Of a DNA stretch of 64,000 nt, positions 1 through 64,000 are shown one piece after another (within the stretch, counting starts at the first letter, position 1; the number at the start of each line of letters is the position of its first letter). The stretch comes from Streptomyces hygroscopicus (GTDB lineage Bacteria > Actinomycetota > Actinomycetes > Streptomycetales > Streptomycetaceae): positions 1,364,001 through 1,428,000 of the forward strand of contig CP018627.1 in assembly GCA_002021875.1 (NCBI GenBank), given 5' to 3'. Position numbers and translations under genes: made by a program. The notes beneath the pieces were generated by a model. That model worked only from the letters and a program-made list of their open reading frames with translations, did no database searches and was not told the DNA's origin.

Positions 1-1
1 C

Positions 2-946
<945 letters not shown>

Positions 947-968
947 GTCTTCGCTCCAGCGCGCGACA

Positions 969-1005
969 ACGGCCAGGACACCCCTCGACGGGGCGTCCTG
1001 GCCGT
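969..1005. terminator. Intrinsic terminator after argG
   Basis: A 16-bp inverted repeat (ACGGCCAGGACACCCC against GGGGCGTCCTGGCCGT, one A/C mismatch) with a 5-nt loop begins 22 bp after the argG stop. It is followed by a short pyrimidine run, as is usual for Streptomyces terminators without a long U tract. Confidence 0.8.
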
Positions 1006-1032
1006 GCGCTTTCCCTGGTGGCACGAGAGGTA

Positions 1033-1060
1033 TTGACGCCCCGGGTGAGTCCTCTATCAT
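1033..1060 (+). promoter_or_regulatory. Candidate promoter of the GH62 gene
   Basis: TTGACG at 1033-1038 and TATCAT at 1055-1060 are separated by 16 bp, resembling a housekeeping sigma promoter pointing at the GH62 remnant. Transcription would begin near 1067, just upstream of the palindrome at 1088. Confidence 0.4.
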
Positions 1061-1087
1061 CCAGGGCGTCCGAAAGACCGGGCAGCA

Positions 1088-1101
1088 TTCGATATATCGA
1101 A
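1088..1101. promoter_or_regulatory. Perfect palindromic operator TTCGATATATCGAA
   Basis: This perfect 14-bp palindrome lies about 20 bp downstream of the likely transcription start of the GH62 gene, where a bound repressor would block elongation. A 12/14 match, TTCGATATTTCGTA, occurs at 38957 ahead of the GH54 arabinofuranosidase gene. The shared motif suggests one regulator of arabinofuranosidase genes. Its identity is unknown. Confidence 0.5.
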
Positions 1102-1250
1102 CGCACGCGCCGTACGCACCCAGCACGACAGCACCCGCACCCCGCACCATCCGTTCCGGTAAGGCCCTCCCCACGCGCCACCGTGCCGGATCCACGAAGG
1201 CGCCCGCGGTGCTCGTGCGGCGGGCCTCCGACCGCCCCTTGGAGCCCCGC

Positions 1251-2044
1251 ATGCTTCCACCCGGACGACGTCCTCATCCCCGCCCCTGCCACGCGGCGGT
1301 GGTGTTCCTGTTAGGTCTGGCGATGTCGCTGTTCGCCCTCCCCTGGGGCCGGCCGCCGCCCAGGACGCGAGCGCACCGGCCGCCGAGAGAGCCACCGCCC
1401 AGCTGCCCGGCAGCTTCCAGTGGTCCTCCAGCGGCCAGCTGATCGCCCCCAAACCCGATGCGAGCCATCCCGTGGTCTCCGTCAAGGACCCGACCGTGAT
1501 CCAGGCGGGCGCCAATACGCTCGACTACTGGGTCATCTGCGACGACGCCAAGTGCTATCTGTTCTCCTCGGACGACAACGGCCACCTCTTCCGCTCGGAG
1601 ACCACCGTCGGCGAGTTCCCGGGCGGCTTCCGTAACACCCAACTCGTCCTGGAAGACTCCAAGTTCGCCCTGTTCGAGGGCGATGCCGTCTACCGCGTAC
1701 AGGGGACCGACACCTATCTGCTGATGATGGAGGCCATCGGCAGCGACGGCAGGCGCTACTACCGCTCCTTCACCGCCCAGGGGCTCACCGGCCAGTGGCA
1801 GCCCCTGGCGGCCACCGAGTCCAACCCCTTCGCGCGCAGCAACAACGTGTCCTTCCCGGCCGGGGCCTGGACCCGCGACATCAGCCACGGTGAGCTCATC
1901 CGGACCGGAAACGACCAGACCATGACCATCAACCCGTGTCGTCTCCAATTCCTCTACCAGGGCATGAACCCCTCGGCCGGCGGGGACTACTCGCAACTCC
2001 CCTGGCGGCTGGGACTGCTCACCCAGACGAACGCCACCTGCTGA
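1251..2044 (+). pseudogene. GH62 alpha-L-arabinofuranosidase, frameshifted and internally deleted
   Basis: GH62 enzymes release arabinose side chains from xylan and arabinan outside the cell. The hydrophobic signal-peptide core (AAVVFLLGLAMSLFALPWG, from ATG 1251) is in one frame, while the mature part (AAAQDASAP, then PGSFQWSSSGQLIAPKP) is in another, so one frameshift lies near 1345-1353. The catalytic domain then jumps from SVKDPT almost directly to LDYWVICDD. Family members have about 160 residues between the base Asp (KDP) and acid Glu (LFE), but here there are 63, so about 95 residues are missing. The C-terminal half is well conserved (EAIGSDGRRYYRS, TESNPFARSNN, DISHGELIR, LPWRLGLLTQTN). 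The Asp, Asp and Glu carboxylates all survive, but the five-bladed propeller cannot be complete. A short ORF starting at 1472 remains open. Confidence 0.85.
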
Positions 2045-2063
2045 CCACTCCCGCATACGCCAA

Positions 2064-2100
2064 GCGGCGCGACACCCCCGCTCGGGGGGTGCCGCGCCGC
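2064..2100. terminator. Bidirectional terminator between GH62 remnant and GH9 gene
   Basis: GCGGCGCGACACCCCC (2064-2079) pairs with GGGGGTGCCGCGCCGC (2085-2100) with one mismatch and a short loop. It lies between the convergent stops at 2044 and 2125. Confidence 0.8.
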
Positions 2101-2124
2101 CGGAGGGGCCGGACGCGGGCCGGG

Positions 2125-4047
2125 TCAGCCCACGGGCCTTCCCGTCGCACCGCCGCCCAGGCCATCGACATACGAGGCGATCCACGCCAGCGGGGCGTTC
2201 CAGTTGATGGTGATCTCGTTGGTGGAGTACGCCATCAGGCTGTCGGTGTAGCACATCGCCGGGGCGCAGCCCTTCAGCTTCTTCTTGGCGACCTCGTCCT
2301 GCAGCCCGGAGTTCGGGCCACCGGCCAGCGAACCGGGCGCCGGATGCGGCAGCTTGTGGTCACGCTGGTGCGCCCAGAAGCGGTGGTGCTGGTTGTGCGA
2401 GTTCCGCTCGCCGTAGCCGGTGACATAGGACTGGTTGAGCGGATTTCCGCCCAGCACGTAGTCCATGCCACGGAGCACCGCGTCGAGATAGCGGGGCTTG
2501 CCCGTCAGGTCGTGCGCGGTGGCGAGCACGATCATGTTGTTCAGCACCTGGCTGTTGGAGCCCCACTCGTACTTGCCGTCCTTCGGCGCGTACGGAACCC
2601 CGTAGGCCGACTTCGCGGAGTCCGCGGCGTAGCGGTCGGCAGCCTTCGTCACCATCGTGCGCACCTCGGCGCGCTGCTTCGCGGTGAGCTTGTTGGGGAC
2701 GGTGGCCAGGTCGAGCGCGCCGAGGCCCGCGGTCGAGGCCCACGACATGCCGCCGCCGCGCGGGAAGAGCGCGTCGACGTCGTGGTGCAGCGGCGAGTCG
2801 AGCACCGCCTTGGCATAGGTGTGATCACCAGTGCTGAGGAACAGCTCGGCCGCGGCCCAGTAGAACTCGTCGCCCACGTACCGGTCGCCGTAGGCGCCGC
2901 CGCCCGTGGAGTCCTTGTCGCCGGCGAAGATCTTCGGATGTGCCTTGGCCGCGTCCCACGCGGTCCGGGCCGCGTGCAGGCAGCGGGCGGCGAACTCCGG
3001 GTCGTAGGACTTGAAGACGCGGGCGCTCTGCGCGGCGGAGGCGGCCAGGTTGAGCGTGGCCGCGGTGGACGGCTTGTGCAGCTCACGCTGCTGCTTGTCC
3101 TGGTCGGGCCGGGTCGGGAACCCGGTCCACTGCTTGTCGTGCACCTTGTGGAACGCCATCCCGGCGAGCGGCTTGCCCTGGGGCACCTGCATGCGCAGGA
3201 GGAATTCCATCTCCCAGCGGGCTTCGTCCAGGATGTCCGGGACGCCGTTGCCGCGCTCGGGCACCCGGAGCCGGCCGTCGCCGAGCGGCGCGGGGTCGAC
3301 GCCCTTGGTGGTGTGGGTGCGCTCGTACGCGGACATCAGCTGGGCCACCGAGATACCGCCGTTGACGACGTATTTGCCCTGGTCACCGGCGTCATACCAG
3401 CCACCGGAGACATTCCGGCGGTAGTCGCACACGCCCTTCTGGCACGGGACGTCGGTGTCGCCCCGGTGCGGGGCCGCCTTGTCATGGCCCGCGGGGCGGG
3501 CGTACTTCGGGCCCACGAGGTCCGCGTCGATCTTGATGCCGCTGCGGTTGTGGTAGAAGTACGCCAGCGCGTCGCTGCGCAGCGAGCGGTAGAGGTGGTC
3601 ACCGATGGTGAACGGCTCGCTCTTCTTCCCGCCGATGGTGACGGTGTACCCCTCGCCCGCGTCGGTGACCTTGCCGAAGTCGAAGGTCTGGACGTTCTGC
3701 CGGGAGCTCGGGTCGACGCCCGCGGGGTGGGTGGTCCCGCTCGCCCGCTTGGTGCCGTCGGCGGCCCGGAGCGTCCAGGTCAGCGGCTTGGTGGCAGTCG
3801 TGACGACGGTGCCCTTCTTGGGGCCGTGGGTCAGATAGCCGACCTGGTTCACCCGCACCGGCGAGCCGGTGTCGGCCTTGGGGGCGGCCGTCCCGGAGCC
3901 ATGCCGTGCGTGGTGGCCCACGGCGCCTGCCGCGGGTGCGGTCAGCGCGCCGACGGCGAGGCCGGCCGCGATCGCCGCGCCCAGCATGCGCCGGCGGCGG
4001 CGATCGGTCCGATCAGGGGCGGTACGTACGCGAGGAGCAGAAGACAA
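2125..4047 (-). CDS. Secreted GH9 endoglucanase (cellulase) with N-terminal Ig-like domain
   Basis: This is a secreted inverting cellulase that cuts beta-1,4-glucan. The 640-residue reading has an arginine-rich N-terminus, RRRRML and a hydrophobic stretch (about residues 20-43), compatible with a Tat signal. An Ig-like CelD-type domain follows (about 62-150), then an (alpha/alpha)6 GH9 domain. The catalytic motif SGGWYDAGDQGKY carries D219 and D222, the substrate-binding motif SHNQHHRFW lies near 551, and YSTNEITINWN carries the acid E611. No CBM is present, although many Streptomyces GH9 enzymes have one. TTG at 4047 is the longest start; ATG at 3987 is an alternative. The gene lies 182 bp downstream of gudD on the same strand. 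I see no CebR-type TGGGAGC box in front of it, unlike the mannanase at 47505. Confidence 0.92.
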   Translation of the reverse strand: MSSAPRVRTAPDRTDRRRRRMLGAAIAAGLAVGALTAPAAGAVGHHARHGSGTAAPKADTGSPVRVNQVGYLTHGPKKGTVVTTATKPLTWTLRAADGTKRASGTTHPAGVDPSSRQNVQTFDFGKVTDAGEGYTVTIGGKKSEPFTIGDHLYRSLRSDALAYFYHNRSGIKIDADLVGPKYARPAGHDKAAPHRGDTDVPCQKGVCDYRRNVSGGWYDAGDQGKYVVNGGISVAQLMSAYERTHTTKGVDPAPLGDGRLRVPERGNGVPDILDEARWEMEFLLRMQVPQGKPLAGMAFHKVHDKQWTGFPTRPDQDKQQRELHKPSTAATLNLAASAAQSARVFKSYDPEFAARCLHAARTAWDAAKAHPKIFAGDKDSTGGGAYGDRYVGDEFYWAAAELFLSTGDHTYAKAVLDSPLHHDVDALFPRGGGMSWASTAGLGALDLATVPNKLTAKQRAEVRTMVTKAADRYAADSAKSAYGVPYAPKDGKYEWGSNSQVLNNMIVLATAHDLTGKPRYLDAVLRGMDYVLGGNPLNQSYVTGYGERNSHNQHHRFWAHQRDHKLPHPAPGSLAGGPNSGLQDEVAKKKLKGCAPAMCYTDSLMAYSTNEITINWNAPLAWIASYVDGLGGGATGRPVG

Positions 4048-4229
4048 GTCTCAGCACTTCCGAGGGTTTCGGCGTCTTTTTCCGTCCCTCAGAGGCTAAG
4101 AAAACGTCCTGGCCTGCAGCTTCGTACGCTTAGCCGAAATCCGGGTACACCAGGCGGCCGAGGCCCGCCTCCTTCAATCGAGGTATTCCGGCAGGTGAGC
4201 AGGGGTGGCGGCGGGCTACCAGCGGGGGC

Positions 4230-5504
4230 CTACCAGCGGGCGAGGTCGGCCTGGAAGGACGGGTCGAAGCGCCGCATGTACCCGGTGTCATCGCGGTTGC
4301 GCTGTCCGCAGTGGACGTACTGCTCGTGCAGCCGCGCCAGGGCGTCGGGGTCCAGTTCCACACCGAGGCCGGGGGCGGTCGGCACGGGCACCGAGCCGTC
4401 GGTGAACGTCAGCGCGCCGTCCACGATCACGTCCTCGGTCCTCCAGGGCCAGTGGGTGTCGCAGGCGTAGGTGAGGTTCGGGGTGGCCGCGGCCAGGTGG
4501 GTCATCGCGGCCAGGCTGATCCCCAGATGCGAGTTCGAGTGCATGGACAGGCCCATGCCGAAGGTGTCGCAGATACCGGAGAGCAGCTTGGAACGGCGCA
4601 GGCCGCCCCAGTAGTGGTGGTCGGAGAGGACGACCTGGACGGCGCCGGCGGCCACCGCGGGGGCCAGCTCGTCGAAGGCGACCACGCACATGTTGGTGGC
4701 CAGCGGCATGGGGACCTCGCGGGCGACCGCGGCCATGCCGTCGATCCCGGGGGTGGGATCCTCCAGGTACTCCAGCACGCCGTCGAGCGCGCGCCCGACC
4801 TTCACCGACGTCTGTGTCGTCCAGACGGCATTGGGGTCCAGGCGCAGCGGATGGTCGGGGAAGGCGCGGCGCAGCGCCCGTATCGCCTCGATCTCCTCCT
4901 CCGGGGGCCTGACGCCGCCCTTCAGCTTGATCGCGGTGAAGCCGTAGTCGTCCACCATCCGCCGGGCCTGCGCCACGATGGCGTCGGGGTCGAGGGCCTC
5001 GCCCCAGGAGTCCGGCTCCTGGCCGGGGTGGGCGGCCCACTTGTAGAAGAGGTAGGCGCTGAACGGGACCGCGGACCGCACGGCGCCGCCGAGCAGGTCG
5101 CACACCGGGCGCCCGACGGCCTTGCCCTGGATGTCCAGGAGTGCCACCTCGAACGGGGAGGCGACCCGGTCGACGGTGCTGCTGGTGGTGATCATGCCGG
5201 TGAGCCCGGAGCCACCGGCGCCGCCCACCCGCTCGATGACCCGCTGGACGCGCTGGTGCAGCTCCTCGGTGGCGAAGGCGTCCAGCCCGACGATCTCGTG
5301 CCCGACGGCCACGAGGCGCTCCAGGTGGAGCTCGTCCGCGTAGGTCTCGCCGAGCCCGGTCAGACCCGCGTCGGTGTGGATCTGCACGATCGAGCGGAGC
5401 GCGAAGGGCTCGTGGACGCCGACGGAGTTGAGCAGGGCCGGGTCGCGGAAGGCGACGGGGGTGATGGTGACATCCGTGATGCGCAGGGGTGCTCCGTCAA
5501 ACAT
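4230..5504 (-). CDS. gudD: Glucarate dehydratase (enolase superfamily)
   Basis: It dehydrates D-glucarate (or L-idarate) to 5-keto-4-deoxy-glucarate, the entry step of sugar-acid catabolism. The 424-residue protein shows the enolase-superfamily pattern: IKLKGG with the KxK acid/base, metal ligands in LRLDPN, YLEDPT and ATNM, and the GlucD-subgroup signature MHSNSHLGISLAAMTHLAA followed by DTHWPW. ATG 5504 (MFDGAPLRIT) is preferred over longer in-frame starts because domain homology begins there. It is transcribed away from an MFS sugar-acid transporter, and both flank a region with two matching palindromes. The last codons are partly duplicated just after the stop (CTACCAGCGGG twice). Confidence 0.92.
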   Translation of the reverse strand: MFDGAPLRITDVTITPVAFRDPALLNSVGVHEPFALRSIVQIHTDAGLTGLGETYADELHLERLVAVGHEIVGLDAFATEELHQRVQRVIERVGGAGGSGLTGMITTSSTVDRVASPFEVALLDIQGKAVGRPVCDLLGGAVRSAVPFSAYLFYKWAAHPGQEPDSWGEALDPDAIVAQARRMVDDYGFTAIKLKGGVRPPEEEIEAIRALRRAFPDHPLRLDPNAVWTTQTSVKVGRALDGVLEYLEDPTPGIDGMAAVAREVPMPLATNMCVVAFDELAPAVAAGAVQVVLSDHHYWGGLRRSKLLSGICDTFGMGLSMHSNSHLGISLAAMTHLAAATPNLTYACDTHWPWRTEDVIVDGALTFTDGSVPVPTAPGLGVELDPDALARLHEQYVHCGQRNRDDTGYMRRFDPSFQADLARW

Positions 5505-5513
5505 CGACGTCCA

Positions 5514-5527
5514 TTCATATGGTTGAA
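5514..5527. promoter_or_regulatory. Candidate operator TTCA-N6-TGAA next to gudD
   Basis: TTCATATGGTTGAA lies 9 bp upstream of the gudD start. It has the same TTCA-N6-TGAA layout as the site at 5687 on the transporter side. No regulator gene adjoins it. Confidence 0.45.
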
Positions 5528-5686
5528 CAGATGGTAGGTGTGTGAACCCTATCAAGGGGCATGCCCGGGCCTGGAGAAGGCAAACCACCAGCCATAACTC
5601 ATGCACAGTCCCGTGGAATTGTTGCTTCCGGAGTCATTGACCGGCAGGAACGGGTGATCGTAAAGTCTGCACCCACTTCATAAGTG

Positions 5687-5700
5687 TTCAAGTGCATGAA
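5687..5700. promoter_or_regulatory. Candidate operator TTCA-N6-TGAA next to the transporter gene
   Basis: TTCAAGTGCATGAA (arms extend to GTTCA/TGAAC) lies 19 bp upstream of the preferred transporter start at 5720. It would overlap the coding region if the upstream GTG at 5684 were used, which supports the later start. Confidence 0.5.
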
Positions 5701-5719
5701 CGATACGAGGAGAGCCGGC

Positions 5720-7075
5720 ATGGTGAATCCGCCCGCCCCCGACCCTGATCCGGCCGCCTCCCCGGAGCTCGTCGAACGGGCCGTGACCAAGTTTCTGCGG
5801 CGTGTGATGCCCATCTTGGTCCTCATGCTGGTGGTCAACCAGATGGACCGCACCAACGTCGGCTTCGTCCAGGACGACCTCAAGGCCGACATCGGCATCG
5901 GAAGCGCCGCCTACGGACTCGGCGCCGGTCTGTTCTTCATCGGCTACGCCCTGCTCGAAGTCCCCAGCAACATGCTGATGGAGCGCTTCGGCGCCCGCGT
6001 CTGGCTCACCCGGATCATGATCAGCTGGGGCGCGGTGACCCTCGCCATGTGCTTCATGTCCGGGGCCACCTCCTTCTACGTGCTGCGGTTCCTGCTGGGC
6101 ATCGCGGAGGCGGGGTTCTTCCCCGGCGTCATGTACTACCTCACCACCTGGCTGCCGGACTCCGCCCGCGGCCGGGCCAGCGCCCTCTTCCTCGGTGGCT
6201 CCGCGACCGCCTACATCGTCACCGGCCCCATCAGCGGCGCACTGCTGGAAATGCACGGCCTGGGCGGATTCGCCGGCTGGCGCTGGATGTTCGCGCTGGA
6301 AGGCGCCATCTCGATCACCGTGGGCATCGTCGCCGCCTTCTTCCTCGTCTCACGGATCCAGGACGCCCGCTGGCTGACCGGCGAGGAGAAGGCCGCCCTC
6401 GGCGCGGCGGTCGGCCGGGACCGCGAGGCGCGCAGCCGCGAGCCGCAGGTGTCCCGGCTGCGCCTGGTGGTCCACCCCCAGGTGGCGCTGCTGACCGGCG
6501 TGTTCTTCGCCATGGCGCTGACCGGATACGCGATCACGTTCTGGCTGCCGAGCCTGGTCGACGACATCGGCGGGCTCTCGTCCTTCCAGATCGGGCTGCT
6601 CACGGCCATCCCGTGGATCTGCGCGGTGATCGCGATGTACACGATGAGCCGCTACACCGACCGCATGCCGGACCGGCGGCCCTACCTCGCCGTCGTCCTG
6701 GTGCTGTCCGCCATCGGCACCTTCCTCGCCACTCTCGGCTCCCCGTGGTTCGGCCTCGCGGCCGTCACCCTGGCCGCCATCGGCAGCAAATGCGCCGCCA
6801 ACCTCTTCTGGCCGCTGGCCCAGTCCACGCTCGACCTCAGGGTCACGGCCGCGGGGCTCGCCGTCGTCAACTCCCTCGGCAACCTCGGGGGGTTCGTCTC
6901 CCCGACCCTCTTCGGCTACCTGGAGGAGACGACGGGCAGCACCAACGGCGGCCTCTACGCGCTCTCCGCGGCCTCGCTGCTCGCCACCGTCGGCGTGTAC
7001 TTCCTGCGCCGCGGCAGCGGCCAGGGCGACGCCGAAGCGGCCACCCCCGTCCCCGCCCGGACCGTCTCCGGGTGA
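5720..7075 (+). CDS. MFS transporter, anion:cation symporter family, probably for glucarate/galactarate
   Basis: This 451-residue, 12-helix carrier has the ACS-family signature MDRTNVGFVQDD in helix 1, a motif around EVPSNMLMERFGAR, and RFLLGIAEAGFFPG in helix 4. Related proteins (GudP, GarP, tartrate and phthalate carriers) import carboxylates with protons. Divergent pairing with gudD points to hexaric acids as substrates. ATG 5720 is chosen because GAGGAG (5707-5712) sits 7 nt upstream; the GTG at 5684 lacks such a site and would put an operator inside the gene. A perfect hairpin follows the stop. Confidence 0.85.
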   Translation: MVNPPAPDPDPAASPELVERAVTKFLRRVMPILVLMLVVNQMDRTNVGFVQDDLKADIGIGSAAYGLGAGLFFIGYALLEVPSNMLMERFGARVWLTRIMISWGAVTLAMCFMSGATSFYVLRFLLGIAEAGFFPGVMYYLTTWLPDSARGRASALFLGGSATAYIVTGPISGALLEMHGLGGFAGWRWMFALEGAISITVGIVAAFFLVSRIQDARWLTGEEKAALGAAVGRDREARSREPQVSRLRLVVHPQVALLTGVFFAMALTGYAITFWLPSLVDDIGGLSSFQIGLLTAIPWICAVIAMYTMSRYTDRMPDRRPYLAVVLVLSAIGTFLATLGSPWFGLAAVTLAAIGSKCAANLFWPLAQSTLDLRVTAAGLAVVNSLGNLGGFVSPTLFGYLEETTGSTNGGLYALSAASLLATVGVYFLRRGSGQGDAEAATPVPARTVSG

Positions 7076-7085
7076 CCCCGGCGCG

Positions 7086-7115
7086 CCCGCCCGGAACCGT
7101 GTGGTTCCGGGCGGG
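7086..7115. terminator. Terminator after the MFS transporter gene
   Basis: A perfect 13-bp stem, CCCGCCCGGAACC and GGTTCCGGGCGGG, encloses the tetraloop GTGT 10 bp after the stop. Confidence 0.85.
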
Positions 7116-7192
7116 ACGGGACCGTCGAGCGTCACCCGCGGACAGCCGTGGCCGTGGCCGTCATGATGCGCTCATCGGTGCGGCCGACGCGG

Positions 7193-7513
7193 TCAGCGAA
7201 GACCGGAAGCCGGTGTGGGCACGGCGCGCGTGACCTGGATCTTCTCTCGGAACATCAGTTCCTCGACCCGCGGGCCGATCTCCTGCTGCCACCGCTCGCT
7301 CTGGTAGACCGCCGCGTACAGCCGCTCCCGCTCCGCCTCGTCGGCGAAGCGCCGCATCCACACGTAGCCGTCGGGATCCTCCTCGTCGATGAACGAGGCG
7401 ATGACGTTCATCCCCTTCGACTCCTGGAAGGGGACGATCACCTCTTCGAAGAAGCTGACCCATTCCTCCCGGTGGCCGGGCCTGATCTGGTAGCGGCGGA
7501 TCTCGTAGAACAT
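7193..7513 (-). CDS. NIPSNAP family protein
   Basis: This 106-residue protein starts MFYEIRRYQIRPGH and contains EEWVSFFEE and RFADEAERERLYAAVYQSE, the ferredoxin-like NIPSNAP fold of dimeric alpha/beta barrel proteins. Bacterial members have no settled reaction. It starts at ATG 7513. It lies 73 bp downstream of the oxidoreductase gene on the same strand and is probably in the HxlR-controlled transcript. The longer frame to 7819 runs through the oxidoreductase gene and is not used. Confidence 0.82.
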   Translation of the reverse strand: MFYEIRRYQIRPGHREEWVSFFEEVIVPFQESKGMNVIASFIDEEDPDGYVWMRRFADEAERERLYAAVYQSERWQQEIGPRVEELMFREKIQVTRAVPTPASGLR

Positions 7514-7586
7514 GCGCGTCTCCTTCGGGCTGATGTGATGGGTGGTGCGAGAGGGCCTCGGGCGTCCGCCGTCGGTGCGGAGCGGG

Positions 7587-8555
7587 TCAGGCGCCGACGC
7601 GGAGGACCAGCTTGCCGCGGGTGTGGCCGTCCTCCCCCTGGCGGTGGGCGCGAGCGGCCTCCTCCAGCGGGAAGACCTCCTCGACCTCGACCGCGACCTC
7701 ACCCTTGTCGATGAGTGCGGCGATCGTGGTGAGGGCGGCACCGTCCGGCTCGACGAGGAAGGCGCTGGTGCGCATCCCACGGGCGTCGGCGGCCTGCTGC
7801 ACCTCGGGGCTGACGCCACTGGGGACGGCCACCAGCAGTCCGCCCTTCCTGAGCACCCTCAGGGAACGGGTGCTGGTGGCGTCGTGCTCCTCGCCCAGGA
7901 GGTCGATCACCACATCGACGTCCTCGACCGTGTCCTCGAAGCGCTGCGCGGTGTAGTCGACCAGCTCCGCCGCCCCGAGCCGGCCGAGCCATGCGTGCCG
8001 GCTCTCCCGGGCGGTCCCCGCCACCCGCGCCCCCAGGTGCCGTGCGAACTGGACGGCGAAGTGCCCGACGCCACCGGCGGCGGCGTGCACCAGAACCCGC
8101 TGCCCGGCCGTCACATGCGCGGTGTCCACCACGATCTGCCAGGCCGTCAGCGCCGCCAGCGGCACGGCGGCCGCCTCCTCATGGCTCAAGGTGGCCGGCT
8201 TACGGGCGAACTGGCGGGCCGGAGCCGTGACGAACTCGGCGTAGCCACCGGCCTGACGGGGGAACCACGGCATGCCGTACACCTCGTCGCCGGGGGCCAG
8301 CGTGGTCACCCCGAATCCGACTTCCTCGACCACACCGGAGACATCCCAGCCCAGGGTGAACGGCGGCTCGCCGAGCACACCCGCCATACCGCCGCCCTGA
8401 CGGGTCTTCCAGTCGACCGGGTTGATACCGGCGGCGTGCACCCGCACCAGCACCTCGGTGGGCAGCGGCTCCGGCCGCGGGACCTCCGCGACCCGCAGCA
8501 CCTCCGGGCCGCCGAGCGCGTCCTGCACCACCGCACGCATCATGGACCTGGCCAC
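7587..8555 (-). CDS. NADP-dependent quinone oxidoreductase-like protein (MDR superfamily)
   Basis: A 322-residue medium-chain reductase. The N-terminal GroES-like half has GINPVDWK and GWDVSGVV, and the Rossmann half has the nucleotide motif VHAAAGGVGHFAVQFAR. The structural and catalytic zinc ligands of alcohol dehydrogenases are absent, so it belongs with zeta-crystallin-type quinone reductases that reduce electrophilic carbonyls with NADPH. GTG 8555 has AGGAGG 5 nt upstream and is preferred over ATG 8543. It is divergent from an HxlR regulator, an arrangement common for electrophile- or redox-sensing pairs. Confidence 0.88.
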   Translation of the reverse strand: MARSMMRAVVQDALGGPEVLRVAEVPRPEPLPTEVLVRVHAAGINPVDWKTRQGGGMAGVLGEPPFTLGWDVSGVVEEVGFGVTTLAPGDEVYGMPWFPRQAGGYAEFVTAPARQFARKPATLSHEEAAAVPLAALTAWQIVVDTAHVTAGQRVLVHAAAGGVGHFAVQFARHLGARVAGTARESRHAWLGRLGAAELVDYTAQRFEDTVEDVDVVIDLLGEEHDATSTRSLRVLRKGGLLVAVPSGVSPEVQQAADARGMRTSAFLVEPDGAALTTIAALIDKGEVAVEVEEVFPLEEAARAHRQGEDGHTRGKLVLRVGA

Positions 8556-8650
8556 GTGTGCCTCCTGAGCTCATCGTTCTCGTCACGCCCGCTCTTCCGG
8601 GCGCGCTCGCACGCTAACCGCGGGGGCCTGGTTACCCACAAGGGACACTG

Positions 8651-8665
8651 CTACCTTTTGGGTAG
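8651..8665. promoter_or_regulatory. Candidate HxlR operator between the reductase and regulator genes
   Basis: CTACC-TTTTG-GGTAG is an inverted repeat 24 bp upstream of the HxlR start. A second related element, GGTTACCC, lies at 8630-8637. Both fall in the short divergent region, as expected for an autoregulating HxlR protein. Confidence 0.5.
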
Positions 8666-8689
8666 TACCAGCGCCCGGAAGGTCCCTCC

Positions 8690-9064
8690 ATGAGCACGCG
8701 ATGCCACACAGGCCAGCACGACCATCATGATGTGTACGAGGCCCAATGCCCGTGCCGTGCCATGCTCGATCTGCTCGCGAACAAGTGGTCGGCGCTTGCC
8801 ATCGGGGCTCTGGAGGACGGCCCTCTCCGGTTCGGCGCACTGCAGCGCCGCCTTCAGGGGATCAGCCCCAAGGTGCTCACCCAGACGCTGCGCCGCCTCG
8901 AAGACGCCGGTCTCATCGAGCGGACGGTCTACCCCGCCGTCCCGCTCCACGTGGAGTACGAGCTCTCTCCCCTGGGCCACAGCGCGTCCGTCCCGCTCAG
9001 GAACCTGCGCCTGTGGGTCGAGGACAACCTGGACCTCACCACCGCGCTCGCGAAGCCGATGTGA
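8690..9064 (+). CDS. HxlR-family winged-helix transcriptional regulator
   Basis: A 124-residue dimeric winged-helix regulator. It shows the family core CPCRAMLDLLANKWSALAIG, LRFGALQRRLQGISPKVLTQ (recognition helix), LRRLEDAGLIERTVYP and YELSPLGHS. The Cys pair in QCPCRA matches the position where redox-sensing relatives (YodB, HypR, QorR) carry the sensor Cys, so quinone or oxidant sensing is plausible but unproved. It is divergent from the quinone-reductase-like gene, its probable target together with the NIPSNAP gene. Confidence 0.9.
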   Translation: MSTRCHTGQHDHHDVYEAQCPCRAMLDLLANKWSALAIGALEDGPLRFGALQRRLQGISPKVLTQTLRRLEDAGLIERTVYPAVPLHVEYELSPLGHSASVPLRNLRLWVEDNLDLTTALAKPM

Positions 9065-9158
9065 CGGCGCCGGTCCCCTTCCGACGCCGCCCGCCCCCCC
9101 TCAGCACCCTCCTCCGCAGACGGCAGACGGAGAGCGCCCTTTCCGGGTCCGGGGCTCC

Positions 9159-9815
9159 TCAGGCGGCGGGGACGGTGCGGATGGCGGCGATGTCGAACTG
9201 GAGGCGGACCTTCTCGCTCACCAGCGCGCCGCCCTCGGCCAGTCGGGCGTTGTAGGTCAGGCCCCATTCGGAGCGGTTGATGGTGGTGGTGCCGTCGAAG
9301 CCCGCCCGCTGGTAGCCGAAGGGGTCCGTGACGTACCCGATATAGGTGAGTTCCAGGACGACGGGGCGGGTGATGTCTCTGATCGTGAGGTCCCCGATCA
9401 TGCGGTAGACGTCCGGGCCCGCGACGTCCACGGCGGTACTCGCGAACCGGATGTGGGGGTAGGTTCTGGCGTCCAGGAAGTCGCGGCCCATCAAGTGGTC
9501 GTCGCGCTGCTCGACACCGGTCTGGACACTGGCGGTGGACAGCAGGACCTCGGCCCGGGAACGGCGCGGGTCACGGCCGTCGAAGTAGAGGCGGCTTTCG
9601 AATTCCGTGAAGGCGCCACGTACCGTGCTCACCATGGCGTGCCGGACGGAGAAACCGATCCGGCTGTGGGCCGGATCGACGATCCACTCTCCGGTGAGAG
9701 CCGCGAGGCCGGTATCCGGCACGGCGACGGCGCCGGACGCCGCCCGGGCAGGGGTGACCGCCGGTGCGGCGTCGGCGACCGCGCGACGGGAGGTACTGCG
9801 GCTGAACAGGTTCAT
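9159..9815 (-). CDS. YceI family protein
   Basis: A lipocalin-like YceI barrel thought to bind isoprenoid or other lipids. The 218-residue protein has a 40-residue lead, then GEWIVDPAHSRIGFSVRHAMVSTVRG, the family hallmark (quoted in part: WIVDPAHSRIGFSVRH), followed by DPRRSRAEVLLST, HLMGRDFLDARTYPHIRF, GDLTIRDITRPV and SEWGLTYN. ATG 9815 follows AGGTGG on its own strand. No clear signal peptide is seen. Its promoter region contains a very strong palindrome, but the MarR-type gene that often accompanies YceI genes is absent from this window. Confidence 0.9.
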   Translation of the reverse strand: MNLFSRSTSRRAVADAAPAVTPARAASGAVAVPDTGLAALTGEWIVDPAHSRIGFSVRHAMVSTVRGAFTEFESRLYFDGRDPRRSRAEVLLSTASVQTGVEQRDDHLMGRDFLDARTYPHIRFASTAVDVAGPDVYRMIGDLTIRDITRPVVLELTYIGYVTDPFGYQRAGFDGTTTINRSEWGLTYNARLAEGGALVSEKVRLQFDIAAIRTVPAA

Positions 9816-9855
9816 GCCACCTGTTGTTACTTTCAACTTAGGGGGTTACGCAACC

Positions 9856-9892
9856 CTTGATCAAGAGCAGTTACTCAAGGATCTTGAGTAAC
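9856..9892. promoter_or_regulatory. Palindrome cluster upstream of the YceI gene
   Basis: CTTGATCAAG (9856-9865) is a perfect 10-bp palindrome. Five bases on, GTTACTCAAG-GAT-CTTGAGTAAC (9870-9892) is a perfect inverted repeat with 10-bp arms. Both contain the CAAG/CTTG half-site. MarR-family proteins bind sites of this kind, so I read this as an operator rather than a terminator (no U run, divergent genes on both sides). Confidence 0.55.
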
Positions 9893-10041
9893 TACTGCCG
9901 GGTGCCCTCCGATCGCGCTCGTCACTGGCCCGCGCGAGGACGCCCGCGCTCGACGCGGGGCGGCGTCCACACGGCTGTATACGTCATCCTGGTCAACGCC
10001 CCCTGATCACCACGATGTTCCCGCCCGAGGAGAAGTCCCCG

Positions 10042-10833
10042 TTGACGACCGACAGCTACTACGAGCCGATCGATGAGCACCGCTACAAGCCCACCGCACA
10101 CGTCAGTGGCGCCTGGAACACCGACGAACAGCACTTCAGCCCGCTCGGCGGTCTCATCGTCCACGCCATCGACCGCCATCTCGCCACCCGGCCGCACACC
10201 GGGCTGCTGCTCAGCCGGATCAGCTTCGACATCCTCGGGCGCCTCGCCCTCGACGAGTGCGAGATCCGGGTGGAGACCGTCCGGCCCGGCCGCACCATCG
10301 AACTCATCGAGGCCGTCGTGCTCATCGCCGACCGCCCCGTGGTCCGGGCCCGTGCGTGGCTCCTCGCCGCCGTGGACACCGCGGCCGTCGCCGGTGGCGC
10401 CGGGGACCGGCTCACCCCTCCCGAGAAGCTCGCCCCCTGGTCGATGGGCTCCCTGTGGCCCGGCGGGTACATCGCCTCCCTGGACTCCCGTCCGCTCGCG
10501 CCACCCCGGCCGGGCCGGGCGACCGTCTGGGTCTCCACCCCGCTCACCCTCGTGGCCGGGCAGACCAGCACCCCGCTGGCCTCGTACATCGCGCTCGTCG
10601 ACACCGCCAACGGGATCGCCGTACGACAGCCGCCCACCGCCTGGATGTTCCCCAACGTCGACCTGACCCTCCACCTCCACCGCCAGCCCGAGGGCGGCTG
10701 GGCCGGGCTGGACACCACGGTCACCTTCGGTCCTACCGGCCAGGGCATCACCAGCACCGTGCTGCACGACCTGCGCGGTCCGATCGGACACGCCCAGCAG
10801 ATCCTCACCGTCCGCCCCCTGCCCGGCGCCTGA
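10042..10833 (+). CDS. Thioesterase-family (TesB-like hot-dog) protein
   Basis: A 263-residue protein read as a double hot-dog of the acyl-CoA thioesterase II type. The N-terminal half contains FSPLGGLIVHAIDRH and LLLSRISFDILGRL, and the C-terminal half has TAWMFPNVDLTLHLHR and GLDTTVTFGPTGQG. Such enzymes hydrolyse acyl-CoAs, but many actinobacterial members of this type have no tested substrate. TTG 10042 is preferred because GAGGAGAAG (10027-10035) sits 6 nt before it; the in-frame ATG at 10015 has no ribosome-binding site. A hairpin follows 15 bp after the stop. Confidence 0.75.
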   Translation: MTTDSYYEPIDEHRYKPTAHVSGAWNTDEQHFSPLGGLIVHAIDRHLATRPHTGLLLSRISFDILGRLALDECEIRVETVRPGRTIELIEAVVLIADRPVVRARAWLLAAVDTAAVAGGAGDRLTPPEKLAPWSMGSLWPGGYIASLDSRPLAPPRPGRATVWVSTPLTLVAGQTSTPLASYIALVDTANGIAVRQPPTAWMFPNVDLTLHLHRQPEGGWAGLDTTVTFGPTGQGITSTVLHDLRGPIGHAQQILTVRPLPGA

Positions 10834-10848
10834 CCTCGTACGACACCT

Positions 10849-10871
10849 GCCGCCACCGGCGAGGTGGCGGC
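10849..10871. terminator. Terminator after the thioesterase-like gene
   Basis: A perfect 9-bp stem, GCCGCCACC and GGTGGCGGC, with the loop GGCGA starts 15 bp after the stop. Confidence 0.7.
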
Positions 10872-11071
10872 CTCCCTGTACGATGACGCGGCAAGCAACG
10901 AACCACTCTGCCTGACGCAGAGCTGGCGCGACCGCTCGGCGGCCACGGTCCTTCTGCCTCCTCATCGGCGCGGACCCGGTATCTACCCCGGTCCAGCGCG
11001 AGAGGACAGCTCTCGGCGCACTCCGCCATGCCGGCCCGGGTGCGCTACCAGGCGGCGGAAAGGCGTCGGCC

Positions 11072-12415
11072 GTGGCATCCGCGGTCTCCAGCACCACCCC
11101 TCCCCCCGCACAGCGCGCCGGCTACCGGCACCTGCTGCGCACACCGGGCGCATGGACCTTCCTGCTGCCCGGCTTCGCCGCCCGGCAGCCGTTCGCGATG
11201 CTGACGATCAGCATCGTGCTGCTGCTGCGCCACACCACCGGGTCGTACGGGCTCGCCGGTGCGGTCGCGGCCGTCACCGGCGTGTCCATGGCGCTGTTCG
11301 CGCCCCAGAGCGGCAAGCTGGCCGACCGCCACGGGCAGAGCGCGGTCCTGGTGCCGGGTGTGCTGCTCCACGCGGCGGCCGTCGCCCTGCTGACGGCGCT
11401 CGCCCTGGCCCACGCGCCACTGTGGGCGCTGATCGCCGCCGCGGTGCCGACGGGCGCTTCCGTCCCGCAGGTCGGGCCCATGGTGCGGGCCCGCTGGGCG
11501 GCTGCCCTCGGGGACGGCGCCCCGGGCGGGCCCGAGCCGCGTTCGGAACGCCGGCCGCTGCTGGCGACCGCGGCCGCGTTCGAGTCCGTGACGGACGAGC
11601 TGACGTTCGTCATCGGCCCCGTGCTCGCGACCGGTTTGAGCACCGGTGTGCACCCGGCGTCCGGCCTGATCGCGGAGGCGGCGCTGACGCTGGTGGGCGG
11701 ACTGTTCTTCGCGGCCCAGCGCCGTACCGCGCCGCCGCTGGGCGCGGCGCGGGCGGACACCCGGGAGCGGCCCGCCTCGGCCCTGTCCGTACCGGGCGTG
11801 CGGGTCCTGGCCGTGGCCTTCCTGGGCGTCGGCTCGGTCTTCGGCGGGATGCAGGTCGCCCTGACCGCCTTCGCCCAGGAACACGGCCAGCCGGCCCTCA
11901 ACGGTGTGCTGTACGGCGTCTTCGCGGCGGGCAACATGCTCGCGGGCGTGGCCTGTGGCGCCATCGCCTGGCGCACCTCCCCCCGGCGGCGGCTGCTGAC
12001 CTCCTACGCCGCGCTGACGCTGATCTGCTCAACGCTGTGGGCGGTGCCCGCGCCGCTGCCGCTGGGCGGGCTGGGGCTGCTGGCGGGCCTGTGCATCGCA
12101 CCGGCGCTGATCACCGGATACACCCTGGTGGAGGCCCTGGTCCCGGCCACGTCCCGGACCGAGGCGTTCACCTGGCTGACCGGCTCGGTCGCGCTGGGGC
12201 AGGCCGCGGCGGTGACGGCGGCCGGACAGCTGGCGGACGGTTTCGGCGCGAGCGCCGCCTTCACGGTGCCGCTGGTCGGCACGGCACTGGCCCTGCTGAC
12301 GGTGGTGTCCCTGCGCGCCCGGATCGCACCGCGCGGCGTCTCCACGGCGATACGCCATGAGCGGCGGACCGCCGACACGCACAACGGGTCGCTCCAGACG
12401 GCGGACGCCCCCTGA
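11072..12415 (+). CDS. MFS transporter (probable drug or metabolite exporter)
   Basis: A 447-residue MFS protein with about 12 hydrophobic segments. The loop 2-3 motif appears as SGKLADRHGQS and there is a central hydrophilic stretch around ADTRERPASALSV. The overall pattern (GFAARQPFAML start, weak conservation, short loops) is that of the YbfB/AraJ-like uncharacterised exporters common in Streptomyces. GTG 11072 follows GGAAAGG. No cognate regulator adjoins it, so the substrate cannot be inferred. Confidence 0.82.
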   Translation: MASAVSSTTPPPAQRAGYRHLLRTPGAWTFLLPGFAARQPFAMLTISIVLLLRHTTGSYGLAGAVAAVTGVSMALFAPQSGKLADRHGQSAVLVPGVLLHAAAVALLTALALAHAPLWALIAAAVPTGASVPQVGPMVRARWAAALGDGAPGGPEPRSERRPLLATAAAFESVTDELTFVIGPVLATGLSTGVHPASGLIAEAALTLVGGLFFAAQRRTAPPLGAARADTRERPASALSVPGVRVLAVAFLGVGSVFGGMQVALTAFAQEHGQPALNGVLYGVFAAGNMLAGVACGAIAWRTSPRRRLLTSYAALTLICSTLWAVPAPLPLGGLGLLAGLCIAPALITGYTLVEALVPATSRTEAFTWLTGSVALGQAAAVTAAGQLADGFGASAAFTVPLVGTALALLTVVSLRARIAPRGVSTAIRHERRTADTHNGSLQTADAP

Positions 12416-12448
12416 GCGACGTCCCGGCCGTACGGTCCCGGCACGCCC

Positions 12449-13321
12449 TCACGCGAATGTCACCTCCGCCGTGGCGTGCCGGGCCTCCCGGTGGGTGGCG
12501 ATGCGCAGGTCGGTGCCGCTGCCGGAGGGTGTGCCGGACGCCAGGAGGTGTTCCCCGGCGAACAGCGGGCGCCGCAGGCGATAGGACAGCGAGGCCACCT
12601 GCCGCGCCGGGGCGTGGCGGCGGACGAGTTCGAGCATGAGCAGGGCCAGCAGCGGACCGTGGACGACGGGACCCGGGTAGCCCTCCTCCCCTTGCGCGTA
12701 CGGCGTGTCGTAGTGGATGCGGTGGGCGTTGGCGGTGAGCGCGCTGAACCGGAACAGCAGTGTCGGATCCGGGTGCAGCGGGAGCTGCCACGTCCCGTCG
12801 GGGTCGGGGGCGGCGGACTCGTCGAGGGCGGCCGGGTGGTGGCGCACGGAGCCGCGCCCCGACCGGTAGACGATGTCCTGCTCCTCGACGAGGCAGGTCC
12901 GGCCACGCTGGCGAAGCTCCCGGCGCTCGGTGACGAACAGCAGCTCCCCCGTGCTCCCGTGTTTGGCCGTCACCGTGCCCAGGCTGCTGACGCGCTCGGC
13001 CGGCTCACCGAGGCGCAGCGGCTCGGTGATCTCGCACCGTCCTCCGGCGATCATCCGCTGCCGGTGCGGGATGGGCGGCAGGAAGTGTCCGTTCCCGGGG
13101 TGTCCGTCGGCTCCGAGCTCCCGCTGGGCGGGCCAGTGCAGGAAGTAGAGCCAGTGCCACAGCGGTGGCAGGGGCTCACCGTCCTTCGCCACGGCCTCGG
13201 ACAGGTCGAGGACCGCCGACAGGGCCGCGACGGGGCCGACGGGCAGTGCGTCCTCGGCCGTGACCGGTCCCGGGGCCCAGGACGCGACGTACGAGCTGAG
13301 CGGGGGCGGGGTGGGTCGCAT
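12449..13321 (-). CDS. HTD2/MaoC-type acyl-CoA dehydratase (mesaconyl-C4-CoA hydratase-like)
   Basis: A 290-residue FAS1-like dehydratase. The N-terminal hot-dog ends in PLWHWLYFLHWP, and HRQRMIAGGRCEITEPLRLGE follows as the usual linker region (read in parts: RMIAGGRCEI). The C-terminal hot-dog has FRFSALTANAHRIHYDTPYA and HGPLLALLMLEL, the catalytic Asn/His region of hydratase 2. Relatives hydrate mesaconyl-C4-CoA or 3-hydroxyacyl thioesters. ATG 13321 follows GAGGAGGG. It is the last gene of a minus-strand run with an alpha/beta hydrolase and LysR and faces an acyl-CoA dehydrogenase, which suggests branched acyl-CoA catabolism. Confidence 0.82.
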   Translation of the reverse strand: MRPTPPPLSSYVASWAPGPVTAEDALPVGPVAALSAVLDLSEAVAKDGEPLPPLWHWLYFLHWPAQRELGADGHPGNGHFLPPIPHRQRMIAGGRCEITEPLRLGEPAERVSSLGTVTAKHGSTGELLFVTERRELRQRGRTCLVEEQDIVYRSGRGSVRHHPAALDESAAPDPDGTWQLPLHPDPTLLFRFSALTANAHRIHYDTPYAQGEEGYPGPVVHGPLLALLMLELVRRHAPARQVASLSYRLRRPLFAGEHLLASGTPSGSGTDLRIATHREARHATAEVTFA

Positions 13322-13356
13322 GGTTCTTCTGTCCCTCCTCATTCGTGAGCAGGTGG

Positions 13357-14181
13357 TCAGACCAGGAAGGGCTCCTCCGCCAGGAACGACGACACGATCG
13401 TCGCCGCCGCCGGGCGGCACTCCTGGAAATAACCGTGCCGCGCGCCCTCGAAGATGTGCGTACGCGCCTGGGGGATGCGCGAGGCGAGCAGCGGCGCGTT
13501 GGCCGCCGGGGTGAGCCGGTCGTCCGCGCCGTGCAGGATCAGGGTGGGCGCGGTGATCAGCGGGAGGGCGTCCCAGGCGTCGTGTTGATTGCTGGCCACC
13601 AGGTGGCCTCGCCGGGCGTGCGGGGGCATGCCGGGGGCGCCGAGGGTCGTATAGGGCCCGGGGTGTGCGGACCGCCAGGCCGGGGTGTACATCAGGTCGA
13701 TCAGCGCCTCGTTCGCCGCCCGCGCGTCGGTCTGGGCCAGGGAGCGCCGCACCGCCATGTCGCGCTCCGTCGCATGGGGCCCGCCGGGCGAGGTGCAGCC
13801 GAGGACGAGCCGCCGGATCCGGTGCGGATGGCGGGCGGCGACCCACTGGGCGACCCGCCCTCCCATGGAGGTCCCGTACAGATCGGCGCGCTCGATGCCC
13901 AACTGGTCGAGGACGGCGATCACATCGTCGGCGAAGCCCGGCGTCGAGTACGGGTGGTCGGGCTTTTCGCTCTCCCCCGTGCCACGCCAGTCCATGGTGA
14001 GGGTGGTGTGGGTGGCGTGGAAGTCCGCCCGTATGCCGTCCCACCAGTGGTGGTTGTTGGCCTGGCCCGCCAGGAGCACCAGCGGGGGTCGTCCGGTGCC
14101 GTGGTGCTGATAGGCGAGGAGGGTGCCGTCCAGCGCACGGGCGTGGCCGCTGACCTGTTGATGGACGTCGGTGCTTGCCAT
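13357..14181 (-). CDS. Alpha/beta-fold hydrolase
   Basis: A 274-residue serine hydrolase of the 3-oxoadipate enol-lactonase/epoxide-hydrolase-like group. It has the oxyanion region LLAGQANNHHWW, MDWRGTGESEKP, the nucleophile elbow GTSMGGRVAQ, acid LHGADDRLTP and histidine EGARHGYF. ATG 14181 is chosen over an upstream ATG because the family start fits and GAAAGG lies upstream. It lies 35 bp upstream of the dehydratase gene and is probably co-transcribed with it. The natural ester, thioester or lactone substrate is unknown. Confidence 0.87.
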   Translation of the reverse strand: MASTDVHQQVSGHARALDGTLLAYQHHGTGRPPLVLLAGQANNHHWWDGIRADFHATHTTLTMDWRGTGESEKPDHPYSTPGFADDVIAVLDQLGIERADLYGTSMGGRVAQWVAARHPHRIRRLVLGCTSPGGPHATERDMAVRRSLAQTDARAANEALIDLMYTPAWRSAHPGPYTTLGAPGMPPHARRGHLVASNQHDAWDALPLITAPTLILHGADDRLTPAANAPLLASRIPQARTHIFEGARHGYFQECRPAAATIVSSFLAEEPFLV

Positions 14182-14232
14182 GGGTGTCTCTGGCCTTTCG
14201 GGCTTCACGGGTCGTTTTTCGGGTTTCGGGCT

Positions 14233-15204
14233 TCAGGTCTCTTCGGTGGGTGCGGCCCGCGTGTGCAGCTGGGCGGAGGGCCACCGCTCCTGGTCCACGG
14301 CCGAGGTGATCTGGTGGAGCAGTTCCCGGGCGACGGCGTCCACCGCGGGTGGTGTCCGCCCGGCTCTCGACGTCCCGAGGACGATCGAGCGCCATACGTC
14401 GGGTGCGCACAGCGGTGCCGCGCTGAGTGTGCCATCGGCCACGTCCTCGGCGATGCCCAGCCCCGGCAGGATCGTCCAGCCGTGCCCGGCCCGGACGAGT
14501 TGCTTCTGCACCCGCATGGAGTTGGTCTGCACGACGACGTCCATCTCGACCGCGGCCCGTCCGGCGGCCCCGTCGATCAGGCTGCGCAGGGCGTGCCCGG
14601 CCGCGGGCATGACCAGCGGATGCCCGGCGGCCCGCACGAAGGGGACGGGCCGATCGCCACGCAGCCCCTCGGACGGCGGCGCGACCGCCCACAGCCGCTC
14701 GCGCACCAGGGGGCGGAGGTTCAGCGACGGTGTGCCCGCCAGGTTGTAGAGCAGCGTGAGGTCCAGGTCGCCGTCGTCCAGCCATTGCTGGAGGTGCCCG
14801 GAGTACGCCGTCATCAGGCGCAGCTCGATTCCGGGGTGGTCCCGGGCGAGCGCGGACACCAGCGGCTCCGCCAGCAGATCGGTGGTGCTCTCCAGCAGGC
14901 CCACGGTGACGATGCCGGTCACCACGCCCGGGGTCGGCTGGACCTCGGCACGGGCGCGCTCCAGCTCGTTCAGGGCGCGGCGAGCGCGGTCGGCCATGAT
15001 CGCGCCGGCCTCGGTGGGCCGCATGCCCTGCCGGGTCCGCTCGAAGAGGGGGACGCCCAGCTCCTGCTCCAGGGTGCGGATCTGCCGGGTGACCGCGGGC
15101 TGGACCAGATGGAGCAACTCCGCGGCCCGGGTGACGCTGCCGACCTCGGCGACCGTGACGAGTGCCTTGAGTTGTCTGACGTCCAACGCTCGCTCTCCAG
15201 CCAT
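14233..15204 (-). CDS. LysR-family regulator of the acyl-CoA gene group
   Basis: A 323-residue LysR regulator. The N-terminal winged helix has LDVRQLKALVTVAEVGS, AAELLHLVQPAVTRQI and LEQELGVPLFERTRQGM, and the effector domain runs from about residue 90 (GIVTVGLLESTTDLLAEPL). It is divergent from the acyl-CoA dehydrogenase gene and heads the hydrolase and dehydratase genes, so it probably controls both directions. ATG 15204 (MAGERALDV) is used; a start nearer LDVRQ is possible. I could not find a convincing T-N11-A box in the 127-bp divergent gap. Confidence 0.9.
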   Translation of the reverse strand: MAGERALDVRQLKALVTVAEVGSVTRAAELLHLVQPAVTRQIRTLEQELGVPLFERTRQGMRPTEAGAIMADRARRALNELERARAEVQPTPGVVTGIVTVGLLESTTDLLAEPLVSALARDHPGIELRLMTAYSGHLQQWLDDGDLDLTLLYNLAGTPSLNLRPLVRERLWAVAPPSEGLRGDRPVPFVRAAGHPLVMPAAGHALRSLIDGAAGRAAVEMDVVVQTNSMRVQKQLVRAGHGWTILPGLGIAEDVADGTLSAAPLCAPDVWRSIVLGTSRAGRTPPAVDAVARELLHQITSAVDQERWPSAQLHTRAAPTEET

Positions 15205-15331
15205 CCGCGCCCGGCATGGACGTATCACGTATCGCTATTTCACTGGCACGTCCATGAGTGTCCATGATGGCACTGAGCTCGGAAGCCAATCCCGCCTCCC
15301 CCGTCTTCCCGTCTCGCAGGAGCGTCAGAGC

Positions 15332-16495
15332 ATGAGCACTCTCGACATCGTGTCCGAGGACGAGCGGTTCATCGTCAGGACGGTGCGCGACTTCGTGGAC
15401 AACGACGTCAAACCGGTCGTCCAGGAGCTGGAGCACGCCAACACCTACCCCGAGGCCCTGATCGAGCGGATGAAACTGCTCGGTGTCTTCGGGCTCGCCA
15501 TCCCGGAGGAGTACGGCGGCACCCCCGTCTCCACCCCGTGTTATGTCCTGATCACCGAGGAACTGGCCCGTGGCTGGATGAGCCTGGCCGGTGCGATGGG
15601 CGGCCACACCGTGGTCGCCACCCTCCTGCTGCGCTTCGGCACCGAGGAACAGAAGCGCCGCTATCTGCCGAAGATGGCCACCGGCGAGATCCGGGCCACC
15701 ATGGCGCTGACCGAACCGGGCGGCGGCTCCGACCTCCAGGCGATGCGCACGGTCGCCCGTAAGGACACGGACGGCTATGTGGTGGACGGCTCCAAGACCT
15801 GGATCACCAACTCCCGCCGCTCCCGGCTGATCGCCCTGCTCTGCAAGACCGACCCCGACGCCACCCCCGCGCACCAGGGCATCTCCATCCTGCTGGTCGA
15901 GCACGGGCCCGGTCTGACGGTCTCCCGCGATCTGCCCAAGCTCGGCTACAAGGGCGTCGAGAGCTGCGAGTTGTCGTTCGACGGCTACCGTGCCCCGGCC
16001 GACGCCGTCCTGGGCGGTGTGGAGGGCAAGGGGTTCGCCCAGATGATGAAGGGGCTGGAGACCGGCCGGCTGCAGGTCGCCTCCCGTGCGCTCGGCGTCG
16101 GCCGGGCGGCGCTGGAGGACGCGCTGGCCTACGCCCAGGAACGCGAGTCGTTCGGCAAGCCGATCTGGCAACACCAGTCGATCGGCAACTACCTCGCCGA
16201 CATGGCCACCTCGCTGACCGCGGCCCGCCAGCTCACCCTGTACGCCGCGCGGGAGGCCGACGCGGGGCGGCGCGTGGACATGGAGGCGGGCATGGCGAAG
16301 CTGTTCGCCTCCGAGACCGCCATGGAGATCGCGCTCAACGCCGTCCGCATCCACGGTGGTTACGGCTATTCCACCGAGTTCGACGTGGAGCGCTACTTCC
16401 GCGACGCGCCCCTGATGATCGTCGGTGAGGGCACCAATGAGATCCAGCGCAATGTGATCGCGGCTCAGCTCGTGAAGCGAGGCGGACTGGAGTGA
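15332..16495 (+). CDS. Acyl-CoA dehydrogenase
   Basis: This FAD enzyme introduces the alpha-beta double bond in acyl-CoA and passes electrons to ETF. The 387-residue protein has MALTEPGGGSDLQAMRT and WITNSRRS for FAD contact, ESFGKPIWQHQSIGNYLADM, IHGGYGYSTEFDVERYFRD, and GEGTNEIQRN with the catalytic Glu in the position used by short/branched-chain members. CAGGAGCG precedes the ATG at 15332. The longer frame back to 14756 runs antisense through LysR and is rejected. Chain-length preference cannot be read with confidence. Confidence 0.93.
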   Translation: MSTLDIVSEDERFIVRTVRDFVDNDVKPVVQELEHANTYPEALIERMKLLGVFGLAIPEEYGGTPVSTPCYVLITEELARGWMSLAGAMGGHTVVATLLLRFGTEEQKRRYLPKMATGEIRATMALTEPGGGSDLQAMRTVARKDTDGYVVDGSKTWITNSRRSRLIALLCKTDPDATPAHQGISILLVEHGPGLTVSRDLPKLGYKGVESCELSFDGYRAPADAVLGGVEGKGFAQMMKGLETGRLQVASRALGVGRAALEDALAYAQERESFGKPIWQHQSIGNYLADMATSLTAARQLTLYAAREADAGRRVDMEAGMAKLFASETAMEIALNAVRIHGGYGYSTEFDVERYFRDAPLMIVGEGTNEIQRNVIAAQLVKRGGLE

Positions 16496-16547
16496 GGCGG
16501 AGTGGAGTCAGGCGGGCCGGGGTGACGTCCGCCCGCCCGCCGCGCGC

Positions 16548-17921
16548 TCAGCCGCCTGCGATGACCTTGCCCGGGTTGAGAATCCCGTGCGGGTCGAGCG
16601 CCGCCTTGACGGCACGGTGCATCTCCAGAACGGCCGGTGTGAGCTCCCGCTCCAGACCGTCCCGCTTCAGCAGACCCACCCCGTGTTCACCGGTGACCGT
16701 GCCACCGAGGTCGATGGCGTCCGCGATGATGTCGTGGAAGGCGGCCTGGGCCCGCTCCCGGGCCGCCGTGTCGCCGGGCTGGGTGATCAGCAGCGGGTGG
16801 AGGTTGCCGTCACCGGCGTGGGCGATGTTGGCGATGAGCGTGTCATGGCGGGTGGCGGCGCGCTCGATCCGCGCCAGCATCTCGGGTACGGCGGCCTTGG
16901 GCACGCAGACGTCCTCGGTGAGCACCGGGCCCAGCCGCTCCAGCGCCGGATAGGCGAGCCGCCTGGCCGAGAACAGCGCGTCGGCCTCCTCCTGGTCCGT
17001 GGACTGCGCCGCCCAGGTCGCCCCCGCCTCCTCGAAACAGGCGAGCATGCGCTCGGCCTCCTGCGCACCGGCCGGGCCCGGGGCGTCCGTACGGCCGAGG
17101 AGCACCACGTCCGCGTCGACCGACAGGCCCATGTTCTTCCACTTGTCGACCGCCGCCAGGCAGTGCCGGTCGATCAGCTCCAGCGCGGACGGGGTGAGGC
17201 CCGCGGCCCCGATCGCGGCGACCGCGCGTCCCGCCGCCACGACCGAGGAGAAGTATCCGGCGACCGTGCGCTCGGCCTCACGCCGCGGCCGCAGCCGCAC
17301 CGTGACCTCGGTGATCACTCCCAGGGTGCCTTCGGAGCCGACCATCAGCCCCGCCAGGTCAAACCCGGCGACCCCCTTGGCGGTCCTGCGGCCGAGCCGC
17401 ACGAGCTCACCGGTGCCGGTCACCATCTCCAGGCCGAGCACATAGTCGCGGGTGACGCCGTACTTCACACAGCACAGCCCGCCCGCGTTGGTCGCCACAT
17501 TGCCGCCGATGGTGGACCAGGGCGCGCTCGCCGGGTCCGGCGGGTACCAGAGGCCCTGCTCGGCACAGGCGGCCCGCAGATCGTCGTTGACCACACCGGG
17601 TCCGACGACCGCGAGGCGCTCCACGGGGTCGATCTCCTGGATGGCGTCCATGGCCTCGGTGGAGAGCACCACACAGCCCTCGACGGCGTTGGCGCCACCG
17701 GAGAGACCGGTGCCCGCACCCCTGGTGACCAGCGGAACGCCGTGCCGTACACAGGCCCGCACCACGGAACGCACTTCCAGCGCCGTACGTGGCCGCACCA
17801 CCACGAGGGGCGTGCCGTACGGCGCCCACTCCGCCTCGTCGTGGACGAAACCGGCCGCGACGCCGGGGTCCTCGACCATCCGGCCGTCCGGCAGCTCCTG
17901 CCGCAGATCATCGATCAACAC
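16548..17921 (-). CDS. FAD-binding 2-hydroxyacid dehydrogenase (GlcD type)
   Basis: A 457-residue VAO/PCMH flavoprotein related to glycolate oxidase GlcD and D-lactate dehydrogenase. It has RGAGTGLSGGANAVEG for pyrophosphate binding, STIGGNVATNAGG, KGVAGFDLAGLMVGSEG, the C-terminal NIAHAGDGNLHP metal and substrate motif, and TGEHGVGLLKRD. It oxidises a 2-hydroxyacid to the 2-oxoacid and passes electrons on. GTG 17921 is used because homology starts there; no iron-sulfur partner (GlcF) adjoins it. It is convergent with the acyl-CoA dehydrogenase, and its promoter region is shared with the TetR-type operators at 18039 and 18076. Confidence 0.92.
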   Translation of the reverse strand: MLIDDLRQELPDGRMVEDPGVAAGFVHDEAEWAPYGTPLVVVRPRTALEVRSVVRACVRHGVPLVTRGAGTGLSGGANAVEGCVVLSTEAMDAIQEIDPVERLAVVGPGVVNDDLRAACAEQGLWYPPDPASAPWSTIGGNVATNAGGLCCVKYGVTRDYVLGLEMVTGTGELVRLGRRTAKGVAGFDLAGLMVGSEGTLGVITEVTVRLRPRREAERTVAGYFSSVVAAGRAVAAIGAAGLTPSALELIDRHCLAAVDKWKNMGLSVDADVVLLGRTDAPGPAGAQEAERMLACFEEAGATWAAQSTDQEEADALFSARRLAYPALERLGPVLTEDVCVPKAAVPEMLARIERAATRHDTLIANIAHAGDGNLHPLLITQPGDTAARERAQAAFHDIIADAIDLGGTVTGEHGVGLLKRDGLERELTPAVLEMHRAVKAALDPHGILNPGKVIAGG

Positions 17922-18038
17922 GCCCGGTCCCCTGCCTTGTCGTCGAGCACGGTCATTCCGCTCGCACGGTACCCACCACCCCGATAAGCCGTGCTCACCA
18001 CCCCCGCCACCAGGACGGCCGCGGGCCGGTCCTTGCGC

Positions 18039-18091
18039 GAGAACCATCGTTCTCCTACGCTCGCGCCTGGAAGGGGAGAATGCTCGTTCTC
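18039..18091. promoter_or_regulatory. Paired TetR-type operators GAGAA-N6-TTCTC
   Basis: GAGAACCATCGTTCTC (18039-18054) and GAGAATGCTCGTTCTC (18076-18091) are two 16-bp palindromes with identical GAGAA/TTCTC arms, 37 bp centre to centre. The second extends to GGGGAGAA/TTCTCCCC. They lie between the FAD oxidase and DUF1348 genes and are the likely sites of the TetR protein encoded at 18630. Confidence 0.7.
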
Positions 18092-18130
18092 CCCTCCCCG
18101 TCCCGCTTCCACCGCTCATAAGGAGACGCT

Positions 18131-18604
18131 GTGACCGACGCTCCACGCCCTCCGTTCCCCCCGTTCACCCGGGAGACCGCCATCCAGAAGGTCCGTCTGG
18201 CGGAAGACGGCTGGAACTCCCGCGACCCGGAGAAGGTCGCCCTGGCCTACACCGTCGACTCCCGCTGGCGGAACCGCGCGGAGTTCGTCACCGGACGCGA
18301 CGAGATCATCGCCTTTCTCACCCGCAAATGGGCGCGTGAGCTGGACTACCGGCTCATCAAGGAGCTGTGGGCCTTCGACGGCGACCGCATCGCCGTGCGC
18401 TTCGCCTACGAATGCCACGACGACTCCGGCAACTGGTTCCGCTCCTACGGCAACGAGAACTGGGAATTCGACGACGCCGGTCTGATGCGCCTGCGCTACG
18501 CGTGCATCAACGACCTCCCCATCAAGGAGTCGGAGCGTCGCTACCACTGGCCGCTCGGACGCCGCCCCGACGACCACCCCGGGCTGAGCGACCTCGGCCT
18601 CTGA
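18131..18604 (+). CDS. DUF1348 family (NTF2/SnoaL-like) protein
   Basis: A 157-residue cystatin-fold protein of the DUF1348 type. It has [20 protein letters not shown], then [36 protein letters not shown] and a tail of [15 protein letters not shown], all typical of the family (motifs quoted in parts under 21 residues). Its function is not established; the fold is used by isomerases and by stress-linked proteins. GTG 18131 follows AAGGAGA. It lies 25 bp upstream of the TetR gene and behind the paired operators, so the two form an autoregulated pair. Confidence 0.88.
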
Positions 18605-18629
18605 CCGACGGCACCAGGAGAACGGCGAA

Positions 18630-19184
18630 ATGATCAGTCCCGAGACCGCGGAGCTCCGGATCCTCGACGCGGCCGAGACCCTGTTCTACGGACGGGGGCT
18701 CCAGGCGGTGGGCATGGACGAGATCCGCGCCGCCTCCGGCGTCTCCCTCAAACGGCTCTACCAGCTCTTCCCGTCCAAAGGAGAGCTCATACAGGCGTAT
18801 CTGCGGCGGCGCGACATCCGCTGGCGCCAGAGGCTGGCCGCGTACGCCGATGCCCAGGACACCCCCGAGGAGCGCGTCCTCGCGGTCTTCGACTGGCTCC
18901 ACGAGTGGTTCGGCGAGCCGGACTTCCGGGGGTGCGCCTTCAGCAACTCCTTCGGGGAGCTCGGCGCCACCTCCTCGCCCGTGGCCGAGACGGCACGCGC
19001 CCATAAGGAGGCGTTCTTCGGGTACCTCGCCGAGCTGACGGCGGCCGCGGGCAAACCGGCCTCGCTGGCCCAGCACTTGGGCCTCCTCGCCGAAGGCGCC
19101 ATCACCACCGCGGCCATCACCGGCAGCGCCGAACCCGCGCACCGGGCGAAAGAGGCCGCGCGCCTCCTGCTGGAGGCGGCATAA
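18630..19184 (+). CDS. TetR-family repressor
   Basis: A 184-residue TetR/AcrR regulator. The N-terminal helix-turn-helix reads AAETLFYGRGLQAVGMDEIR, then ASGVSLKRLYQLFPSKGEL. The C-terminal ligand domain contains VFDWLHEWFGEPDFRGCAF, a pattern of the TetR group next to small-molecule reductases. It is co-transcribed with the DUF1348 gene and probably binds the two GAGAA-N6-TTCTC sites upstream of it. The inducer is unknown. Confidence 0.9.
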   Translation: MISPETAELRILDAAETLFYGRGLQAVGMDEIRAASGVSLKRLYQLFPSKGELIQAYLRRRDIRWRQRLAAYADAQDTPEERVLAVFDWLHEWFGEPDFRGCAFSNSFGELGATSSPVAETARAHKEAFFGYLAELTAAAGKPASLAQHLGLLAEGAITTAAITGSAEPAHRAKEAARLLLEAA

Positions 19185-19202
19185 CGGATACCATCCTGTC
19201 TT

Positions 19203-20348
19203 GTGCGGGGGTGGTGGGAGCGGGGCCGGGCGCTGGGAGCAGCCCATCCCCAGGCCGTTGACCTGTGGATCGCGCTCCTGGTCCAGGCGGCCATGACGAT
19301 GCCGTTCGTGGTGCCGCGGTCACCCGATCTGGAGCCGGCGACCTGGCCCGCCTACGGGCTGACCACGCTCACCGTCGTCCCCCTGATCTGGCGTCGGCGC
19401 GCTCCCCTCGCCGTGCTGATCGCCATCATCGCGACGAGCGCGCTGTACAAGCCGGCCGTGGAGGGCCCCGGGCAGCCGCTGCCGTACACCGGGCTCGTCA
19501 TCGTCTATACGCTCGCCGCCGGTTCACCACCGTGGAAGCGGCTGGTCACCGGGGGGCTGCTGGCGGTTGCCGTGCCGGTTTCGGTGTGGCTGAACACCCG
19601 GACGGCGCGCGAGCTCACCTTCTCCCTCTTCGTGTTCGCGGCGGCCTATGTCTTCGGTCGGCTGACCGATGCCCGGCAGCGGGCGAACCGGATCGAGGCG
19701 GAGCGGGCCGCCGCCCGCGAACGGGCCAGGATCGCACGGGAGATGCACGACATCCTCTCCCATGCGGTGAGCCTGATGATCGTGCAGGCGGAGGCCGGTC
19801 CGGTGGCGGTGCGGACGGCTCCGGAGCGGGCCGAGGCCGCCTTCGACGCCATCTCCACGACGGGCCGGGAGGCGATGGTCCAGCTGCGCCGGATGCTGGG
19901 AGTGCTGCGCACGGGCGACGAGCCGGGCCCCGCCCCGCGGGAGCCGCAGCCGGGCCTGGCCGGTCTGGCCGGTCTTCTCGACCGGGTACGGGCGAGTGGC
20001 CTCGAGGTCGCGTACGAGTCGGCGGGGGCCGTGCGGCCACTGCCGGATGCCACCGGGGCGACCGTGTTCCGGATCGTCCAGGAGGCACTGACCAACGTGG
20101 TCAAGCACGCGGGAGCCCGTACCGTCTCCGTTCAACTTACGTATGGTGAGGGCGCCTTGGACATCCGAGTACTGGACGACGGGCGCGGACCGCAGTCCGG
20201 TTCCGGCGGCGGCCACGGTCTGATCGGGGTCCGCGAGCGGGCCGCGGCGCACGGCGGTACGGCGGTCACCGGGCCGGGCCCGGACGGCCGGGGCTTCGAG
20301 GTACGGGTCCGCCTCCCCGTACTCTCCTCGGCGGAGGTGGCGCGTTGA
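19203..20348 (+). CDS. Sensor histidine kinase, DesK/NarL type
   Basis: A 381-residue membrane kinase. Several hydrophobic segments occupy about residues 18-150, a coiled stretch rich in Arg/Ala/Glu follows, then the HisKA_3 H-box REMHDILSHAVSLMIVQ with the phosphorylated His. The HATPase domain contains VQEALTNVVKHAG and GHGLIGVRERAAAHGG. GTG 19203 starts 18 bp after the TetR stop. The stop overlaps the next start as TTGA, so kinase and regulator are translationally coupled. No long extracellular sensor domain is present, so it likely senses within or at the membrane. Confidence 0.93.
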   Translation: MRGWWERGRALGAAHPQAVDLWIALLVQAAMTMPFVVPRSPDLEPATWPAYGLTTLTVVPLIWRRRAPLAVLIAIIATSALYKPAVEGPGQPLPYTGLVIVYTLAAGSPPWKRLVTGGLLAVAVPVSVWLNTRTARELTFSLFVFAAAYVFGRLTDARQRANRIEAERAAARERARIAREMHDILSHAVSLMIVQAEAGPVAVRTAPERAEAAFDAISTTGREAMVQLRRMLGVLRTGDEPGPAPREPQPGLAGLAGLLDRVRASGLEVAYESAGAVRPLPDATGATVFRIVQEALTNVVKHAGARTVSVQLTYGEGALDIRVLDDGRGPQSGSGGGHGLIGVRERAAAHGGTAVTGPGPDGRGFEVRVRLPVLSSAEVAR

Positions 20349-21055
20349 CGATCCGGGTGGTGGTGGCCGACGACCAGGAGCTGGTGCGCAGCGGCTTCTC
20401 CATGATCCTTGACGCCCAGCCGGACATCGAGGTGATCGCGGAGGCGGGTGACGGGGCCGAGGCCGTCGAGGCGGTGCGGCGGCACGCGCCCGATGTGGCG
20501 CTGCTCGACATCCGGATGCCGGGTATGGACGGTATCGAGGCATGCCGCGAGATCGGCGCGGACGGCGCCTGCCGGACGGTGATGCTGACGACCTTCGACT
20601 CCGATGAGTATGTGTACGAAGCGCTGCACGCGGGCGCGAGCGGCTTCCTGCTGAAGGATGTGCGCAGGGACGATCTGGTGCACGCGGTACGGGTGGTGGC
20701 GCGGGGCGACTCGCTGCTCGCGCCGTCGGTGGCCCGGCGTCTGGTGGAGCAGTACACCCGGGCGACCGTTCGGCCACGGCGGCCCGATCCCCGCCTGGAC
20801 ATGCTGACCGCACGGGAGCGGGAGACACTGCTGCTGCTCGCGCGCGGCCTGTCGAACGCCGAGATCGCGGCGGAGCTGGTGGTCAGCGATCACACGGTCA
20901 AGACGCATGTCGGCAATGTGCTCGCCAAGCTGGGGCTGCGGGACCGGATCCAGGCGGTGATCTGCGCGTACGAGACGGGCCTGATCACGGCCGGGGATCC
21001 CCCGCCCGGGGGAGCGTCCCGGCCCGGTTCCTCCCCCGCGTCGGCGAGGAACTGA
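20345..21055 (+). CDS. NarL/LuxR-type response regulator
   Basis: Partner of the preceding kinase. The 236-residue protein has an N-terminal receiver with acidic pocket VVVADDQE, phosphorylation site VALLDIRMPGMDG and the Lys in GFLLKDVRRDD. A LuxR-type helix-turn-helix follows: LTARERETLLLLARG, SNAEIAAELVVSDHTVKTHV. The TTG start at 20345 overlaps the kinase stop by 4 bp. Targets are unknown; the serine hydrolase gene 117 bp downstream is a candidate by position only. Confidence 0.93.
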   Translation: MTIRVVVADDQELVRSGFSMILDAQPDIEVIAEAGDGAEAVEAVRRHAPDVALLDIRMPGMDGIEACREIGADGACRTVMLTTFDSDEYVYEALHAGASGFLLKDVRRDDLVHAVRVVARGDSLLAPSVARRLVEQYTRATVRPRRPDPRLDMLTARERETLLLLARGLSNAEIAAELVVSDHTVKTHVGNVLAKLGLRDRIQAVICAYETGLITAGDPPPGGASRPGSSPASARN

Positions 21056-21172
21056 CACCCGGAACAGGCTCGCGCGGGCGATCCGCGACAGACCTCCGGT
21101 CACCAGGATGGAGCCATCGGGAGCAACGGCTCATACGGCGCTCATATCGCGCCCCTATCACTGGAGTTGACC

Positions 21173-22336
21173 ATGCAGAGCACCAGACGCACGCTGCTGG
21201 CCGCGGCGCTCGTCCTGGGCGTCGTGGCGGGTCCGGCGGTGCCGCCGGCCCTCGCGGCCACCTCGTCCGCGGCGGTCCCCACGCCATCCGGGATTCCCGA
21301 GCTGGAAGCCGCCATCGCGGGTCTGCCGACGAGCGACGCGACGGCCGCGCTGGTACGGGTCGGGGGCTCCGAGGGCGTCTGGAGAGGCAGTTCGGGCGTG
21401 CACGACCTGAGGACCAACCGGCCGGCCGATCCGGCGGGCCGCTTCCGCGCCGGTTCCGTGACCAAGGTCTTCACGGCCGCCGTCGCCCTGCAGCTGGCCG
21501 CCGAGGGCACGCTCGACCTGGACCGCAGCGCTCGTTCGTATCTCCCGGAGCTGATCCCGGCGTCGTACGGGAAGGTCACCGTCCGGCAGTTGCTCAATCA
21601 CACGCACGGCATCCCGGCCCCCGACCTCCCCGGGGACACGGTCGAGGAGTGGTACGCCTACCGCTTCCGGATCCATGACCCCGAGGACATGGTCCGCTCG
21701 GCGACGTCGAAGAACCGCGAGTTCCCGCCCGGCGAGAAACAGCACTATCTGAACATCGGCTACGCCATCGCCGGTCTGATCATCGAGCGGATCTCGGGCG
21801 ACTCGTACGAACACCAGGTGACCCGCCGGATCCTGAAGCCGCTGGGGCTGCGCGACACTTATCTCCCCGGGACCGATCCGCGCATCCTCGGCCCGCACAA
21901 TCACGGCTACCAGACGATGCGGCTGGACGACGGCACGACCGGTCTGCGCGATGTGTCGGTGTGGGGGCCGACGGACGGCTGGGCGGCCGGTGACATCGTC
22001 TCGACCACGGCGGACCTGGAGCGGTTCACCAAGGCGCTGTTCCAGGGGCGGGTGGTGGGCGGCCCGCTGCTGCGGGAGATGTTCACCCTGCCGAAGGTGG
22101 CGGATCTCAAGACCGGCGACCCGGCCTCGTACTCGGTCGGCCTCTCGATGAAGAAGCTGGGCGGCCGTGAGGTGTGGGGAAAGTCGGGCAGCCGCTGGGG
22201 CTACAACACCGCCATCGCCTCCACCCGCGACGGCTCGCGCACCCTGGTCTACAGCGTCAACTCCACGGACGCCAAAGGCCAGGAGATGAACGAGGTGGTG
22301 CGGAACATCATGGTGGCCGCCTACGGCAACCCCTGA
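21173..22336 (+). CDS. Secreted serine hydrolase, class C beta-lactamase/DD-peptidase (S12) family
   Basis: A 387-residue exported enzyme with a signal peptide (about residues 1-29, cleaved after ALA). The penicillin-recognising motifs are SVTK (SxxK), YLN (YxN, in HYLNIGY) and KSG in VWGKSGSRWGYN, which replaces the usual K/H-T-G. Relatives are Streptomyces R61-type D-alanyl-D-alanine carboxypeptidases and esterases, acting outside the membrane. ATG 21173 has GGAG 7 nt upstream and is preferred to TTG 21167. It follows the two-component genes but is far enough away for its own promoter. Confidence 0.88.
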   Translation: MQSTRRTLLAAALVLGVVAGPAVPPALAATSSAAVPTPSGIPELEAAIAGLPTSDATAALVRVGGSEGVWRGSSGVHDLRTNRPADPAGRFRAGSVTKVFTAAVALQLAAEGTLDLDRSARSYLPELIPASYGKVTVRQLLNHTHGIPAPDLPGDTVEEWYAYRFRIHDPEDMVRSATSKNREFPPGEKQHYLNIGYAIAGLIIERISGDSYEHQVTRRILKPLGLRDTYLPGTDPRILGPHNHGYQTMRLDDGTTGLRDVSVWGPTDGWAAGDIVSTTADLERFTKALFQGRVVGGPLLREMFTLPKVADLKTGDPASYSVGLSMKKLGGREVWGKSGSRWGYNTAIASTRDGSRTLVYSVNSTDAKGQEMNEVVRNIMVAAYGNP

Positions 22337-22391
22337 GCGCTCGGGCGGGCAACCCCGGAACGCTCGGGGGAAAGCGCCGGGTGGCACGCGT

Positions 22392-22421
22392 GGCGGCGGT
22401 GGAACCAGTCCGACCGCCGCC
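22392..22421. terminator. Terminator between convergent serine hydrolase and ABC permease genes
   Basis: GGCGGCGGT and ACCGCCGCC form a perfect 9-bp stem with a 12-nt loop between the convergent stops at 22336 and 22448. Confidence 0.55.
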
Positions 22422-22447
22422 CGGGTCCAAGCCGTCCCGCACGCGCC

Positions 22448-24979
22448 TCAGTCCGCCTTGAGGGCCGTGAGGACGTTCAGCCGGGCCGCCCGGCGGGCGG
22501 GCCAGAGTCCCGCCACCACGCCGACGAGTGCGGCGCCCGCGAGGGCCACGGCGATGCGGCCCCAGGGGATGACCATCTCGTAGCCCTGGATGCTGTCGGA
22601 GGCGAGCCTGCCCGCGGCCCAGCCGAGGAAGATGCCCGCGCCGATGCCCAGCAGGGCCCCGAACAGCGAGATGAGGACGGACTCCAGGTGGATCATCCGC
22701 TTGGTCTGCTCGGGCTGGAGCCCCACCGCGCGCAGCATCCCGATCTCACGGGTGCGCTCGAACACGGACATCGCGAGGGTGTTGACGACTCCCAGGACGG
22801 CGATCACCACGGCCATGGCCAGCAGCCCGTACAGGACGTTGAGGAGCAGGGTGATGGACTCGCCGCCGGCGGACTCGGCCAGGTCGTCGGTGTTCCGCAG
22901 CCGGATGAGGGGGTTCTGGTCGAGGGCGCGCTGGAGGGAGCGCCGTACCGTCTCGCCGTCGCCGTCCTTGGTGTGCACCAGGACCGAGGTGTCCTCGATC
23001 TTCTTCAGATGGGGCTGGAGGGTGGCCAGCGGGATCATGGTGGCCGGGAGGAATTCGTCGCTGCGGTAGATGCCGCCGATCCGCAGGGTGCCCCGGCTGC
23101 CGTCGCCGTAGACCACCGGCACCCGCTGTCCCATGGTCCATCCGTAGATGTCGGCCGTGGAGGTGTCGATCAGCAGGTTCTTGCCGCCGCCCGCGCCCAG
23201 TGCCGCGAGCGACCCCGATACGAAGCTCGGATCGAGGAGGTCGCCGATGCTCCGGGCGTCCACACCGGTCAGGTTCACCTCGTCGCCGCCGATCCGGACG
23301 GCGCTCTCGCGCCGCGGGCTCGAGGAGGTCACGGCCGTGGACTTCGCCAGGGTGTCATGGACCGACGTGGGCAGGTGACCGCTGCTCCTCGACGAGATCT
23401 CGAAGTCGGCCGTGACGGTGTTCTCCGCCCGCTGGCGCAGCGATGTCGTGGCGGACACCGCGACCACCGTGAGACCGGTGACCAGGGACAGCCCGATCAT
23501 CAGGGCCGAGGCGGTGGAGGCGGTGCGCCGGGGGTTGCGCCGGGCGTTGCGCGGGGCCAGCGTGCCCGGGACACCGAAGCGGCGCAGGAGGGGGCCGGCC
23601 AGGGCGATGGCCGGGCCGGAGAGCGCCGGGGTCACCACGATGATGCCGATGAGCAGCAGGACGGACGGGAAGAGGACGGTGGTCCGGCCCTCCTCGCCGC
23701 TGGACGCCGTGAACACCACGCCGAGCACACCGATCACGATCAGGGCGACACCGATGGCGTTGCGCCTGCGGAGGCTGCGGACCGGCGGGGGTGTGTGGAG
23801 CGCGGACATGGCGGCCACGGGAGGCACGGCGGCGGCGCGGCGGGCGGGCAGATAGGCGGCGAGCATGGTGACGACGACGCCCACCAGGAACGAGATCAGT
23901 ACGGTGCCCGGGGCGACGACCAACGGCCCGTCGGGGAAGCCGGATCCGGTGGACGCGAACAGCTGCCGGATGCCCATGGCCACGCCGATACCGAGGAGGA
24001 ACCCCGCGGCCCCTGCGCACAGCCCCAGCAGGGCGGCCTCAATGAGGACGGAGCGGGTCACCTGGCGGCGCTCGGCGCCGACGGCCCGCATCAGGGCCAT
24101 CTCCTGCGAACGCTGGGTGACCAGCATGGTGAAGGTGTTGCCGATGACGAAGATGCCGACGAACAGGGCGATGGCCGCGAAGGCGAGCAGCACCTGGCTG
24201 AGCCCTTTGGCCCCCTCGGCGGCATCGGCCTGCTGCTGCGCGCGCAGTTGGGCCCCCGTGTTGATCTCGGAGTTCTCGGGCAGCAGGTCGCGCGCCTCGG
24301 CCGCGAGCCGCTGCTCGGAGGCGCCGCGGTCGGCCTCGAGCGAGACCGCGTCGTAGTGACCGGGCTTCAGCAGCAGCTTCTGAGCGGTGGCGTCGTCGAA
24401 GAGCACCAAGGTGCCGCCGGAGCCGGAGGTGTCGTCGGTGCGGACGATGCCGACGAGTTTCTTGTGCAGCACCGGTCCGTCGACGGCCAGCCGGACGGTG
24501 TCGCCGACCTTGTAGCCGCCCTGGTCGGCGGTGCTGGTGTCCACCAGCACCTCGTCGGGCCCGGTGGGAGCGCGTCCGGCGGTCAGCGGGTGGCGGTTGT
24601 CCTTGCCGTCGGCCTGGGGGAAGTAGTTGCCCGCCATGGTCACGTCGTCCTCGCCGAGCGGGTGGCCGTCCTTCGCGGCCACGGCGGCGGCCCCTTCGAC
24701 GGAACCGGTCACGGACGCCACGCCGGGCAGCCGTTGCAGACGCCGCAGCGTGTCCTCCCCCACGGTTCCGGGCTCGCCGGCCTTCTCGTCGAACGGCGGG
24801 GTGGCCTGGACCGAGACATTGCGCAGGGTGGTGAGGTAGCGCTCCTTGTAGGCGTTGCCGACGGTGTCGGTGAAGACGAGGGTGCCCACGACGAAGGCGA
24901 CGCCGAGCAGAACGGCGAACATGGTCATCAGCAGGCGGGCTTTGTGCGCGAGGACGTTGCGCAAGGCGGTGCGGAACAC
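22448..24979 (-). CDS. ABC transporter permease, FtsX/MacB type, two-repeat form
   Basis: An 843-residue permease with an N-terminal anchor (VLAHKARLLMTMFAVLLGVA), a large extracytoplasmic MacB-type domain, three helices, a central pair of helices and a second extracellular domain with a C-terminal three-helix FtsX block (TREIGMLRAVGLQPEQTKR). The FtsX signature appears twice (SQEMALMRAVGAERRQ and TREIGMLRAVG), so it is an internally duplicated permease of the group paired with LolD/MacB-like ATPases. Such systems act as mechanotransmitters or extrude peptides and antibiotics rather than importing solutes. It is the last gene of the block that starts with the V8-like protease. Confidence 0.92.
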   Translation of the reverse strand: MFRTALRNVLAHKARLLMTMFAVLLGVAFVVGTLVFTDTVGNAYKERYLTTLRNVSVQATPPFDEKAGEPGTVGEDTLRRLQRLPGVASVTGSVEGAAAVAAKDGHPLGEDDVTMAGNYFPQADGKDNRHPLTAGRAPTGPDEVLVDTSTADQGGYKVGDTVRLAVDGPVLHKKLVGIVRTDDTSGSGGTLVLFDDATAQKLLLKPGHYDAVSLEADRGASEQRLAAEARDLLPENSEINTGAQLRAQQQADAAEGAKGLSQVLLAFAAIALFVGIFVIGNTFTMLVTQRSQEMALMRAVGAERRQVTRSVLIEAALLGLCAGAAGFLLGIGVAMGIRQLFASTGSGFPDGPLVVAPGTVLISFLVGVVVTMLAAYLPARRAAAVPPVAAMSALHTPPPVRSLRRRNAIGVALIVIGVLGVVFTASSGEEGRTTVLFPSVLLLIGIIVVTPALSGPAIALAGPLLRRFGVPGTLAPRNARRNPRRTASTASALMIGLSLVTGLTVVAVSATTSLRQRAENTVTADFEISSRSSGHLPTSVHDTLAKSTAVTSSSPRRESAVRIGGDEVNLTGVDARSIGDLLDPSFVSGSLAALGAGGGKNLLIDTSTADIYGWTMGQRVPVVYGDGSRGTLRIGGIYRSDEFLPATMIPLATLQPHLKKIEDTSVLVHTKDGDGETVRRSLQRALDQNPLIRLRNTDDLAESAGGESITLLLNVLYGLLAMAVVIAVLGVVNTLAMSVFERTREIGMLRAVGLQPEQTKRMIHLESVLISLFGALLGIGAGIFLGWAAGRLASDSIQGYEMVIPWGRIAVALAGAALVGVVAGLWPARRAARLNVLTALKAD

Positions 24980-25073
24980 GGGCGGCCTTCCGAGAGGGTG
25001 CCGGGTGAGGGGTGCTCGGGAGCAGGGCGTACGTCAGACGTGGCGAGCGGCCGTCAGGCGCGGGGCATGGGCG

Positions 25074-25841
25074 TCAGACCTGGTACGCGGGCGTCAGGCG
25101 TCCCATGCGCTCCAGGACGGCCTCGGCGGTGGGCGCGCGGAGTTCGTCGACGATGCGCCCGTCGGCGAGGAAGACGACACGGTCCGCGTAGGAGGCGGCG
25201 ACGGGGTCGTGGGTGACCATGACGACGGTCTGACCCAGCGCGCTCGTGGAGCCGCGCAGGAACTCGAGGATCTCGGCCCCGCTGCGGGAGTCCAGGTTGC
25301 CGGTGGGCTCGTCGGCGAAGACGATGTCGGGCCGCCCGGCCAGCGCGCGGGCGACGGCGACGCGCTGCTGCTGGCCGCCGGAGAGCTGGCCGGGCCGGTG
25401 GTCGAGCCGGTCGGCCAGGCCGACGGTCTGGATGATGCTCTCCAGCCAGGCCCGCTCCGGCTTGCGGCCGGCGATGTCCATGGGGAGGGTGATGTTCTCC
25501 ACGGCGCTCAGGGTGGGCAGCAGGTTGAACGCCTGGAAGACGAAACCGATGCGGTCGCGGCGCAGCCGGGTGAGCTGACGGTCGTTCAGGGAGCCGATCT
25601 CCGTGTCGCCGAGGCGGACCGATCCGAAGGACAGCGAGTCGAGACCGGCCATGCAGTGCATCAAGGTGGACTTCCCCGACCCGGACGGACCCATGATCGC
25701 CGTGAACTGGCTCCGGACGAAGCCGACCGTGACCGTGTCGAGGGCCACCACACGGGTGTCCCCCGTGCCGTACACCTTCGTCAGGTCGGTGGCGTGGGCC
25801 GCGTAGCTCTCGGGGGCGGAAGGGGGCAGGTTCGCGTGCAT
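25074..25841 (-). CDS. ABC transporter ATPase (LolD/MacB type)
   Basis: A 255-residue ATPase with Walker [20 protein letters not shown]-loop [16 protein letters not shown], signature [15 protein letters not shown], Walker [14 protein letters not shown] and switch His in VTHDP. The TGNLDS sequence and the NLLPTL Q-loop are typical of MacB/LolD export-type ATPases. ATG 25841 (MHANLPPS) is taken because longer readings enter the upstream repeat region. It pairs with the duplicated permease 94 bp downstream. Confidence 0.94.
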
Positions 25842-26008
25842 GCCGATCCTCGGTGGACGCTCGGTGGATGCCCTCGTAGCAGAGGGAGTCGCCGCGGATG
25901 GCGACCTCCATGAGCCTCCCGCTCGGCCACCCGCCGGCGGATCCCCCGAACATCCGGCACCGCATCCCCCGATCGGGGGAGATCGCCGCGGGACCGCCAT
26001 TCCGGCCC

Positions 26009-26048
26009 GACCGCAATGACGGCCGGACCGCAATGACGGCCGGACCGC
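26009..26048. repeat. 17-bp tandem repeat upstream of the ABC operon
   Basis: GACCGCAATGACGGCCG occurs at 26009-26025 and 26026-26042, followed by a partial GACCGC. The repeats lie in the 223-bp gap between the response-regulator stop and the ABC ATPase start. They could be binding sites for the NarL-type regulator, but I cannot show this. Confidence 0.6.
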
Positions 26049-26064
26049 TGTTTCGGCGAGATCG

Positions 26065-26715
26065 CTATTCGGCACGCCCCGAGCGGAAGGCCCAGGCCGC
26101 GACCTCGACCCTGTTGCGCAGGCCCAGCTTCGCCTGGACCGACCCCAGATGCGTCTTGACGGTGCTGGGCGCGATGTACAGCTCGGCGGCGATCTCCGGG
26201 TTGGTCAGTCCGCGGGCGATGCCCTGGATGACCTCCTCCTCGCGGTCGGTCAGCGGCTCGGCCGGCTCGGCTGCGCCGCGTCGCCGCGCCTTGGTGAAGT
26301 GCTGCAGCAGACGGAGGGTGATCTGCGGGGCGACCATGGCGTCCCCGCGGACGGCCGCCCGGACGGCCTCGGTCAGCAGCGCAGGACCGGCGTCCTTGAG
26401 GAGGAAGCCCGACGCTCCGTTCGACAGCGCCGTGTACACATATTCGTCGAGGTCGAAGGTGGTGACCACGACCACTTTCGGCGCTCCGGGATGACCGCCG
26501 CCGGCCAGTCGGCGGGTGACCTCCAGACCGTCGGGCGGAGGCATCCGGATGTCCACGAGGCAGACGTCCGGCCTCGTCTCGCGGGCCAGCGACAGGGCCG
26601 AGGCCCCGTCGGCGGCCTCGGCCACCACCTCCATGTCGGACTCGGCCGACAGCACCATGCGGAACCCGGCCCGCACCAGGTGCTGATCGTCCGCGACCAG
26701 GATGCGTATGGTCAT
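26065..26715 (-). CDS. NarL/LuxR-type response regulator of the protease-linked block
   Basis: A 216-residue regulator with receiver motifs ILVADDQHLVRAG, phosphorylation site VCLVDIRMPPPDG and GFLLKDAGPAL, then a LuxR helix-turn-helix (LTDREEEVIQGIARG, TNPEIAAELYIAPSTVKTHL). ATG 26715 overlaps the kinase stop (ATGA), which fixes the start and shows translational coupling. It is placed between its kinase and the ABC genes, so the transporter is the likely target, perhaps through the 17-bp repeats just downstream. Confidence 0.94.
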   Translation of the reverse strand: MTIRILVADDQHLVRAGFRMVLSAESDMEVVAEAADGASALSLARETRPDVCLVDIRMPPPDGLEVTRRLAGGGHPGAPKVVVVTTFDLDEYVYTALSNGASGFLLKDAGPALLTEAVRAAVRGDAMVAPQITLRLLQHFTKARRRGAAEPAEPLTDREEEVIQGIARGLTNPEIAAELYIAPSTVKTHLGSVQAKLGLRNRVEVAAWAFRSGRAE

Positions 26716-28025
26716 GCCGTCCTGCCCTCCCGTAGCCGCAACCCGGATCGTACGGCGTGCCGCCCGCGTGCCCGGGCGTTCCGTGACGCCTCGTCGGGGT
26801 GCAGCGGTACGGAGGCGTGGACACGCCACCCGCCTTCGGGGCGGTGACCCGCTTCGAACGTGCCGCCGAGCAGCTCGATCCGCTCCCGCATGCCCATGAT
26901 GCCGAAGCCGCCGCCGAGCCGGCCGAGGCTGCCGCGGTGTCCGGACGGGGAGCCTTGTCCGTCGTCCTCGACGACCAGTTCGGCGTGGCGCGCCGCGACC
27001 CGGGCGGACACGTCCACCGACCGCGCTCCGCGCGCATAGCGCTGGGCGTTGGTCAGGGCTTCCTGCAGGACGCGGCTCAGCCCGCCGGTGACCTCCGTGG
27101 GGACGTCCTCCGGCAGGTCCCGTCCGAGGTCCAGCCGGATCGGCAGCCCCGTCGCCCGTGCCTCGTCCACGATGCGGGTCAGCACCTCGCCGAGGTTCTC
27201 GGGATGCCTCGGGGTCTCGTCACCGCGCATCGAACCGACCAGACGCCGCATCGACGTCAGCGCCTCGCCGCCCGCGTTCTCGACGGCCTCGAGCATCTCG
27301 TTCAGCATCCGCGGGTCGGGGGTGCCCCGGCCGGTGACATGGCGCACGGCCTGTAGCTGCACCACGATCGCGGTCACCTGATGGGCCACGGTGTCGTGCA
27401 GGTCGCGGGCGAGCGCGAGCCGTTCCTCCTGCCGGACGAGCTGTCCGGTGCGTTCCTGCTGGATGTCGTAGAGGCGCAGTACCAGGCCGCAGACGAAGGC
27501 CAGGGCCAGGGCCAGCACGGTGCTGCCGGAGAAGTCGCCGGGATCCGAGTCCCGCAGCAGCGGGACGGAGAACACGCTGATGCCCAGGGCCGCCACGACC
27601 ACCGGTGCCCACCTGGGCGTGCAGCGGCGCACCGCCACGGCGAGGAGGACCAGCAGGCCCATGAGTTCGCTGCCGCTGCTCTCGCTGGTCACCATGTTCA
27701 CCGGCAGCAGGTGGTAGGCAACCGTGGCCACGAAGGTGCCGGCGCAGGCCACCAGCGCGGCCCGCGGGACCCAGCGGGAATCGCGCATCACGGCCAGCAC
27801 GGCCATCCCCCCGGCCAGGGCTCCGGAGCAGACCGGCACCCAGTCCCCGACGAATGCCTCCGTGTCGAAGGTCGGGTCGAAGACGATCCGCTCCGTCACG
27901 TCCCCATAGACGGAGAAGAGGGACAACAGCGCCAGCGCCGAGATCAGGATCCGCCCCGGCCAAGGTCGGTATCCGGCACGGCGGCCGGAGGACACAGCTA
28001 TTCGCACCCGCGCCACCCTACGCAC
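26712..28025 (-). CDS. Sensor histidine kinase, DesK/NarL type, of the protease-linked block
   Basis: A 437-residue membrane kinase with about six hydrophobic segments (residues 25-185). One outside stretch, around RIVFDPTFDTEAFVGDW, is short. It has H-box ARDLHDTVAHQVTAIVVQ and HATPase motifs LQEALTNAQRYARG and GGFGIMGMRERIELLGG. GTG 28025 comes directly after the TAG stop of the small exported protein (28026-28028), with no gap, so the two are almost certainly translated together. Kinases of this shape often sense envelope stress or peptides in the membrane plane together with an ABC permease. Confidence 0.93.
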   Translation of the reverse strand: MRRVARVRIAVSSGRRAGYRPWPGRILISALALLSLFSVYGDVTERIVFDPTFDTEAFVGDWVPVCSGALAGGMAVLAVMRDSRWVPRAALVACAGTFVATVAYHLLPVNMVTSESSGSELMGLLVLLAVAVRRCTPRWAPVVVAALGISVFSVPLLRDSDPGDFSGSTVLALALAFVCGLVLRLYDIQQERTGQLVRQEERLALARDLHDTVAHQVTAIVVQLQAVRHVTGRGTPDPRMLNEMLEAVENAGGEALTSMRRLVGSMRGDETPRHPENLGEVLTRIVDEARATGLPIRLDLGRDLPEDVPTEVTGGLSRVLQEALTNAQRYARGARSVDVSARVAARHAELVVEDDGQGSPSGHRGSLGRLGGGFGIMGMRERIELLGGTFEAGHRPEGGWRVHASVPLHPDEASRNARARGRHAVRSGLRLREGRTA

Positions 28026-28289
28026 CTACGGCGGCGATTGCCGCCCGCCGCCCGCGCGCGGATCGGTGGGCATGGGCGCGGGCCGGGCGTCGCGCACCCG
28101 CTCCGGTGTCCAGTACGAGGGGTCCGGCGGATCCGCCCGGTGGCTCCGCGGGGTGTCCGGGGCGCTCCGTGGGGTGTCCGGGGCGGGGGGATCGCCGGTG
28201 TCCTGGCCCCGGGCGGTGACGGCGAGGGCCGCGACGATGCCGGTTGCCGCGATCGCCGCGGTGAGGAGGGCTGCAGTGAGCGGGCGCAT
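28026..28289 (-). CDS. Small exported protein with protease-type YWTPxR motif
   Basis: An 87-residue protein not matched to a named family. The N-terminus (MRPLTAALLTAAIAATG and following) is a signal peptide or anchor with a possible cleavage after VTA. The rest is Pro/Arg/Asp-rich, with the repeated tract APDTPRSAPDTPRSH and then DPSYWTPERVRDARP. The last stretch matches SAENYWTPQRMRRA in the pro-region of the secreted protease encoded just upstream. ATG 28289 is preceded by a purine-rich tract, and the TAG stop abuts the kinase GTG. It may be a stand-alone pro-domain-like partner, a sensed peptide, or the stub of a duplicated protease gene; tight coupling to the kinase favours a function. 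Confidence 0.6.
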   Translation of the reverse strand: MRPLTAALLTAAIAATGIVAALAVTARGQDTGDPPAPDTPRSAPDTPRSHRADPPDPSYWTPERVRDARPAPMPTDPRAGGGRQSPP

Positions 28290-28311
28290 GGCGTTCTCTC
28301 CCGATGCCGGA

Positions 28312-28342
28312 GGCCGGGACCCCTGGCTGCGGGGCCCCGGCC
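28312..28342. terminator. Hairpin between protease and small-protein genes
   Basis: GGCCGGGACCCC and GGGGCCCCGGCC pair with one mismatch around a 7-nt loop, between the protease stop and the ATG at 28289. It could end most protease transcripts while letting some continue into the kinase block. Confidence 0.6.
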
Positions 28343-28380
28343 GAGTGCGGTGTGGTACTGAGCCGTTGGCGGTGTGGTGC

Positions 28381-29361
28381 TCAGCCGTTGGCGGTGTTGT
28401 TGTAGATCGTTTGGATCTTGTTGTCGAAGTAGGGGCTGTCGATGTAGGCGGGCGGATCGGTCCGGGTGCTGGTGACCCCGATCTCGGTCCCCAGGCCCGT
28501 GGTCTCGTTGTAGTCCCGCAGCCAGGGGCCGCCGCTGGCGCCCTCGACCATGGTGCACCCGTTCTGCACCCGGGAGCCGTCCTGCCACGTGCCGATGTTC
28601 TGGCACACGTAGGGCACCTCGCCGTCATAGCCGAAGGCGGCCGGGTAGCCCCAGACGGTCACGGTGTTGGCGTACCCGTAGTTGTAGCCGAGCCCCATGC
28701 CGCCGACGGTGTTGACCAGCTTGCTGGAGCCGTTGTCCCAGACGTTGGCCACGCCGATGTCGTAGTTCAGGTCACTGCTATTGATCCAGCCGTTGAACGA
28801 GGTGAGCGTCTTGGCGGACCAGGTTCCGTACGGCCGTGAGCCGTTGTAGTAGGCGGGAACGAACACCCAGTTGGTCGCCCAGGTGCCGCCGGCGCCACCG
28901 TGGACGCAGTGCCCGGCGGTGAACACCATGTTCTTCGTCGGATTGTTGACCGCCGCGGCGGAGCAGGCGTAGTCGCCGCCGTTGGTCGGGTTGTGGAAGA
29001 AGACCTTCCCCTGCACGATCGAGGTCGCGATCCGGACCCCGCGGGCCTTCTTCGAAGTGGTCGCCTTCTGCGGTTTCGCGAGCTGAGAGGGTTTGGCCGC
29101 CGCGTCGATGGCCGCCTTCCGGGACGCCTTGGCGTCGGCGGGCGTGTCGGCCTCGACGGCTCTGCGCATGCGCTGTGGAGTCCAGTAATTCTCGGCGGAC
29201 TCAGCGGATGAGCGGGACGCCGCACTCTTGTGTGTGGATACCGCGGTGTCCGCGGTACGTGTGACGGTGCTGTGCGAGTCGGCGGACGCGGCCGCCGGAA
29301 TCGTCAGGGCGAACGCGAAAACCACTCCGCTCGCCGCTAAAACGACCTTGCGTATCTGCAC
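28381..29361 (-). CDS. Secreted trypsin-like serine protease (V8/glutamyl endopeptidase-like)
   Basis: A 326-residue exported protease. The signal peptide spans about residues 1-28 (cleaved near AASA). A pro-region of about 90 residues contains SAENYWTPQRMRRA, and the chymotrypsin-fold domain has VFTAGHCVHGG (His), SSDLNYDIGVANV (Asp) and MVEGASGGPW (Ser). Two Cys pairs (YACSAA/GHCVH and VCQNI/NGCTM) fit disulfides. Specificity cannot be fixed from sequence. GTG 29361 follows GGGGGG. The last codons and stop (GCCAACGGCT) are tandemly duplicated just beyond the gene. It heads the minus-strand block with the small YWTP protein, kinase, regulator and ABC genes. Confidence 0.92.
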   Translation of the reverse strand: MQIRKVVLAASGVVFAFALTIPAAASADSHSTVTRTADTAVSTHKSAASRSSAESAENYWTPQRMRRAVEADTPADAKASRKAAIDAAAKPSQLAKPQKATTSKKARGVRIATSIVQGKVFFHNPTNGGDYACSAAAVNNPTKNMVFTAGHCVHGGAGGTWATNWVFVPAYYNGSRPYGTWSAKTLTSFNGWINSSDLNYDIGVANVWDNGSSKLVNTVGGMGLGYNYGYANTVTVWGYPAAFGYDGEVPYVCQNIGTWQDGSRVQNGCTMVEGASGGPWLRDYNETTGLGTEIGVTSTRTDPPAYIDSPYFDNKIQTIYNNTANG

Positions 29362-29716
29362 CAGTCCCCCCAAATTTTGATCGGGACAGGGAGCGGATGC
29401 CCCCGGTGAAATCCCGGCCGCACGGTATCGCGCGGTGAAGTGCGCACGGCAAGGGACTGCGGGCGGCGAGAACGGTATCCGGCCAGGCATTACAGCCCCG
29501 GGCGGTACGGAAAATCGCCTCCCGGCTCCTGGGCTGCCCTATCCGGCAAAAGCGGAATGGGTCTTGTGCCGCATTGAACGAGGAATTCCGACGCGTCGAC
29601 GCGCGTCAACGCACGACACGTCCCACCACCGCCTCCGTGGCGACGTCCACCCCACTCCCACAGTGTCCGGAATTCGCATTCGCATTTATCCGGCTGAATT
29701 CATGGAGGGGCCATTC
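29362..29716. other. Non-coding gap between the protease and P450-side genes
   Basis: These 355 bases separate divergent transcription units. The right half is AT-richer than its surroundings (around GAATTCGCATTCGCATTTAT at 29670). I see no convincing gene, RNA or inverted repeat. It probably holds the protease promoter and that of the small ORF at 29717. Confidence 0.5.
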
Positions 29717-29890
29717 ATGTATGCACAGCAGCCCCGCGCAGTGCGATATGCACCGCCCACCGCAGCGGATACGGGAGCACGACGGACCGCTCGCCGCCCC
29801 ATCTCGTCCACGACTCGCCCGGCGCACCACGGGGATCCGCCGAGGCATCGTCACCGCAGGGAAGTTGGCCTGACGCGATCACTTCGTTAG
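29717..29890 (+). CDS. Possible small basic protein upstream of the P450 gene
   Basis: A 57-residue ORF, beginning MYAQQPRAVRYAPPTAADTG and ending in an Arg/His-rich tail. GGAGGGG lies 7 nt before ATG 29717, which is why it is listed. I recognise no family and see no core-peptide pattern, so it could be chance. It ends 47 bp before the P450 start. Confidence 0.3.
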   Translation: MYAQQPRAVRYAPPTAADTGARRTARRPISSTTRPAHHGDPPRHRHRREVGLTRSLR

Positions 29891-29937
29891 CCTCCCGGCA
29901 GCCCCGCAGATCCGCCGCTCCCGAGGAAGACAATGCA

Positions 29938-31224
29938 GTGACGAACCCCCAGGACGACCAGGACACGCAGGCCCCGCACCCCACACCGGAGGCACCACCC
30001 CCGGGCTGCCCCGCCCACGCCGCACGACTGTACGGGCCGGATTTCCGGCGCCGGCCGACCGAGACCTACCAGCGGATACGGCACGACAGCGGACAGGTCG
30101 CCCCCGTCCTGCTCGAAGGCGACATCGACGCCTGGTTCGTCCTCGGCTACCGCGAGACGCGCCAGGTGCTGTCCGACGTCGAGACCTTCGGCCGGGACCC
30201 GCGCCGCTGGAACGGCTGGGACAGCGTGCCGCCGGACTGGCCGCTCATGCCGTGGGTGGCGTACAGCCCGATGATGCCCTTCACGGAGGGCGAGGAGCAC
30301 CGGCAGCGTGCGACGGCCGCCAGCGAGGCCCTCGCCACGGTCGACCCCTTCGTGCTGCGCGGGCACTGCGAGCGCTTCGCCGACCAGCTCATCGACAAGT
30401 TCGCCGTGAGCGGCAAGGCGGATCTGGTGTACGACTACATCTACTCGGTGCCCACTCTCGCCGCGGCCGAGCTGTTCGGCCTGGCCGACGACGAGGGCGG
30501 GCTGGAGGCCCTGGCGGGAGGGCTGACCGTCTCGTTCCTCTCCAACGAGGAAGCCATCGCCGGCCAGCAGCAGGTCGCCGCGTACGTGGCGGATCTGGTG
30601 AAAGCCAAGCGCGAGGCGCCGGGCCCCGACCTCACCTCGCAGTTCATCCTGAACACCCCGGACCTGGCCGAGGAGCAGCAGACCGCCGACCTGATGGTGC
30701 TGATGGCCGCCGCGCTGCCGCTCACCTCGTACTGGATCGGCAACACCCTGCGGCTGATGCTCACCGACGAGCGCTTCGCCATGACCCTCTCGGGCAACCG
30801 CCGCAGCATCGGCGAGGCCATGAACGAGGTGCTGTGGGCGGACTCCCCGCTGCAGAACCTCATCGGGCGGTACGCCACCCGGGACACCGCCCTCGGAGGC
30901 CGGCGCATCCGCACCGGCGACCTCGTCGTCCTCGGCCTGGCCGCCGCCAACGCCGATCCGCTGCTGTGGCCCGACACCCCCGTCGGCCACGGCGGGAACC
31001 ACTCGCACGTCAGCTTCAGCGGCGGTGACTACGGCTGCCCGGTGGGCGGCCCCGAGACGGCCAGGATCATCGCGGAGACGGCGATCGAGGTGCTGCTGGA
31101 CCGCGTTCCGGACCTGACACTGGCGGTCGCGCCCGAGGAGCTGAAGTGGGTGGACTCCTTCTGGTACCGCTGCCTGGAATCGCTGCCCGTCACGTTCAGC
31201 CCCACGGCGGTCACCGCGGGCTAG
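29938..31224 (+). CDS. Cytochrome P450 lacking the ExxR motif (CYP157-like)
   Basis: A 428-residue soluble P450. The heme-ligand loop is SHVSFSGGDYGCPVGGPE, with the Cys thiolate in an FxxG-xxx-C context. The K-helix reads AMNEVLWADSPLQNLIGRY, giving EVLW where nearly all P450s have ExxR. The I-helix reads LMAAALPLTSYWIGNT, without the usual AGxxT acid-alcohol pair. The Streptomyces CYP157 family is known to lack ExxR, with a Glu...Leu-Trp sequence here, so this is probably a member. GTG 29938 follows GAGGAAG. No ferredoxin, reductase or conservon genes adjoin it. Whether it monooxygenates anything is unknown. Confidence 0.88.
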   Translation: MTNPQDDQDTQAPHPTPEAPPPGCPAHAARLYGPDFRRRPTETYQRIRHDSGQVAPVLLEGDIDAWFVLGYRETRQVLSDVETFGRDPRRWNGWDSVPPDWPLMPWVAYSPMMPFTEGEEHRQRATAASEALATVDPFVLRGHCERFADQLIDKFAVSGKADLVYDYIYSVPTLAAAELFGLADDEGGLEALAGGLTVSFLSNEEAIAGQQQVAAYVADLVKAKREAPGPDLTSQFILNTPDLAEEQQTADLMVLMAAALPLTSYWIGNTLRLMLTDERFAMTLSGNRRSIGEAMNEVLWADSPLQNLIGRYATRDTALGGRRIRTGDLVVLGLAAANADPLLWPDTPVGHGGNHSHVSFSGGDYGCPVGGPETARIIAETAIEVLLDRVPDLTLAVAPEELKWVDSFWYRCLESLPVTFSPTAVTAG

Positions 31225-31235
31225 CACCCGGGACT

Positions 31236-31261
31236 CCCCCGGCGCCGAGCGGCGCCGGGGG
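31236..31261. terminator. Terminator between P450 and tautomerase genes
   Basis: A perfect 11-bp stem, CCCCCGGCGCC and GGCGCCGGGGG, with loop GAGC lies 11 bp after the P450 stop and serves the convergent tautomerase gene too. Confidence 0.85.
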
Positions 31262-31280
31262 CCGTGGATGTGCGGTGGTG

Positions 31281-31496
31281 TCAGTGGCCTGGCGGCTGCT
31301 GGAGCATGGCGAGGGTCAGGACGTTGCCGCCGATGCCCCAACCGCCGTCGGTGACCTCCTCGACCACGACGAGGGTGTTGGCGCGGGCGCGCTCGCCGTA
31401 GATGTCGACGTACAGCTCGGTGGTGCGGGTGACGATCTCCTGCTTCTGCTTCTCGTCGAGGGATCCGGCGGGGACCTTGAAGTTCGCGAAGGGCAT
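31281..31496 (-). CDS. Tautomerase (4-oxalocrotonate tautomerase family)
   Basis: A 71-residue protein starting MPFANFKVPAGSLDEKQKQE, with Pro-2 exposed after Met removal as the family's catalytic amino-terminal base. TLVVVEEVTDGGWGIGG matches the second half of the fold, including the conserved W-G-I-G-G. These small hexamers ketonise enols. The start at 31496 is fixed by MPF. It lies 63 bp downstream of an SDR gene in the same direction and is probably co-transcribed. Confidence 0.92.
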   Translation of the reverse strand: MPFANFKVPAGSLDEKQKQEIVTRTTELYVDIYGERARANTLVVVEEVTDGGWGIGGNVLTLAMLQQPPGH

Positions 31497-31559
31497 GGTC
31501 GTTCTCTCTCCTGGCGGGGAAACGGGGTGCAAAGCAGTCGTGCGGGGGCGCCGTGGCCG

Positions 31560-32327
31560 TCAGACGATGCCGCCGTTGGCGCGGATGACCTGGCCGTTGA
31601 CCCAGTGGCCGGCCGGGGAGGCGAGGAAGGCGACGACCTCGGCGATGTCGGTGGGGGTGCCGAGGCGCTCCAGCGGGGGCTGGGCCGCCATCCGGGCGAT
31701 GGTCTCCTCGTCCTTGCCCTCGAGGAACAGATCGGTGGCGGTGGGGCCGGGGGCGACGGTGTTGACGGTGACGTCCCGGCCGCGCAGCTCGCGCGCCAGG
31801 ATCATCGTGAGCGCCTCGGTCGCTCCCTTGCTGGCGCTGTAGGCGCCGTAGGCGGGGAGGGCCAGGCCCACGATGGACGTGGAGAAGGTGATGAGCGCCC
31901 CGCCGCCGCGGATCCTGCGGGCGGCCTGCTGGGCGACGACGAAGGTTCCGCGGATGTTGGTGCGGTGCAGCGCGTCCAGCTCCGCCAGGTCCAGCTCGGC
32001 GATGGGGGCCAGGTACAGCCGGCCGGCCGCGTGGACGACGACGTCGACCCCGCCGTACTCGGACTCCGCGGTGTCGAAGAGCGCGGCCACCTGCTGCTCG
32101 TCGGCCACGTCGGCCTTGGCGGCGACGGCCCGGCCACCGGCGGCGGCGATGTCATGGGCGGCGGCTACGGCCGGCTCCCGGTGGCCCGCGTATCCGACCA
32201 CGACGGCGTACCCGTCGGCGGCCAGCCGCTTCACCGCCTCCTGGCCGATACCACGGGAGCCGCCGGTGACGATGGCGACGCGGGGCCGGTCGGTGGGGTG
32301 CGGGGGCGCGGTTGCCTGGGGTGACAT
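31560..32327 (-). CDS. SDR-family oxidoreductase
   Basis: A 255-residue classical SDR with TGGSRGIGQEAVKRLA (TGxxxGxG), VVHAAGRL in place of NNAG, the catalytic Ser in TFSTSIVGL, YGAYSASKGA (YxxxK) and PGPTATDLF. It reduces or oxidises a carbonyl/alcohol with NAD(P); substrate unknown. ATG 32327 has GGAG upstream. It is divergent from an MmyB-like regulator whose operator lies between them, and is followed by a tautomerase gene. Confidence 0.92.
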   Translation of the reverse strand: MSPQATAPPHPTDRPRVAIVTGGSRGIGQEAVKRLAADGYAVVVGYAGHREPAVAAAHDIAAAGGRAVAAKADVADEQQVAALFDTAESEYGGVDVVVHAAGRLYLAPIAELDLAELDALHRTNIRGTFVVAQQAARRIRGGGALITFSTSIVGLALPAYGAYSASKGATEALTMILARELRGRDVTVNTVAPGPTATDLFLEGKDEETIARMAAQPPLERLGTPTDIAEVVAFLASPAGHWVNGQVIRANGGIV

Positions 32328-32463
32328 GGAGACTCCTGGAACAGGGTGCTGACTGGCGGATGCCACATGGTGTGGCCCGGGGCGTCGGCGGTGTCGCCGC
32401 CGACACCCCGTCGGTGTCTCCACTCTGGACCGGGGTTTCCGTGCCAGCCAGGGCTGTCCCCAC

Positions 32464-32484
32464 CCAGGGGTTGTCAGCCCCTGG
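32464..32484. promoter_or_regulatory. Operator of the MmyB-like regulator, CCAGGGG-N7-CCCCTGG
   Basis: A perfect 7-bp-arm inverted repeat with spacer TTGTCAG, 33 bp before the regulator GTG. A partial copy, CCAGGGCTGTCCC, lies at 32448-32460. The CAGG..TTGTC core recurs at 60481, next to the second regulator of the same family. Confidence 0.65.
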
Positions 32485-32516
32485 CTCGGCTCACCGGCAC
32501 AGGCGACCATGGGGGT

Positions 32517-33380
32517 GTGAACCACTCCGAATTCGCCGCGTTCCTGAAGTCCCGGCGCGACCGCATCCGCCCGGCCGACGTGGGCCTGCCCACCGGTCCG
32601 CGGCGCCGGGTGCCCGGGCTGCGGCGCGAGGAGGTCGCCCAGCTGGCCGGGCTGTCCGCGGACTACTACACCGAGCTGGAGCGCGGACGCGGCGCTCAGC
32701 CCTCGGCCCAGGCGCTGACCGCCCTCGCCCGGGCGCTGCGGCTGAACGGCGACGAGCGCGACCATCTGTTCCACCTCGCCGACCGCCCCGTTCCCCCGGT
32801 GACGCACGGCCCGGCCGCGCAGGTCCAGCCGGCCCTGCTCGGCCTGCTGGACCGGCTGGCCACCACCCCCGCCCAGGTCATCACCGACCTGCATCAGACC
32901 CTGGTGCAGAACGAGCTGGCCGCCGCGCTGGTCGGCCGTCCCCCTGCGGTCCGCGGGCCCGCGGCGAGCCTCGTCCACCGCTGGTTCACCGATCCGGACG
33001 CCCGTGCGCTCTACCCGCCCGAGGACCACCCCCACCACTCCCGGGTCTTCGTCGCCGACCTGCAGGCCGTCGCCGCCCGGCGTGGCGGCGACACCGAGGT
33101 ACGGCGGATGGTGGCCGCGCTCCGACGCCACAGCGAGGAGTTCGCCACCCTCTGGGACACCCACGACGTCGCCCTCCGGCGGACCGACCACAAGCGCATC
33201 GTCCACCCCGCGCTGGGCGTCATCGAGCTGGACTGCCACTCCCTGTTCAGCGAGGACGGCCGCCAGCGCCTGTTGTGGTTCAGCGCCCCGCCCGGCGCCG
33301 AAGGCGCCGCCCAGCTGGAACTTCTCTCGGTCATCGGCACACAGGACATGACGGCCGACGAGAACAGCCCCTCACCGTGA
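32517..33380 (+). CDS. XRE-type regulator with MmyB-like ligand domain
   Basis: A 287-residue protein. The N-terminal helix-turn-helix has PGLRREEVAQLAGLSADYYT and LERGRGAQPSAQAL. The C-terminal MmyB-like PAS-related domain contains VITDLHQTLVQNELAAALVG, HRWFTDPDAR, EEFATLWDTHDVALR and HPALGVIELDCHSLFS. Known relatives bind fatty acids or similar hydrophobic ligands in that domain. GTG 32517 is the start. It is divergent from an SDR gene, the usual genomic pairing for this regulator class in Streptomyces. Confidence 0.92.
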   Translation: MNHSEFAAFLKSRRDRIRPADVGLPTGPRRRVPGLRREEVAQLAGLSADYYTELERGRGAQPSAQALTALARALRLNGDERDHLFHLADRPVPPVTHGPAAQVQPALLGLLDRLATTPAQVITDLHQTLVQNELAAALVGRPPAVRGPAASLVHRWFTDPDARALYPPEDHPHHSRVFVADLQAVAARRGGDTEVRRMVAALRRHSEEFATLWDTHDVALRRTDHKRIVHPALGVIELDCHSLFSEDGRQRLLWFSAPPGAEGAAQLELLSVIGTQDMTADENSPSP

Positions 33381-33581
33381 TCCCCTGTCATCCGGCGCCG
33401 GGGCGGCGGCCTCCGGGGCCGGGCACAGCGCCCTGATCGCGCCAACGTGGTGACGTTCGGGTACGGAGCGAGCACACGGCCCGTCATCGGGAACCTCTGT
33501 CGCAGTACGAGCGGGCTTTAACCCGTGCCGGGCACGGCACCGGGCGGGCCCGCCGGTCTCCGACGCACACAAGGATCCCGT

Positions 33582-34463
33582 ATGAATGGACCAGCCCCCC
33601 TTCTGACCCTGAACAACGGCGTGCGAATGCCCGCTCTGGGCCTCGGCGTCTACCAGAGCCCGCCCGACGAGACCATCCCCGCGGTGACGACCGCGATCGA
33701 GAACGGCTACCGCCTGATCGACACCGCGGCCGCCTACGGCAACGAGAAGGAGGTCGGTGAGGGCATCGCCCGCTCGGGCATCGGCCGCGAGGACATCTTC
33801 GTCATCACCAAGGTGTGGATGACCGACTACGGCTACGACGCCACCCTCCGTGCCTTCGACACCAGCCTCACCAAGCTGGGCCTGGACCAGCTCGACCTGT
33901 ATCTGCTGCACTGGCCGGCCCCGTCCGCGTTCGACACCACGGTGGCCTCGTACAAGGCGGCCGAGAAGCTGCTCGCCGACGGCCGGGTGCGGGCCATCGG
34001 CGTGTGCAACCACACTCCCGCGCACCTGACCGATCTCATGGCGCGCACCGACGTCGTGCCCGCCGTGAACCAGGTGGAACTGCATCCGTTCTTCAGCCAG
34101 CCCGAGCTGCGCGCCTTCGACGTCCGCCAGGGCATCCTCACCCAGTCCTGGTCGCCCATCGGCGGCGTGAACCGCTACGGGGGCGAGAGCCCGGACAAGG
34201 TCAGGGACCCGCTCAAGGAACCCACCATCACCGGCCTCGCCGAGAAATACGGCAAATCCCCGGCCCAGATCATCCTCCGCTGGCACGTCGAGCACGACCT
34301 GTGCGCGATCCCGAAGTCCGTCAAACCACACCGCATCGCGGAGAACATCGCGATCTTCGACTTCTCCCTCACCCCCCACGAGGTGGCCGCCATCGACGCG
34401 CTCGACACCGGAGCGCGCGGCGGTCCCGACCCCGACCACGTCGGGCCCGGCACCTTCTCCTGA
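33582..34463 (+). CDS. Aldo/keto reductase
   Basis: A 293-residue NADPH-dependent TIM-barrel reductase. The tetrad is visible: Asp in RLIDTAAAYGNE (with Tyr), Lys in VITKVW, His in LLHWPAP. NADPH-binding residues appear in IPKSVKPHRIAEN. It resembles 2,5-diketo-D-gluconate reductase-type AKR5 enzymes, which act on many aldehydes and ketones. AAGGA precedes ATG 33582. It is followed by a perfect terminator. Confidence 0.94.
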   Translation: MNGPAPLLTLNNGVRMPALGLGVYQSPPDETIPAVTTAIENGYRLIDTAAAYGNEKEVGEGIARSGIGREDIFVITKVWMTDYGYDATLRAFDTSLTKLGLDQLDLYLLHWPAPSAFDTTVASYKAAEKLLADGRVRAIGVCNHTPAHLTDLMARTDVVPAVNQVELHPFFSQPELRAFDVRQGILTQSWSPIGGVNRYGGESPDKVRDPLKEPTITGLAEKYGKSPAQIILRWHVEHDLCAIPKSVKPHRIAENIAIFDFSLTPHEVAAIDALDTGARGGPDPDHVGPGTFS

Positions 34464-34471
34464 GACACCGC

Positions 34472-34497
34472 GCGGGGCGGCCACCGGGCCGCCCCGC
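34472..34497. terminator. Terminator between AKR and SDR genes
   Basis: A perfect 11-bp stem, GCGGGGCGGCC and GGCCGCCCCGC, with loop ACCG lies between convergent stops at 34463 and 34530. Confidence 0.85.
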
Positions 34498-34529
34498 ACA
34501 GCTCACGGGAACACCTCCCCCGGACCGGG

Positions 34530-35195
34530 TCAGGACTCCAGATCGTCGGCGAAGTGCCGGAAGCCGTGCCGATCCTGGTGCAGGGTCCACAGGGTGTCCG
34601 CCAGCACGGCCGGATCCTTCTTCTCCTGTCCGGGAACGATCGCGCCCGGGATGATCAGCTGCGCCACGTGGACGCCCTCGTCGGCGAGGGTGTCGTGCAG
34701 CAGCCGGCCGTACGCGCTCTCGGCGGCGAAGGCGACGGAGGTGCCCGCGCGCTCGGGGTGCGGCACCACGGCGGTGCCTCCGTTGACGAAGAGCACCGTG
34801 CCCCGGCCCAGGGCGCGCATACCGGGGAGCACCTGCCGTACGGCGGTGACGGGGCCGTACACGGAGAACTCCACCGGGCCCGCGAGGTCATCGGCGGTGG
34901 TGTCCAGGACCGGCAGCATGAATTCCCGCTGCGGCACCGGGCTGTACTGCAGAACCTCGATCGGCCCCAGGGCCGCGGCCGCGGCGTCCAGGGCGGCGGT
35001 GAGGGCCTTCGGATCGCGTACGTCGGCGGCGAAGCCGCGCGCCGTCACGCCCTCGCCGGTCAGGCCGGCGGCCAGGGCGTCGAGCCGGCCCTGGTCGCGG
35101 GAGATGAGGGCGGTGTCGTAGCCCTCACGGCCGAAGCGCCGCGCGACGGCGGCGCCGAGACCGGGGCCGGCTCCGATGATGGCAAGGGTGGTCGT
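34530..35195 (-). CDS. Divergent SDR-like protein with apparent ACG start
   Basis: A 221-residue Rossmann protein. The first ATG/GTG-type codon (35048) would remove the nucleotide motif. Reading upstream gives TTLAIIGAGPGLGAAVAR, a good GxGxxG start, preceded by codon ACG at 35195-35193 with GGAG 5 nt before it. Related proteins begin MTTLAIIGAGPGLG, so ACG stands where ATG is expected. The catalytic YxxxK reads YGRLL, without the Lys, and NNAG reads QYSP. It may be a poorly translated or non-enzymatic SDR. It lies upstream of nothing obvious and converges on the AKR gene. Confidence 0.7.
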   Translation of the reverse strand, partial: TTTLAIIGAGPGLGAAVARRFGREGYDTALISRDQGRLDALAAGLTGEGVTARGFAADVRDPKALTAALDAAAAALGPIEVLQYSPVPQREFMLPVLDTTADDLAGPVEFSVYGPVTAVRQVLPGMRALGRGTVLFVNGGTAVVPHPERAGTSVAFAAESAYGRLLHDTLADEGVHVAQLIIPGAIVPGQEKKDPAVLADTLWTLHQDRHGFRHFADDLES

Positions 35196-35287
35196 GGGTT
35201 CTCCGGGTGCTCGGGCGCCTCAGGGGCCGGGGTGTCGCGATGGCGGGGTGTGGTGAAGGCGGTCGTCGGTGACCCGCTCACTCGCCG

Positions 35288-35665
35288 TCACCGGGGCACG
35301 AGCCTCAGCGTCGTGGCGCGCGCCGTGTCCGCGACCATGGGCTCGACATAGGTTCCGCTGTAGCGGCCGTACTTGGAGCGGTACGCGTTGTCGACCCGGT
35401 CGTTGACACCGGGGTCGCCCTCCTCGATCAAGGTGACGTCCCGGTCCACGCCGCCGGAGCGGATGTGGCCCTCGTGGCTCCCGTGGGCGGTGCGCCACCA
35501 GGAGCCGCCGGTGCCCCGGTAGGAGCGGACGTAGAGGTCGTCGCCGTCACGGACGACCCAGATCGGCACCGCCGTACGCGGTGTGCCGTCGCCTTGCAGC
35601 GGCGCCATTTCCAGCTCGTCCGTCGTCGCGATCCGGTTGAGTTCGTCGCTGGTCCATGTCGTCAT
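35288..35665 (-). CDS. DUF2255 family protein
   Basis: A 125-residue protein starting MTTWTSDELNRIATTDELEM, with PIWVVRDGDDLYVRSYRG and GVNDRVDNAYRSKYGRY, the pattern of DUF2255 (a split-barrel, PNPOx-like fold of unproved function; flavin or F420 binding is possible). ATG 35665 follows a purine-rich tract on its own strand. It precedes the ACG-start SDR by 92 bp in the same direction, so the two may share a transcript. Confidence 0.88.
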   Translation of the reverse strand: MTTWTSDELNRIATTDELEMAPLQGDGTPRTAVPIWVVRDGDDLYVRSYRGTGGSWWRTAHGSHEGHIRSGGVDRDVTLIEEGDPGVNDRVDNAYRSKYGRYSGTYVEPMVADTARATTLRLVPR

Positions 35666-35794
35666 CGTCTGCCTCCTTCACGAGTAACCGAAAGGGGAGA
35701 ATTCCATCTCGGGAGGAAAGCAACCAGGGAGATAACCCTCCGCCCTGGGCGGCCGGCGAACGATGCCCCACCGACCAGTATGCCGAGCGGGAGG

Positions 35795-36387
35795 TCACCC
35801 GGCGAGGGCGGCGAACGCCTCGTCCAGGAGGGCGGTGAGATCGGGGCGGCCGTCGGAGGCCGTCCAGTGGTCGAGGGCGATGTTCAGGCAGCCCAGAGCG
35901 GTGGCGGCCTTCACCGACAGGGCCAGGGGGGTGGGACGCGGATCGTCGCCGGGCCGCTCGGCGAGGGCCTGGGCCAGCACGGGCCGCCAGCCGTCCTGCT
36001 TCTCCAGCAGCCGGGCACACAGGGCGGGGGTGGTCCGGACCAGACGGGTCGTCGCGAGGGCGCTGACCGGGTCCCGGCGGTGGTAGGCGAGGACGACGTC
36101 CAGCGCGCGCCGCAGAGCCGTCCAGTCGTCCTCGTCGGCGGGCCTGGCCCGCAGGGCGTCGGCGGCCCGCTCGCCGTAGGCGTCGAAGGCGCTAGGACGG
36201 CCTCTTCCTTGCCGCCGACGTAGCGCAGGAAGGTGCTGCGCGAGACACCGGCGGCCGCGGCCAGGTCGTTGATGGTGACCTTCTCGAAGCCCTTGCTCCG
36301 GAACAGGCCGGACGCCACCTCGGCCAGCTCGGCCCGGATGGCCGCTCGCGCGATGTCTCTCGTGCTCGTACGCGCCGTTCCGTTCAC
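35795..36387 (-). pseudogene. TetR-family regulator with a frameshift
   Basis: The N-terminus (MNGTARTSTRDIARAAIRAE, then SKGFEKVTINDLAAAAGVS and STFLRYVGGKEEAVL) is a normal TetR DNA-binding domain from ATG 36387. Directly after EEAVL the frame leaves homology. A shift by one base near 36188-36194 restores AFDAYGERAADALRA and a full ligand domain down to LLDEAFAALAG (stop at 35795). Inserting one G (GCGCC to GGCGCC) would give an intact gene of about 197 residues. Either the gene is broken or the assembly has an error. A palindrome that fits a TetR operator is intact just upstream, in front of a divergent SDR gene. Confidence 0.8.
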
Positions 36388-36410
36388 CCCGCGATTCTAC
36401 CGCTGGGCTG

Positions 36411-36426
36411 AACCACGATCGCGGTT
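36411..36426. promoter_or_regulatory. Palindromic operator AACCACGATCGCGGTT
   Basis: A 16-bp palindrome with 14 of 16 symmetric positions (AACC-R-CGATCG-Y-GGTT), 24 bp upstream of the frameshifted TetR gene and 98 bp before the divergent SDR start. It is the likely site of that TetR protein. Confidence 0.6.
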
Positions 36427-36523
36427 ATGAGATCCGAGCCCTGTTATGACACCAGGTTCCATGCTAGGAATGCTGATTCACGGTGATTCTTCGGTTCCAG
36501 ACCTCTGTGAGCGGGAGAGCGGC

Positions 36524-37294
36524 ATGCGAGGACTTCAGGGCAAGAGGATCGTCGTCGCGGGCGGCGCCACCGGGATCGGCGCCGCCACGGCCGAGCGGCT
36601 CGCCGAGGAGGGCGCCTCGGTCGTCGTCGGCGACATCAACCTCGTGGGTGCGAAGGCCACCTCCCAGCGCATCGCCGAGGCCGGCGGCACCGCGGTCGCC
36701 GTCGAGTTCGACCTCGCCGACGAGGAGTCGATCGGTGCGCTGGTCGACCGGGCCGCCGCCGAGTTCGGCGGGGTCGACGGGCTCTACAACGTCGGCGCCG
36801 ACCTCTCGGACGACCACCTGGGCCGGGACACCGACCTGCTGGAGATGGACCCGGCCCTCTGGCGGCGCACCCACGAGGTGAACCTGCTCGGCTACGCCCT
36901 CACCTGCCGGGCGGTCATCCCACGGCTGCTGGCCCAGGGCGGCGGCGTCATCGTCAACACCTCCTCCGGCGCGGCCTGGGGTGGGGAGCCCCGGCGTCCC
37001 GCGTACGCCGCCTCCAAGGCCGGGATCAACGCGCTGACCCGCCATATCGCCTCCCGGTGGGGCAAGGAGGGCATCCGCTGCAACGCCGTGGCGCCCGGGC
37101 TGGTCATGGGCGACACCCAGAAGCAGCGGGACGACCAGCGGCTGCAGGCCATGGCGCTGAAGATCGCCCGTAGTCCGCGGCTGGGCGAGCCCGCGGACGT
37201 GGCCGGCACCGTGGCCTTTCTCCTCTCGGACGACGCCGAGTGGGTCAACGGCCAGGTGTGGTCGGTCTGTGGCGGCATGAGCCTGCGCGACTGA
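36524..37294 (+). CDS. SDR-family oxidoreductase
   Basis: A 256-residue classical SDR: VAGGATGIGAATAERLAEEG, VGDINLVGAKA (acidic residue favouring NAD), LYNVGADL in place of NNAG, VIVNTSSGAAWG, RPAYAASKAGINAL with YxxxK, and APGLVMGDT. ATG 36524 follows GGGAGAG and is preferred to an ATG at 36446 that would place the TetR-side palindrome too close. It is probably repressed by the divergent TetR protein when intact. Substrate unknown. Confidence 0.92.
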   Translation: MRGLQGKRIVVAGGATGIGAATAERLAEEGASVVVGDINLVGAKATSQRIAEAGGTAVAVEFDLADEESIGALVDRAAAEFGGVDGLYNVGADLSDDHLGRDTDLLEMDPALWRRTHEVNLLGYALTCRAVIPRLLAQGGGVIVNTSSGAAWGGEPRRPAYAASKAGINALTRHIASRWGKEGIRCNAVAPGLVMGDTQKQRDDQRLQAMALKIARSPRLGEPADVAGTVAFLLSDDAEWVNGQVWSVCGGMSLRD

Positions 37295-37337
37295 GACTCC
37301 CCCAGAGCCGGTCTCGGCCAGGGCGCTCTACGGCGAC

Positions 37338-38903
37338 CTACGGCGTCCAGGGTGCGGACACCTGCCAGCTCACGTCATCGGTCCACGACGTGGCGCTGTC
37401 GAAGACGTTGGATCCTCCGTCGGAGGCGATGTACGCCTTGTTCTCGTAGTGGCGGATGAACCGGTCGGGGTAGTTGTACGAAGCGAACGAGGTGCCCTGG
37501 CCGCTCTTGCCGGTCTGGGGGCAGAACGTCGCGTCGGCCCGGAAGACCGCGGTGCCGTCCATCGGCTGCCGGAGCAACTGGTAGTTGTAGTGCCGCAGGA
37601 AGTCACCGGGGTAGTTGCGCGACTCGAACGACACGCACGAGGTGTTGGCGAGGCCGCGCCGCACGATCCAGGACGCGTCGCCCTTGTCGAGTGCGGAGCT
37701 GCCGGAGGACACCACGGAGGTGACGGCGCTGTTGGCCTGGTGGCGGATGTAGTGGTCGGTGTAGCCGGGGGTGGTGGCCCGCAGGGACATCGTCGAGCCC
37801 GCGTTGAGGGTGCCGCCCGCGACCGGGCTGGGCGCGCCGTAGCCCACGGAGACGATGTTGGCCTGCACCGCGTCGTCGGCCGCGTCGGTCGGAACGCCGC
37901 TGGTCATCACGCCTTCGAAGAAGGACCCGATGGACCCGTTGCTGTTGTCACCGCCGGTCCCGAGGACGATGGAGCCCTCCTGGTGCATCGGCGAGTAGCC
38001 CGGCCTGGACGGCTCCGGCCCCGCGTACTGGGTGGTGAGCCTGCCGGACTGGGCATTGCCGTCCCTGAGGGCGAAGTGGTTCTGCCCGTTGTTCTTCAGC
38101 AGGGCGGTGACGAAGGGCGCCGAGTTGCCGGTGTTCGAGGGGTTCTCGCTGTAGCCGCTGTCCGACTGGAACAGGCCGTTCTCCAGGTCCGCCTGCACCC
38201 AGGGCCCGGATCCGCCGCACGGCGGGAACCAGCACTCCGTGCCGAAGTTGATGGCGTCCATGTGGCCGTTGCCGGTGTCGGCGATCCGCACTTCGGCGTT
38301 GCCGTAGTCGAAGCAGCACAGTCCATTGACGTGGGTGCCGGACGTGACCATGTACATACCCTCGGGCTGGCCGTTGACGGCGACACCGGAGGCCGCGGTG
38401 TGCCGGTAGCCCATGCGGCCGGAGAAGGACGCGCCGTAAACCTGGTGGCCACCCGCGGTCACCGGTAACGCGTCGGCGGGCACACCGGAGTTGGCGGGAC
38501 CCGCGGTCCCGGCCGGTTCGATGGGCATGTGGTTGTGGCGCGGTGACTGGTCATAGATGACGTTGATGACGCAGGTCGTTCCGGCGCAGAAGGAGTCCTG
38601 CCGGGCGGCGTCGGCGTATCCGCCCGCCGTCAGCGTTCCCACGTCGGCCACGCCGCCGTCGGAGGCGCGTTTCAGCTGGTAGAGCGGGCCGTTGAAGGAT
38701 GTGTAGAGGGCGCGTGTGGTGCTGTGCGCGGCCACGCAGGGCGTACCGGCCGAGGCGTAGATGTCGCACGGCAGGGACGCCGCGGCCCGGGACGTGCCCG
38801 CGCCGCCGGCCAGGAGCCCGAAGACGAGGGCCGCTGTCGTACCCGCCGACAGCAGCGCTTTTCTCACCCTCGCGAGACGCGTGAGACCTGAAGGAACCTT
38901 CAT
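37338..38903 (-). CDS. abfB: Secreted alpha-L-arabinofuranosidase, GH54 with CBM42
   Basis: This secreted enzyme removes arabinose from arabinoxylan and arabinan. The 521-residue protein has a signal peptide (about 1-41), a GH54 catalytic domain and a C-terminal CBM42 (AbfB) arabinose-binding domain. Counting from the vicinal disulfide in GLCCFDYGN, the nucleophile of fungal AbfB (E221) aligns with ADLENG and the acid (D297) with GTGGDNSNG. CBM42 is seen in DHYIRHQ, GDFLRHYNYQL and DRFIRHYENKAYI, the three His-containing repeats. ATG 38903 precedes a Lys/Arg-rich signal. A motif like that at the GH62 remnant lies 52 bp upstream. Confidence 0.94.
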   Translation of the reverse strand: MKVPSGLTRLARVRKALLSAGTTAALVFGLLAGGAGTSRAAASLPCDIYASAGTPCVAAHSTTRALYTSFNGPLYQLKRASDGGVADVGTLTAGGYADAARQDSFCAGTTCVINVIYDQSPRHNHMPIEPAGTAGPANSGVPADALPVTAGGHQVYGASFSGRMGYRHTAASGVAVNGQPEGMYMVTSGTHVNGLCCFDYGNAEVRIADTGNGHMDAINFGTECWFPPCGGSGPWVQADLENGLFQSDSGYSENPSNTGNSAPFVTALLKNNGQNHFALRDGNAQSGRLTTQYAGPEPSRPGYSPMHQEGSIVLGTGGDNSNGSIGSFFEGVMTSGVPTDAADDAVQANIVSVGYGAPSPVAGGTLNAGSTMSLRATTPGYTDHYIRHQANSAVTSVVSSGSSALDKGDASWIVRRGLANTSCVSFESRNYPGDFLRHYNYQLLRQPMDGTAVFRADATFCPQTGKSGQGTSFASYNYPDRFIRHYENKAYIASDGGSNVFDSATSWTDDVSWQVSAPWTP

Positions 38904-38954
38904 GGGGGTGTCCTTCCCCGTGCATGCCGAATGTCAGGTGCATGTCATGATTCT

Positions 38955-38991
38955 GGTTCGATATTTCGTACGTTGACCGTGAAATCGAACC
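38955..38991. promoter_or_regulatory. Inverted repeat upstream of the GH54 gene
   Basis: GGTTCGAT (38955-38962) and ATCGAACC (38984-38991) are perfect 8-bp arms 21 bp apart. The left side continues as TTCGATATTTCGTA (38957-38970), a 12/14 match to the palindrome at 1088 by the GH62 remnant. Confidence 0.55.
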
Positions 38992-39255
38992 TGACGGTAG
39001 AACCGGCGACCGTCGGCGTCAATGGCCGTGGACGACTTGGCCGCTCCCGGCACGGGACGGCGGGGCAGTTTCCGCACCGCCATGCCATCCGGCGTTCGGA
39101 CGCCGTTGGGCGCCGAGCCCGCCGCCGTCTGCGGCCCCGACATCGCTCGGCGGCCCACCGGGATCCCGGCCCGGGAAGGTATTCGGAGAGGAGTAGTCTC
39201 CTGCGCAGCGGCTCATACGGTTCGTTCGCCCCACACCGAAACGAGGAGAGACCGG
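38992..39255. other. Intergenic region before the exonuclease gene
   Basis: About 260 bases between divergent GH54 and exonuclease genes. I see no gene or strong hairpin here beyond the operator-like repeat just upstream. An ORF running in from 39022 is a read-through extension of the exonuclease frame without homology. Confidence 0.5.
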
Positions 39256-39864
39256 TTGTCGACGTTTGTCGTGTTCGACCTTGAGTTCACCTCATGGTCG
39301 GGATCGCTCGAGCAGGACTGGTCGGAGCCGGGGCAGCTTCGCGAAATCGTCCAGATCGGCGCCTTGCGCATCAGCACCGGTCATTCCGCTGACGACCACT
39401 CGGTTGTCGAGGAATACGAGGCGCTGGTCAGGCCGGTGGTCAACCCGCGGCTGTCCCCTTTCTTCACCGGCCTCACGGGCATCGACCAGGAAACCGTGGA
39501 CCGCGAGGGAATCGCCCCCGCCGAGGCGCTCAGTGACTTCCTGGCGTTCTGCCGGGGCCAGTCCGTGCTCTCCTACGGCAACGACATGGTCGTCCTCGGG
39601 GAGAACGTGGGATGGGCCCGGGCGCGCGGGGAGGAGATCAAGAACGGCTTTCTCAGCGCCGGCTTCCTGAATATCCGCCCATGGCTGAACAGCGTCGCAC
39701 CGATAACGGCATCGGCCAACTCCGGTCGGCTCTGGGAAGCACTCAATCTGCCCAAACCCGTGGCCGGCAGGGAGCACTCAGCGCTCTTCGACTGTTATTC
39801 GATCGCCGCGGCGATCAGACACGTATACGCCGGTGGGGCCGCCCTGCCCGAGGGATGGCTCTAG
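39256..39864 (+). CDS. DEDDh-type 3'-5' exonuclease (RNase T/DnaQ-like)
   Basis: A 202-residue exonuclease domain protein. ExoI is FVVFDLEFTSWSG (Asp, Glu), ExoII is VLSYGNDMVVLGEN (Asp), and ExoIII is REHSALFDCYSIA (His, Asp). FFTGLTGIDQETVDREG matches the thymidine-exonuclease fold between them. It removes nucleotides from 3' ends of DNA or RNA; which one is unclear. TTG 39256 has GAGGAGAG 5 nt upstream and starts exactly before the conserved beta strand, so it is preferred to longer readings. Confidence 0.9.
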   Translation: MSTFVVFDLEFTSWSGSLEQDWSEPGQLREIVQIGALRISTGHSADDHSVVEEYEALVRPVVNPRLSPFFTGLTGIDQETVDREGIAPAEALSDFLAFCRGQSVLSYGNDMVVLGENVGWARARGEEIKNGFLSAGFLNIRPWLNSVAPITASANSGRLWEALNLPKPVAGREHSALFDCYSIAAAIRHVYAGGAALPEGWL

Positions 39865-39991
39865 CGGTGGAGCGGATCGGCCATCGCGGGCGTGTCGTAC
39901 GACGCGCTGTTGGCGAGTGGCACGATGGCCCGGAGATCTTGGTCGGCGGCGCTCATGCGCGTCGTCCGGTATGCAAGAAGGGAACCCCCTT

Positions 39992-40747
39992 ATGACCGCA
40001 GTGCGCGGAACAGCCGTCGACATCCCCACCCGGGACGGCATCGCCGACGCCTATCTGGTCCATCCCGACGACACCGACCGCCACCCGGCCGTTCTGCTGT
40101 ACATGGACGCCTTCGGCCTCCGGCCCCACCTGCGGGGGATGGCCGACCGCCTGGCCGCGGCCGGTTACACCGTGCTGGCGCCCAACGTCTTCTACCGCCA
40201 CGGGCGTGCTCCCGTGGTGGAGTTGCCCGACTTCCTCGACTTCGCGGCGCGTCCGGAGATCTTCCAGGACATCCTCCCGATCGCACAGGAGCTCACCCCC
40301 GAGCGCGCGATGAACGACGCCGGCACCTATCTGGACTGGCTGGCCTCCTGCCCGCAGGCCACCGACGGACCCGTGGGCATCACCGGCTACTGCCTGGGCG
40401 CCGGGCTGGCCCTGCGTACCGCCGGAAGCTACCCCGACCGCGTTGCCGCGGCGGCCGGTTTCCACGGCGGCAACCTGGCCACCGAGGCACCGGACAGCCC
40501 GCACACGGTGGCCGGACAGGTCACCGCCGAGCTGTACTTCGGACACGCGGACCAGGACCACTCCCTTCCGCCCGAGCAGATGGAGCGCCTGGACAAGGCC
40601 CTCACCGAGGCCGGTGTCCGCCACCGCGCCGAGGTCTACCCGGGCGCGCAGCACGGCTACACCCAGGCCGACACCGTCTCCTACAACGCCGAGGCCGCCG
40701 AACGCCACTGGGAGGCCCTGCTCGAGCTCTTCGGCCGCACTCTCTGA
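39992..40747 (+). CDS. Dienelactone hydrolase family protein
   Basis: A 251-residue alpha/beta hydrolase of the DLH family. The nucleophile is Cys in VGITGYCLGAGLAL, the acid lies in YFGHADQDHSLP and the His in PGAQHGYTQAD. Its N-terminus VDIPTRDGIADAYLV and the HPAVLLYMDAFGLRP loop are typical. Family members open muconolactone-type rings, but many bacterial members have other, unknown ester substrates. ATG 39992 follows AAGAAGGG at a longer spacing. No aromatic-degradation genes adjoin it. Confidence 0.9.
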   Translation: MTAVRGTAVDIPTRDGIADAYLVHPDDTDRHPAVLLYMDAFGLRPHLRGMADRLAAAGYTVLAPNVFYRHGRAPVVELPDFLDFAARPEIFQDILPIAQELTPERAMNDAGTYLDWLASCPQATDGPVGITGYCLGAGLALRTAGSYPDRVAAAAGFHGGNLATEAPDSPHTVAGQVTAELYFGHADQDHSLPPEQMERLDKALTEAGVRHRAEVYPGAQHGYTQADTVSYNAEAAERHWEALLELFGRTL

Positions 40748-40751
40748 CCAT

Positions 40752-40810
40752 GGCTGGTGACCAGCCGCCTCGGGCTGGTCACCACCCTCCGGCGCTGGTC
40801 ACCACCCTCC
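40752..40810. repeat. Hairpin and 17-bp direct repeat after the DLH gene
   Basis: GGCTGG-TGA-CCAGCC (40752-40766) is a short perfect hairpin 5 bp after the stop. GCTGGTCACCACCCTCC then occurs at 40774-40790 and 40794-40810 (20-bp period). The region lies between convergent genes and may act as a terminator. Confidence 0.5.
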
Positions 40811-40821
40811 TGCGACCGGGC

Positions 40822-41724
40822 CTAGAGCTGCCGGAGGTGGTCACGCAGGGCGCGGGCCACCTGCGCCATGAGGGCGTCGGCGCCGGGCTGGGTGCTCGCG
40901 GGCACGAGTGACTCGGTGAGCACGGCGATGGCGAACGCCTGACCGTCGGAGTGCTCGACGATGCCGATCTCATGGCGGAGGTTGAGGAGGGTGCCGGTCT
41001 TGGAGGACCAGGTGGTGGCGTCGGAGCTGAAGTCCGGGGCGAGCCGGTGCCGCAGCATGTTGTGGGCCATGAGATCGCGCACGTGCAGCGCCACGTCGGG
41101 GTGGATTTTCGACGGTGTCCACAGAGCCCCGAGCAGGTCCACCCAGGCTCGTGCGCTGCCGGTGTTGGCGCGGGTGGTGTCGAGTTGCGGCACCCGGTGG
41201 CCACGGCCGCTGGTGCCCGCGTCGATGGCGAGGGCGTGGGCGAGATGCACCTGCTCGGCGTCGAAACGCTCCACGGGGGTTTCGGTCAGTTCGCGCATAC
41301 CGTGCCGGACGGTGATGCCGCGCAGCCCGAGTTCCTGGAGGATCTCGGCGACCTGGGCGGGCGGGGTGAGGTCGAACAGCGCATCGGCCGCCGTTCCGTC
41401 ACTTACACACGTGCTGAGGTAGAGCAGATCCTCGATCGCGATCCGGGCGGGGTGGCGGAACCGGCTCAGCCCGGTGGGACCGGGCGTGGTGATCCGCCCC
41501 GGGGGTACGTCGAGCAGCGTCCCTCCGTCGAGTTCGCCGCGCCGGATGCGCTCCGCCGTCGCCAGCGCGAGCGGGACCTTGACCAGGGAGGCGGACGGCA
41601 GCTGGGTGTCCGGGTCGATCCCCAGCTCGTCCCCCGTGTGGAGATCCCGTACGAGCAGGCAGCCGTGCAGTCCTCCGTCGCGCAACTGCTCGCGCAGATC
41701 GCGCAGCAGTGTCTCGGTGCTCAC
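40822..41724 (-). CDS. Class A beta-lactamase-like serine hydrolase
   Basis: A 300-residue serine hydrolase with SASLVK (SxxK), CVSDGTA where class A enzymes have SDN, and WSSKTGTLLN (KTG). No lipobox or clear signal peptide is seen at the GTG start 41724, unlike true exported beta-lactamases, so it may be a cytoplasmic relative. The GTG overlaps the stop of the upstream LysR gene (translational coupling). The longer frame to 42354 runs through LysR and is rejected. Whether it hydrolyses beta-lactams is unknown; the changed SDG motif argues for caution. Confidence 0.85.
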   Translation of the reverse strand: MSTETLLRDLREQLRDGGLHGCLLVRDLHTGDELGIDPDTQLPSASLVKVPLALATAERIRRGELDGGTLLDVPPGRITTPGPTGLSRFRHPARIAIEDLLYLSTCVSDGTAADALFDLTPPAQVAEILQELGLRGITVRHGMRELTETPVERFDAEQVHLAHALAIDAGTSGRGHRVPQLDTTRANTGSARAWVDLLGALWTPSKIHPDVALHVRDLMAHNMLRHRLAPDFSSDATTWSSKTGTLLNLRHEIGIVEHSDGQAFAIAVLTESLVPASTQPGADALMAQVARALRDHLRQL

Positions 41725-42623
41725 GCTTCCGTTCCTTCCTCGGTGTCCGCCGGGGTGTCCGCGCCGAGGCAGCGGGCGATGGCGCCGCCCAGGCGCCCTT
41801 CGATGGGCTGCGGATTGCCGTCCGCGGCGGCGGCGAGAGCGAACCCCCGGCCGAGCGTGATCTCGCCGATGGGCCGCCACTTCAAGGCGAGTTCCGCCGC
41901 CTGCGCGGGAGAGCACAGCAACAGGTCGCGGGTGCACAGGACTTCGGCGGCGGCGGTCGTCAGGTCGGTGGCGGCCACGAGCTGGGCGGGCCGCAGACCG
42001 ACCGCGTCGCGCAGCCGGGTCAGCGGATCGCGGATATGCGGCACATCGTCCTCCGGCTGGATCCAGATACGGCGGGCCGAGCCCGGAGCGGCCCGGCCGA
42101 CCCGCAGCGTTTCGAGATAGACCCGCCGCACACCGGGATCCCGGACTCCGGCGAGCCCGAGCGGCACGGACCACGTGGCCTCGTCCGCGGGCACCGCGAG
42201 CAGGGCGGCCCGCACCTGCTGCGCGTGGATGAGCTCCAGGCGCCGTGCCGGCGCCGCCACGCGGAGATCGAGCGTGATCCCGTGCCCGCGTGCCTCGGCG
42301 ACGAGGCGGGCGAGATCGGCCGTGGAACAGATGCCGGGCATCGCGAGCCGCCACGGCTTGCGCTTGGCGGCCTCGGCCTCGTGCAGCAGCACATCGGCCG
42401 CCTGTACGAGCTGTCTGGCCACCGGCAGCATCTCCCGCCCGAACGGGGTGAGTACGGCCCGCCGTGAGGTGCGCTCGAAGAGCTGCTCACCGAAGCGCTC
42501 CTCCAGAGCGGCCACCCGACGGCTGGCCACCGACTGGGACATCCGGGCAGCGGCCGCCCCGACGGTGAAGCTTCCGCGCTCACTCACGCTGACGAACGCA
42601 CGGCACGCTCCCACCAGATCCAC
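41721..42623 (-). CDS. LysR-family regulator, AmpR-like position
   Basis: A 300-residue LysR protein: VGACRAFVSVSERGSFTVGA, then RMSQSVASRRVAALEERFGE, LFERTSRRAVLTPFG in the DNA-binding domain, and an effector domain from about residue 90. It lies between two class A beta-lactamase-type genes: co-transcribed with one (overlap at 41721-41724) and divergent from the other. This resembles AmpR/BlaA-type control of Streptomyces beta-lactamases. A T-N11-A palindrome lies 12 bp upstream. Confidence 0.9.
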   Translation of the reverse strand: MDLVGACRAFVSVSERGSFTVGAAAARMSQSVASRRVAALEERFGEQLFERTSRRAVLTPFGREMLPVARQLVQAADVLLHEAEAAKRKPWRLAMPGICSTADLARLVAEARGHGITLDLRVAAPARRLELIHAQQVRAALLAVPADEATWSVPLGLAGVRDPGVRRVYLETLRVGRAAPGSARRIWIQPEDDVPHIRDPLTRLRDAVGLRPAQLVAATDLTTAAAEVLCTRDLLLCSPAQAAELALKWRPIGEITLGRGFALAAAADGNPQPIEGRLGGAIARCLGADTPADTEEGTEA

Positions 42624-42634
42624 ATCCGCACTCT

Positions 42635-42649
42635 ATGCCAGATCAGCAT
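42635..42649. promoter_or_regulatory. LysR T-N11-A box ATGC-N7-GCAT
   Basis: ATGCCAGATCAGCAT has ATGC/GCAT arms and fits the T-N11-A rule of LysR sites. It lies between the LysR start (42623) and the divergent beta-lactamase gene, so it suits autoregulation and beta-lactamase control. Confidence 0.55.
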
Positions 42650-42794
42650 GAAGAAGCGCAGGAGCGTATTGGACCGCATAGCCGCCCGACGGCGAAGGTG
42701 ATCCCGATGCCCACGGCCGCGCCCCGGCGAGGGGCCCGGTCGTTCCATCCCCTGTGCCCCCTGCGTGACGGGGGCCCAATCGGAGGTCAGGATC

Positions 42795-43754
42795 ATGCGA
42801 TTCCCCCGTGCCCGGCACACCGCCCTCGGCGCGCTCACCGCGCTCACGCTTCTCGTCCCGCTGACGGCCTGCGGCCAGGACGGATCCTCGGACTCATCGG
42901 GGTCGTCGAGCACATCGAGCGCGTCGTCCACGTCCACGGATCTGGCGGCGAAGGCGGGCACGGATCCGGCGTCGTTCACCGGCGAGTTCAAGAAGCTGGA
43001 GCGCTCCTACGACGCGCGGCTGGGCGTCTACGCCATCGACACCGGCACCGGACACGAGGTGGCCTATCGCGACGGTGAGCGGTTCGGCTACGCCTCCACG
43101 TTCAAGGCGCTGGAAGCCGGTGCAGTGCTGCAGAAGGTCAAACTGGGCGGGCTGGACCGGGTGATCAAGTACTCCAAGGACGATCTCGTCGACAACTCCC
43201 CCGTGACCGAGAAGCACGTCGACACCGGGATGAGCGTGGGCGCGCTGTGTGACGCCGCCGTCCGCTACAGCGACAACGCGGCGGCCAACCTGCTCTTCGA
43301 CGAGCTCGGCGGACCCAAGGGCCTCGACGCCATGCTCGAGAAGATGGGCGACGACGTCATCCAGATGGAGCGCCGCGAGCCGGAGTTGAGTCGCTGGGTC
43401 CCCGGTTCCACACAGGACACGAGCACCCCGCGGGCGATGGCAAAGGATCTGCGCGCGTTCGTGCTCGGCGATGTCCTCGGCGACGGAGAGCGCGCACAGC
43501 TCACGAAGTGGCTGCGGACCAACACCACCGGGGACGCGCTCATCAGGGCCGGGGTGCCCAAGGACTGGCAGGTCGGCGACAAGACCGGAAGCGGCAGCTA
43601 CTACGGTGGCCGCAATGACATCGCGGTGGTGTGGCCGCCCGACTCCGCTCCCATCGTCGTGGCGATCATGTCGAACCGCGCTGACAAGGACGCCAAGTCC
43701 GACGACAAGCTGATCGCGGACGCGGCGCATGTCGTGGCCGACACGCTGTCGTAG
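42795..43754 (+). CDS. bla: Class A beta-lactamase, lipoprotein
   Basis: A 319-residue serine beta-lactamase. The signal peptide ends in a lipobox LTAC (Cys near residue 26) followed by a Ser-rich linker, so it is a membrane-anchored lipoprotein. Ambler motifs are complete: YASTFKALE (S70xxK73), [10 protein letters not shown] (SDN, 130-132), RREPELSRW (E166 in the omega loop) and [13 protein letters not shown] (K234TG). It hydrolyses penicillins and perhaps cephalosporins outside the membrane. GGAGG lies 7 nt before ATG 42795. It is divergent from the LysR gene that probably controls it. Confidence 0.95.
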
Positions 43755-43784
43755 CACCCCTCCCCTGCTCATCCGCTCCCCTGC

Positions 43785-43809
43785 GGGGCTGAGTCACCTG
43801 CTCAGCCCC
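43785..43809. terminator. Terminator between beta-lactamase and TSUP genes
   Basis: GGGGCTGAG and CTCAGCCCC form a perfect 9-bp stem with a 7-nt loop between convergent genes. It overlaps the last codons of the permease gene. Confidence 0.75.
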
Positions 43810-44563
43810 GGAGGAAGTACAGGACGGTCATGGTGACGGCGGTGGTCAGAACGACGCCGCGCAGCAGCCACGCGGGGAGACGACGGGCGATGTGCGCTCC
43901 GGCCACCCCGCCGGCCACCGCGCCGACCAGCATGGTGATGAGCACAGACGGTGCGCTCAGCGCGTCCGAGGCGATGAGGAACAGTCCGGTCGCGCTGAGA
44001 TAGATGGCCGCGAGCTGGGCGACTCGCATCGGGTTGCCGGCCGAGGTGTCGAGCCCGAGGCCGATGCTCCACACGGCCAGCATCATGATGCCGACGGCAC
44101 CGCCGAAGTAGCCGCCGTACACGGCGAGGAGGAACTGGCCGGTCAGGACGGTCCGGGGGCTCATGCCGACCGCATGGCCCTTCGCGTCGCTCACCACACG
44201 GGAGACATGGCGCCCGAAGGCGAGGATCACCGTGGCGAAGGCGAGCAGCCAGGGCACCGCGGCGTCGAACGACACCGCGGGCAGCGTCAGCAGCAGACCG
44301 GCACCGAGCCCGCCGCCGATCACACTGACCACGGTCAGCGCCCGCGTGGACGTGCCCCCGAGGGGGGCGAGGTCGCGCCGGTAGACCCACGCGCTCGCCA
44401 CGGTCCCGGGTACGAGGGCCACGGTCGAGGAGGCGTTCGCCGTCACGGGGGACAGACCGGCCGCGACCAGGGCGGGAAGCGCCACGAACGTGCCCCCGCC
44501 GCCGACGGCGTTCAACGCCCCGGCGGCCACACCCGCCAGCAGAACAATCACCATCTCGGACAC
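43802..44563 (-). CDS. TSUP-family permease (TauE/SafE type)
   Basis: A 253-residue membrane protein with about eight hydrophobic segments. It shows the duplicated TSUP signature: GALNAVGGGGTFVALPAL near the start and VYGGYFGGAVGIMMLAVW in the middle. Family members export or import sulfite, sulfoacetate, taurine-derived or other organic anions. GTG 44563 (MSEMVIVLL) is used; ATG 44554 is an alternative. It is divergent from a LysR gene with an AGCCT/AGGCT palindrome between them. Substrate unknown. Confidence 0.88.
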   Translation of the reverse strand: MSEMVIVLLAGVAAGALNAVGGGGTFVALPALVAAGLSPVTANASSTVALVPGTVASAWVYRRDLAPLGGTSTRALTVVSVIGGGLGAGLLLTLPAVSFDAAVPWLLAFATVILAFGRHVSRVVSDAKGHAVGMSPRTVLTGQFLLAVYGGYFGGAVGIMMLAVWSIGLGLDTSAGNPMRVAQLAAIYLSATGLFLIASDALSAPSVLITMLVGAVAGGVAGAHIARRLPAWLLRGVVLTTAVTMTVLYFLRG

Positions 44564-44613
44564 CCGCCGAGCATCGCCCCACGGCCCGTGGGCGCACAAT
44601 GCGTGATCCACGT

Positions 44614-44628
44614 AGCCTGCGCAAGGCT
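44614..44628. promoter_or_regulatory. Candidate LysR site AGCCT-N5-AGGCT
   Basis: AGCCTGCGCAAGGCT is an inverted repeat with 5-bp arms in the short gap between divergent TSUP and LysR genes. Confidence 0.45.
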
Positions 44629-44647
44629 GTGCCATAGGCTCGTCAGG

Positions 44648-45574
44648 GTGCGTTATGACCTGGACGACCTGCGGCTCTTCCTTCACATCGTGGCCGAGGG
44701 CTCGATCACGGCGGGCGCCCGCCGGATGCATCTGAGCCTCCCGTCGGCCAGCGCCAGGGTGCGCTCGCTCGAACACCACGCGGGCGTGGCCCTGCTGATC
44801 CGTGGCCGGAGGGGGGTGCGCCCCACCCCGGCGGGGACGGCGCTGGCCCGCCACGCACGGGATGTGCTCGCCCAGACGGCGCGCCTCGAAAGCGCCGTGG
44901 CGAGCTACGCCCGGCCCCCGACCGCGCCACTGACCCTGCTGGGCGGCGGCTCGGCGATGCATCACCTCGTGCCGAGGGCCCTGGTCTCGTTCCTCCGCGC
45001 GCACCCGGACGTCGACGTCACGGCGTCCGAGAGCCGCACCCCACGGACCGTGCGGCTGCTCGCGGACGGCGAGGCGGACCTGGGCGTCGTTCTCGACACC
45101 GAGGCCCGCGACTGCGGTCTCACCATGGAACCCCTCTGCGATGACTCCCTGGTGGTGATCGGCCAGTCCGGCGGCATCCTCGCGGGGCGCACCGCGGTGG
45201 CCTACCGCGAGGTCGCCGAGCACCCGCTCGTGGGGCTCGACGCCGGCTCCTCGCTGCGGCGCTCGATCGAGAAGCACCTGGGTCCGCACGCTCCAGCGGT
45301 GCGGTACCGCACCACCGTCGCCCACCTCCCCACCCTTGTCTCCCTCGCGGCCGCCGGTGTGGGACTCGCGGTCGTGCCACGCCGCGCCATCGCCCCCGGC
45401 CGGCCACTCGACGTATGCGAGCTCCAGGATCCCTGGGCACGCCGCACCCATCTGCTGGCCTGGGGCGAGAAGGCGTCGCGGACCTCGTCCACCGCCACCG
45501 CGGCACTCGCCGAACACCTGCGCCAGGCGGCCGTGTCCGAGCCGGACGGGGGCACTGGCGTTCCGGCGATGTGA
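44648..45574 (+). CDS. LysR-family regulator of the TSUP permease
   Basis: A 308-residue LysR protein: VRYDLDDLRLFLHIVAEGS, ARRMHLSLPSASARVRSLE and LIRGRRGVRPTPAG. The effector domain runs from about residue 95 (LTLLGGGSAMHHLVPRALV). GTG 44648 is the start. Its divergent pairing with the permease gene suggests it activates export or import of an anion that is also its co-inducer. The gene is followed by three 16-bp tandem repeats. Confidence 0.9.
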   Translation: MRYDLDDLRLFLHIVAEGSITAGARRMHLSLPSASARVRSLEHHAGVALLIRGRRGVRPTPAGTALARHARDVLAQTARLESAVASYARPPTAPLTLLGGGSAMHHLVPRALVSFLRAHPDVDVTASESRTPRTVRLLADGEADLGVVLDTEARDCGLTMEPLCDDSLVVIGQSGGILAGRTAVAYREVAEHPLVGLDAGSSLRRSIEKHLGPHAPAVRYRTTVAHLPTLVSLAAAGVGLAVVPRRAIAPGRPLDVCELQDPWARRTHLLAWGEKASRTSSTATAALAEHLRQAAVSEPDGGTGVPAM

Positions 45575-45580
45575 ACGCGG

Positions 45581-45628
45581 GGCTCGGAGGAGGCGAGGCT
45601 CGGAGGAGGCGAGGCTCGGGGGAGGCGA
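45581..45628. repeat. Three tandem 16-bp repeats
   Basis: GGCTCGGAGGAGGCGA occurs at 45581-45596 and 45597-45612, and a copy with one change (GGCTCGGGGGAGGCGA) follows at 45613-45628. They fill the gap between convergent LysR and Rrf2 genes. No function is evident. Confidence 0.85.
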
Positions 45629-45629
45629 A

Positions 45630-46088
45630 TCAGCGCTGGCGCGCGCGTCCCGTATCGAGGCGGCGCAGTTCACGCACACTGTCCGCGAGTGTGCGGTCGC
45701 CCAGCGAGTCGAGCACCGCTTCCTCTGCCTCCGCGGTGAGCGCGGCGAAATACTCACCGGCGTGCGCGGTCACCGGGCACACGGGCTCCACCCCGGGCGA
45801 GCAGGCCCACAGAGGCTTGTCACCGATGGCGCAGCGGTAGATCTCCGCCAGGGTGATCCGGTCGGCCGGCCGCCCCAGCCTGGCCCCACCGGTGCGGCCC
45901 ATGACGCAGACGACCAGCCCCTCCTCCGTCAGCGGGACGAGGAGCTTGCGGACCAGGCTCGGGTTGGTGTTCAGCACGCGGGCCAACTCGGCGGAGCTGA
46001 GCGGTGCGCCGTCGTCCTCGGCGGCGACCGCGAGGAAGAGCATCAGCTGCAGCGCACGGGAGAACCGGATGTCCAACAAGGTCTCCAC
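45630..46088 (-). CDS. Rrf2-family transcriptional regulator
   Basis: A 152-residue Rrf2 protein: DIRFSRALQLMLFLAVAAE, winged helix with LSSAELARVLNTNPSLVRKL and the wing GRTGGARLGRPADRITL. Cysteines at YRCAIGD, WACSPG and PVCPVTA resemble the cluster-ligand Cys region of NsrR/IscR-type members, so a redox or nitrosative sensor is possible. GTG 46088 is listed; a TTG a few codons later is an alternative. It is divergent from an Old Yellow Enzyme gene with a palindrome between them. Confidence 0.9.
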   Translation of the reverse strand: METLLDIRFSRALQLMLFLAVAAEDDGAPLSSAELARVLNTNPSLVRKLLVPLTEEGLVVCVMGRTGGARLGRPADRITLAEIYRCAIGDKPLWACSPGVEPVCPVTAHAGEYFAALTAEAEEAVLDSLGDRTLADSVRELRRLDTGRARQR

Positions 46089-46157
46089 CTCCGCGCACAG
46101 ATCGTGGCACAGCCTACTCGACTGTGCCGTTTCACCGTTTCCCTAAAGTGCAATCGA

Positions 46158-46188
46158 TACAGTTGCAGTTTGCGGCATAAAAACTGTA
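46158..46188. promoter_or_regulatory. Inverted repeat TACAGTT-N17-AACTGTA
   Basis: Perfect 7-bp arms lie in an AT-rich stretch between divergent Rrf2 and oxidoreductase genes, with a further ACAGTTGCAGTTT half-site overlap. It is the likely Rrf2 operator and core promoter area. Confidence 0.55.
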
Positions 46189-46256
46189 CCTTTCAGATTC
46201 ATACTTTCGAACTCCGGGGAAACCACCCCGGAACGACACGGCAGGAGAGCGACACG

Positions 46257-47375
46257 GTGAACACCCGCGTGGCCACGGCACTGTCCCGCCCGTTCGCACT
46301 GGGCTCGGCCAAGCTGCCGAACAGGATCGTCATGGCACCCATGACCCGCGGACAATCCCCCGATGGCATTCCCGGTGAGGACGTCGCCGCCTACTACGCG
46401 CGCCGGGCCGCGGCGGGGACCGGCCTGATCATCACCGAGGGCACCACCGTCGACCACCGGTCCGCCGGTTTTCGCGACGGCATCCCCCGGTTCCACGGCG
46501 AGGCACAACTCACCGGATGGCAAAAGGTCGTTGACGCCGTGCACACCCACGGTGGCGCGATCATGCCCCAGCTCTGGCACGTGGGAATACAGCGGCCCGC
46601 GGGAGCCCCGCCGTTCCCCGACGCCCCGTCCGTGGGACCGTCCGGGATCGCGCTGGACGGCACGCCCGGAGCGGGCGGGACGATGACCCTCGCCGACATC
46701 GACGACGTCATCGGCGCCTTCGCCAAGGCCGCACGGGAGGCCGAGCGGATCGGTTTCGACGGCGTGGAACTGCATGGCGCGCACGGCTATCTCATCGACC
46801 AGTTCCTCTGGGAGCGCACCAACCGGCGCACCGACGGCTACGGCGGCGATCCGGCCTCGCGTACCACGTTCGCCGCCGACCTGGTGGCCGCCATCCGCGA
46901 ACAGGTCGCGCCCGACTTCCCCATCGTGCTCCGGTTCTCCCAGTGGAAGTCCGAACACTACGACGCCCGGCTCGCCGAGGACCCCAAGGAACTGGAAGCC
47001 GTGCTCACCCCGCTGGTGGAGGCCGGGGTCGACGCGTTCCACGCCTCCGGACGCCGCCACTGGCAGGCCGAGTTCCCCGACACGGGATCGGACCTGAACA
47101 TCGCCGGATGGGCGAAGAAGGTCACCGGCAAGCCGGTCATCACCGTCGGCTCGGTCGGCCTGGACACCGTCTTCCAACCCGGCTCCCTCTCCGGTGCGAA
47201 CGCGGCCGTGGACACCATCGAGCGGCTCCTGGACCGTCTCGAGCGGGACGAGTTCGACCTCGTCGCCGTCGGACGCGCACTGCTCGCCGACCCCCAGTGG
47301 GCCGACAAGGTCCTGAACGACCGGATGAGCGAGCTCATTCCGTTCAGCCAGGACTCGGTGGCGTCCCTGTACTGA
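46257..47375 (+). CDS. Old Yellow Enzyme-type alkene reductase
   Basis: A 372-residue FMN TIM barrel. It has RIVMAPMTRGQSPDG, MPQLWHVGIQRP, the active-site HGAHGYLIDQFLWERTNRR with YGG following, ITVGSVGLDTVF, and FDLVAVGRALLADPQWADKV. Such NADPH-flavin enzymes reduce activated C=C bonds in enals, quinones and nitro compounds, an electrophile detoxification role. GTG 46257 follows AGGAGAG. Pairing with an Rrf2 regulator suggests redox-responsive expression. Confidence 0.94.
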   Translation: MNTRVATALSRPFALGSAKLPNRIVMAPMTRGQSPDGIPGEDVAAYYARRAAAGTGLIITEGTTVDHRSAGFRDGIPRFHGEAQLTGWQKVVDAVHTHGGAIMPQLWHVGIQRPAGAPPFPDAPSVGPSGIALDGTPGAGGTMTLADIDDVIGAFAKAAREAERIGFDGVELHGAHGYLIDQFLWERTNRRTDGYGGDPASRTTFAADLVAAIREQVAPDFPIVLRFSQWKSEHYDARLAEDPKELEAVLTPLVEAGVDAFHASGRRHWQAEFPDTGSDLNIAGWAKKVTGKPVITVGSVGLDTVFQPGSLSGANAAVDTIERLLDRLERDEFDLVAVGRALLADPQWADKVLNDRMSELIPFSQDSVASLY

Positions 47376-47412
47376 GCCGAGCCCCCGCTCGGGTGACGCG
47401 GCGGGGAGGGAA

Positions 47413-47451
47413 TCGGCGCCGGCCGGCACGGGGGAGTCCGGCCGGCGCCGA
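47413..47451. terminator. Terminator between convergent OYE and mannanase genes
   Basis: TCGGCGCCGGCCGG and CCGGCCGGCGCCGA form a perfect 14-bp stem with an 11-nt loop between stops at 47375 and 47505. Confidence 0.85.
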
Positions 47452-47504
47452 GCACGGGGTGTGTAGGTAGTTTAACATTTCACCACTGCCCCGCATTCCC
47501 AGTA

Positions 47505-48857
47505 CTAGCCGGTGGCGCAGGCGCCGCCGTCGAGGGTGAAGGCGGTCGGCGCGGAGTTGATGCCGCCCTTGTCGGCGGTGAAGCCGAGGGTGACCGCGCC
47601 ACGGGCGGGGATGGTGGCGGTGTAGGAGGCCGGGGTGACGGTCACCGCGGCGCCGGCCTGCCGGGGTGTGCCGCCCCACATATTGGTGATGGCCTGGCCG
47701 TTGGCGAAGGTGAACCCCAGGGTCCAGCCGGTGATGGCGGCGGCGCCGGTGTTGCGGATGGTGATCTCGCCCTGGAAGCCGTTGCCCCATTCATTGGCCA
47801 CGCGGTAGCCGACCGTGCAACCGGCATCGGAGCCACCGCCGTAGATGGTGGCCTCGCGGGAGGTCTCGGCGATGCCGTCGGGGCCGTTGAAGACGCGCTT
47901 GCCCCAGTCGGTGAGCTTGGTGGGGTCGAAGTCGGCGGCCAGGTCCAGGATGGGATCGGTGTTGCCGCTCCAGGACCAGGCCAGGTAGCCCAGCTTCAGC
48001 CGCTGGGCGGCGGCCATCATGGTGTTCTCGTCCGGATCGCCCCACTGGTCGGCGGGCCCGCCGAACTCGCCGATGAGGATGGGCAGCCTGGCGGCCACGA
48101 AGGCGTCCAGATAGTCGGTGATCTCCTGCGCCGTGTCATAGACGCTGTACATGTGGATCGAGAAGATCAGGTTGCCCGTGGAGTCGGCGTCGTAGACGGT
48201 CCGCGCGTTGGTGCGCATCACGTTCTGCAGGTCCTGTCCCCAGTTGGGCGCGTCCACCATGATGGTGTGCTGGAACCCGGCATTGCGCAGCTTCTGGACG
48301 GCGGCGACGGTGGGGGCGGTCCAGCCGGTCGGGTCGGTGTTGCCCCAGGGTTCGTTGCCGATGTTGATGACGACGTAGTTCTCCTGGCCGGTGAGCACGC
48401 TCTTGAGGCCGATCCAGTAGTCGGCCGCCTGGTCGAGCGAGGCGGCCGCGGCGTCCTCGCCATAGCCGGTGGTGTCGTGCACTTCCAGTACACAGATGAG
48501 CCGATTGGCCTTGCACTGGGCGACGATGGCGGCCACGTCCTCGGGGCTGTTCTTGGCCCAGCGGTGGCCGTTGGAGAGGACGACCCGGACGGTGTTGGCG
48601 CCCAGGGCCTTGATGTCGGCCAGCGACCGCGTCTCGCCCGGATACCAGGTGTGCGCGTGGTTGACACCGCGCATGACGAAGTCGTTGCCGTTGCCCTCCA
48701 GCAGGCGGCCGTCGCTGATGTGCAGCCCCGTAGCCAGGGGGGCCAGGGGGGTCTGCGGGCGGGCGGGCTCGGCATGGGCGGTCCGGCCGAGACCCGCGAT
48801 CCCGAGAAGGCTGACCAATAAGGCCAGTAAGGCGGCCAGAGATCTCTTCCGTCTCAT
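47505..48857 (-). CDS. Secreted beta-mannanase, GH5 (subfamily 8-like) with CBM2
   Basis: This secreted enzyme cleaves beta-1,4-mannan, reading as a Streptomyces-type mannan endo-1,4-beta-mannosidase. The 450-residue protein has a signal peptide (cleaved near AHA), a GH5 domain beginning LATGLHISDGRLLEGNGNDF, NHAHTWYP, the acid/base in VVINIGNEPWG and the nucleophile in PILIGEFGG. A CBM2 follows at about 345-450 with the stacking Trp in NEWGNGF, ITGWTLGF and NMWGGT, and a Cys pair at its ends. ATG 48857 has GGAG 5 nt upstream. A perfect CebR-type operator lies 48 bp before it, linking it to cellobiose control. Confidence 0.93.
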   Translation of the reverse strand: MRRKRSLAALLALLVSLLGIAGLGRTAHAEPARPQTPLAPLATGLHISDGRLLEGNGNDFVMRGVNHAHTWYPGETRSLADIKALGANTVRVVLSNGHRWAKNSPEDVAAIVAQCKANRLICVLEVHDTTGYGEDAAAASLDQAADYWIGLKSVLTGQENYVVINIGNEPWGNTDPTGWTAPTVAAVQKLRNAGFQHTIMVDAPNWGQDLQNVMRTNARTVYDADSTGNLIFSIHMYSVYDTAQEITDYLDAFVAARLPILIGEFGGPADQWGDPDENTMMAAAQRLKLGYLAWSWSGNTDPILDLAADFDPTKLTDWGKRVFNGPDGIAETSREATIYGGGSDAGCTVGYRVANEWGNGFQGEITIRNTGAAAITGWTLGFTFANGQAITNMWGGTPRQAGAAVTVTPASYTATIPARGAVTLGFTADKGGINSAPTAFTLDGGACATG

Positions 48858-48904
48858 CATGACTCCAAGGAGTGGGCGCGTGATGTTATCCGCAACAGCG
48901 AATT

Positions 48905-48918
48905 TGGGAGCGCTCCCA
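48905..48918. promoter_or_regulatory. CebR operator TGGGAGCGCTCCCA
   Basis: A perfect 14-bp palindrome identical to the published CebR box of Streptomyces cellulase genes. The repressor releases it when cello-oligosaccharides enter the cell. It lies 48 bp upstream of the mannanase start. Confidence 0.9.
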
Positions 48919-48998
48919 TCCATTGCATCGCACCCCAGAGACGTCAAGACTTCCGGTGCGAACCGGAATGCGGACGGGGGCGCGGAGGTTATGACGAC

Positions 48999-49388
48999 AT
49001 GAGCGATTCATCCCGTAATGGCGCTCTGTCTCGGGCCGAGCGAGCGTCCATCCGTGAACGGCTGGTGGCCGAGCACGCCGGCACCAGGGAGCGGATCACG
49101 GCCCTGAACCGTGAATTCGACGGGATCGTCGCGTCGAACGCCCTGGTGGCGGTCGACGACGAGCACGACCCGGAGGGGTCGAGCACCGCCTTCGAGCGGG
49201 CCCATGTCGCCGCCTTGCTGGCCCAGGCACGCGATCATCTGACCGCGCTGGAAGAGGCGCTGGAGCGGCTGGACCGCGACGACTACGGGCGGTGCGCGGT
49301 GTGTGGCGAGCCGATCCCGGCGGAACGCCTGGAGGTGCGCCCGGCGGCGGACACCTGCGTACGCTGCGCTACCGCCCGCCCCCGCTGA
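48999..49388 (+). CDS. TraR/DksA-type zinc finger protein
   Basis: A 129-residue protein with a long coiled coil (about 10-90: ERLVAEHAGTRERITALNRE and LEEALERLDRDDYG) and a C4 zinc finger CAVCGEPIPAERLEVRP ending TCVRC. DksA relatives enter the secondary channel of RNA polymerase and modulate transcription. Actinobacteria have several of unknown target. The coiled-coil tip lacks an obvious DxxDA motif. ATG 48999 is the start. The gene is alone on its strand. Confidence 0.9.
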   Translation: MSDSSRNGALSRAERASIRERLVAEHAGTRERITALNREFDGIVASNALVAVDDEHDPEGSSTAFERAHVAALLAQARDHLTALEEALERLDRDDYGRCAVCGEPIPAERLEVRPAADTCVRCATARPR

Positions 49389-49582
49389 CCGGCGCGGCGC
49401 CAAGTGACACCGGTGCGCGGACGGGCGGCTTCGTGGGCGGTCCGCCCCGGCCGATGGGCTCAGACCACGGACGCGCGGTACGTCGAAGGATGTATGGGCG
49501 GTTTCATCAGTAGCTACGAGCTTCGTGGCGATGTGGGACGTGAGGATGGCGGAAGTAATCGCGCTTCCCGGAGGACCTCCCC

Positions 49583-50569
49583 ATGACCGAGCCGCACACC
49601 GGTACGCCCGCCCCCTCGGCCACCGCCACCCTGCTCCGGGCACTGACCGGTGGTCTGGTGATGGCCACGGCACTCGGTGTCGGCACGGCCCTGGGTCCGG
49701 TCGGCGCCGACGCCCTCGGCCTCACCGGCTTCGCGGCCCGGGTGCTACCGGGCGCGCTGGTCACGGCGCTGGCCGTGCCACTCGTACTCCTCCTCGTACG
49801 CCGGGGGCGCCGGTCCCCGGCGTGGCTCGGGTTCGGCGGGGCGGGCGCGAGCCTGCGTGCGCTGCTGACCGGGGTGGGGGTGACGGCGGCCGCGGCCGCC
49901 CTTGTTCTCGGCGCGGGTACCGCCGCGGGCATGCTGCGCTGGTCGCGTATCGAGCCCGCCACCCTCGCCGAGTTCGTCCTCTCGAACGGGGTGGTCGCCT
50001 TCCTGCTCGAAGCGCTGCCGGAGGAGACGACCCTGCGCGGCTACGCGTGGACCTCACTCCGCACACGGTTCGGCGCTGCCGTGTCGGCCCTCGGCACGAC
50101 GGCGGTGTTCCTGCTGGTGCCGGGGGCATCGACCATGGTCGGGGCCGCGACCGCGCATCTGGTCGGCGGCGATCCGGAACCGATCGGGTTCGCACCGGAC
50201 GGGCAGAACCCCGTCGACTACCTCATCCTCCTGACCGTGTTCGGACTGACGCTCGTGGCGGCCCGGACGGCCGTGGGCCGGGCTCCGCTGTGGGCCGCCA
50301 TCGGCACCCATCTGACCTTCCTGACCGTCAACCGGATCGTGCTGGAGGGCGACCGGCGCGGTGCGGGCTGGCACACCGAGCAGACGACGCCGGACGCGGT
50401 GCTGCTCGTCCCCGCCTATCTGCTGCTGGCCATTGCCGGTTTCGCGGTGTGCCGACGGGCCGCGCGACGGCGTGGCGCCGAGCCGCGGCGTGGCGCGGAG
50501 CCGCCCCGGGCGGTGGCAGAGCGGCCAGAACACCCGGCGCCACGTGCGTCACGCGTTGATCAGCCCTGA
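49583..50569 (+). CDS. CPBP (CAAX/Abi-type) intramembrane metalloprotease family protein
   Basis: A 328-residue membrane protein with about eight hydrophobic segments. The catalytic motif EExxxR appears in LEALPEETTLRGYAW. The second motif (FxxxH) is less clear, with TAHLVGG and IGTHLTFLTVNR supplying His residues. Family members cleave prenylated or peptide substrates in the membrane, and some act in bacteriocin immunity. The last 60 residues are Arg/Pro-rich and cytoplasmic. AGGACC precedes ATG 49583. Confidence 0.8.
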   Translation: MTEPHTGTPAPSATATLLRALTGGLVMATALGVGTALGPVGADALGLTGFAARVLPGALVTALAVPLVLLLVRRGRRSPAWLGFGGAGASLRALLTGVGVTAAAAALVLGAGTAAGMLRWSRIEPATLAEFVLSNGVVAFLLEALPEETTLRGYAWTSLRTRFGAAVSALGTTAVFLLVPGASTMVGAATAHLVGGDPEPIGFAPDGQNPVDYLILLTVFGLTLVAARTAVGRAPLWAAIGTHLTFLTVNRIVLEGDRRGAGWHTEQTTPDAVLLVPAYLLLAIAGFAVCRRAARRRGAEPRRGAEPPRAVAERPEHPAPRASRVDQP

Positions 50570-50580
50570 CGGGGTCTCTG

Positions 50581-51507
50581 TCAGGTCGCGGTCCAGCCGT
50601 CGGGCCGCGCCCCGTCGATGTCGGTGAATCCGTACTCCCCGGCGAGCTCCGCGGAGCTGACCGACCGCTGATTCCACCTCGCCCGGTCGGGATCGGCGGC
50701 CAGCGCGGCGACGGCCCGGCCGACGTAGCGAGGGGACTCGGAGGACGCGAAGCCTCCGGGGGCCGTCGGGCGGCCCTCGCCCCTGTCCGGCAGCAGGGCG
50801 TCACGCCAGTTGTCCTCGCCGACTCCGTAGGCGTCGAGCATCATCTCCGAGCGCAGCCAGCCCGGTGTGATGGCGACCGCCGTCGCCCCGTACGGCGCCA
50901 GCTCATGGCCCTGGGAGAAGGCCAGCCGGTTCACCGCGGTCTTCACCAGGTCGTAGAAGACCGAGATGCGATACCGGTCGGCGTTGTACGCGGCGGTGCC
51001 GTCGGTCATCTCGACGAGCAGACCACCCGGCTCGCCGATCAGCAGCGGCAGCAGGTGATGCGAGGTGATCAGGTGGGTGTCTAGACCGAGCCGGAGAATG
51101 CGCAGCCCGTCGTCGAGGCTGTGTTCCCAGATCGGGGTGTTCCAGTCGGCGGGCCCGCCCTTGAGCCGCTCGGCGCCCCAGATGTCGTTGACCAGGACGT
51201 CGATGCCGCCGTGATCGTGGCGGATGCGCTGGGCCAGCCGCCCGACCTGCCCGGGGTCGAGATGGTCGGTGCGGATGGCGATGCCGGTGCCACCGAGCCG
51301 CGTGACGAGCTCGGCCGTCTCCTCGATCGTCTCGGGCCGGTCGTAGTCCGACCCGCCCCTGCCCGATACGCTGCTGCGCCCGGTGCAGACGACGGTGGCG
51401 CCGGCCTCGCCCAGCGCGGCGGCGATCCCGCGCCCGGCACCGCGGGTCGCCCCGGCGACGACGGCGACACGTCCGCGCAGTGCATCGTGATCGAGTGTCC
51501 GGCTCAT
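50581..51507 (-). CDS. SDR-family oxidoreductase
   Basis: A 308-residue SDR with VVAGATRGAGRGIAAALGE and VLVNDIWGAE where NNAG is usual. The active site reads RISVFYDLVKTAVNRL (Y-x-x-x-K with S upstream in VEMTDGTAAYN), and AITPGWLRSEMM follows. The extended N-terminal loop around GRSSVSGRGGSDYDRPE matches the DHRS1-like group. ATG 51507 is the start. It converges on the CPBP gene with only 11 bp between stops. Substrate unknown. Confidence 0.88.
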   Translation of the reverse strand: MSRTLDHDALRGRVAVVAGATRGAGRGIAAALGEAGATVVCTGRSSVSGRGGSDYDRPETIEETAELVTRLGGTGIAIRTDHLDPGQVGRLAQRIRHDHGGIDVLVNDIWGAERLKGGPADWNTPIWEHSLDDGLRILRLGLDTHLITSHHLLPLLIGEPGGLLVEMTDGTAAYNADRYRISVFYDLVKTAVNRLAFSQGHELAPYGATAVAITPGWLRSEMMLDAYGVGEDNWRDALLPDRGEGRPTAPGGFASSESPRYVGRAVAALAADPDRARWNQRSVSSAELAGEYGFTDIDGARPDGWTAT

Positions 51508-51694
51508 CCGATGAGTGTCGCGGACCGACGGGCGCACGCACCGGACCGCACGGCCGTGGCGGATCAACCGTGCTGGTCCGGGGAGTAGTTGTGTCCCCGA
51601 TGCCATCGCTTGGCCGATACCCCGAAGCGTGGCCGCGTTTCGCCCGGTGAGACGATGCGCTCGCCCAATCGTCAACAACCGAAAAGGAGGGCGG

Positions 51695-52630
51695 ATGCAT
51701 AAACGTCGTGGAATCGTGACCCCCCGCTGGAAAGTCGCGGCGGTCGCGTCCACGGTGGCCGTAGCGATCGCGGTCCCGGTGGCGATGGCCCAGGCTTCGG
51801 CCGAGCCGCCACCGGAGGTCAGCGCCCAGGGCGCCTACCTGCTCGACACCGGTTCCAACAAGGAGCTGATGGCCAAGGACGCCAACACCAAGCGTCCGAT
51901 GGCGAGCACCACCAAGATCATGACTGCCCTCGTGGTGCTCGAGACCCGAGGTCTGGACCTCAACCAGCAGGTCACCGTCAAGCAGGAATACCGCGACTAT
52001 GTCACCAAGGCGGGCGCCAGCACGGCGGACCTGCAGACCGGTGACAAACTCACCGTCAACCAGTTGCTGTACGCGTTGATGCTGCCGTCCGGCTGTGACG
52101 CGGCGATGGCGCTGGCCGACACCTTCGGCACCGGCGACACCACCGCCGAGCGCACCAAGTCCTTCATCTCCAAGATGAACGCGAAGGCGGAGGACCTCGG
52201 GCTGGCCAACACCAACTACGACTCCTTCGACGGTGTCTCGGCCGACAGCGACAACTACTCGACGCCCCGTGACCTGGCGCAGCTGACCCGCCGCGCCATG
52301 GACAACGCGACGTTCGACACGGTTGTCAAGTCGGTGTCCACCAAGCAGGAGGCACCGGCGGCCAACGGCAACACCCGGTACTACTCCTGGGACAACACCA
52401 ACCAGTTGCTGGGCTCGTACCAGGGCGCGATCGGCGTCAAGACCGGGACCACCACCCCCGCCGGACCGTGTCTGGTGTTCGCCGCCAAGCGCGGTGACAA
52501 GGAGGTCGTGGGAGTCGTGCTCAACGACGCGGACCGCTACCCGGACGCGAAGAAGATGCTCGACTGGACGTACGACACCACCACCGAGGTGAAGTGGCGC
52601 CAGCTTCCCAAGGGCGCCCAGCGGGACTGA
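51695..52630 (+). CDS. D-alanyl-D-alanine carboxypeptidase (S11, DacA-like)
   Basis: A 311-residue exported penicillin-binding protein that trims the terminal D-Ala of peptidoglycan pentapeptides. The signal peptide spans about residues 1-34 (AQASA). Motifs are ASTTKI (SxxK, catalytic Ser), LPSGCDAAMA (SGC, equivalent to SxN) and GVKTGTTTPAG (KTG). It lacks the C-terminal membrane helix of E. coli DacA, so it may be released or cell-wall-associated. AAAGGAGG precedes ATG 51695. Its terminator is split by the IS element that follows. Confidence 0.93.
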   Translation: MHKRRGIVTPRWKVAAVASTVAVAIAVPVAMAQASAEPPPEVSAQGAYLLDTGSNKELMAKDANTKRPMASTTKIMTALVVLETRGLDLNQQVTVKQEYRDYVTKAGASTADLQTGDKLTVNQLLYALMLPSGCDAAMALADTFGTGDTTAERTKSFISKMNAKAEDLGLANTNYDSFDGVSADSDNYSTPRDLAQLTRRAMDNATFDTVVKSVSTKQEAPAANGNTRYYSWDNTNQLLGSYQGAIGVKTGTTTPAGPCLVFAAKRGDKEVVGVVLNDADRYPDAKKMLDWTYDTTTEVKWRQLPKGAQRD

Positions 52631-52677
52631 TCCATAAGACCCGTCAGGCGACAGCGCGGTGCCCCGGCCGGACTCGT

Positions 52678-52709
52678 TCCGGATGCTGTTGGTTAATTCG
52701 GAGCCGGGC
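52678..52709 (+). repeat. Left terminal inverted repeat of the IS
   Basis: 32 bp, starting TCCGGATGCTGTTGG and ending GAGCCGGGC. It is the exact reverse complement of the right end at 54454-54485. Confidence 0.92.
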
Positions 52710-54480
52710 GTGACGTCGGCCTTCAAGACCCGGTTGTGGTCTTGAAGGCCGACGTTGTCGTATGGGGTGGGTGCAGATGTCGATGCAGCCGAAGGGCTCT
52801 GGGGAGATCCCGGTGGACACGGTGCGGGTGGCGCGGGCCGCGTTCCCGAAAGGGAGCCTGGCGATCCGGGTCCGTGATGAGCTGGGGCCGCTGTTCGACG
52901 ATGAGGAGTTCGCGGGTCTGTTCCCGTCGCGGGGCAGGCATGCCTGGTCACCGGGGCGCCTTGCGCTGGTGTTGGTGTTGCAGTTCGTCGAGGGGCTGAC
53001 CGACCGGCAGGCCGCAGATGCGGTCCGGGCTCGGATCGACTTCAAGTACGCCCTCGGGCTCCGGCTGGATGATCCGGGCTTCGACTTCTCCATCCTCTCG
53101 GAGTTCAGGGATCGGCTGGTTCAGGCGGACGCTGGACGGTGGGTGCTGGACGGCATCCTTGCCGCGGCCCGGGAAAAGGGGCTGCTCATCGGTAGGGGAA
53201 AGGCTCGGACCGACTCCACGCATGTGCTGTCGGCGGCGAGGGAGCTGTGCTGGCTGGAGATGGTCGCCGAGACGCTGCGCGCGGCCCTGAACGCGCTTGC
53301 CGCAGCCGTTCCCGACTGGCTGTCCGAGGTCGCCGGGCCGGACTGGTTTCGGCACTACGCCACCCGCGCCGAGGACTCACGGTTCCCCAAGGCCCCGGCC
53401 AAGCGGGACGAGATCGGCCAGCGGATCGGAAGCGACGGGATGCGGCTGCTTGAGGCCGTCACCTCGTCCGGTGCGCCTGCCGCATTACGGACGGTGCCGG
53501 AGGTGGAGGTCTTACGGCAGATGTGGGTGCAGCACTTCCATCTGGTCGAAGGTGAGGTGCGGCGGCGGAACCCAAAAGACCGGCCGCCGGGCGCGATTCG
53601 CCTGGTCACCCCCTATGACATCGAGGCGCGCGGCAGCGTCGAGCGTGACACCTTCTGGGACGGCTTCAAGGTCCATCTCACCGAGACCTGCGAGCCCGAT
53701 GTCCCGAACCTGATCACCAATGTCGTGACCACCGTCTCCACCGTCCCTGACGTGGCCATGACCTCAGCCATCCATGCCGGACTGGCCGCCCGCAGCTGTC
53801 TGCCCGCTGAACACTGGGTCGATGCCGGCTACCCCACCGCTGCCCACATCGTCGCCGCCCAAGACGACCACGGGGTCGAGCTGCACGGTCCGATCGGGCC
53901 CGACACCACACCTCAGGCCCAGGTGAGAAGCAAAGGCCACGGCCAGGACGCCTTCATCATCGACTGGAACAACCGCAGCGTCACCTGCCCCGGCGGGATC
54001 ACCACGGACAAGTGGCAGGAAGCCCTCTCCCACCGCGGCACCCCCGTGGTTCGGGTGAAATTCTCGACCTCCGACTGCCGGCCGTGCCCACACCTGCGGG
54101 ACTGTGTCAGCTCGCCGACCGCAGAACGGCGCCAGCTGACCTTCCGACACCACGAGGAACACGACGCCATTGGCCACGCTCGCTCCCTCCAGCAAACCGA
54201 TCGCTGGAAGGAGCGTTACAAGATCCGCGCGGGGGTCGAAGGGACGATTTCTCAGGGTGTTCAGCGCTGCGGTCTGCGCAGATCCCGCTATCGCGGGCTT
54301 GCCAAGACCAGCCTCCAGCACCAGCTGACCGGAGCGGCGATCAACCTCGCCCGCATTGACGCCCACCTCACCGGCGCCCCACGAGCCCGCACCCGCACCA
54401 GCCACTTCGCAGCACTTCGCCCCGCCGACCACCCGATCGACGGGGCGAAGCAGGCCCGGCTCCGAATTAACCAACAGCAT
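52683..54480 (+). mobile_element. IS1182-family insertion sequence, 1.8 kb
   Basis: The element is bounded by 32-bp perfect inverted repeats (52678-52709 and 54454-54485, overlapping the target copies) and flanked by the direct repeat CCGGACTCGTTCCGG (52668-52682 and 54481-54495). It encodes one DDE transposase of the IS1182 type on the plus strand. A long hairpin lies inside its left end. Intact ends, matching direct repeats and an open transposase suggest recent insertion. Because the target is itself symmetric (CCGG...CCGG), the exact element border could be placed up to 5 bp further out. Confidence 0.88.
52713..52755. other. Perfect 18-bp hairpin inside the IS left end
   Basis: ACGTCGGCCTTCAAGACC (52713-52730) pairs perfectly with GGTCTTGAAGGCCGACGT (52738-52755) around loop CGGTTGT. 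It lies between the left inverted repeat and the transposase ATG (52762), where it would fold in transcripts entering from outside. It may terminate them or hide the start codon, limiting transposase made by read-through. Confidence 0.8.
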
Positions 54481-54714
54481 CCGGACTCGTTCCGGCCGGG
54501 GCACCGGTGCTTGGGCACCCGGACTCTCGGGTTTCCTTGGAGTACGGGAGCGGACGCGGGGAAGGCGCTGGTCGGGAGAGCCGAGGGTCAGGGGCGGGCG
54601 CGCCGAAGGGAAGGCGCGCCCGCCCCGGGGGGTTCCCGCCGTGCCACGGCCGGTGTTCCGCTGCCGCCACTGGGCTTCTGTACCGGCTCTCAAGCGCAAC
54701 ACAGCAGTCTTTGA
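52762..54714 (+). CDS. IS1182-family transposase, running out of the element
   Basis: A 650-residue reading. The IS-encoded part has the N-terminal DUF772 region (SPGRLALVLVLQFVEGLTDR, DDPGFDFSILSEFRDRLV), the DDE core (ARTDSTHVLSAAR; EHWVDAGYPTAAH; RAGVEGTISQGVQRCGLRR) and a Cys cluster CRPCPHLRDC. The frame has no stop inside the element: it crosses the right inverted repeat at KQARLRINQQHP and adds 78 host-encoded residues before the stop at 54714. ATG 52762 or 52777 may be the start; neither has a clear ribosome-binding site and both lie just after the hairpin. Confidence 0.88.
   Translation: MGWVQMSMQPKGSGEIPVDTVRVARAAFPKGSLAIRVRDELGPLFDDEEFAGLFPSRGRHAWSPGRLALVLVLQFVEGLTDRQAADAVRARIDFKYALGLRLDDPGFDFSILSEFRDRLVQADAGRWVLDGILAAAREKGLLIGRGKARTDSTHVLSAARELCWLEMVAETLRAALNALAAAVPDWLSEVAGPDWFRHYATRAEDSRFPKAPAKRDEIGQRIGSDGMRLLEAVTSSGAPAALRTVPEVEVLRQMWVQHFHLVEGEVRRRNPKDRPPGAIRLVTPYDIEARGSVERDTFWDGFKVHLTETCEPDVPNLITNVVTTVSTVPDVAMTSAIHAGLAARSCLPAEHWVDAGYPTAAHIVAAQDDHGVELHGPIGPDTTPQAQVRSKGHGQDAFIIDWNNRSVTCPGGITTDKWQEALSHRGTPVVRVKFSTSDCRPCPHLRDCVSSPTAERRQLTFRHHEEHDAIGHARSLQQTDRWKERYKIRAGVEGTISQGVQRCGLRRSRYRGLAKTSLQHQLTGAAINLARIDAHLTGAPRARTRTSHFAALRPADHPIDGAKQARLRINQQHPDSFRPGHRCLGTRTLGFPWSTGADAGKALVGRAEGQGRARRREGAPAPGGSRRATAGVPLPPLGFCTGSQAQHSSL
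54454..54485 (-). repeat. Right terminal inverted repeat of the IS
   Basis: 32 bp, starting GCCCGGCTCCGAATTAACC and ending CATCCGGA, exactly complementary to the left end. The flanking direct repeat CCGGACTCGTTCCGG begins at 54481. Confidence 0.92.
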
Positions 54715-54767
54715 GGACAGTTGGGGTAGCCGCCCCGCCGCCCCGCCGTCCTCGAACGGAGTCGACC

Positions 54768-55730
54768 ATGGCCTTCACCCTCGACCCTGAGCTCGCCGCG
54801 GTGCTGCAGGCCCTCGCCGAGCAGGGTGGCCCCACTCCCCCGCCCGCACGCGACGACTGGCGGACGCTGCGCGCCAGGGGCATGGCCTCGATGCGGTGGC
54901 TGGCCTCCCTGCTTCCGGCCTACCCCTCCGGCTTTCCCCTGGTGAAGGCGGACTCGCACAAGGTGCGGTCCGCGGACGGGGCGGAGGTCCTCGTCCGCTG
55001 GTACGAGAAGGCCGACTCCGCGCCGGGTTCCGCGGTCGTCTACGCCCATGGCGGAGGGATGATCGCCGGCAGTGTCGACCTCTACGACTCCGTCGTCGCC
55101 GGGTACGTCCAGGCGACCGGGGTGCCGTTCCTGTCCGTGGACTACCGTCTGGCCCCCGACGCGGCCACCGGCACCGGCCCCGTCGAGGACGTGTTCGCCG
55201 CGCTGACCTGGTTGGGCGGCCACGCGGCCGAGCTGAGGGTCGACCCCAGCCGCGTCGCCGTCATGGGCGACAGCGCCGGGGGCGGGCTCGCCGCGGGCAC
55301 GGCGATCCTCGCCCGTGAGCGGGGAGTTCCCCTCGCTCGCCAGGCGCTGCTGTATCCCATGCTGGACGATCGCACTCTCACCCCGGATCCACGGCTGACC
55401 CCGTATGTCGCCTGGACCTGGGACGACAACTGGACGGGCTGGCACGCCCTGCTGGGCACGGCATTCGGCACCGACGCCGGCCCGCCGGAGGCGGCGCCCG
55501 CGCGCGTCGCCACCGTCGCGGACCTGGCACCCGCCTATGTCGAGGTCGGAGAGCTCGACATCTTCCGTGCCGAGGCCGTCACCTACGCACAGCGGCTCGC
55601 CGAGGCCGATGTCTCCACCGAACTGCATGTCCACAGCGGGGCCATCCACGAGTACGACCGGCTCGCCCCCGCCTCCCGGCTCGCCCGCCGTGCCATGGAG
55701 GACCGCAGGCGGGTGATCTCCGCGCTCTGA
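54768..55730 (+). CDS. Alpha/beta hydrolase, hormone-sensitive-lipase family
   Basis: A 320-residue esterase with the oxyanion motif VYAHGGGMIAGS, nucleophile VAVMGDSAGGGLAAG, acid in VGELDIFRAEA and His in SGAIHEYDRLAP. Family members hydrolyse short acyl esters and are cytoplasmic; no signal peptide is present. CGGAG precedes ATG 54768. Upstream 300 bases are IS and terminator remnants, so the gene's promoter must be close to the start. It ends 8 bp before an AraC remnant on the opposite strand. Confidence 0.92.
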   Translation: MAFTLDPELAAVLQALAEQGGPTPPPARDDWRTLRARGMASMRWLASLLPAYPSGFPLVKADSHKVRSADGAEVLVRWYEKADSAPGSAVVYAHGGGMIAGSVDLYDSVVAGYVQATGVPFLSVDYRLAPDAATGTGPVEDVFAALTWLGGHAAELRVDPSRVAVMGDSAGGGLAAGTAILARERGVPLARQALLYPMLDDRTLTPDPRLTPYVAWTWDDNWTGWHALLGTAFGTDAGPPEAAPARVATVADLAPAYVEVGELDIFRAEAVTYAQRLAEADVSTELHVHSGAIHEYDRLAPASRLARRAMEDRRRVISAL

Positions 55731-55737
55731 GAGCCCG

Positions 55738-55881
55738 TCATGAGCCGGAGCGAGCTGATCGAGGGCGGTGCGTGACGGTGGTCGAGCGGAATGCCCGCCG
55801 GTAGGCGGAGGGGGTGGTGCACAGGGGGATCCGCATGTGTTGCCGTAGGTCCGTTCCGCTGCCCAGACCGGCCTTGGCGGC
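55738..55881 (-). pseudogene. Remnant of an AraC-family regulator, C-terminal end only
   Basis: The minus strand encodes AAKAGLGSGTDLRQHMRIPL, then CTTPSAYRRAFRSTT, before a stop at 55738. This matches the end of the second helix-turn-helix of AraC/GlxA-type regulators (AGxGxxxxLRxHFxxxxGTTPxxYRxxF). No helix-turn-helix or ligand domain is found upstream on either strand, so this is a fragment left by deletion. The neighbouring hydrolase gene may once have been its target. Confidence 0.55.
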
Positions 55882-56062
55882 ACAACCTGGCGGACCAGGT
55901 TCGGGCCCTTCGCGCGGCCCTCCACCTTCCCTTGCACGCGGGTAACACCAGCAGTGCCAGATGTGCAATTGCCGTTCATCGATGAGGTTGCCTACCGTCG
56001 AGGCGCAGACGGCGAAGCGCGCGCCGAGCCTCCCCTCTCTTCACCACTCGTGGGAGCACCTC

Positions 56063-56887
56063 ATGTCCACTGCCACCGGCACCACCCCCGACACCGGCCT
56101 CGACGCCACCTTGCTCAACCGGGTCACCGCCGCCGTACGCACCGCCGGCGAACTGCTGCGGCAGCGCCACACCCCACAGGCCCGCGGTGTGGCCCTCGAC
56201 GAGATCGTCACGGAGATCCACGCCAATGACGACGCCGTACTCGACGTCCTGAAGGCGCCGCTGATGGCCGCGAGGCCGGGCGCGCGCTGGGCCGAGGACG
56301 AGTTGGAAGGTGGTGCGCTGCCTCCGGGCGAGTGGTGGATCGTCGACCCGGCCGAGGGCAATATCAACCATGTGCACGGCATGGACGACTGGGCCGTGAC
56401 CGCCACCCTCGTCCGCGACAACCACCCGGTCCTCACCGTCGTCCACCTTCCGCTGACCGGCGACTGGTACACCGCGGTGGCCGGTCAGGGCGCCCATCTG
56501 AACGGGGCGCCACTGCGGGTGTCGGCCAAGACGGACCTGGGCGCGGCCCTGGTCGGCACGGGCCAGGCCCGTCCCGGAGAGGACGAGCGCACGTTCCGCC
56601 GGATCGGCGCCTCGGTCACGCGGATGCTGATCCACGGCCTGGTCGTCCGTGTCTCGGTGCCCGCCACCCTGCAGCTGATCCAGGTCGCCGCCGGACGCAT
56701 GGACGCGTTCTGGCAGTTCTCCGATGTGCGCTCGGGTCTGGTGGCCGGGGCCCTGCTGGTCGCCGAGGCCGGGGGCACCGTCACCGGCACCGGGGGCAAT
56801 CCATGGGACCTGGCCGGCCGTGACTTCCTGGCCACCGCCCCCGGTATCCACGCCGCGGCCGTCGCTGTCCTGTCCTCCCGCGCCTGA
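56063..56887 (+). CDS. Inositol monophosphatase-family protein with altered metal motif
   Basis: A 274-residue FIG superfamily protein. The family motif WxxDPxDGTxN reads WWIVDPAEGNINHVHG: the second Asp is Glu and the Thr is Asn. The upstream GEE motif reads WAEDELEGG. The C-terminal WDxAA motif is present as NPWDLAGRDF. The changed metal ligands may shift specificity from inositol phosphate to another phosphate ester, or reduce activity. ATG 56063 (MSTATG) is chosen. It is followed by a tandem repeat and an F420-reductase-like gene in the same direction. Confidence 0.85.
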   Translation: MSTATGTTPDTGLDATLLNRVTAAVRTAGELLRQRHTPQARGVALDEIVTEIHANDDAVLDVLKAPLMAARPGARWAEDELEGGALPPGEWWIVDPAEGNINHVHGMDDWAVTATLVRDNHPVLTVVHLPLTGDWYTAVAGQGAHLNGAPLRVSAKTDLGAALVGTGQARPGEDERTFRRIGASVTRMLIHGLVVRVSVPATLQLIQVAAGRMDAFWQFSDVRSGLVAGALLVAEAGGTVTGTGGNPWDLAGRDFLATAPGIHAAAVAVLSSRA

Positions 56888-56900
56888 CCACCCGCACTCA

Positions 56901-56978
56901 GCAGGTCCCGTCGGGCTCGCCTGCCCACTCGCACCCAGCAGGTCCCGTCGGGCCTCGCCTGCCCACTCGCACCCAGCA
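56901..56978. repeat. 37/38-bp tandem repeat between IMPase and reductase genes
   Basis: GCAGGTCCCGTCGGG occurs at 56901-56915 and 56938-56952, and CTGCCCACTCGCACCCAGCA at 56921-56940 and 56959-56978, so a 37-38 bp unit is repeated just over twice. The last copy runs into the ribosome-binding site of the next gene. Confidence 0.8.
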
Positions 56979-56992
56979 AGGAGCACCCTCGC

Positions 56993-57643
56993 ATGACCAG
57001 CATCGGCATCCTCGGCACCGGACGCGTCGGAAGCGGTCTCGCCCGCGCCCTCGCCACCGCCGGGCACCAGATCACCCTCGGCCACCGGCAACCGTCCCAG
57101 GAGACCGCGGCCGACGAGACCGGCACCACCGTCCCGGCGATCCGCCACGCCGACCAGCGCACCACCACCGCCACCGCCGAGGTCGTCATCAACGCCACCC
57201 CGGGTGACACCGCCCTGGAACGCCTCTCCGCCCTGCACACCGAGCTGGCGGGCAAGATCCTCATCGATGTCTCCAACGCCACCCGGCACACCGCCGACGG
57301 GCTTCCCTCCGACCTGTGCTATCCCGGCGGCAGTCTGGCCGAGCAGCTTCAGCGGGCCCTGCCCGCGACCCGGGTGGTCAAGACCCTCAACACCATGCTC
57401 TTCCCGGTCATGACCGCCCCCGCCGACCTGTCCACCCCGCCCACCGCCTACCTCTCCGGCGACGACGCGGACGCCAAGGCCATCACCGCGGACCTCCTCG
57501 CCGGCCTCGGCTGGAAGCCCGAGTGGATCGAGGACCTCGGGGACATCACCACCGCGCGCGCCACCGAAGCCCTCGTCCTGCTCGTGCCCCATGTGCTGCG
57601 CCGCCACGGACTCCGGCCGTTCGCCGTCGCCCTGGCCCGCTGA
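56993..57643 (+). CDS. NADPH-dependent F420 reductase-like protein
   Basis: A 216-residue Rossmann protein. The N-terminus IGILGTGRVGSGLARALATA and the GHRQP loop (Arg for NADPH phosphate) are typical, with VVINATPGDTALE and CYPGGSLAEQLQRALP, then VVKTLNTMLFPVM matching the F420-binding subdomain. Related enzymes pass hydride between NADPH and F420, but many such proteins act on other substrates. AAGGAGC precedes ATG 56993. It follows the IMPase-like gene and is probably in its transcript. Confidence 0.85.
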   Translation: MTSIGILGTGRVGSGLARALATAGHQITLGHRQPSQETAADETGTTVPAIRHADQRTTTATAEVVINATPGDTALERLSALHTELAGKILIDVSNATRHTADGLPSDLCYPGGSLAEQLQRALPATRVVKTLNTMLFPVMTAPADLSTPPTAYLSGDDADAKAITADLLAGLGWKPEWIEDLGDITTARATEALVLLVPHVLRRHGLRPFAVALAR

Positions 57644-57723
57644 ACCTCCGCGCACCAACCGCAGAACCTGAAGCCAACATCGTTCGTCTTCTCCTGCGAA
57701 CAGCCGCCGGACGAAGGACGCGC

Positions 57724-59250
57724 ATGACAGGCAGAGACGGGGAGACGACGGGAAGCGCCACCACGGGGCCGGCCGACGCGGGCGGGCAGCGCAAGGGGCG
57801 CCGCCCGCTGCGGATCGCTCTGCTGATCGTGGTGTCGTTCCTGGTGCTGCTCGGCGGCGGGGTGGGCTGGCTCTACTTCAAGCTGAACGGCAACATCACC
57901 ACCTTCGGGGCGGACGGCCTCTCGGACAATCGCCCCGAAGGCAATGCCGCCGGCCAGAACGTGCTGGTCATCGGATCGGACACCCGGTCGGGCGACAACA
58001 GCAAGCTGGGCGGCGGCACCGGAGACGTGGGCCGCTCGGACACCGCCCTCCTGCTGCATGTCTACTCCGATGGCAAGCACGCGGTCGGGGTGTCGATACC
58101 CCGCGACACCCTGGTCGACATCCCGCCGTGCCGGCTGCCCGACGGCAAATGGACCAGGACGCAGCGGAACACCATGTTCAACTCGGCGTTCTCCGTGGGC
58201 GAGACGGCGCAGGGCAACCCGGCCTGCACCCAGAACACCGTCGAGAAGCTGACCGGGCTGCGTATGGACCACACCGTCGTCATCGACTTCGAAGGCTTCG
58301 CGCGGATGACCTCCGCGGTCGGCGGGGTGCAGGTCTGCGTACCCCAGAACGTCTATGAACGCGATCTGAGCCCCAACCGCGGCACCCGCGGCAAGCGCAT
58401 CTTCAGCAAGGGGGTGCAGACGGTCTCCGGGCAGAAGGCGCTGGACTACGTCCGCATCCGCCACGGCATCGGCGACGGCTCCGACATCGGGCGCATACAG
58501 CGGCAGCAGGCGTTCATCTCCAGTCTGTTCAAGAAGGTGAAGGGCCAGGGATTCGACCCGACCGCGCTGTATCCGCTGGCGGACGCGGCCACCAAGTCCA
58601 TGACCGTGGACCCGGGGCTCGGGTCGGCCAAGAAGCTGATGTCCTTCGCCATGTCGCTGAAGGACATCGATCTGCACAACACCAAGTTCCTCACCATCCC
58701 CTGGCGCTACCAGGGCGAACGCGTGGCCGTGGTCCAGCCCGACGCCGATGCGCTGTGGGCCGACATCAGGGCCGACCGCACCATCGACGGGAAGGCGGCC
58801 GGTGGGAAGAAGGGCGGGCATCGGGCCTCCGCCACCCCGAGCGGCACCCCGAGCGCCACGTCCACCGTGGCGGGCGCGGGCATCAGCGTCACCGTGTACA
58901 ACGGCACCACCACCCCGGGGCTCGCCGCACGCGCCGCGGACACCCTCACGACGCATGGCTTCACCGTGGCAGGCGCCACGAACGCCGACAGCCAGGACCA
59001 CGCCACCACCGTGATCGGCTACGGCCCCGGCGAGCGGGACAAGGCCCGGACCGTGGCCCAGCTCTTCCCCGGCGCCGAACTGCGGCCCGCCACCACCCCG
59101 GGTATCAGCCTCACCCTGGGGCAGACGTATCTCACCGCGCCCTCTCCCGGCGCCTCCACGCCCTCCACGCCCTCCGCGCTGCCCTCGAAGGTGGCCGAGG
59201 ACGCCCGCTCCGCCGACGACGACCCCTGCTCCAATCTGTCCTATGGCTGA
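57724..59250 (+). CDS. LCP-family cell-wall ligase (LytR-CpsA-Psr) with LytR_C domain
   Basis: A 508-residue membrane protein: one transmembrane helix (about residues 30-52), an outside LCP domain with GRSDTALLLHVYSDG, VSIPRDTLVDIP (the conserved Arg/Asp pair), HTVVIDFEGFARM, KALDYVRIRH and GSDIGRIQRQQAFISSL, then a LytR_C domain (ISVTVYNGTTTPGLAARAAD) and a low-complexity tail. LCP enzymes transfer lipid-linked polymers such as teichoic acid or arabinogalactan to peptidoglycan. ATG 57724 follows GAAGGA. It is probably independent of the upstream pair. Confidence 0.94.
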   Translation: MTGRDGETTGSATTGPADAGGQRKGRRPLRIALLIVVSFLVLLGGGVGWLYFKLNGNITTFGADGLSDNRPEGNAAGQNVLVIGSDTRSGDNSKLGGGTGDVGRSDTALLLHVYSDGKHAVGVSIPRDTLVDIPPCRLPDGKWTRTQRNTMFNSAFSVGETAQGNPACTQNTVEKLTGLRMDHTVVIDFEGFARMTSAVGGVQVCVPQNVYERDLSPNRGTRGKRIFSKGVQTVSGQKALDYVRIRHGIGDGSDIGRIQRQQAFISSLFKKVKGQGFDPTALYPLADAATKSMTVDPGLGSAKKLMSFAMSLKDIDLHNTKFLTIPWRYQGERVAVVQPDADALWADIRADRTIDGKAAGGKKGGHRASATPSGTPSATSTVAGAGISVTVYNGTTTPGLAARAADTLTTHGFTVAGATNADSQDHATTVIGYGPGERDKARTVAQLFPGAELRPATTPGISLTLGQTYLTAPSPGASTPSTPSALPSKVAEDARSADDDPCSNLSYG

Positions 59251-59367
59251 CCGGCGTTCTTCACGCACTGTTCAGGCATGGCGCCCGCTCCCCTGGGCAT
59301 CCGGAGATCAAGCCGCTCACCCCGGCACGGCACGACCGCACCAGAGCACAACGAAGGGGACGACAAC

Positions 59368-59634
59368 GTGGGTATCGTGAGCTGGATCATCCTCGGCCTG
59401 CTGGCCGGAGTCATCGCCAAGGTCCTTCTCCCCGGGCGTGACCCGGGCGGGCTGATCGGCACCACGATCATCGGCATCGCGGGGGCCTTCGTGGGCGGCT
59501 GGATCTCCGCGCAGTTCTTCGACCGGGAGGTCCAGAAGGAGTTCTTCGACCCTGCCACCTGGGGCGCGGCGATCGGCGGCGCGTTCGTTCTCCTCGTCGT
59601 GTACCGCCTGCTGTTCGGCAATTCACGGAACTGA
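59368..59634 (+). CDS. GlsB/YeaQ/YmgE-family small membrane protein
   Basis: An 88-residue protein with helices in IVSWIILGLLAGVIAK, GTTIIGIAGAFVGGW and AIGGAFVLLVVYRLL and the conserved PGRDPGG loop. Members are called transglycosylase-associated but have no proven activity; several are stress-induced. GTG 59368 follows GAAGGGG. It is convergent with the MmyB-like regulator. Confidence 0.92.
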   Translation: MGIVSWIILGLLAGVIAKVLLPGRDPGGLIGTTIIGIAGAFVGGWISAQFFDREVQKEFFDPATWGAAIGGAFVLLVVYRLLFGNSRN

Positions 59635-59652
59635 CGGCGCGCGGGCCACGCC

Positions 59653-60465
59653 TCAGGGCGCCGCCGCGCCCGCGAGCCCGCGGATCGTACGGGCGGAGGG
59701 CGACCCGGGGTCGGCCGTGATCAGGACCACTTCCTGGTCGTCCTCGGGTACCAGCAGGACGTCACAGTTCAGCTTGAGTGTTCCGGCCGTGGGGTGGTCG
59801 ATGGTCTTGGTCCGGTGGCCGGGCGCGTGGACCGGACGCTCGTCCCAGATCTGCCGGAACTCCTCGCTGCCGGTGCGCAGTTCGCCCAGCAGTACGGTGA
59901 GCGCCGTGTCACGGGGGTAGCGGTCGGCGGCCCGGCGCAGCCGTGCGACCACGATGTGGCCGAATTCCTGGGCGCTGGAGCTCTCGTACGCGTGGCCCCG
60001 GGCCAGGAAACGGCGGCGGGCGAGGTTGCTGTGCCGGCGGAGGTCCTCGCCGAGCAGGGCCTGCGCCAGCGGGTTCCAGGCGACCACGTCGTAGGCCGCG
60101 TCGGTGACGATCGCCCCGGTGTCGGGCAGCCGCCGCAGCATCTGGGCGATATGCGGGCGTACCCGCCGCACCGCCCGCACACCCGGGGGCGCGCTGGTCC
60201 CCGCGAGCCGGAACAGATGGCTGCGCTCGGCGGGCGCGAGCCGCAGCGCCCCCGCCAGCCCGTCCAGGATGCGCGGCGAGGGCCGGGGGCCCCGGGCCTG
60301 TTCGAGGCGGGTGTAGTAGTCGACCGACATATGGGCCAGCTCCGCCACCTCCTCCCGCCGCAGACCCGGCGTACGGCGGTGGGGGTCGGCGGGCAGACCG
60401 ATGTCGTGGGGGCGCAGCGCCTCGCGGCGGTCCCGCAGGAAGCGGGCCAGTTCGTGCCTCGCCAT
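59653..60465 (-). CDS. XRE-type regulator with MmyB-like domain (second copy)
   Basis: A 270-residue relative of the protein at 32517: PGLRREEVAELAHMSVDYYT, LEQARGPRPSPRILDGL, then the ligand domain with AIVTDAAYDVVAWNPLAQAL, SEEFRQIWDERPV and HPTAGTLKLNCDVLLVPEDD. ATG 60465 is the start. It is divergent from an SDR gene, as is the first copy, and a related operator lies between them. Confidence 0.93.
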   Translation of the reverse strand: MARHELARFLRDRREALRPHDIGLPADPHRRTPGLRREEVAELAHMSVDYYTRLEQARGPRPSPRILDGLAGALRLAPAERSHLFRLAGTSAPPGVRAVRRVRPHIAQMLRRLPDTGAIVTDAAYDVVAWNPLAQALLGEDLRRHSNLARRRFLARGHAYESSSAQEFGHIVVARLRRAADRYPRDTALTVLLGELRTGSEEFRQIWDERPVHAPGHRTKTIDHPTAGTLKLNCDVLLVPEDDQEVVLITADPGSPSARTIRGLAGAAAP

Positions 60466-60480
60466 GCTGCCTCCTTCGGC

Positions 60481-60505
60481 TGCCTGGTACAGGTTGTCCC
60501 TGGCA
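60481..60505. promoter_or_regulatory. Candidate MmyB-type operator
   Basis: TGCCTGGTACAGGTTGTCCC plus TGGCA forms an imperfect palindrome (GCCTGGTACA against GCCAGGGACA, 8 of 10) and contains the CAGG..TTGTC core seen at 32464. It lies 16 bp upstream of the regulator and 32 bp before the SDR. Confidence 0.6.
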
Positions 60506-60536
60506 GGGTGGCCGGGGCCGGGGAATCCTTGATGTC

Positions 60537-61253
60537 ATGAACAATCGCACAGCACTGGTCACCGGTGCCAACAAGGGCATCGGCAAGGACATCGCACATC
60601 AGCTCGCCGCCGAGGGGCTCACCGTGTACGTGGGCTCGCGCGACGCCGAGCGGGGGCGGCGGGCCGTCGAGGAGATCGGCGGCGGCGCCCGGCCGATGGT
60701 GCTCGACGTGACCGACCCCGGCAGTATCGCCACGGCCGCCGCGCAACTGGACCGGCTGGACATCCTGGTCAACAACGCGGGCATCATGGTGGACGGCGGC
60801 ACGGCGCCCGAGGCGGATCTCGACAGCTTCCGCCGGACGTATGAGACCAACGTCTTCGGTGTTCTCGCCGTCACCAACGCCTTTCTTCCGGCCCTGCGCC
60901 GCTCGCCCGCCCCCCGGATCGTGAATATCTCCAGCGGCACCGGTTCGCTGACCTGGAGCGCGGACCCGGAGCACCAGTTCGCCGTCTCCGCCGGATCGGG
61001 CGCGGCCTATCGCTCCTCCAAGACGGCCCTGAACGCCCTGACCGTCTACACCGCCCAGGCCCTGGCGTCCGAGGGCTTCAAGGTCAACGCGCTGGCCCCC
61101 GGGCTGCGCAGGACCGATCTGAACGCCCGCGCCGCCGAGAGCGACGGGGATCCGGCCGAGGCGGCGGCGGGCGCGGTCCGGCTCGCCCTTCTGCCGGACA
61201 CCGGGCCCACCGGCGGGTTCTTCTCCTGGGACGGCACACCGGTGCCCTGGTAG
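60537..61253 (+). CDS. SDR-family oxidoreductase (paired with the MmyB-like regulator)
   Basis: A 238-residue classical SDR: LVTGANKGIGKDIAHQLAAE, ILVNNAGIMVDGG, IVNISSGTGSLTW, AAYRSSKTALNALT (YxxxK) and APGLRRTDLN. It resembles carbonyl reductase-like SDRs that use NADPH. ATG 60537 is close to the operator at 60481, so the MmyB-like protein likely represses it directly. Natural substrate unknown. Confidence 0.93.
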   Translation: MNNRTALVTGANKGIGKDIAHQLAAEGLTVYVGSRDAERGRRAVEEIGGGARPMVLDVTDPGSIATAAAQLDRLDILVNNAGIMVDGGTAPEADLDSFRRTYETNVFGVLAVTNAFLPALRRSPAPRIVNISSGTGSLTWSADPEHQFAVSAGSGAAYRSSKTALNALTVYTAQALASEGFKVNALAPGLRRTDLNARAAESDGDPAEAAAGAVRLALLPDTGPTGGFFSWDGTPVPW

Positions 61254-61348
61254 ATCGCTCCGGTGCCCTGGTGGGCCCCGGGTTTCGTACGGGCCGTGCC
61301 GTGGCGCCCCCGCCCGTCGCCTCGGTCCGCCCGCTCCCGCCGACCGGG

Positions 61349-62974
61349 TCAGTCGGCGGAGAGCTGGGTGTTCGGCACTCGCCAGGCGGCGATCACGAAG
61401 GCGATCAGGGCCACCGCGGCCCCGGTGAGGAACACCACGCGCAGGGCGCTGACATAGCCCTCCAGGAACGGCTGCGCCACGCCCGGATCGAGGTGGCGGA
61501 GGAACGCCGAGTCCTCCAGGTTCACCCCGCCGTCGGGCCGCAGGACGCCCTTCAGCGCCTCCGCGTTCGCCGGTTCCTCGGCCAGTCGGCGGAACGACGC
61601 GTCCTCGGAGGCCACCGCCAGGCGTTCGCTGATCCGCGAACCGGCCAGGGAGAAGAGGATGGACAGGAAGGCGGCGGCGCCCACCGTGCCGCCGTTGGAG
61701 CGGAAGAAGTTCACCGACGCGGTGGCCGCCCCCATGTCGCGTCCGGGCACCTCGGACTGGGCGAGCGTGGTGATCGTCTGCATCGCCGCGCCCAGGCCCG
61801 CCCCCATGAACACCATGCCGATGGCGACGTACCACAGCGGGCTGTCGTCCCTCAGCGTGGCGAACACCAGCATGGCGACGGTGAGGGAGCCGACCCCCGC
61901 CACCAGATGGACCTTGAACCGGCCCGTCCGTGACATCAGCCGGCCCACCACGAGGGTCACCGTCACATTCGCCGCCATGGTCGGCAGCGTGGCCAGGCCC
62001 GCCTTCATCGGGCTCATGCCCTTGGCCAGCTGCAGATACAGCGGAAGCGTGGTCATGGCGCCGAACATGGTGATGCCCACGGTGAAGTGCAGCACGGTGC
62101 CCAGCCGGAACGCGCGGATGCGGAACAGTTTGACCGGCAGCAGCGCGGCGTCCGCCATCCGCCGCTCCAGCAGCACGAAGGAGACCAGCCCGACCACCCC
62201 CACCGCGTACATCATCAGCGCCCGGGGAGAGCCCCAGCCCCAGCTCCGCCCCTGTTCGGCGACGATGAGCAGGGGCACGATCCCGACCGCCAGCGTCAGC
62301 GCCCCGCCGTAGTCCAGACGGTGCCGTACGGGCTGGTGGGGCACGTGCAGCACGCGCAGGATCACCACGATGGCGAGGGCCGCCAGCGGGATGTTGACCA
62401 GGAAGATCCAGCGCCATCCGTCGAGCCCCAGCAGGGTGGCGCGCCCGGCGAACACCCCGCCCACCAGGGGGCCGACGACGCTGGAACCGGCGAACACCGC
62501 CGTGATGTAGCCCTGGTAGCGGCCGCGCTCCCGTGGCGAGGTGATGTCGGCGATGATCGTCATGGCCAGCGACATCAGTCCGCCACCGCCGAGGCCCTGG
62601 ACCGCCCGGAAGGCCGCGAGCTGGTGGATGGACGTGGCGAATCCGCACAGCAGCGACCCGAAGGTGAACAGCACGATGGCGGTCAGATAGACCGGCCGGC
62701 GGCCGTAGATGTCGGAGAGCTTGCCGTACAGCGGGGTGACGATGGTGCCGGTGACGAGATAGGCGGTGGTCACCCACGCCTGGGCGGTGAGGCCGTGCAG
62801 ATCGTCGGCGATGGTGCGCAGTGCCGAGGAGACCACGGTCTGGTCGAGCGCGGCGAGGAACATGCCGAGCATCAGTCCGGACAGCACGGTGACGACCTGG
62901 CGGTGGGACAGCCGGGCGGGGCTCTGGGGCTCGGTGGGCTCGGTGGGCTCGGTGGTGGTGGATGAGGACGACAT
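61349..62974 (-). CDS. MFS drug exporter, DHA2 (14-helix) family
   Basis: A 541-residue 14-helix proton antiporter. It has LDQTVVSSALRTIADDL in helix 1 (motif D1), LYGKLSDIYGRRPVYL (motif A), RAVQGLGGGGLMSLAMTII and AVFAGSSVVGPLVGGVFAG (motif C, antiporter signature). Family members export dyes, antibiotics or secondary metabolites. ATG 62974 is used. It follows a glycosyltransferase gene in the same direction, 193 bp apart with a terminator between, so export of a glycosylated product is only a guess. Confidence 0.93.
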   Translation of the reverse strand: MSSSSTTTEPTEPTEPQSPARLSHRQVVTVLSGLMLGMFLAALDQTVVSSALRTIADDLHGLTAQAWVTTAYLVTGTIVTPLYGKLSDIYGRRPVYLTAIVLFTFGSLLCGFATSIHQLAAFRAVQGLGGGGLMSLAMTIIADITSPRERGRYQGYITAVFAGSSVVGPLVGGVFAGRATLLGLDGWRWIFLVNIPLAALAIVVILRVLHVPHQPVRHRLDYGGALTLAVGIVPLLIVAEQGRSWGWGSPRALMMYAVGVVGLVSFVLLERRMADAALLPVKLFRIRAFRLGTVLHFTVGITMFGAMTTLPLYLQLAKGMSPMKAGLATLPTMAANVTVTLVVGRLMSRTGRFKVHLVAGVGSLTVAMLVFATLRDDSPLWYVAIGMVFMGAGLGAAMQTITTLAQSEVPGRDMGAATASVNFFRSNGGTVGAAAFLSILFSLAGSRISERLAVASEDASFRRLAEEPANAEALKGVLRPDGGVNLEDSAFLRHLDPGVAQPFLEGYVSALRVVFLTGAAVALIAFVIAAWRVPNTQLSAD

Positions 62975-63043
62975 ACGTACCTGCGAACCTTCTCTGCCGC
63001 GCGTGGGGGGCCGGGGAAAGCCAGGGCTCGAAGCCCGGAGCGG

Positions 63044-63126
63044 GGACTCGAAGCCGGAGGCCGGGGAGGTGCGGAGGCCGGAGACCGGGCGAAGTGCGGA
63101 GGCCGGAGGCCGGGGAAGAGCGGGGC
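63044..63126. repeat. Degenerate GC-rich short repeats
   Basis: Short units such as GTGCGGAGGCCGGAG recur (63069-63083 and 63094-63108, 25-bp period) among many GGAGGCCGG copies in the gap between the glycosyltransferase and exporter genes. Confidence 0.6.
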
Positions 63127-63157
63127 CCGGAGCCCGGGCGCGGCGCCCGGGCTCCGG
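63127..63157. terminator. Terminator after the glycosyltransferase gene
   Basis: CCGGAGCCCGGGCGC and GCGCCCGGGCTCCGG are perfect 15-bp arms around one base (a real loop would open 1-2 pairs), 11 bp beyond the stop at 63168. Confidence 0.8.
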
Positions 63158-63167
63158 AAGCCGGGTG

Positions 63168-64000
63168 TTATCCGGCGATCTTCTCCAGGTCGGCGACGGC
63201 ACTGTCGATCTCCGGCAGCGCCAGCATCTCCAGCCGCGCCCGGCGGGCCACGGCGCGGCAGTCGTCGTCGGCCAGCAGCTCACGGCAGACGGTGGTGATG
63301 CCGTCCGGCGTGGGGTCGGTGATGTGCCGGCCGAGGCCGAGTTCCTCGACCCGCTGTGCGTTGCCGGGCTGATCGCCGAACTGGGGCAGCACGGCCATCG
63401 GTGTCGCGGTGCGCATCGATTCGCGGATGCTGTTGAAGCCGCCGTGGGTGAGGAAGAGGTCCACGGATTCCAGCAGCAGGGGCTGTGGCAGCCGCTTGGT
63501 GATGTGCACATGCGGCGGCAACCCGTCGGTGTCCACGGGGATGCCGGAGGTGGCGAGGACGACGGTGCACTCCTCCAGCCGCGACAGCCCCTGGATCATG
63601 GCGTGCAGCGTGTCCACCGGATCCGGCACCGGCAGGGGCGACGCGGGGACGTCCGCCTCACTGTTGCCGTGGAACATGGGGATCGCGGTGCCGATGGCGG
63701 CGAATATCAGGGGCCGGTCGGTGGGCAGATCGGCGACCCAGCGCGGCAGCGCGGCGCCGCGGTCCACGTCCACCGTCTGCCGGTAGGACCAGGAGGCCGG
63801 CAGATGGCGGGCGAAGGAGAAGGCCGGTGGTACGTAGTCGACGCGCCCGTGCGGGATGAGCGACAGCGGGTCCTCGAGGGTGGACAGTCCCCGCCGTTTC
63901 CGCAGGGCGTTGAGGCCCGGCAGTATTCCGGCCGGGTCGAAGGTGTTGGAGGCCCCGGAGGGGGTGGAGAGCTGGGGGATGCCGAGCGTTTCGGCGATGA
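63168..64000 (-). CDS. Glycosyltransferase, GT1 (MGT/macrolide type), 5' end outside the window
   Basis: The frame stays open past the window edge (63774-64000 encodes IAETLGIPQLSTPSGAS and DYVPPAFSFARHLPASW), so only about 277 C-terminal codons are seen. The C-terminal domain has PLIFAAIGTA, VHITKRLPQPLLLESVDLF and THGGFNSIRESM, the nucleotide-sugar-binding region of UDP/TDP-sugar glycosyltransferases such as macrolide and terpene-glycosylating enzymes. It transfers sugars to a small-molecule acceptor. Neighbours inside the window do not show the acceptor. Confidence 0.92.
   Translation of the reverse strand, partial: IAETLGIPQLSTPSGASNTFDPAGILPGLNALRKRRGLSTLEDPLSLIPHGRVDYVPPAFSFARHLPASWSYRQTVDVDRGAALPRWVADLPTDRPLIFAAIGTAIPMFHGNSEADVPASPLPVPDPVDTLHAMIQGLSRLEECTVVLATSGIPVDTDGLPPHVHITKRLPQPLLLESVDLFLTHGGFNSIRESMRTATPMAVLPQFGDQPGNAQRVEELGLGRHITDPTPDGITTVCRELLADDDCRAVARRARLEMLALPEIDSAVADLEKIAG

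Follow-up and report, generated by a model that had tools for sequence, protein, structure and literature searches.

Gene order and features of the locus

The window, a stretch of 64,000 nucleotides of Streptomyces hygroscopicus DNA, carries a block of six genes on the minus strand, and all six members proposed in the first-pass annotation are found there. The block begins with a secreted V8-like serine protease of the chymotrypsin fold (326 aa, 28381..29361, start GTG), which has a signal peptide and a pro-region. Conservation in homologues marks a motif, YWTPQRMRRAVEADTP, at residues 59-74 of the pro-region (29140..29187). The protease is followed by a spacer of 91 nt (28290..28380) that is predicted to fold into a GC-rich 12-bp stem-loop without a T-run. 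We do not regard this hairpin as a special element: its stem is clear (MFE -38 kcal/mol), but z is -1.23 and 19 of 200 shuffles fold equally well. A consensus scan of positions 25000-30000 found no terminator-like or sigma-70-like sites.

The second gene encodes a small exported protein of 87 aa (28026..28289) with an N-terminal hydrophobic helix, a low-complexity linker with APDTPRS repeats and a C-terminal motif. The motif block, YWTPERVRDARPAPMPTDPRA, spans residues 59-79 (28053..28115). Downstream lie a HisKA_3 sensor kinase (26712..28025) and, by domain match, a LuxR/NarL-type response regulator (26065..26715) and a MacB/LolD-like ABC transporter ATPase (25074..25841). The last gene is a duplicated FtsX/MacB_PCD permease of 843 aa (22448..24979), with two FtsX and two MacB_PCD stretches, and the two-component and ABC set is complete. 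Kinase and regulator overlap by 4 bp (ATGA), as had been noted previously; the gaps from regulator to ATPase and from ATPase to permease are 223 and 94 nt.

The stop of the small ORF (TAG, 28028-28026) had been read as abutting the kinase GTG. This holds, with zero spacing, if the kinase starts at 28025, but the GTG at 28007, which is codon 7, is an equally likely start. Codon 7 is ATG in three relatives (L014, L022, L094) and codon 1 is ATG in another (L016). By eye, a TANNNT element at 28020-28015 precedes codon 7 by 7 nt. This TAGGGT (28015..28020, minus strand) could be the -10 element of a leaderless kinase promoter, and TANNNT is kept in relatives; the sigma-70 consensus scan returned nothing at this position. 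Upstream of the kinase of L097, a 55% relative, we see, again by eye, TTGCCA-16-TACGGT-6-GTG. A separate kinase promoter is thus possible.

The pro-region motif and its copy in the small protein

His151, Asp201 and Ser276 of the protease are invariant among 84 sequences and, from the fold and motif, we take them to be the catalytic His-Asp-Ser triad. In the pro-region, W60, T61 and A68 are invariant and Y59, R64 and M65 are conserved at 90% or more in the 84 homologues. The pattern [YF]W[TS]xx[RK] occurs in 116 of the 120 protease homologues listed; P0028, P0034, P0066 and P0081 are without the strict motif. A looser pattern counts 117 of the 120, the additional match being the signal peptide of P0066. 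As judged from these alignments, actinobacterial V8-like proteases carry "YWTP" as a motif of their pro-region. In the modelled precursor (pTM 0.86), pro residues 41-80 reach block pLDDT values of 92-96. The pro-region is predicted to fold as a short strand and two helices onto the catalytic domain, with YWTPERM in the second helix, and would later be cut off. In a structure search with the precursor, the PDB matches listed span residues 109-326 only.

The first-pass annotation proposed that the small exported protein bears the protease's own pro-region motif, and this is supported. A motif profile made from 113 non-orthologous proteases matches the small ORF with 19.9 bits (E 3.1e-5). Among 500 shuffles the scores are far below, the best whole-sequence value being 5.0 bits (E 1.4) and the best single stretch listed 9.4 bits. 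A genome-wide DNA pattern for YWTxxR[MVL] gives four matches vs five for the reversed control; two of the four are the window protease and the small ORF, and the other two fall in frames 68 and 46 aa long. A Pfam scan of the small ORF found no family at E<=0.1 and no catalytic domain. Modelled alone (pTM 0.21), the small protein is predicted to have a hydrophobic helix at residues 4-28 and a motif helix at 62-67. Weak Pfam matches among the small proteins as a group (to 15 families, with a best E of 0.0026 and DUF4148 in 5 of 47) were set aside as chance, arising from the hydrophobic stretch.

The motif block is under selection. Pooled over eight loci, pN/pS is 0.05 in a 28-codon block overlapping the motif, vs 0.39 for the kinase. 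The value across the entire small ORF is 0.53, with 1.05 for the pair of the window and L096, and the catalytic part of the protease has 0.16. By this codon-level measure the small ORF is a real gene.

The pair and the kinase unit in other genomes

A motif profile built from proteases alone picks up short frames that stand by themselves in further genomes of the sample, among the matches listed. Searching with nine aligned small proteins yields at least 100 further small proteins; among the matches listed, the relatives bear annotations as hypothetical or secreted proteins. Searches of plasmids with two small proteins gave no match. We accepted 25 loci outside the window's clade, and 12 of these directly adjoin a V8-like protease gene. 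The pairs are tandem (L144, L145, L193, L197, L198, L199, L200), convergent (L146, L147, L148, L210) or divergent (L221). The protease of L197 is broken, and that of L146 is in frame for the catalytic part only. With 64 V8-like proteases in 141.7 Mb (17 genomes), the chance expectation of an adjacent protease within a 3-kb reach is about 0.14% per locus. Two loci were left out of the 25, both with no export signal seen: L149 (G146) has no protease within 12 kb, and L219 (G671) adjoins a protease but has its motif diverged to YWDDDR. Adding both gives 13 of 27 beside a protease. The earlier proposal that protease and small protein belong together therefore appears to hold, since the pair recurs.

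The pairs differ in detail. Both partners of L221 carry HWTPER in place of YWTPER, and in L148 the protease shows H and the small protein Y. Flank similarity is weakly higher for cognate than for shuffled pairs (nine pairs, p 0.031, driven by L147); we dropped this co-variation as proof. In the small frame of L200 the N-terminal anchor is not seen.

The recurrence of such pairs in other actinomycetes suggests that the small protein is a separately made partner of the protease that may control it, outside the neighbouring sensor-kinase system. We favor, with a probability of about 55%, a locus of two neighbouring modules. Module 1 would be the secreted protease and a small exported, probably membrane-anchored protein with little beyond a docking motif. 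The small protein would present in trans, at the cell surface, the same motif that the protease carries in its pro-region. We infer that it binds the protease, either the precursor or the mature enzyme, which would be restrained near the cell, helped to fold or tethered, the small protein acting as inhibitor, folding aid or anchor. Module 2, the kinase, regulator and ABC exporter, would be an ordinary unit of the envelope-stress type, possibly with a promoter of its own.

The strongest alternative is that both proteins use the motif to bind a third party, such as an envelope sorting, anchoring or processing factor, or that the small protein is a substrate or precursor cut to a peptide. Thirteen of the 25 loci have no V8-like protease nearby: seven are directly followed by the gene of a primary-type sigma factor, three adjoin an aldehyde dehydrogenase gene (two of them also a metallo-beta-lactamase-fold gene) and three are elsewhere. 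Thus, the small protein may have another protein as its partner, or a protease encoded far away. Some proteins carry the motif two or three times (P0150, P0163, P0169, P0180, P0184), which fits a ligand with several sites or the precursor of a peptide, and the N-terminal hydrophobic helix, or in L198 a lipobox-like start (by eye), also agrees with this alternative. However, the 12 loci beside a protease argue against it, as does the motif being ordered with high confidence in the protease precursor modelled alone, and we consider it unlikely, though worth keeping in view.

The kinase unit is independent of the pair. In each of the 18 distinct loci compared, the genes of the kinase, the regulator and the two ABC proteins are open (L093, L103 and L104 repeat the contigs of L013, L015 and L018, and L097 is left out); in the sample, the kinase is found at E<=1e-100 in 11 of 392 genus genomes. 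The small ORF is intact in eight of the 18 and broken or absent in ten; the protease is intact in nine and missing or broken in nine. All eight genomes without the neighbouring protease have no orthologue elsewhere, three of them having merely 39-41% relatives. The small ORF is frameshifted in L012, L016 and L021, and L016 retains the protease. Since the 5' part is also gone in four of five remnants, one breakpoint may have removed protease and small ORF together; as read from these remnants, their co-loss is not independent.

These loci bear on the first-pass suggestion of a signalling circuit, in which the protease cuts the small protein and the kinase senses the product or its absence, driving the ABC exporter. 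In three-component systems such as the LiaF and CseA types, the kinase is served by an exported accessory sensor protein of its own. The zero spacing between small ORF and kinase in the window and in intact relatives, and the presence of protease, small ORF and kinase together in eight of the 18 loci, would fit such a circuit. However, the kinase unit stays open where its supposed inputs are lost, and the small ORF is not co-conserved with the kinase as a dedicated accessory gene. In about half of the relatives, protease and small ORF are not conserved beside the kinase, the outcome that the annotation itself had set against the proposal. Further, no kinase related to that of the window was found near any of the 25 small-protein loci, including L221; the nearest resemblances are a 28.6% identical regulator 3.9 kb away in L211 and, in L146, a pair of related ABC genes at a distance of 1.5 to 5 kb. 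The possible separate kinase promoter also counts against the circuit. Because of the 18-locus comparison we rejected it as the main reading and consider it improbable.

That the small ORF is a functionless, decaying partial duplicate of the protease 5' end, as the common layout (hydrophobic start, linker, motif), the variable, repeat-bearing linker and the three frameshifts might suggest, is very improbable because of the low pN/pS of the motif block, and the many divergent stand-alone relatives also stand against it.

Known systems and possible significance

Streptomyces commonly secretes proteases of the chymotrypsin fold, whose restraint is generally ascribed to cis-cleaved pro-regions or to unrelated inhibitors. 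The gene of the inhibitor staphostatin, which is not a propeptide relative, adjoins that of its protease, staphopain. If the two-module reading is correct, an anchored pro-motif made apart from the protease would offer a simple means to restrain or localise proteases at the producing cell. It would open a way to study the one piece of these V8-like pro-regions that is strongly conserved, and a family of small proteins that so far bears only the labels hypothetical or secreted would gain a role. The locus is also a caution against reading gene order as one circuit, the protease pair and the kinase/exporter unit being adjacent but kept or lost separately.

Stand-alone propeptide-like inhibitors include the subtilisin mimics SUB1-ProM and TgMIC5 and the cathepsin mimics CTLA-2alpha, crammer and BCPI (PMC6993865, PMC4089206, PMC3551606). 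Like these, as far as the excerpts of those papers describe them, the small protein is separately encoded, resembles a protease pro-region and is without a catalytic domain. In those excerpts, however, the mimics are entire folded domains that copy propeptides of the S8 or papain type, whereas the putative target here is a chymotrypsin-fold V8-like protease and about 30 residues are in common, placed on a hydrophobic N-terminus. By analogy, the V8-like case may be a new form of the propeptide mimicry known for subtilisins and cathepsins. For V8-like enzymes, the long propeptide is described in part of one source as a folding assistant (PMC5508998). The glutamyl endopeptidase and V8-like precursors treated there, with a two-part propeptide, are likewise secreted chymotrypsin-fold proteases with a pro-region, but that part mentions neither YWTPERM nor a free copy. 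No paper on YWTPERM was found in the literature searched by motif. We tentatively propose, at less than even odds, an undescribed actinomycete family of small envelope-anchored proteins whose free YWTPERM would control V8-like secreted proteases in trans. Some proteins repeat the motif, and related ones occur in records under the names Nostoc and Dendronalium. Such a family would consist of bacterial propeptide mimics for the chymotrypsin fold, possibly the first described.

The kinase unit resembles AbrA1/A2 with SCO1742/43 of Streptomyces coelicolor, where, according to the excerpted description, a two-component system also adjoins a two-gene ABC transporter (PMC4193843). Compared by description, the ABC genes there are BcrAB-like, lie upstream and belong to one four-gene operon, whereas here the FtsX/MacB-type pair lies downstream, past the 223-nt gap.

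A protease pro-region motif in a separate small protein

The protease of the minus-strand block (22448-29361) has a chymotrypsin fold and is near AL20 (3cp7) and Anisep (3wy8). A [YF]W[TS]xx[RK] motif lies N-terminal to the catalytic part in 116 of the 120 protease homologues listed among 642 matches; of the four lacking it, three (258 to 276 aa) look N-terminally short. W60, T61 and A68 do not vary across 84 aligned homologues, the pro-region being otherwise variable. The precursor model, built with 84 sequences, has a pLDDT of 88.8 and a pTM of 0.86, with a block pLDDT of 92-96 for pro-region residues 41-80. These form a strand (41-45) and two helices (50-59 and 62-67), the second of which contains the motif.

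The first-pass annotation had noted the same motif in the 87-aa small ORF (28289-28026), and we find that this holds. A profile of 113 non-orthologous protease motif stretches, searched among 1457 sequences, matches the small ORF with 19.9 bits (E 3.1e-5), and shuffles of the ORF score far lower with this profile. In the eight intact small-ORF orthologues, the 28-codon block HRADPPDP..PTDP has a pooled pN/pS of 0.05 (109 synonymous and 14 other differences, summed over pairs), compared with 0.39 for the kinase and 0.16 for the catalytic part of the protease. Over its full length the small ORF has a pN/pS of 0.53 and is loosely conserved outside the motif block. A 21-bp tandem repeat in its linker (28143-28184) codes for APDTPRS/T, and close relatives have between one and five copies of this seven-residue repeat. 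The small-protein model, built with 47 relatives, has a pTM of 0.21 and shows two helices only, one hydrophobic (4-28) and one in the motif (62-67). The models fit with the motif docking in its own place on the protease.

Stand-alone motif proteins and their neighbours

A profile made from protease motifs only, with no small proteins in it, was run on other Streptomyces and found short open frames there. A nine-row small-protein alignment matched 200 proteins at E<=1, at least 100 of them new among the 120 matches listed. The listed proteins are mostly 70-100 aa, with a hydrophobic start and YWTPERM..A.PAPMP close to the end. Their sources include Streptomyces, Wenjunlia, Actinomadura, Micromonospora and Plantactinospora records and, where named, they are hypothetical, secreted or uncharacterised proteins. 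Among the matches listed, single-motif relatives also occur in Dendronalium- and Nostoc-named records (P0236 and P0244, respectively), and some longer relatives have two or three motif copies. In five secreted-looking proteins (P0150, P0163, P0169, P0180 and P0184) YWTPERMRNAxP, or a sequence close to it, occurs two or three times.

Gene context was compared at 27 loci with short frames (<=258 aa), taken from the frame matches listed in sampled genomes and lying outside the window's clade; two doubtful loci (L149, L219) were set aside. A V8-like protease adjoins the motif protein in 12 of the 25 loci counted. Seven are in tandem as in the window (L144, L145, L193, L197-L200), four are convergent (L146, L147, L148, L210) and one is divergent (L221); the protease is broken in L197, and only its catalytic part is in frame in L146. 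The density of V8-like proteases is 64 in 141.7 Mb (17 genomes, 16 of which host accepted loci), and therefore about 0.14% of random loci would be within reach of one.

The other 13 loci have no adjoining V8-like protease. In seven (L212-L218) the next gene downstream is of the sigma-70 family, with regions 1.2 to 4; three (L194-L196) adjoin an aldehyde dehydrogenase gene, which is followed in L194 and L196 by a metallo-beta-lactamase-fold gene; and L150, L211 and L220 have neighbours of neither kind. L212-L218 are seven of the nine motif proteins fetched from another actinomycete family (f77); the sigma factor gene that each precedes is of the primary type. The remaining two are L210, which adjoins a protease, and L220.

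A putative partner of V8-like proteases

The interesting part of the block is the small protein, a recurring, unnamed, motif-bearing putative partner of V8-like proteases. We suggest that the protease and a free copy of its pro-motif could act as a working pair. The likeliest role is that of an anchored pro-region mimic, which would restrain the protease close to the producing cell; propeptide mimics from separate genes inhibit subtilisin- and cathepsin-type enzymes (PMC6993865). A folding aid in trans and a tether are close alternatives, and the long propeptide of V8-like precursors is described as a folding assistant (PMC5508998). No paper on YWTPERM or YWTPE was found in the searched literature, which covers few subscription journals.

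Linkage to the kinase unit

The gene order protease, 87-aa ORF, kinase, regulator, ATPase and duplicated permease is confirmed on the minus strand. The proposal that these genes form a single sensing circuit including the kinase is not borne out. With matches at E<=1e-100 in 11 of 392 sampled genomes, the kinase is rare in the genus; these matches and the named loci together gave 18 distinct close loci, the window counted. All 18 have stop-free matches to the kinase, regulator, ATPase and permease. An intact protease together with an intact small ORF is present in eight (the window, L013, L015, L017, L019, L092, L096, L102). L016 retains the protease with a frameshifted small ORF. Neither is intact in nine (L012, L014, L018, L020, L021, L022, L094, L095, L105); L021 has a frameshifted small ORF and a protease lacking its signal-peptide region and stop. 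Eight of eight genomes without the neighbouring protease have no close orthologue of it elsewhere. Near the motif proteins, queries with the window kinase, regulator and ABC proteins found no window-type kinase in any of the 25 loci; a related ABC pair was found in L146 and a distant regulator in L211. The 18-locus comparison is fairly good evidence that the kinase unit does not need the protease or small ORF.

Evidence that these two go together within kinase-bearing loci is weaker. Their co-occurrence has a Fisher's p of 2e-4 over 18 mutually related loci, and in four of five remnant-bearing loci a single breakpoint may have cut both, which makes it weak evidence for pairing. In L012 (S. europaeiscabiei), the kinase-upstream region is similar to P0023, a protein with a DUF6192 annotation that continues into a degraded small ORF, and this junction is likely a recombination joint.

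The kinase and regulator, of the HisKA_3/LuxR type, overlap as proposed, sharing the bases ATGA. The small ORF's TAG does immediately precede an in-frame kinase GTG, but the GTG at codon 7 (28007) is an equally likely start. By eye, most relatives have GTG at codon 7, with ATG in its place in L014, L022 and L094; codon 1 is ATG in L016, and TANNNT lies 7 nt upstream of codon 7. L097, a 55% kinase relative where no small ORF was seen, has TTGCCA-16-TACGGT-6-GTG, also by eye. From these patterns a leaderless kinase transcript is plausible; a consensus scan that included the kinase upstream region found no promoter. In the exporter, the ATPase is MacB/LolD-like and the permease contains FtsX and MacB_PCD stretches, two of each. 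The regulator-ATPase gap (25842-26064) contains short repeated segments (gcggtccggccgtcatt), differs in length among relatives and is a possible operator region. A convergent plus-strand gene (21167-22336) encodes a Beta-lactamase domain (PF00144, E 1.1e-58), and its position is retained in several relatives.
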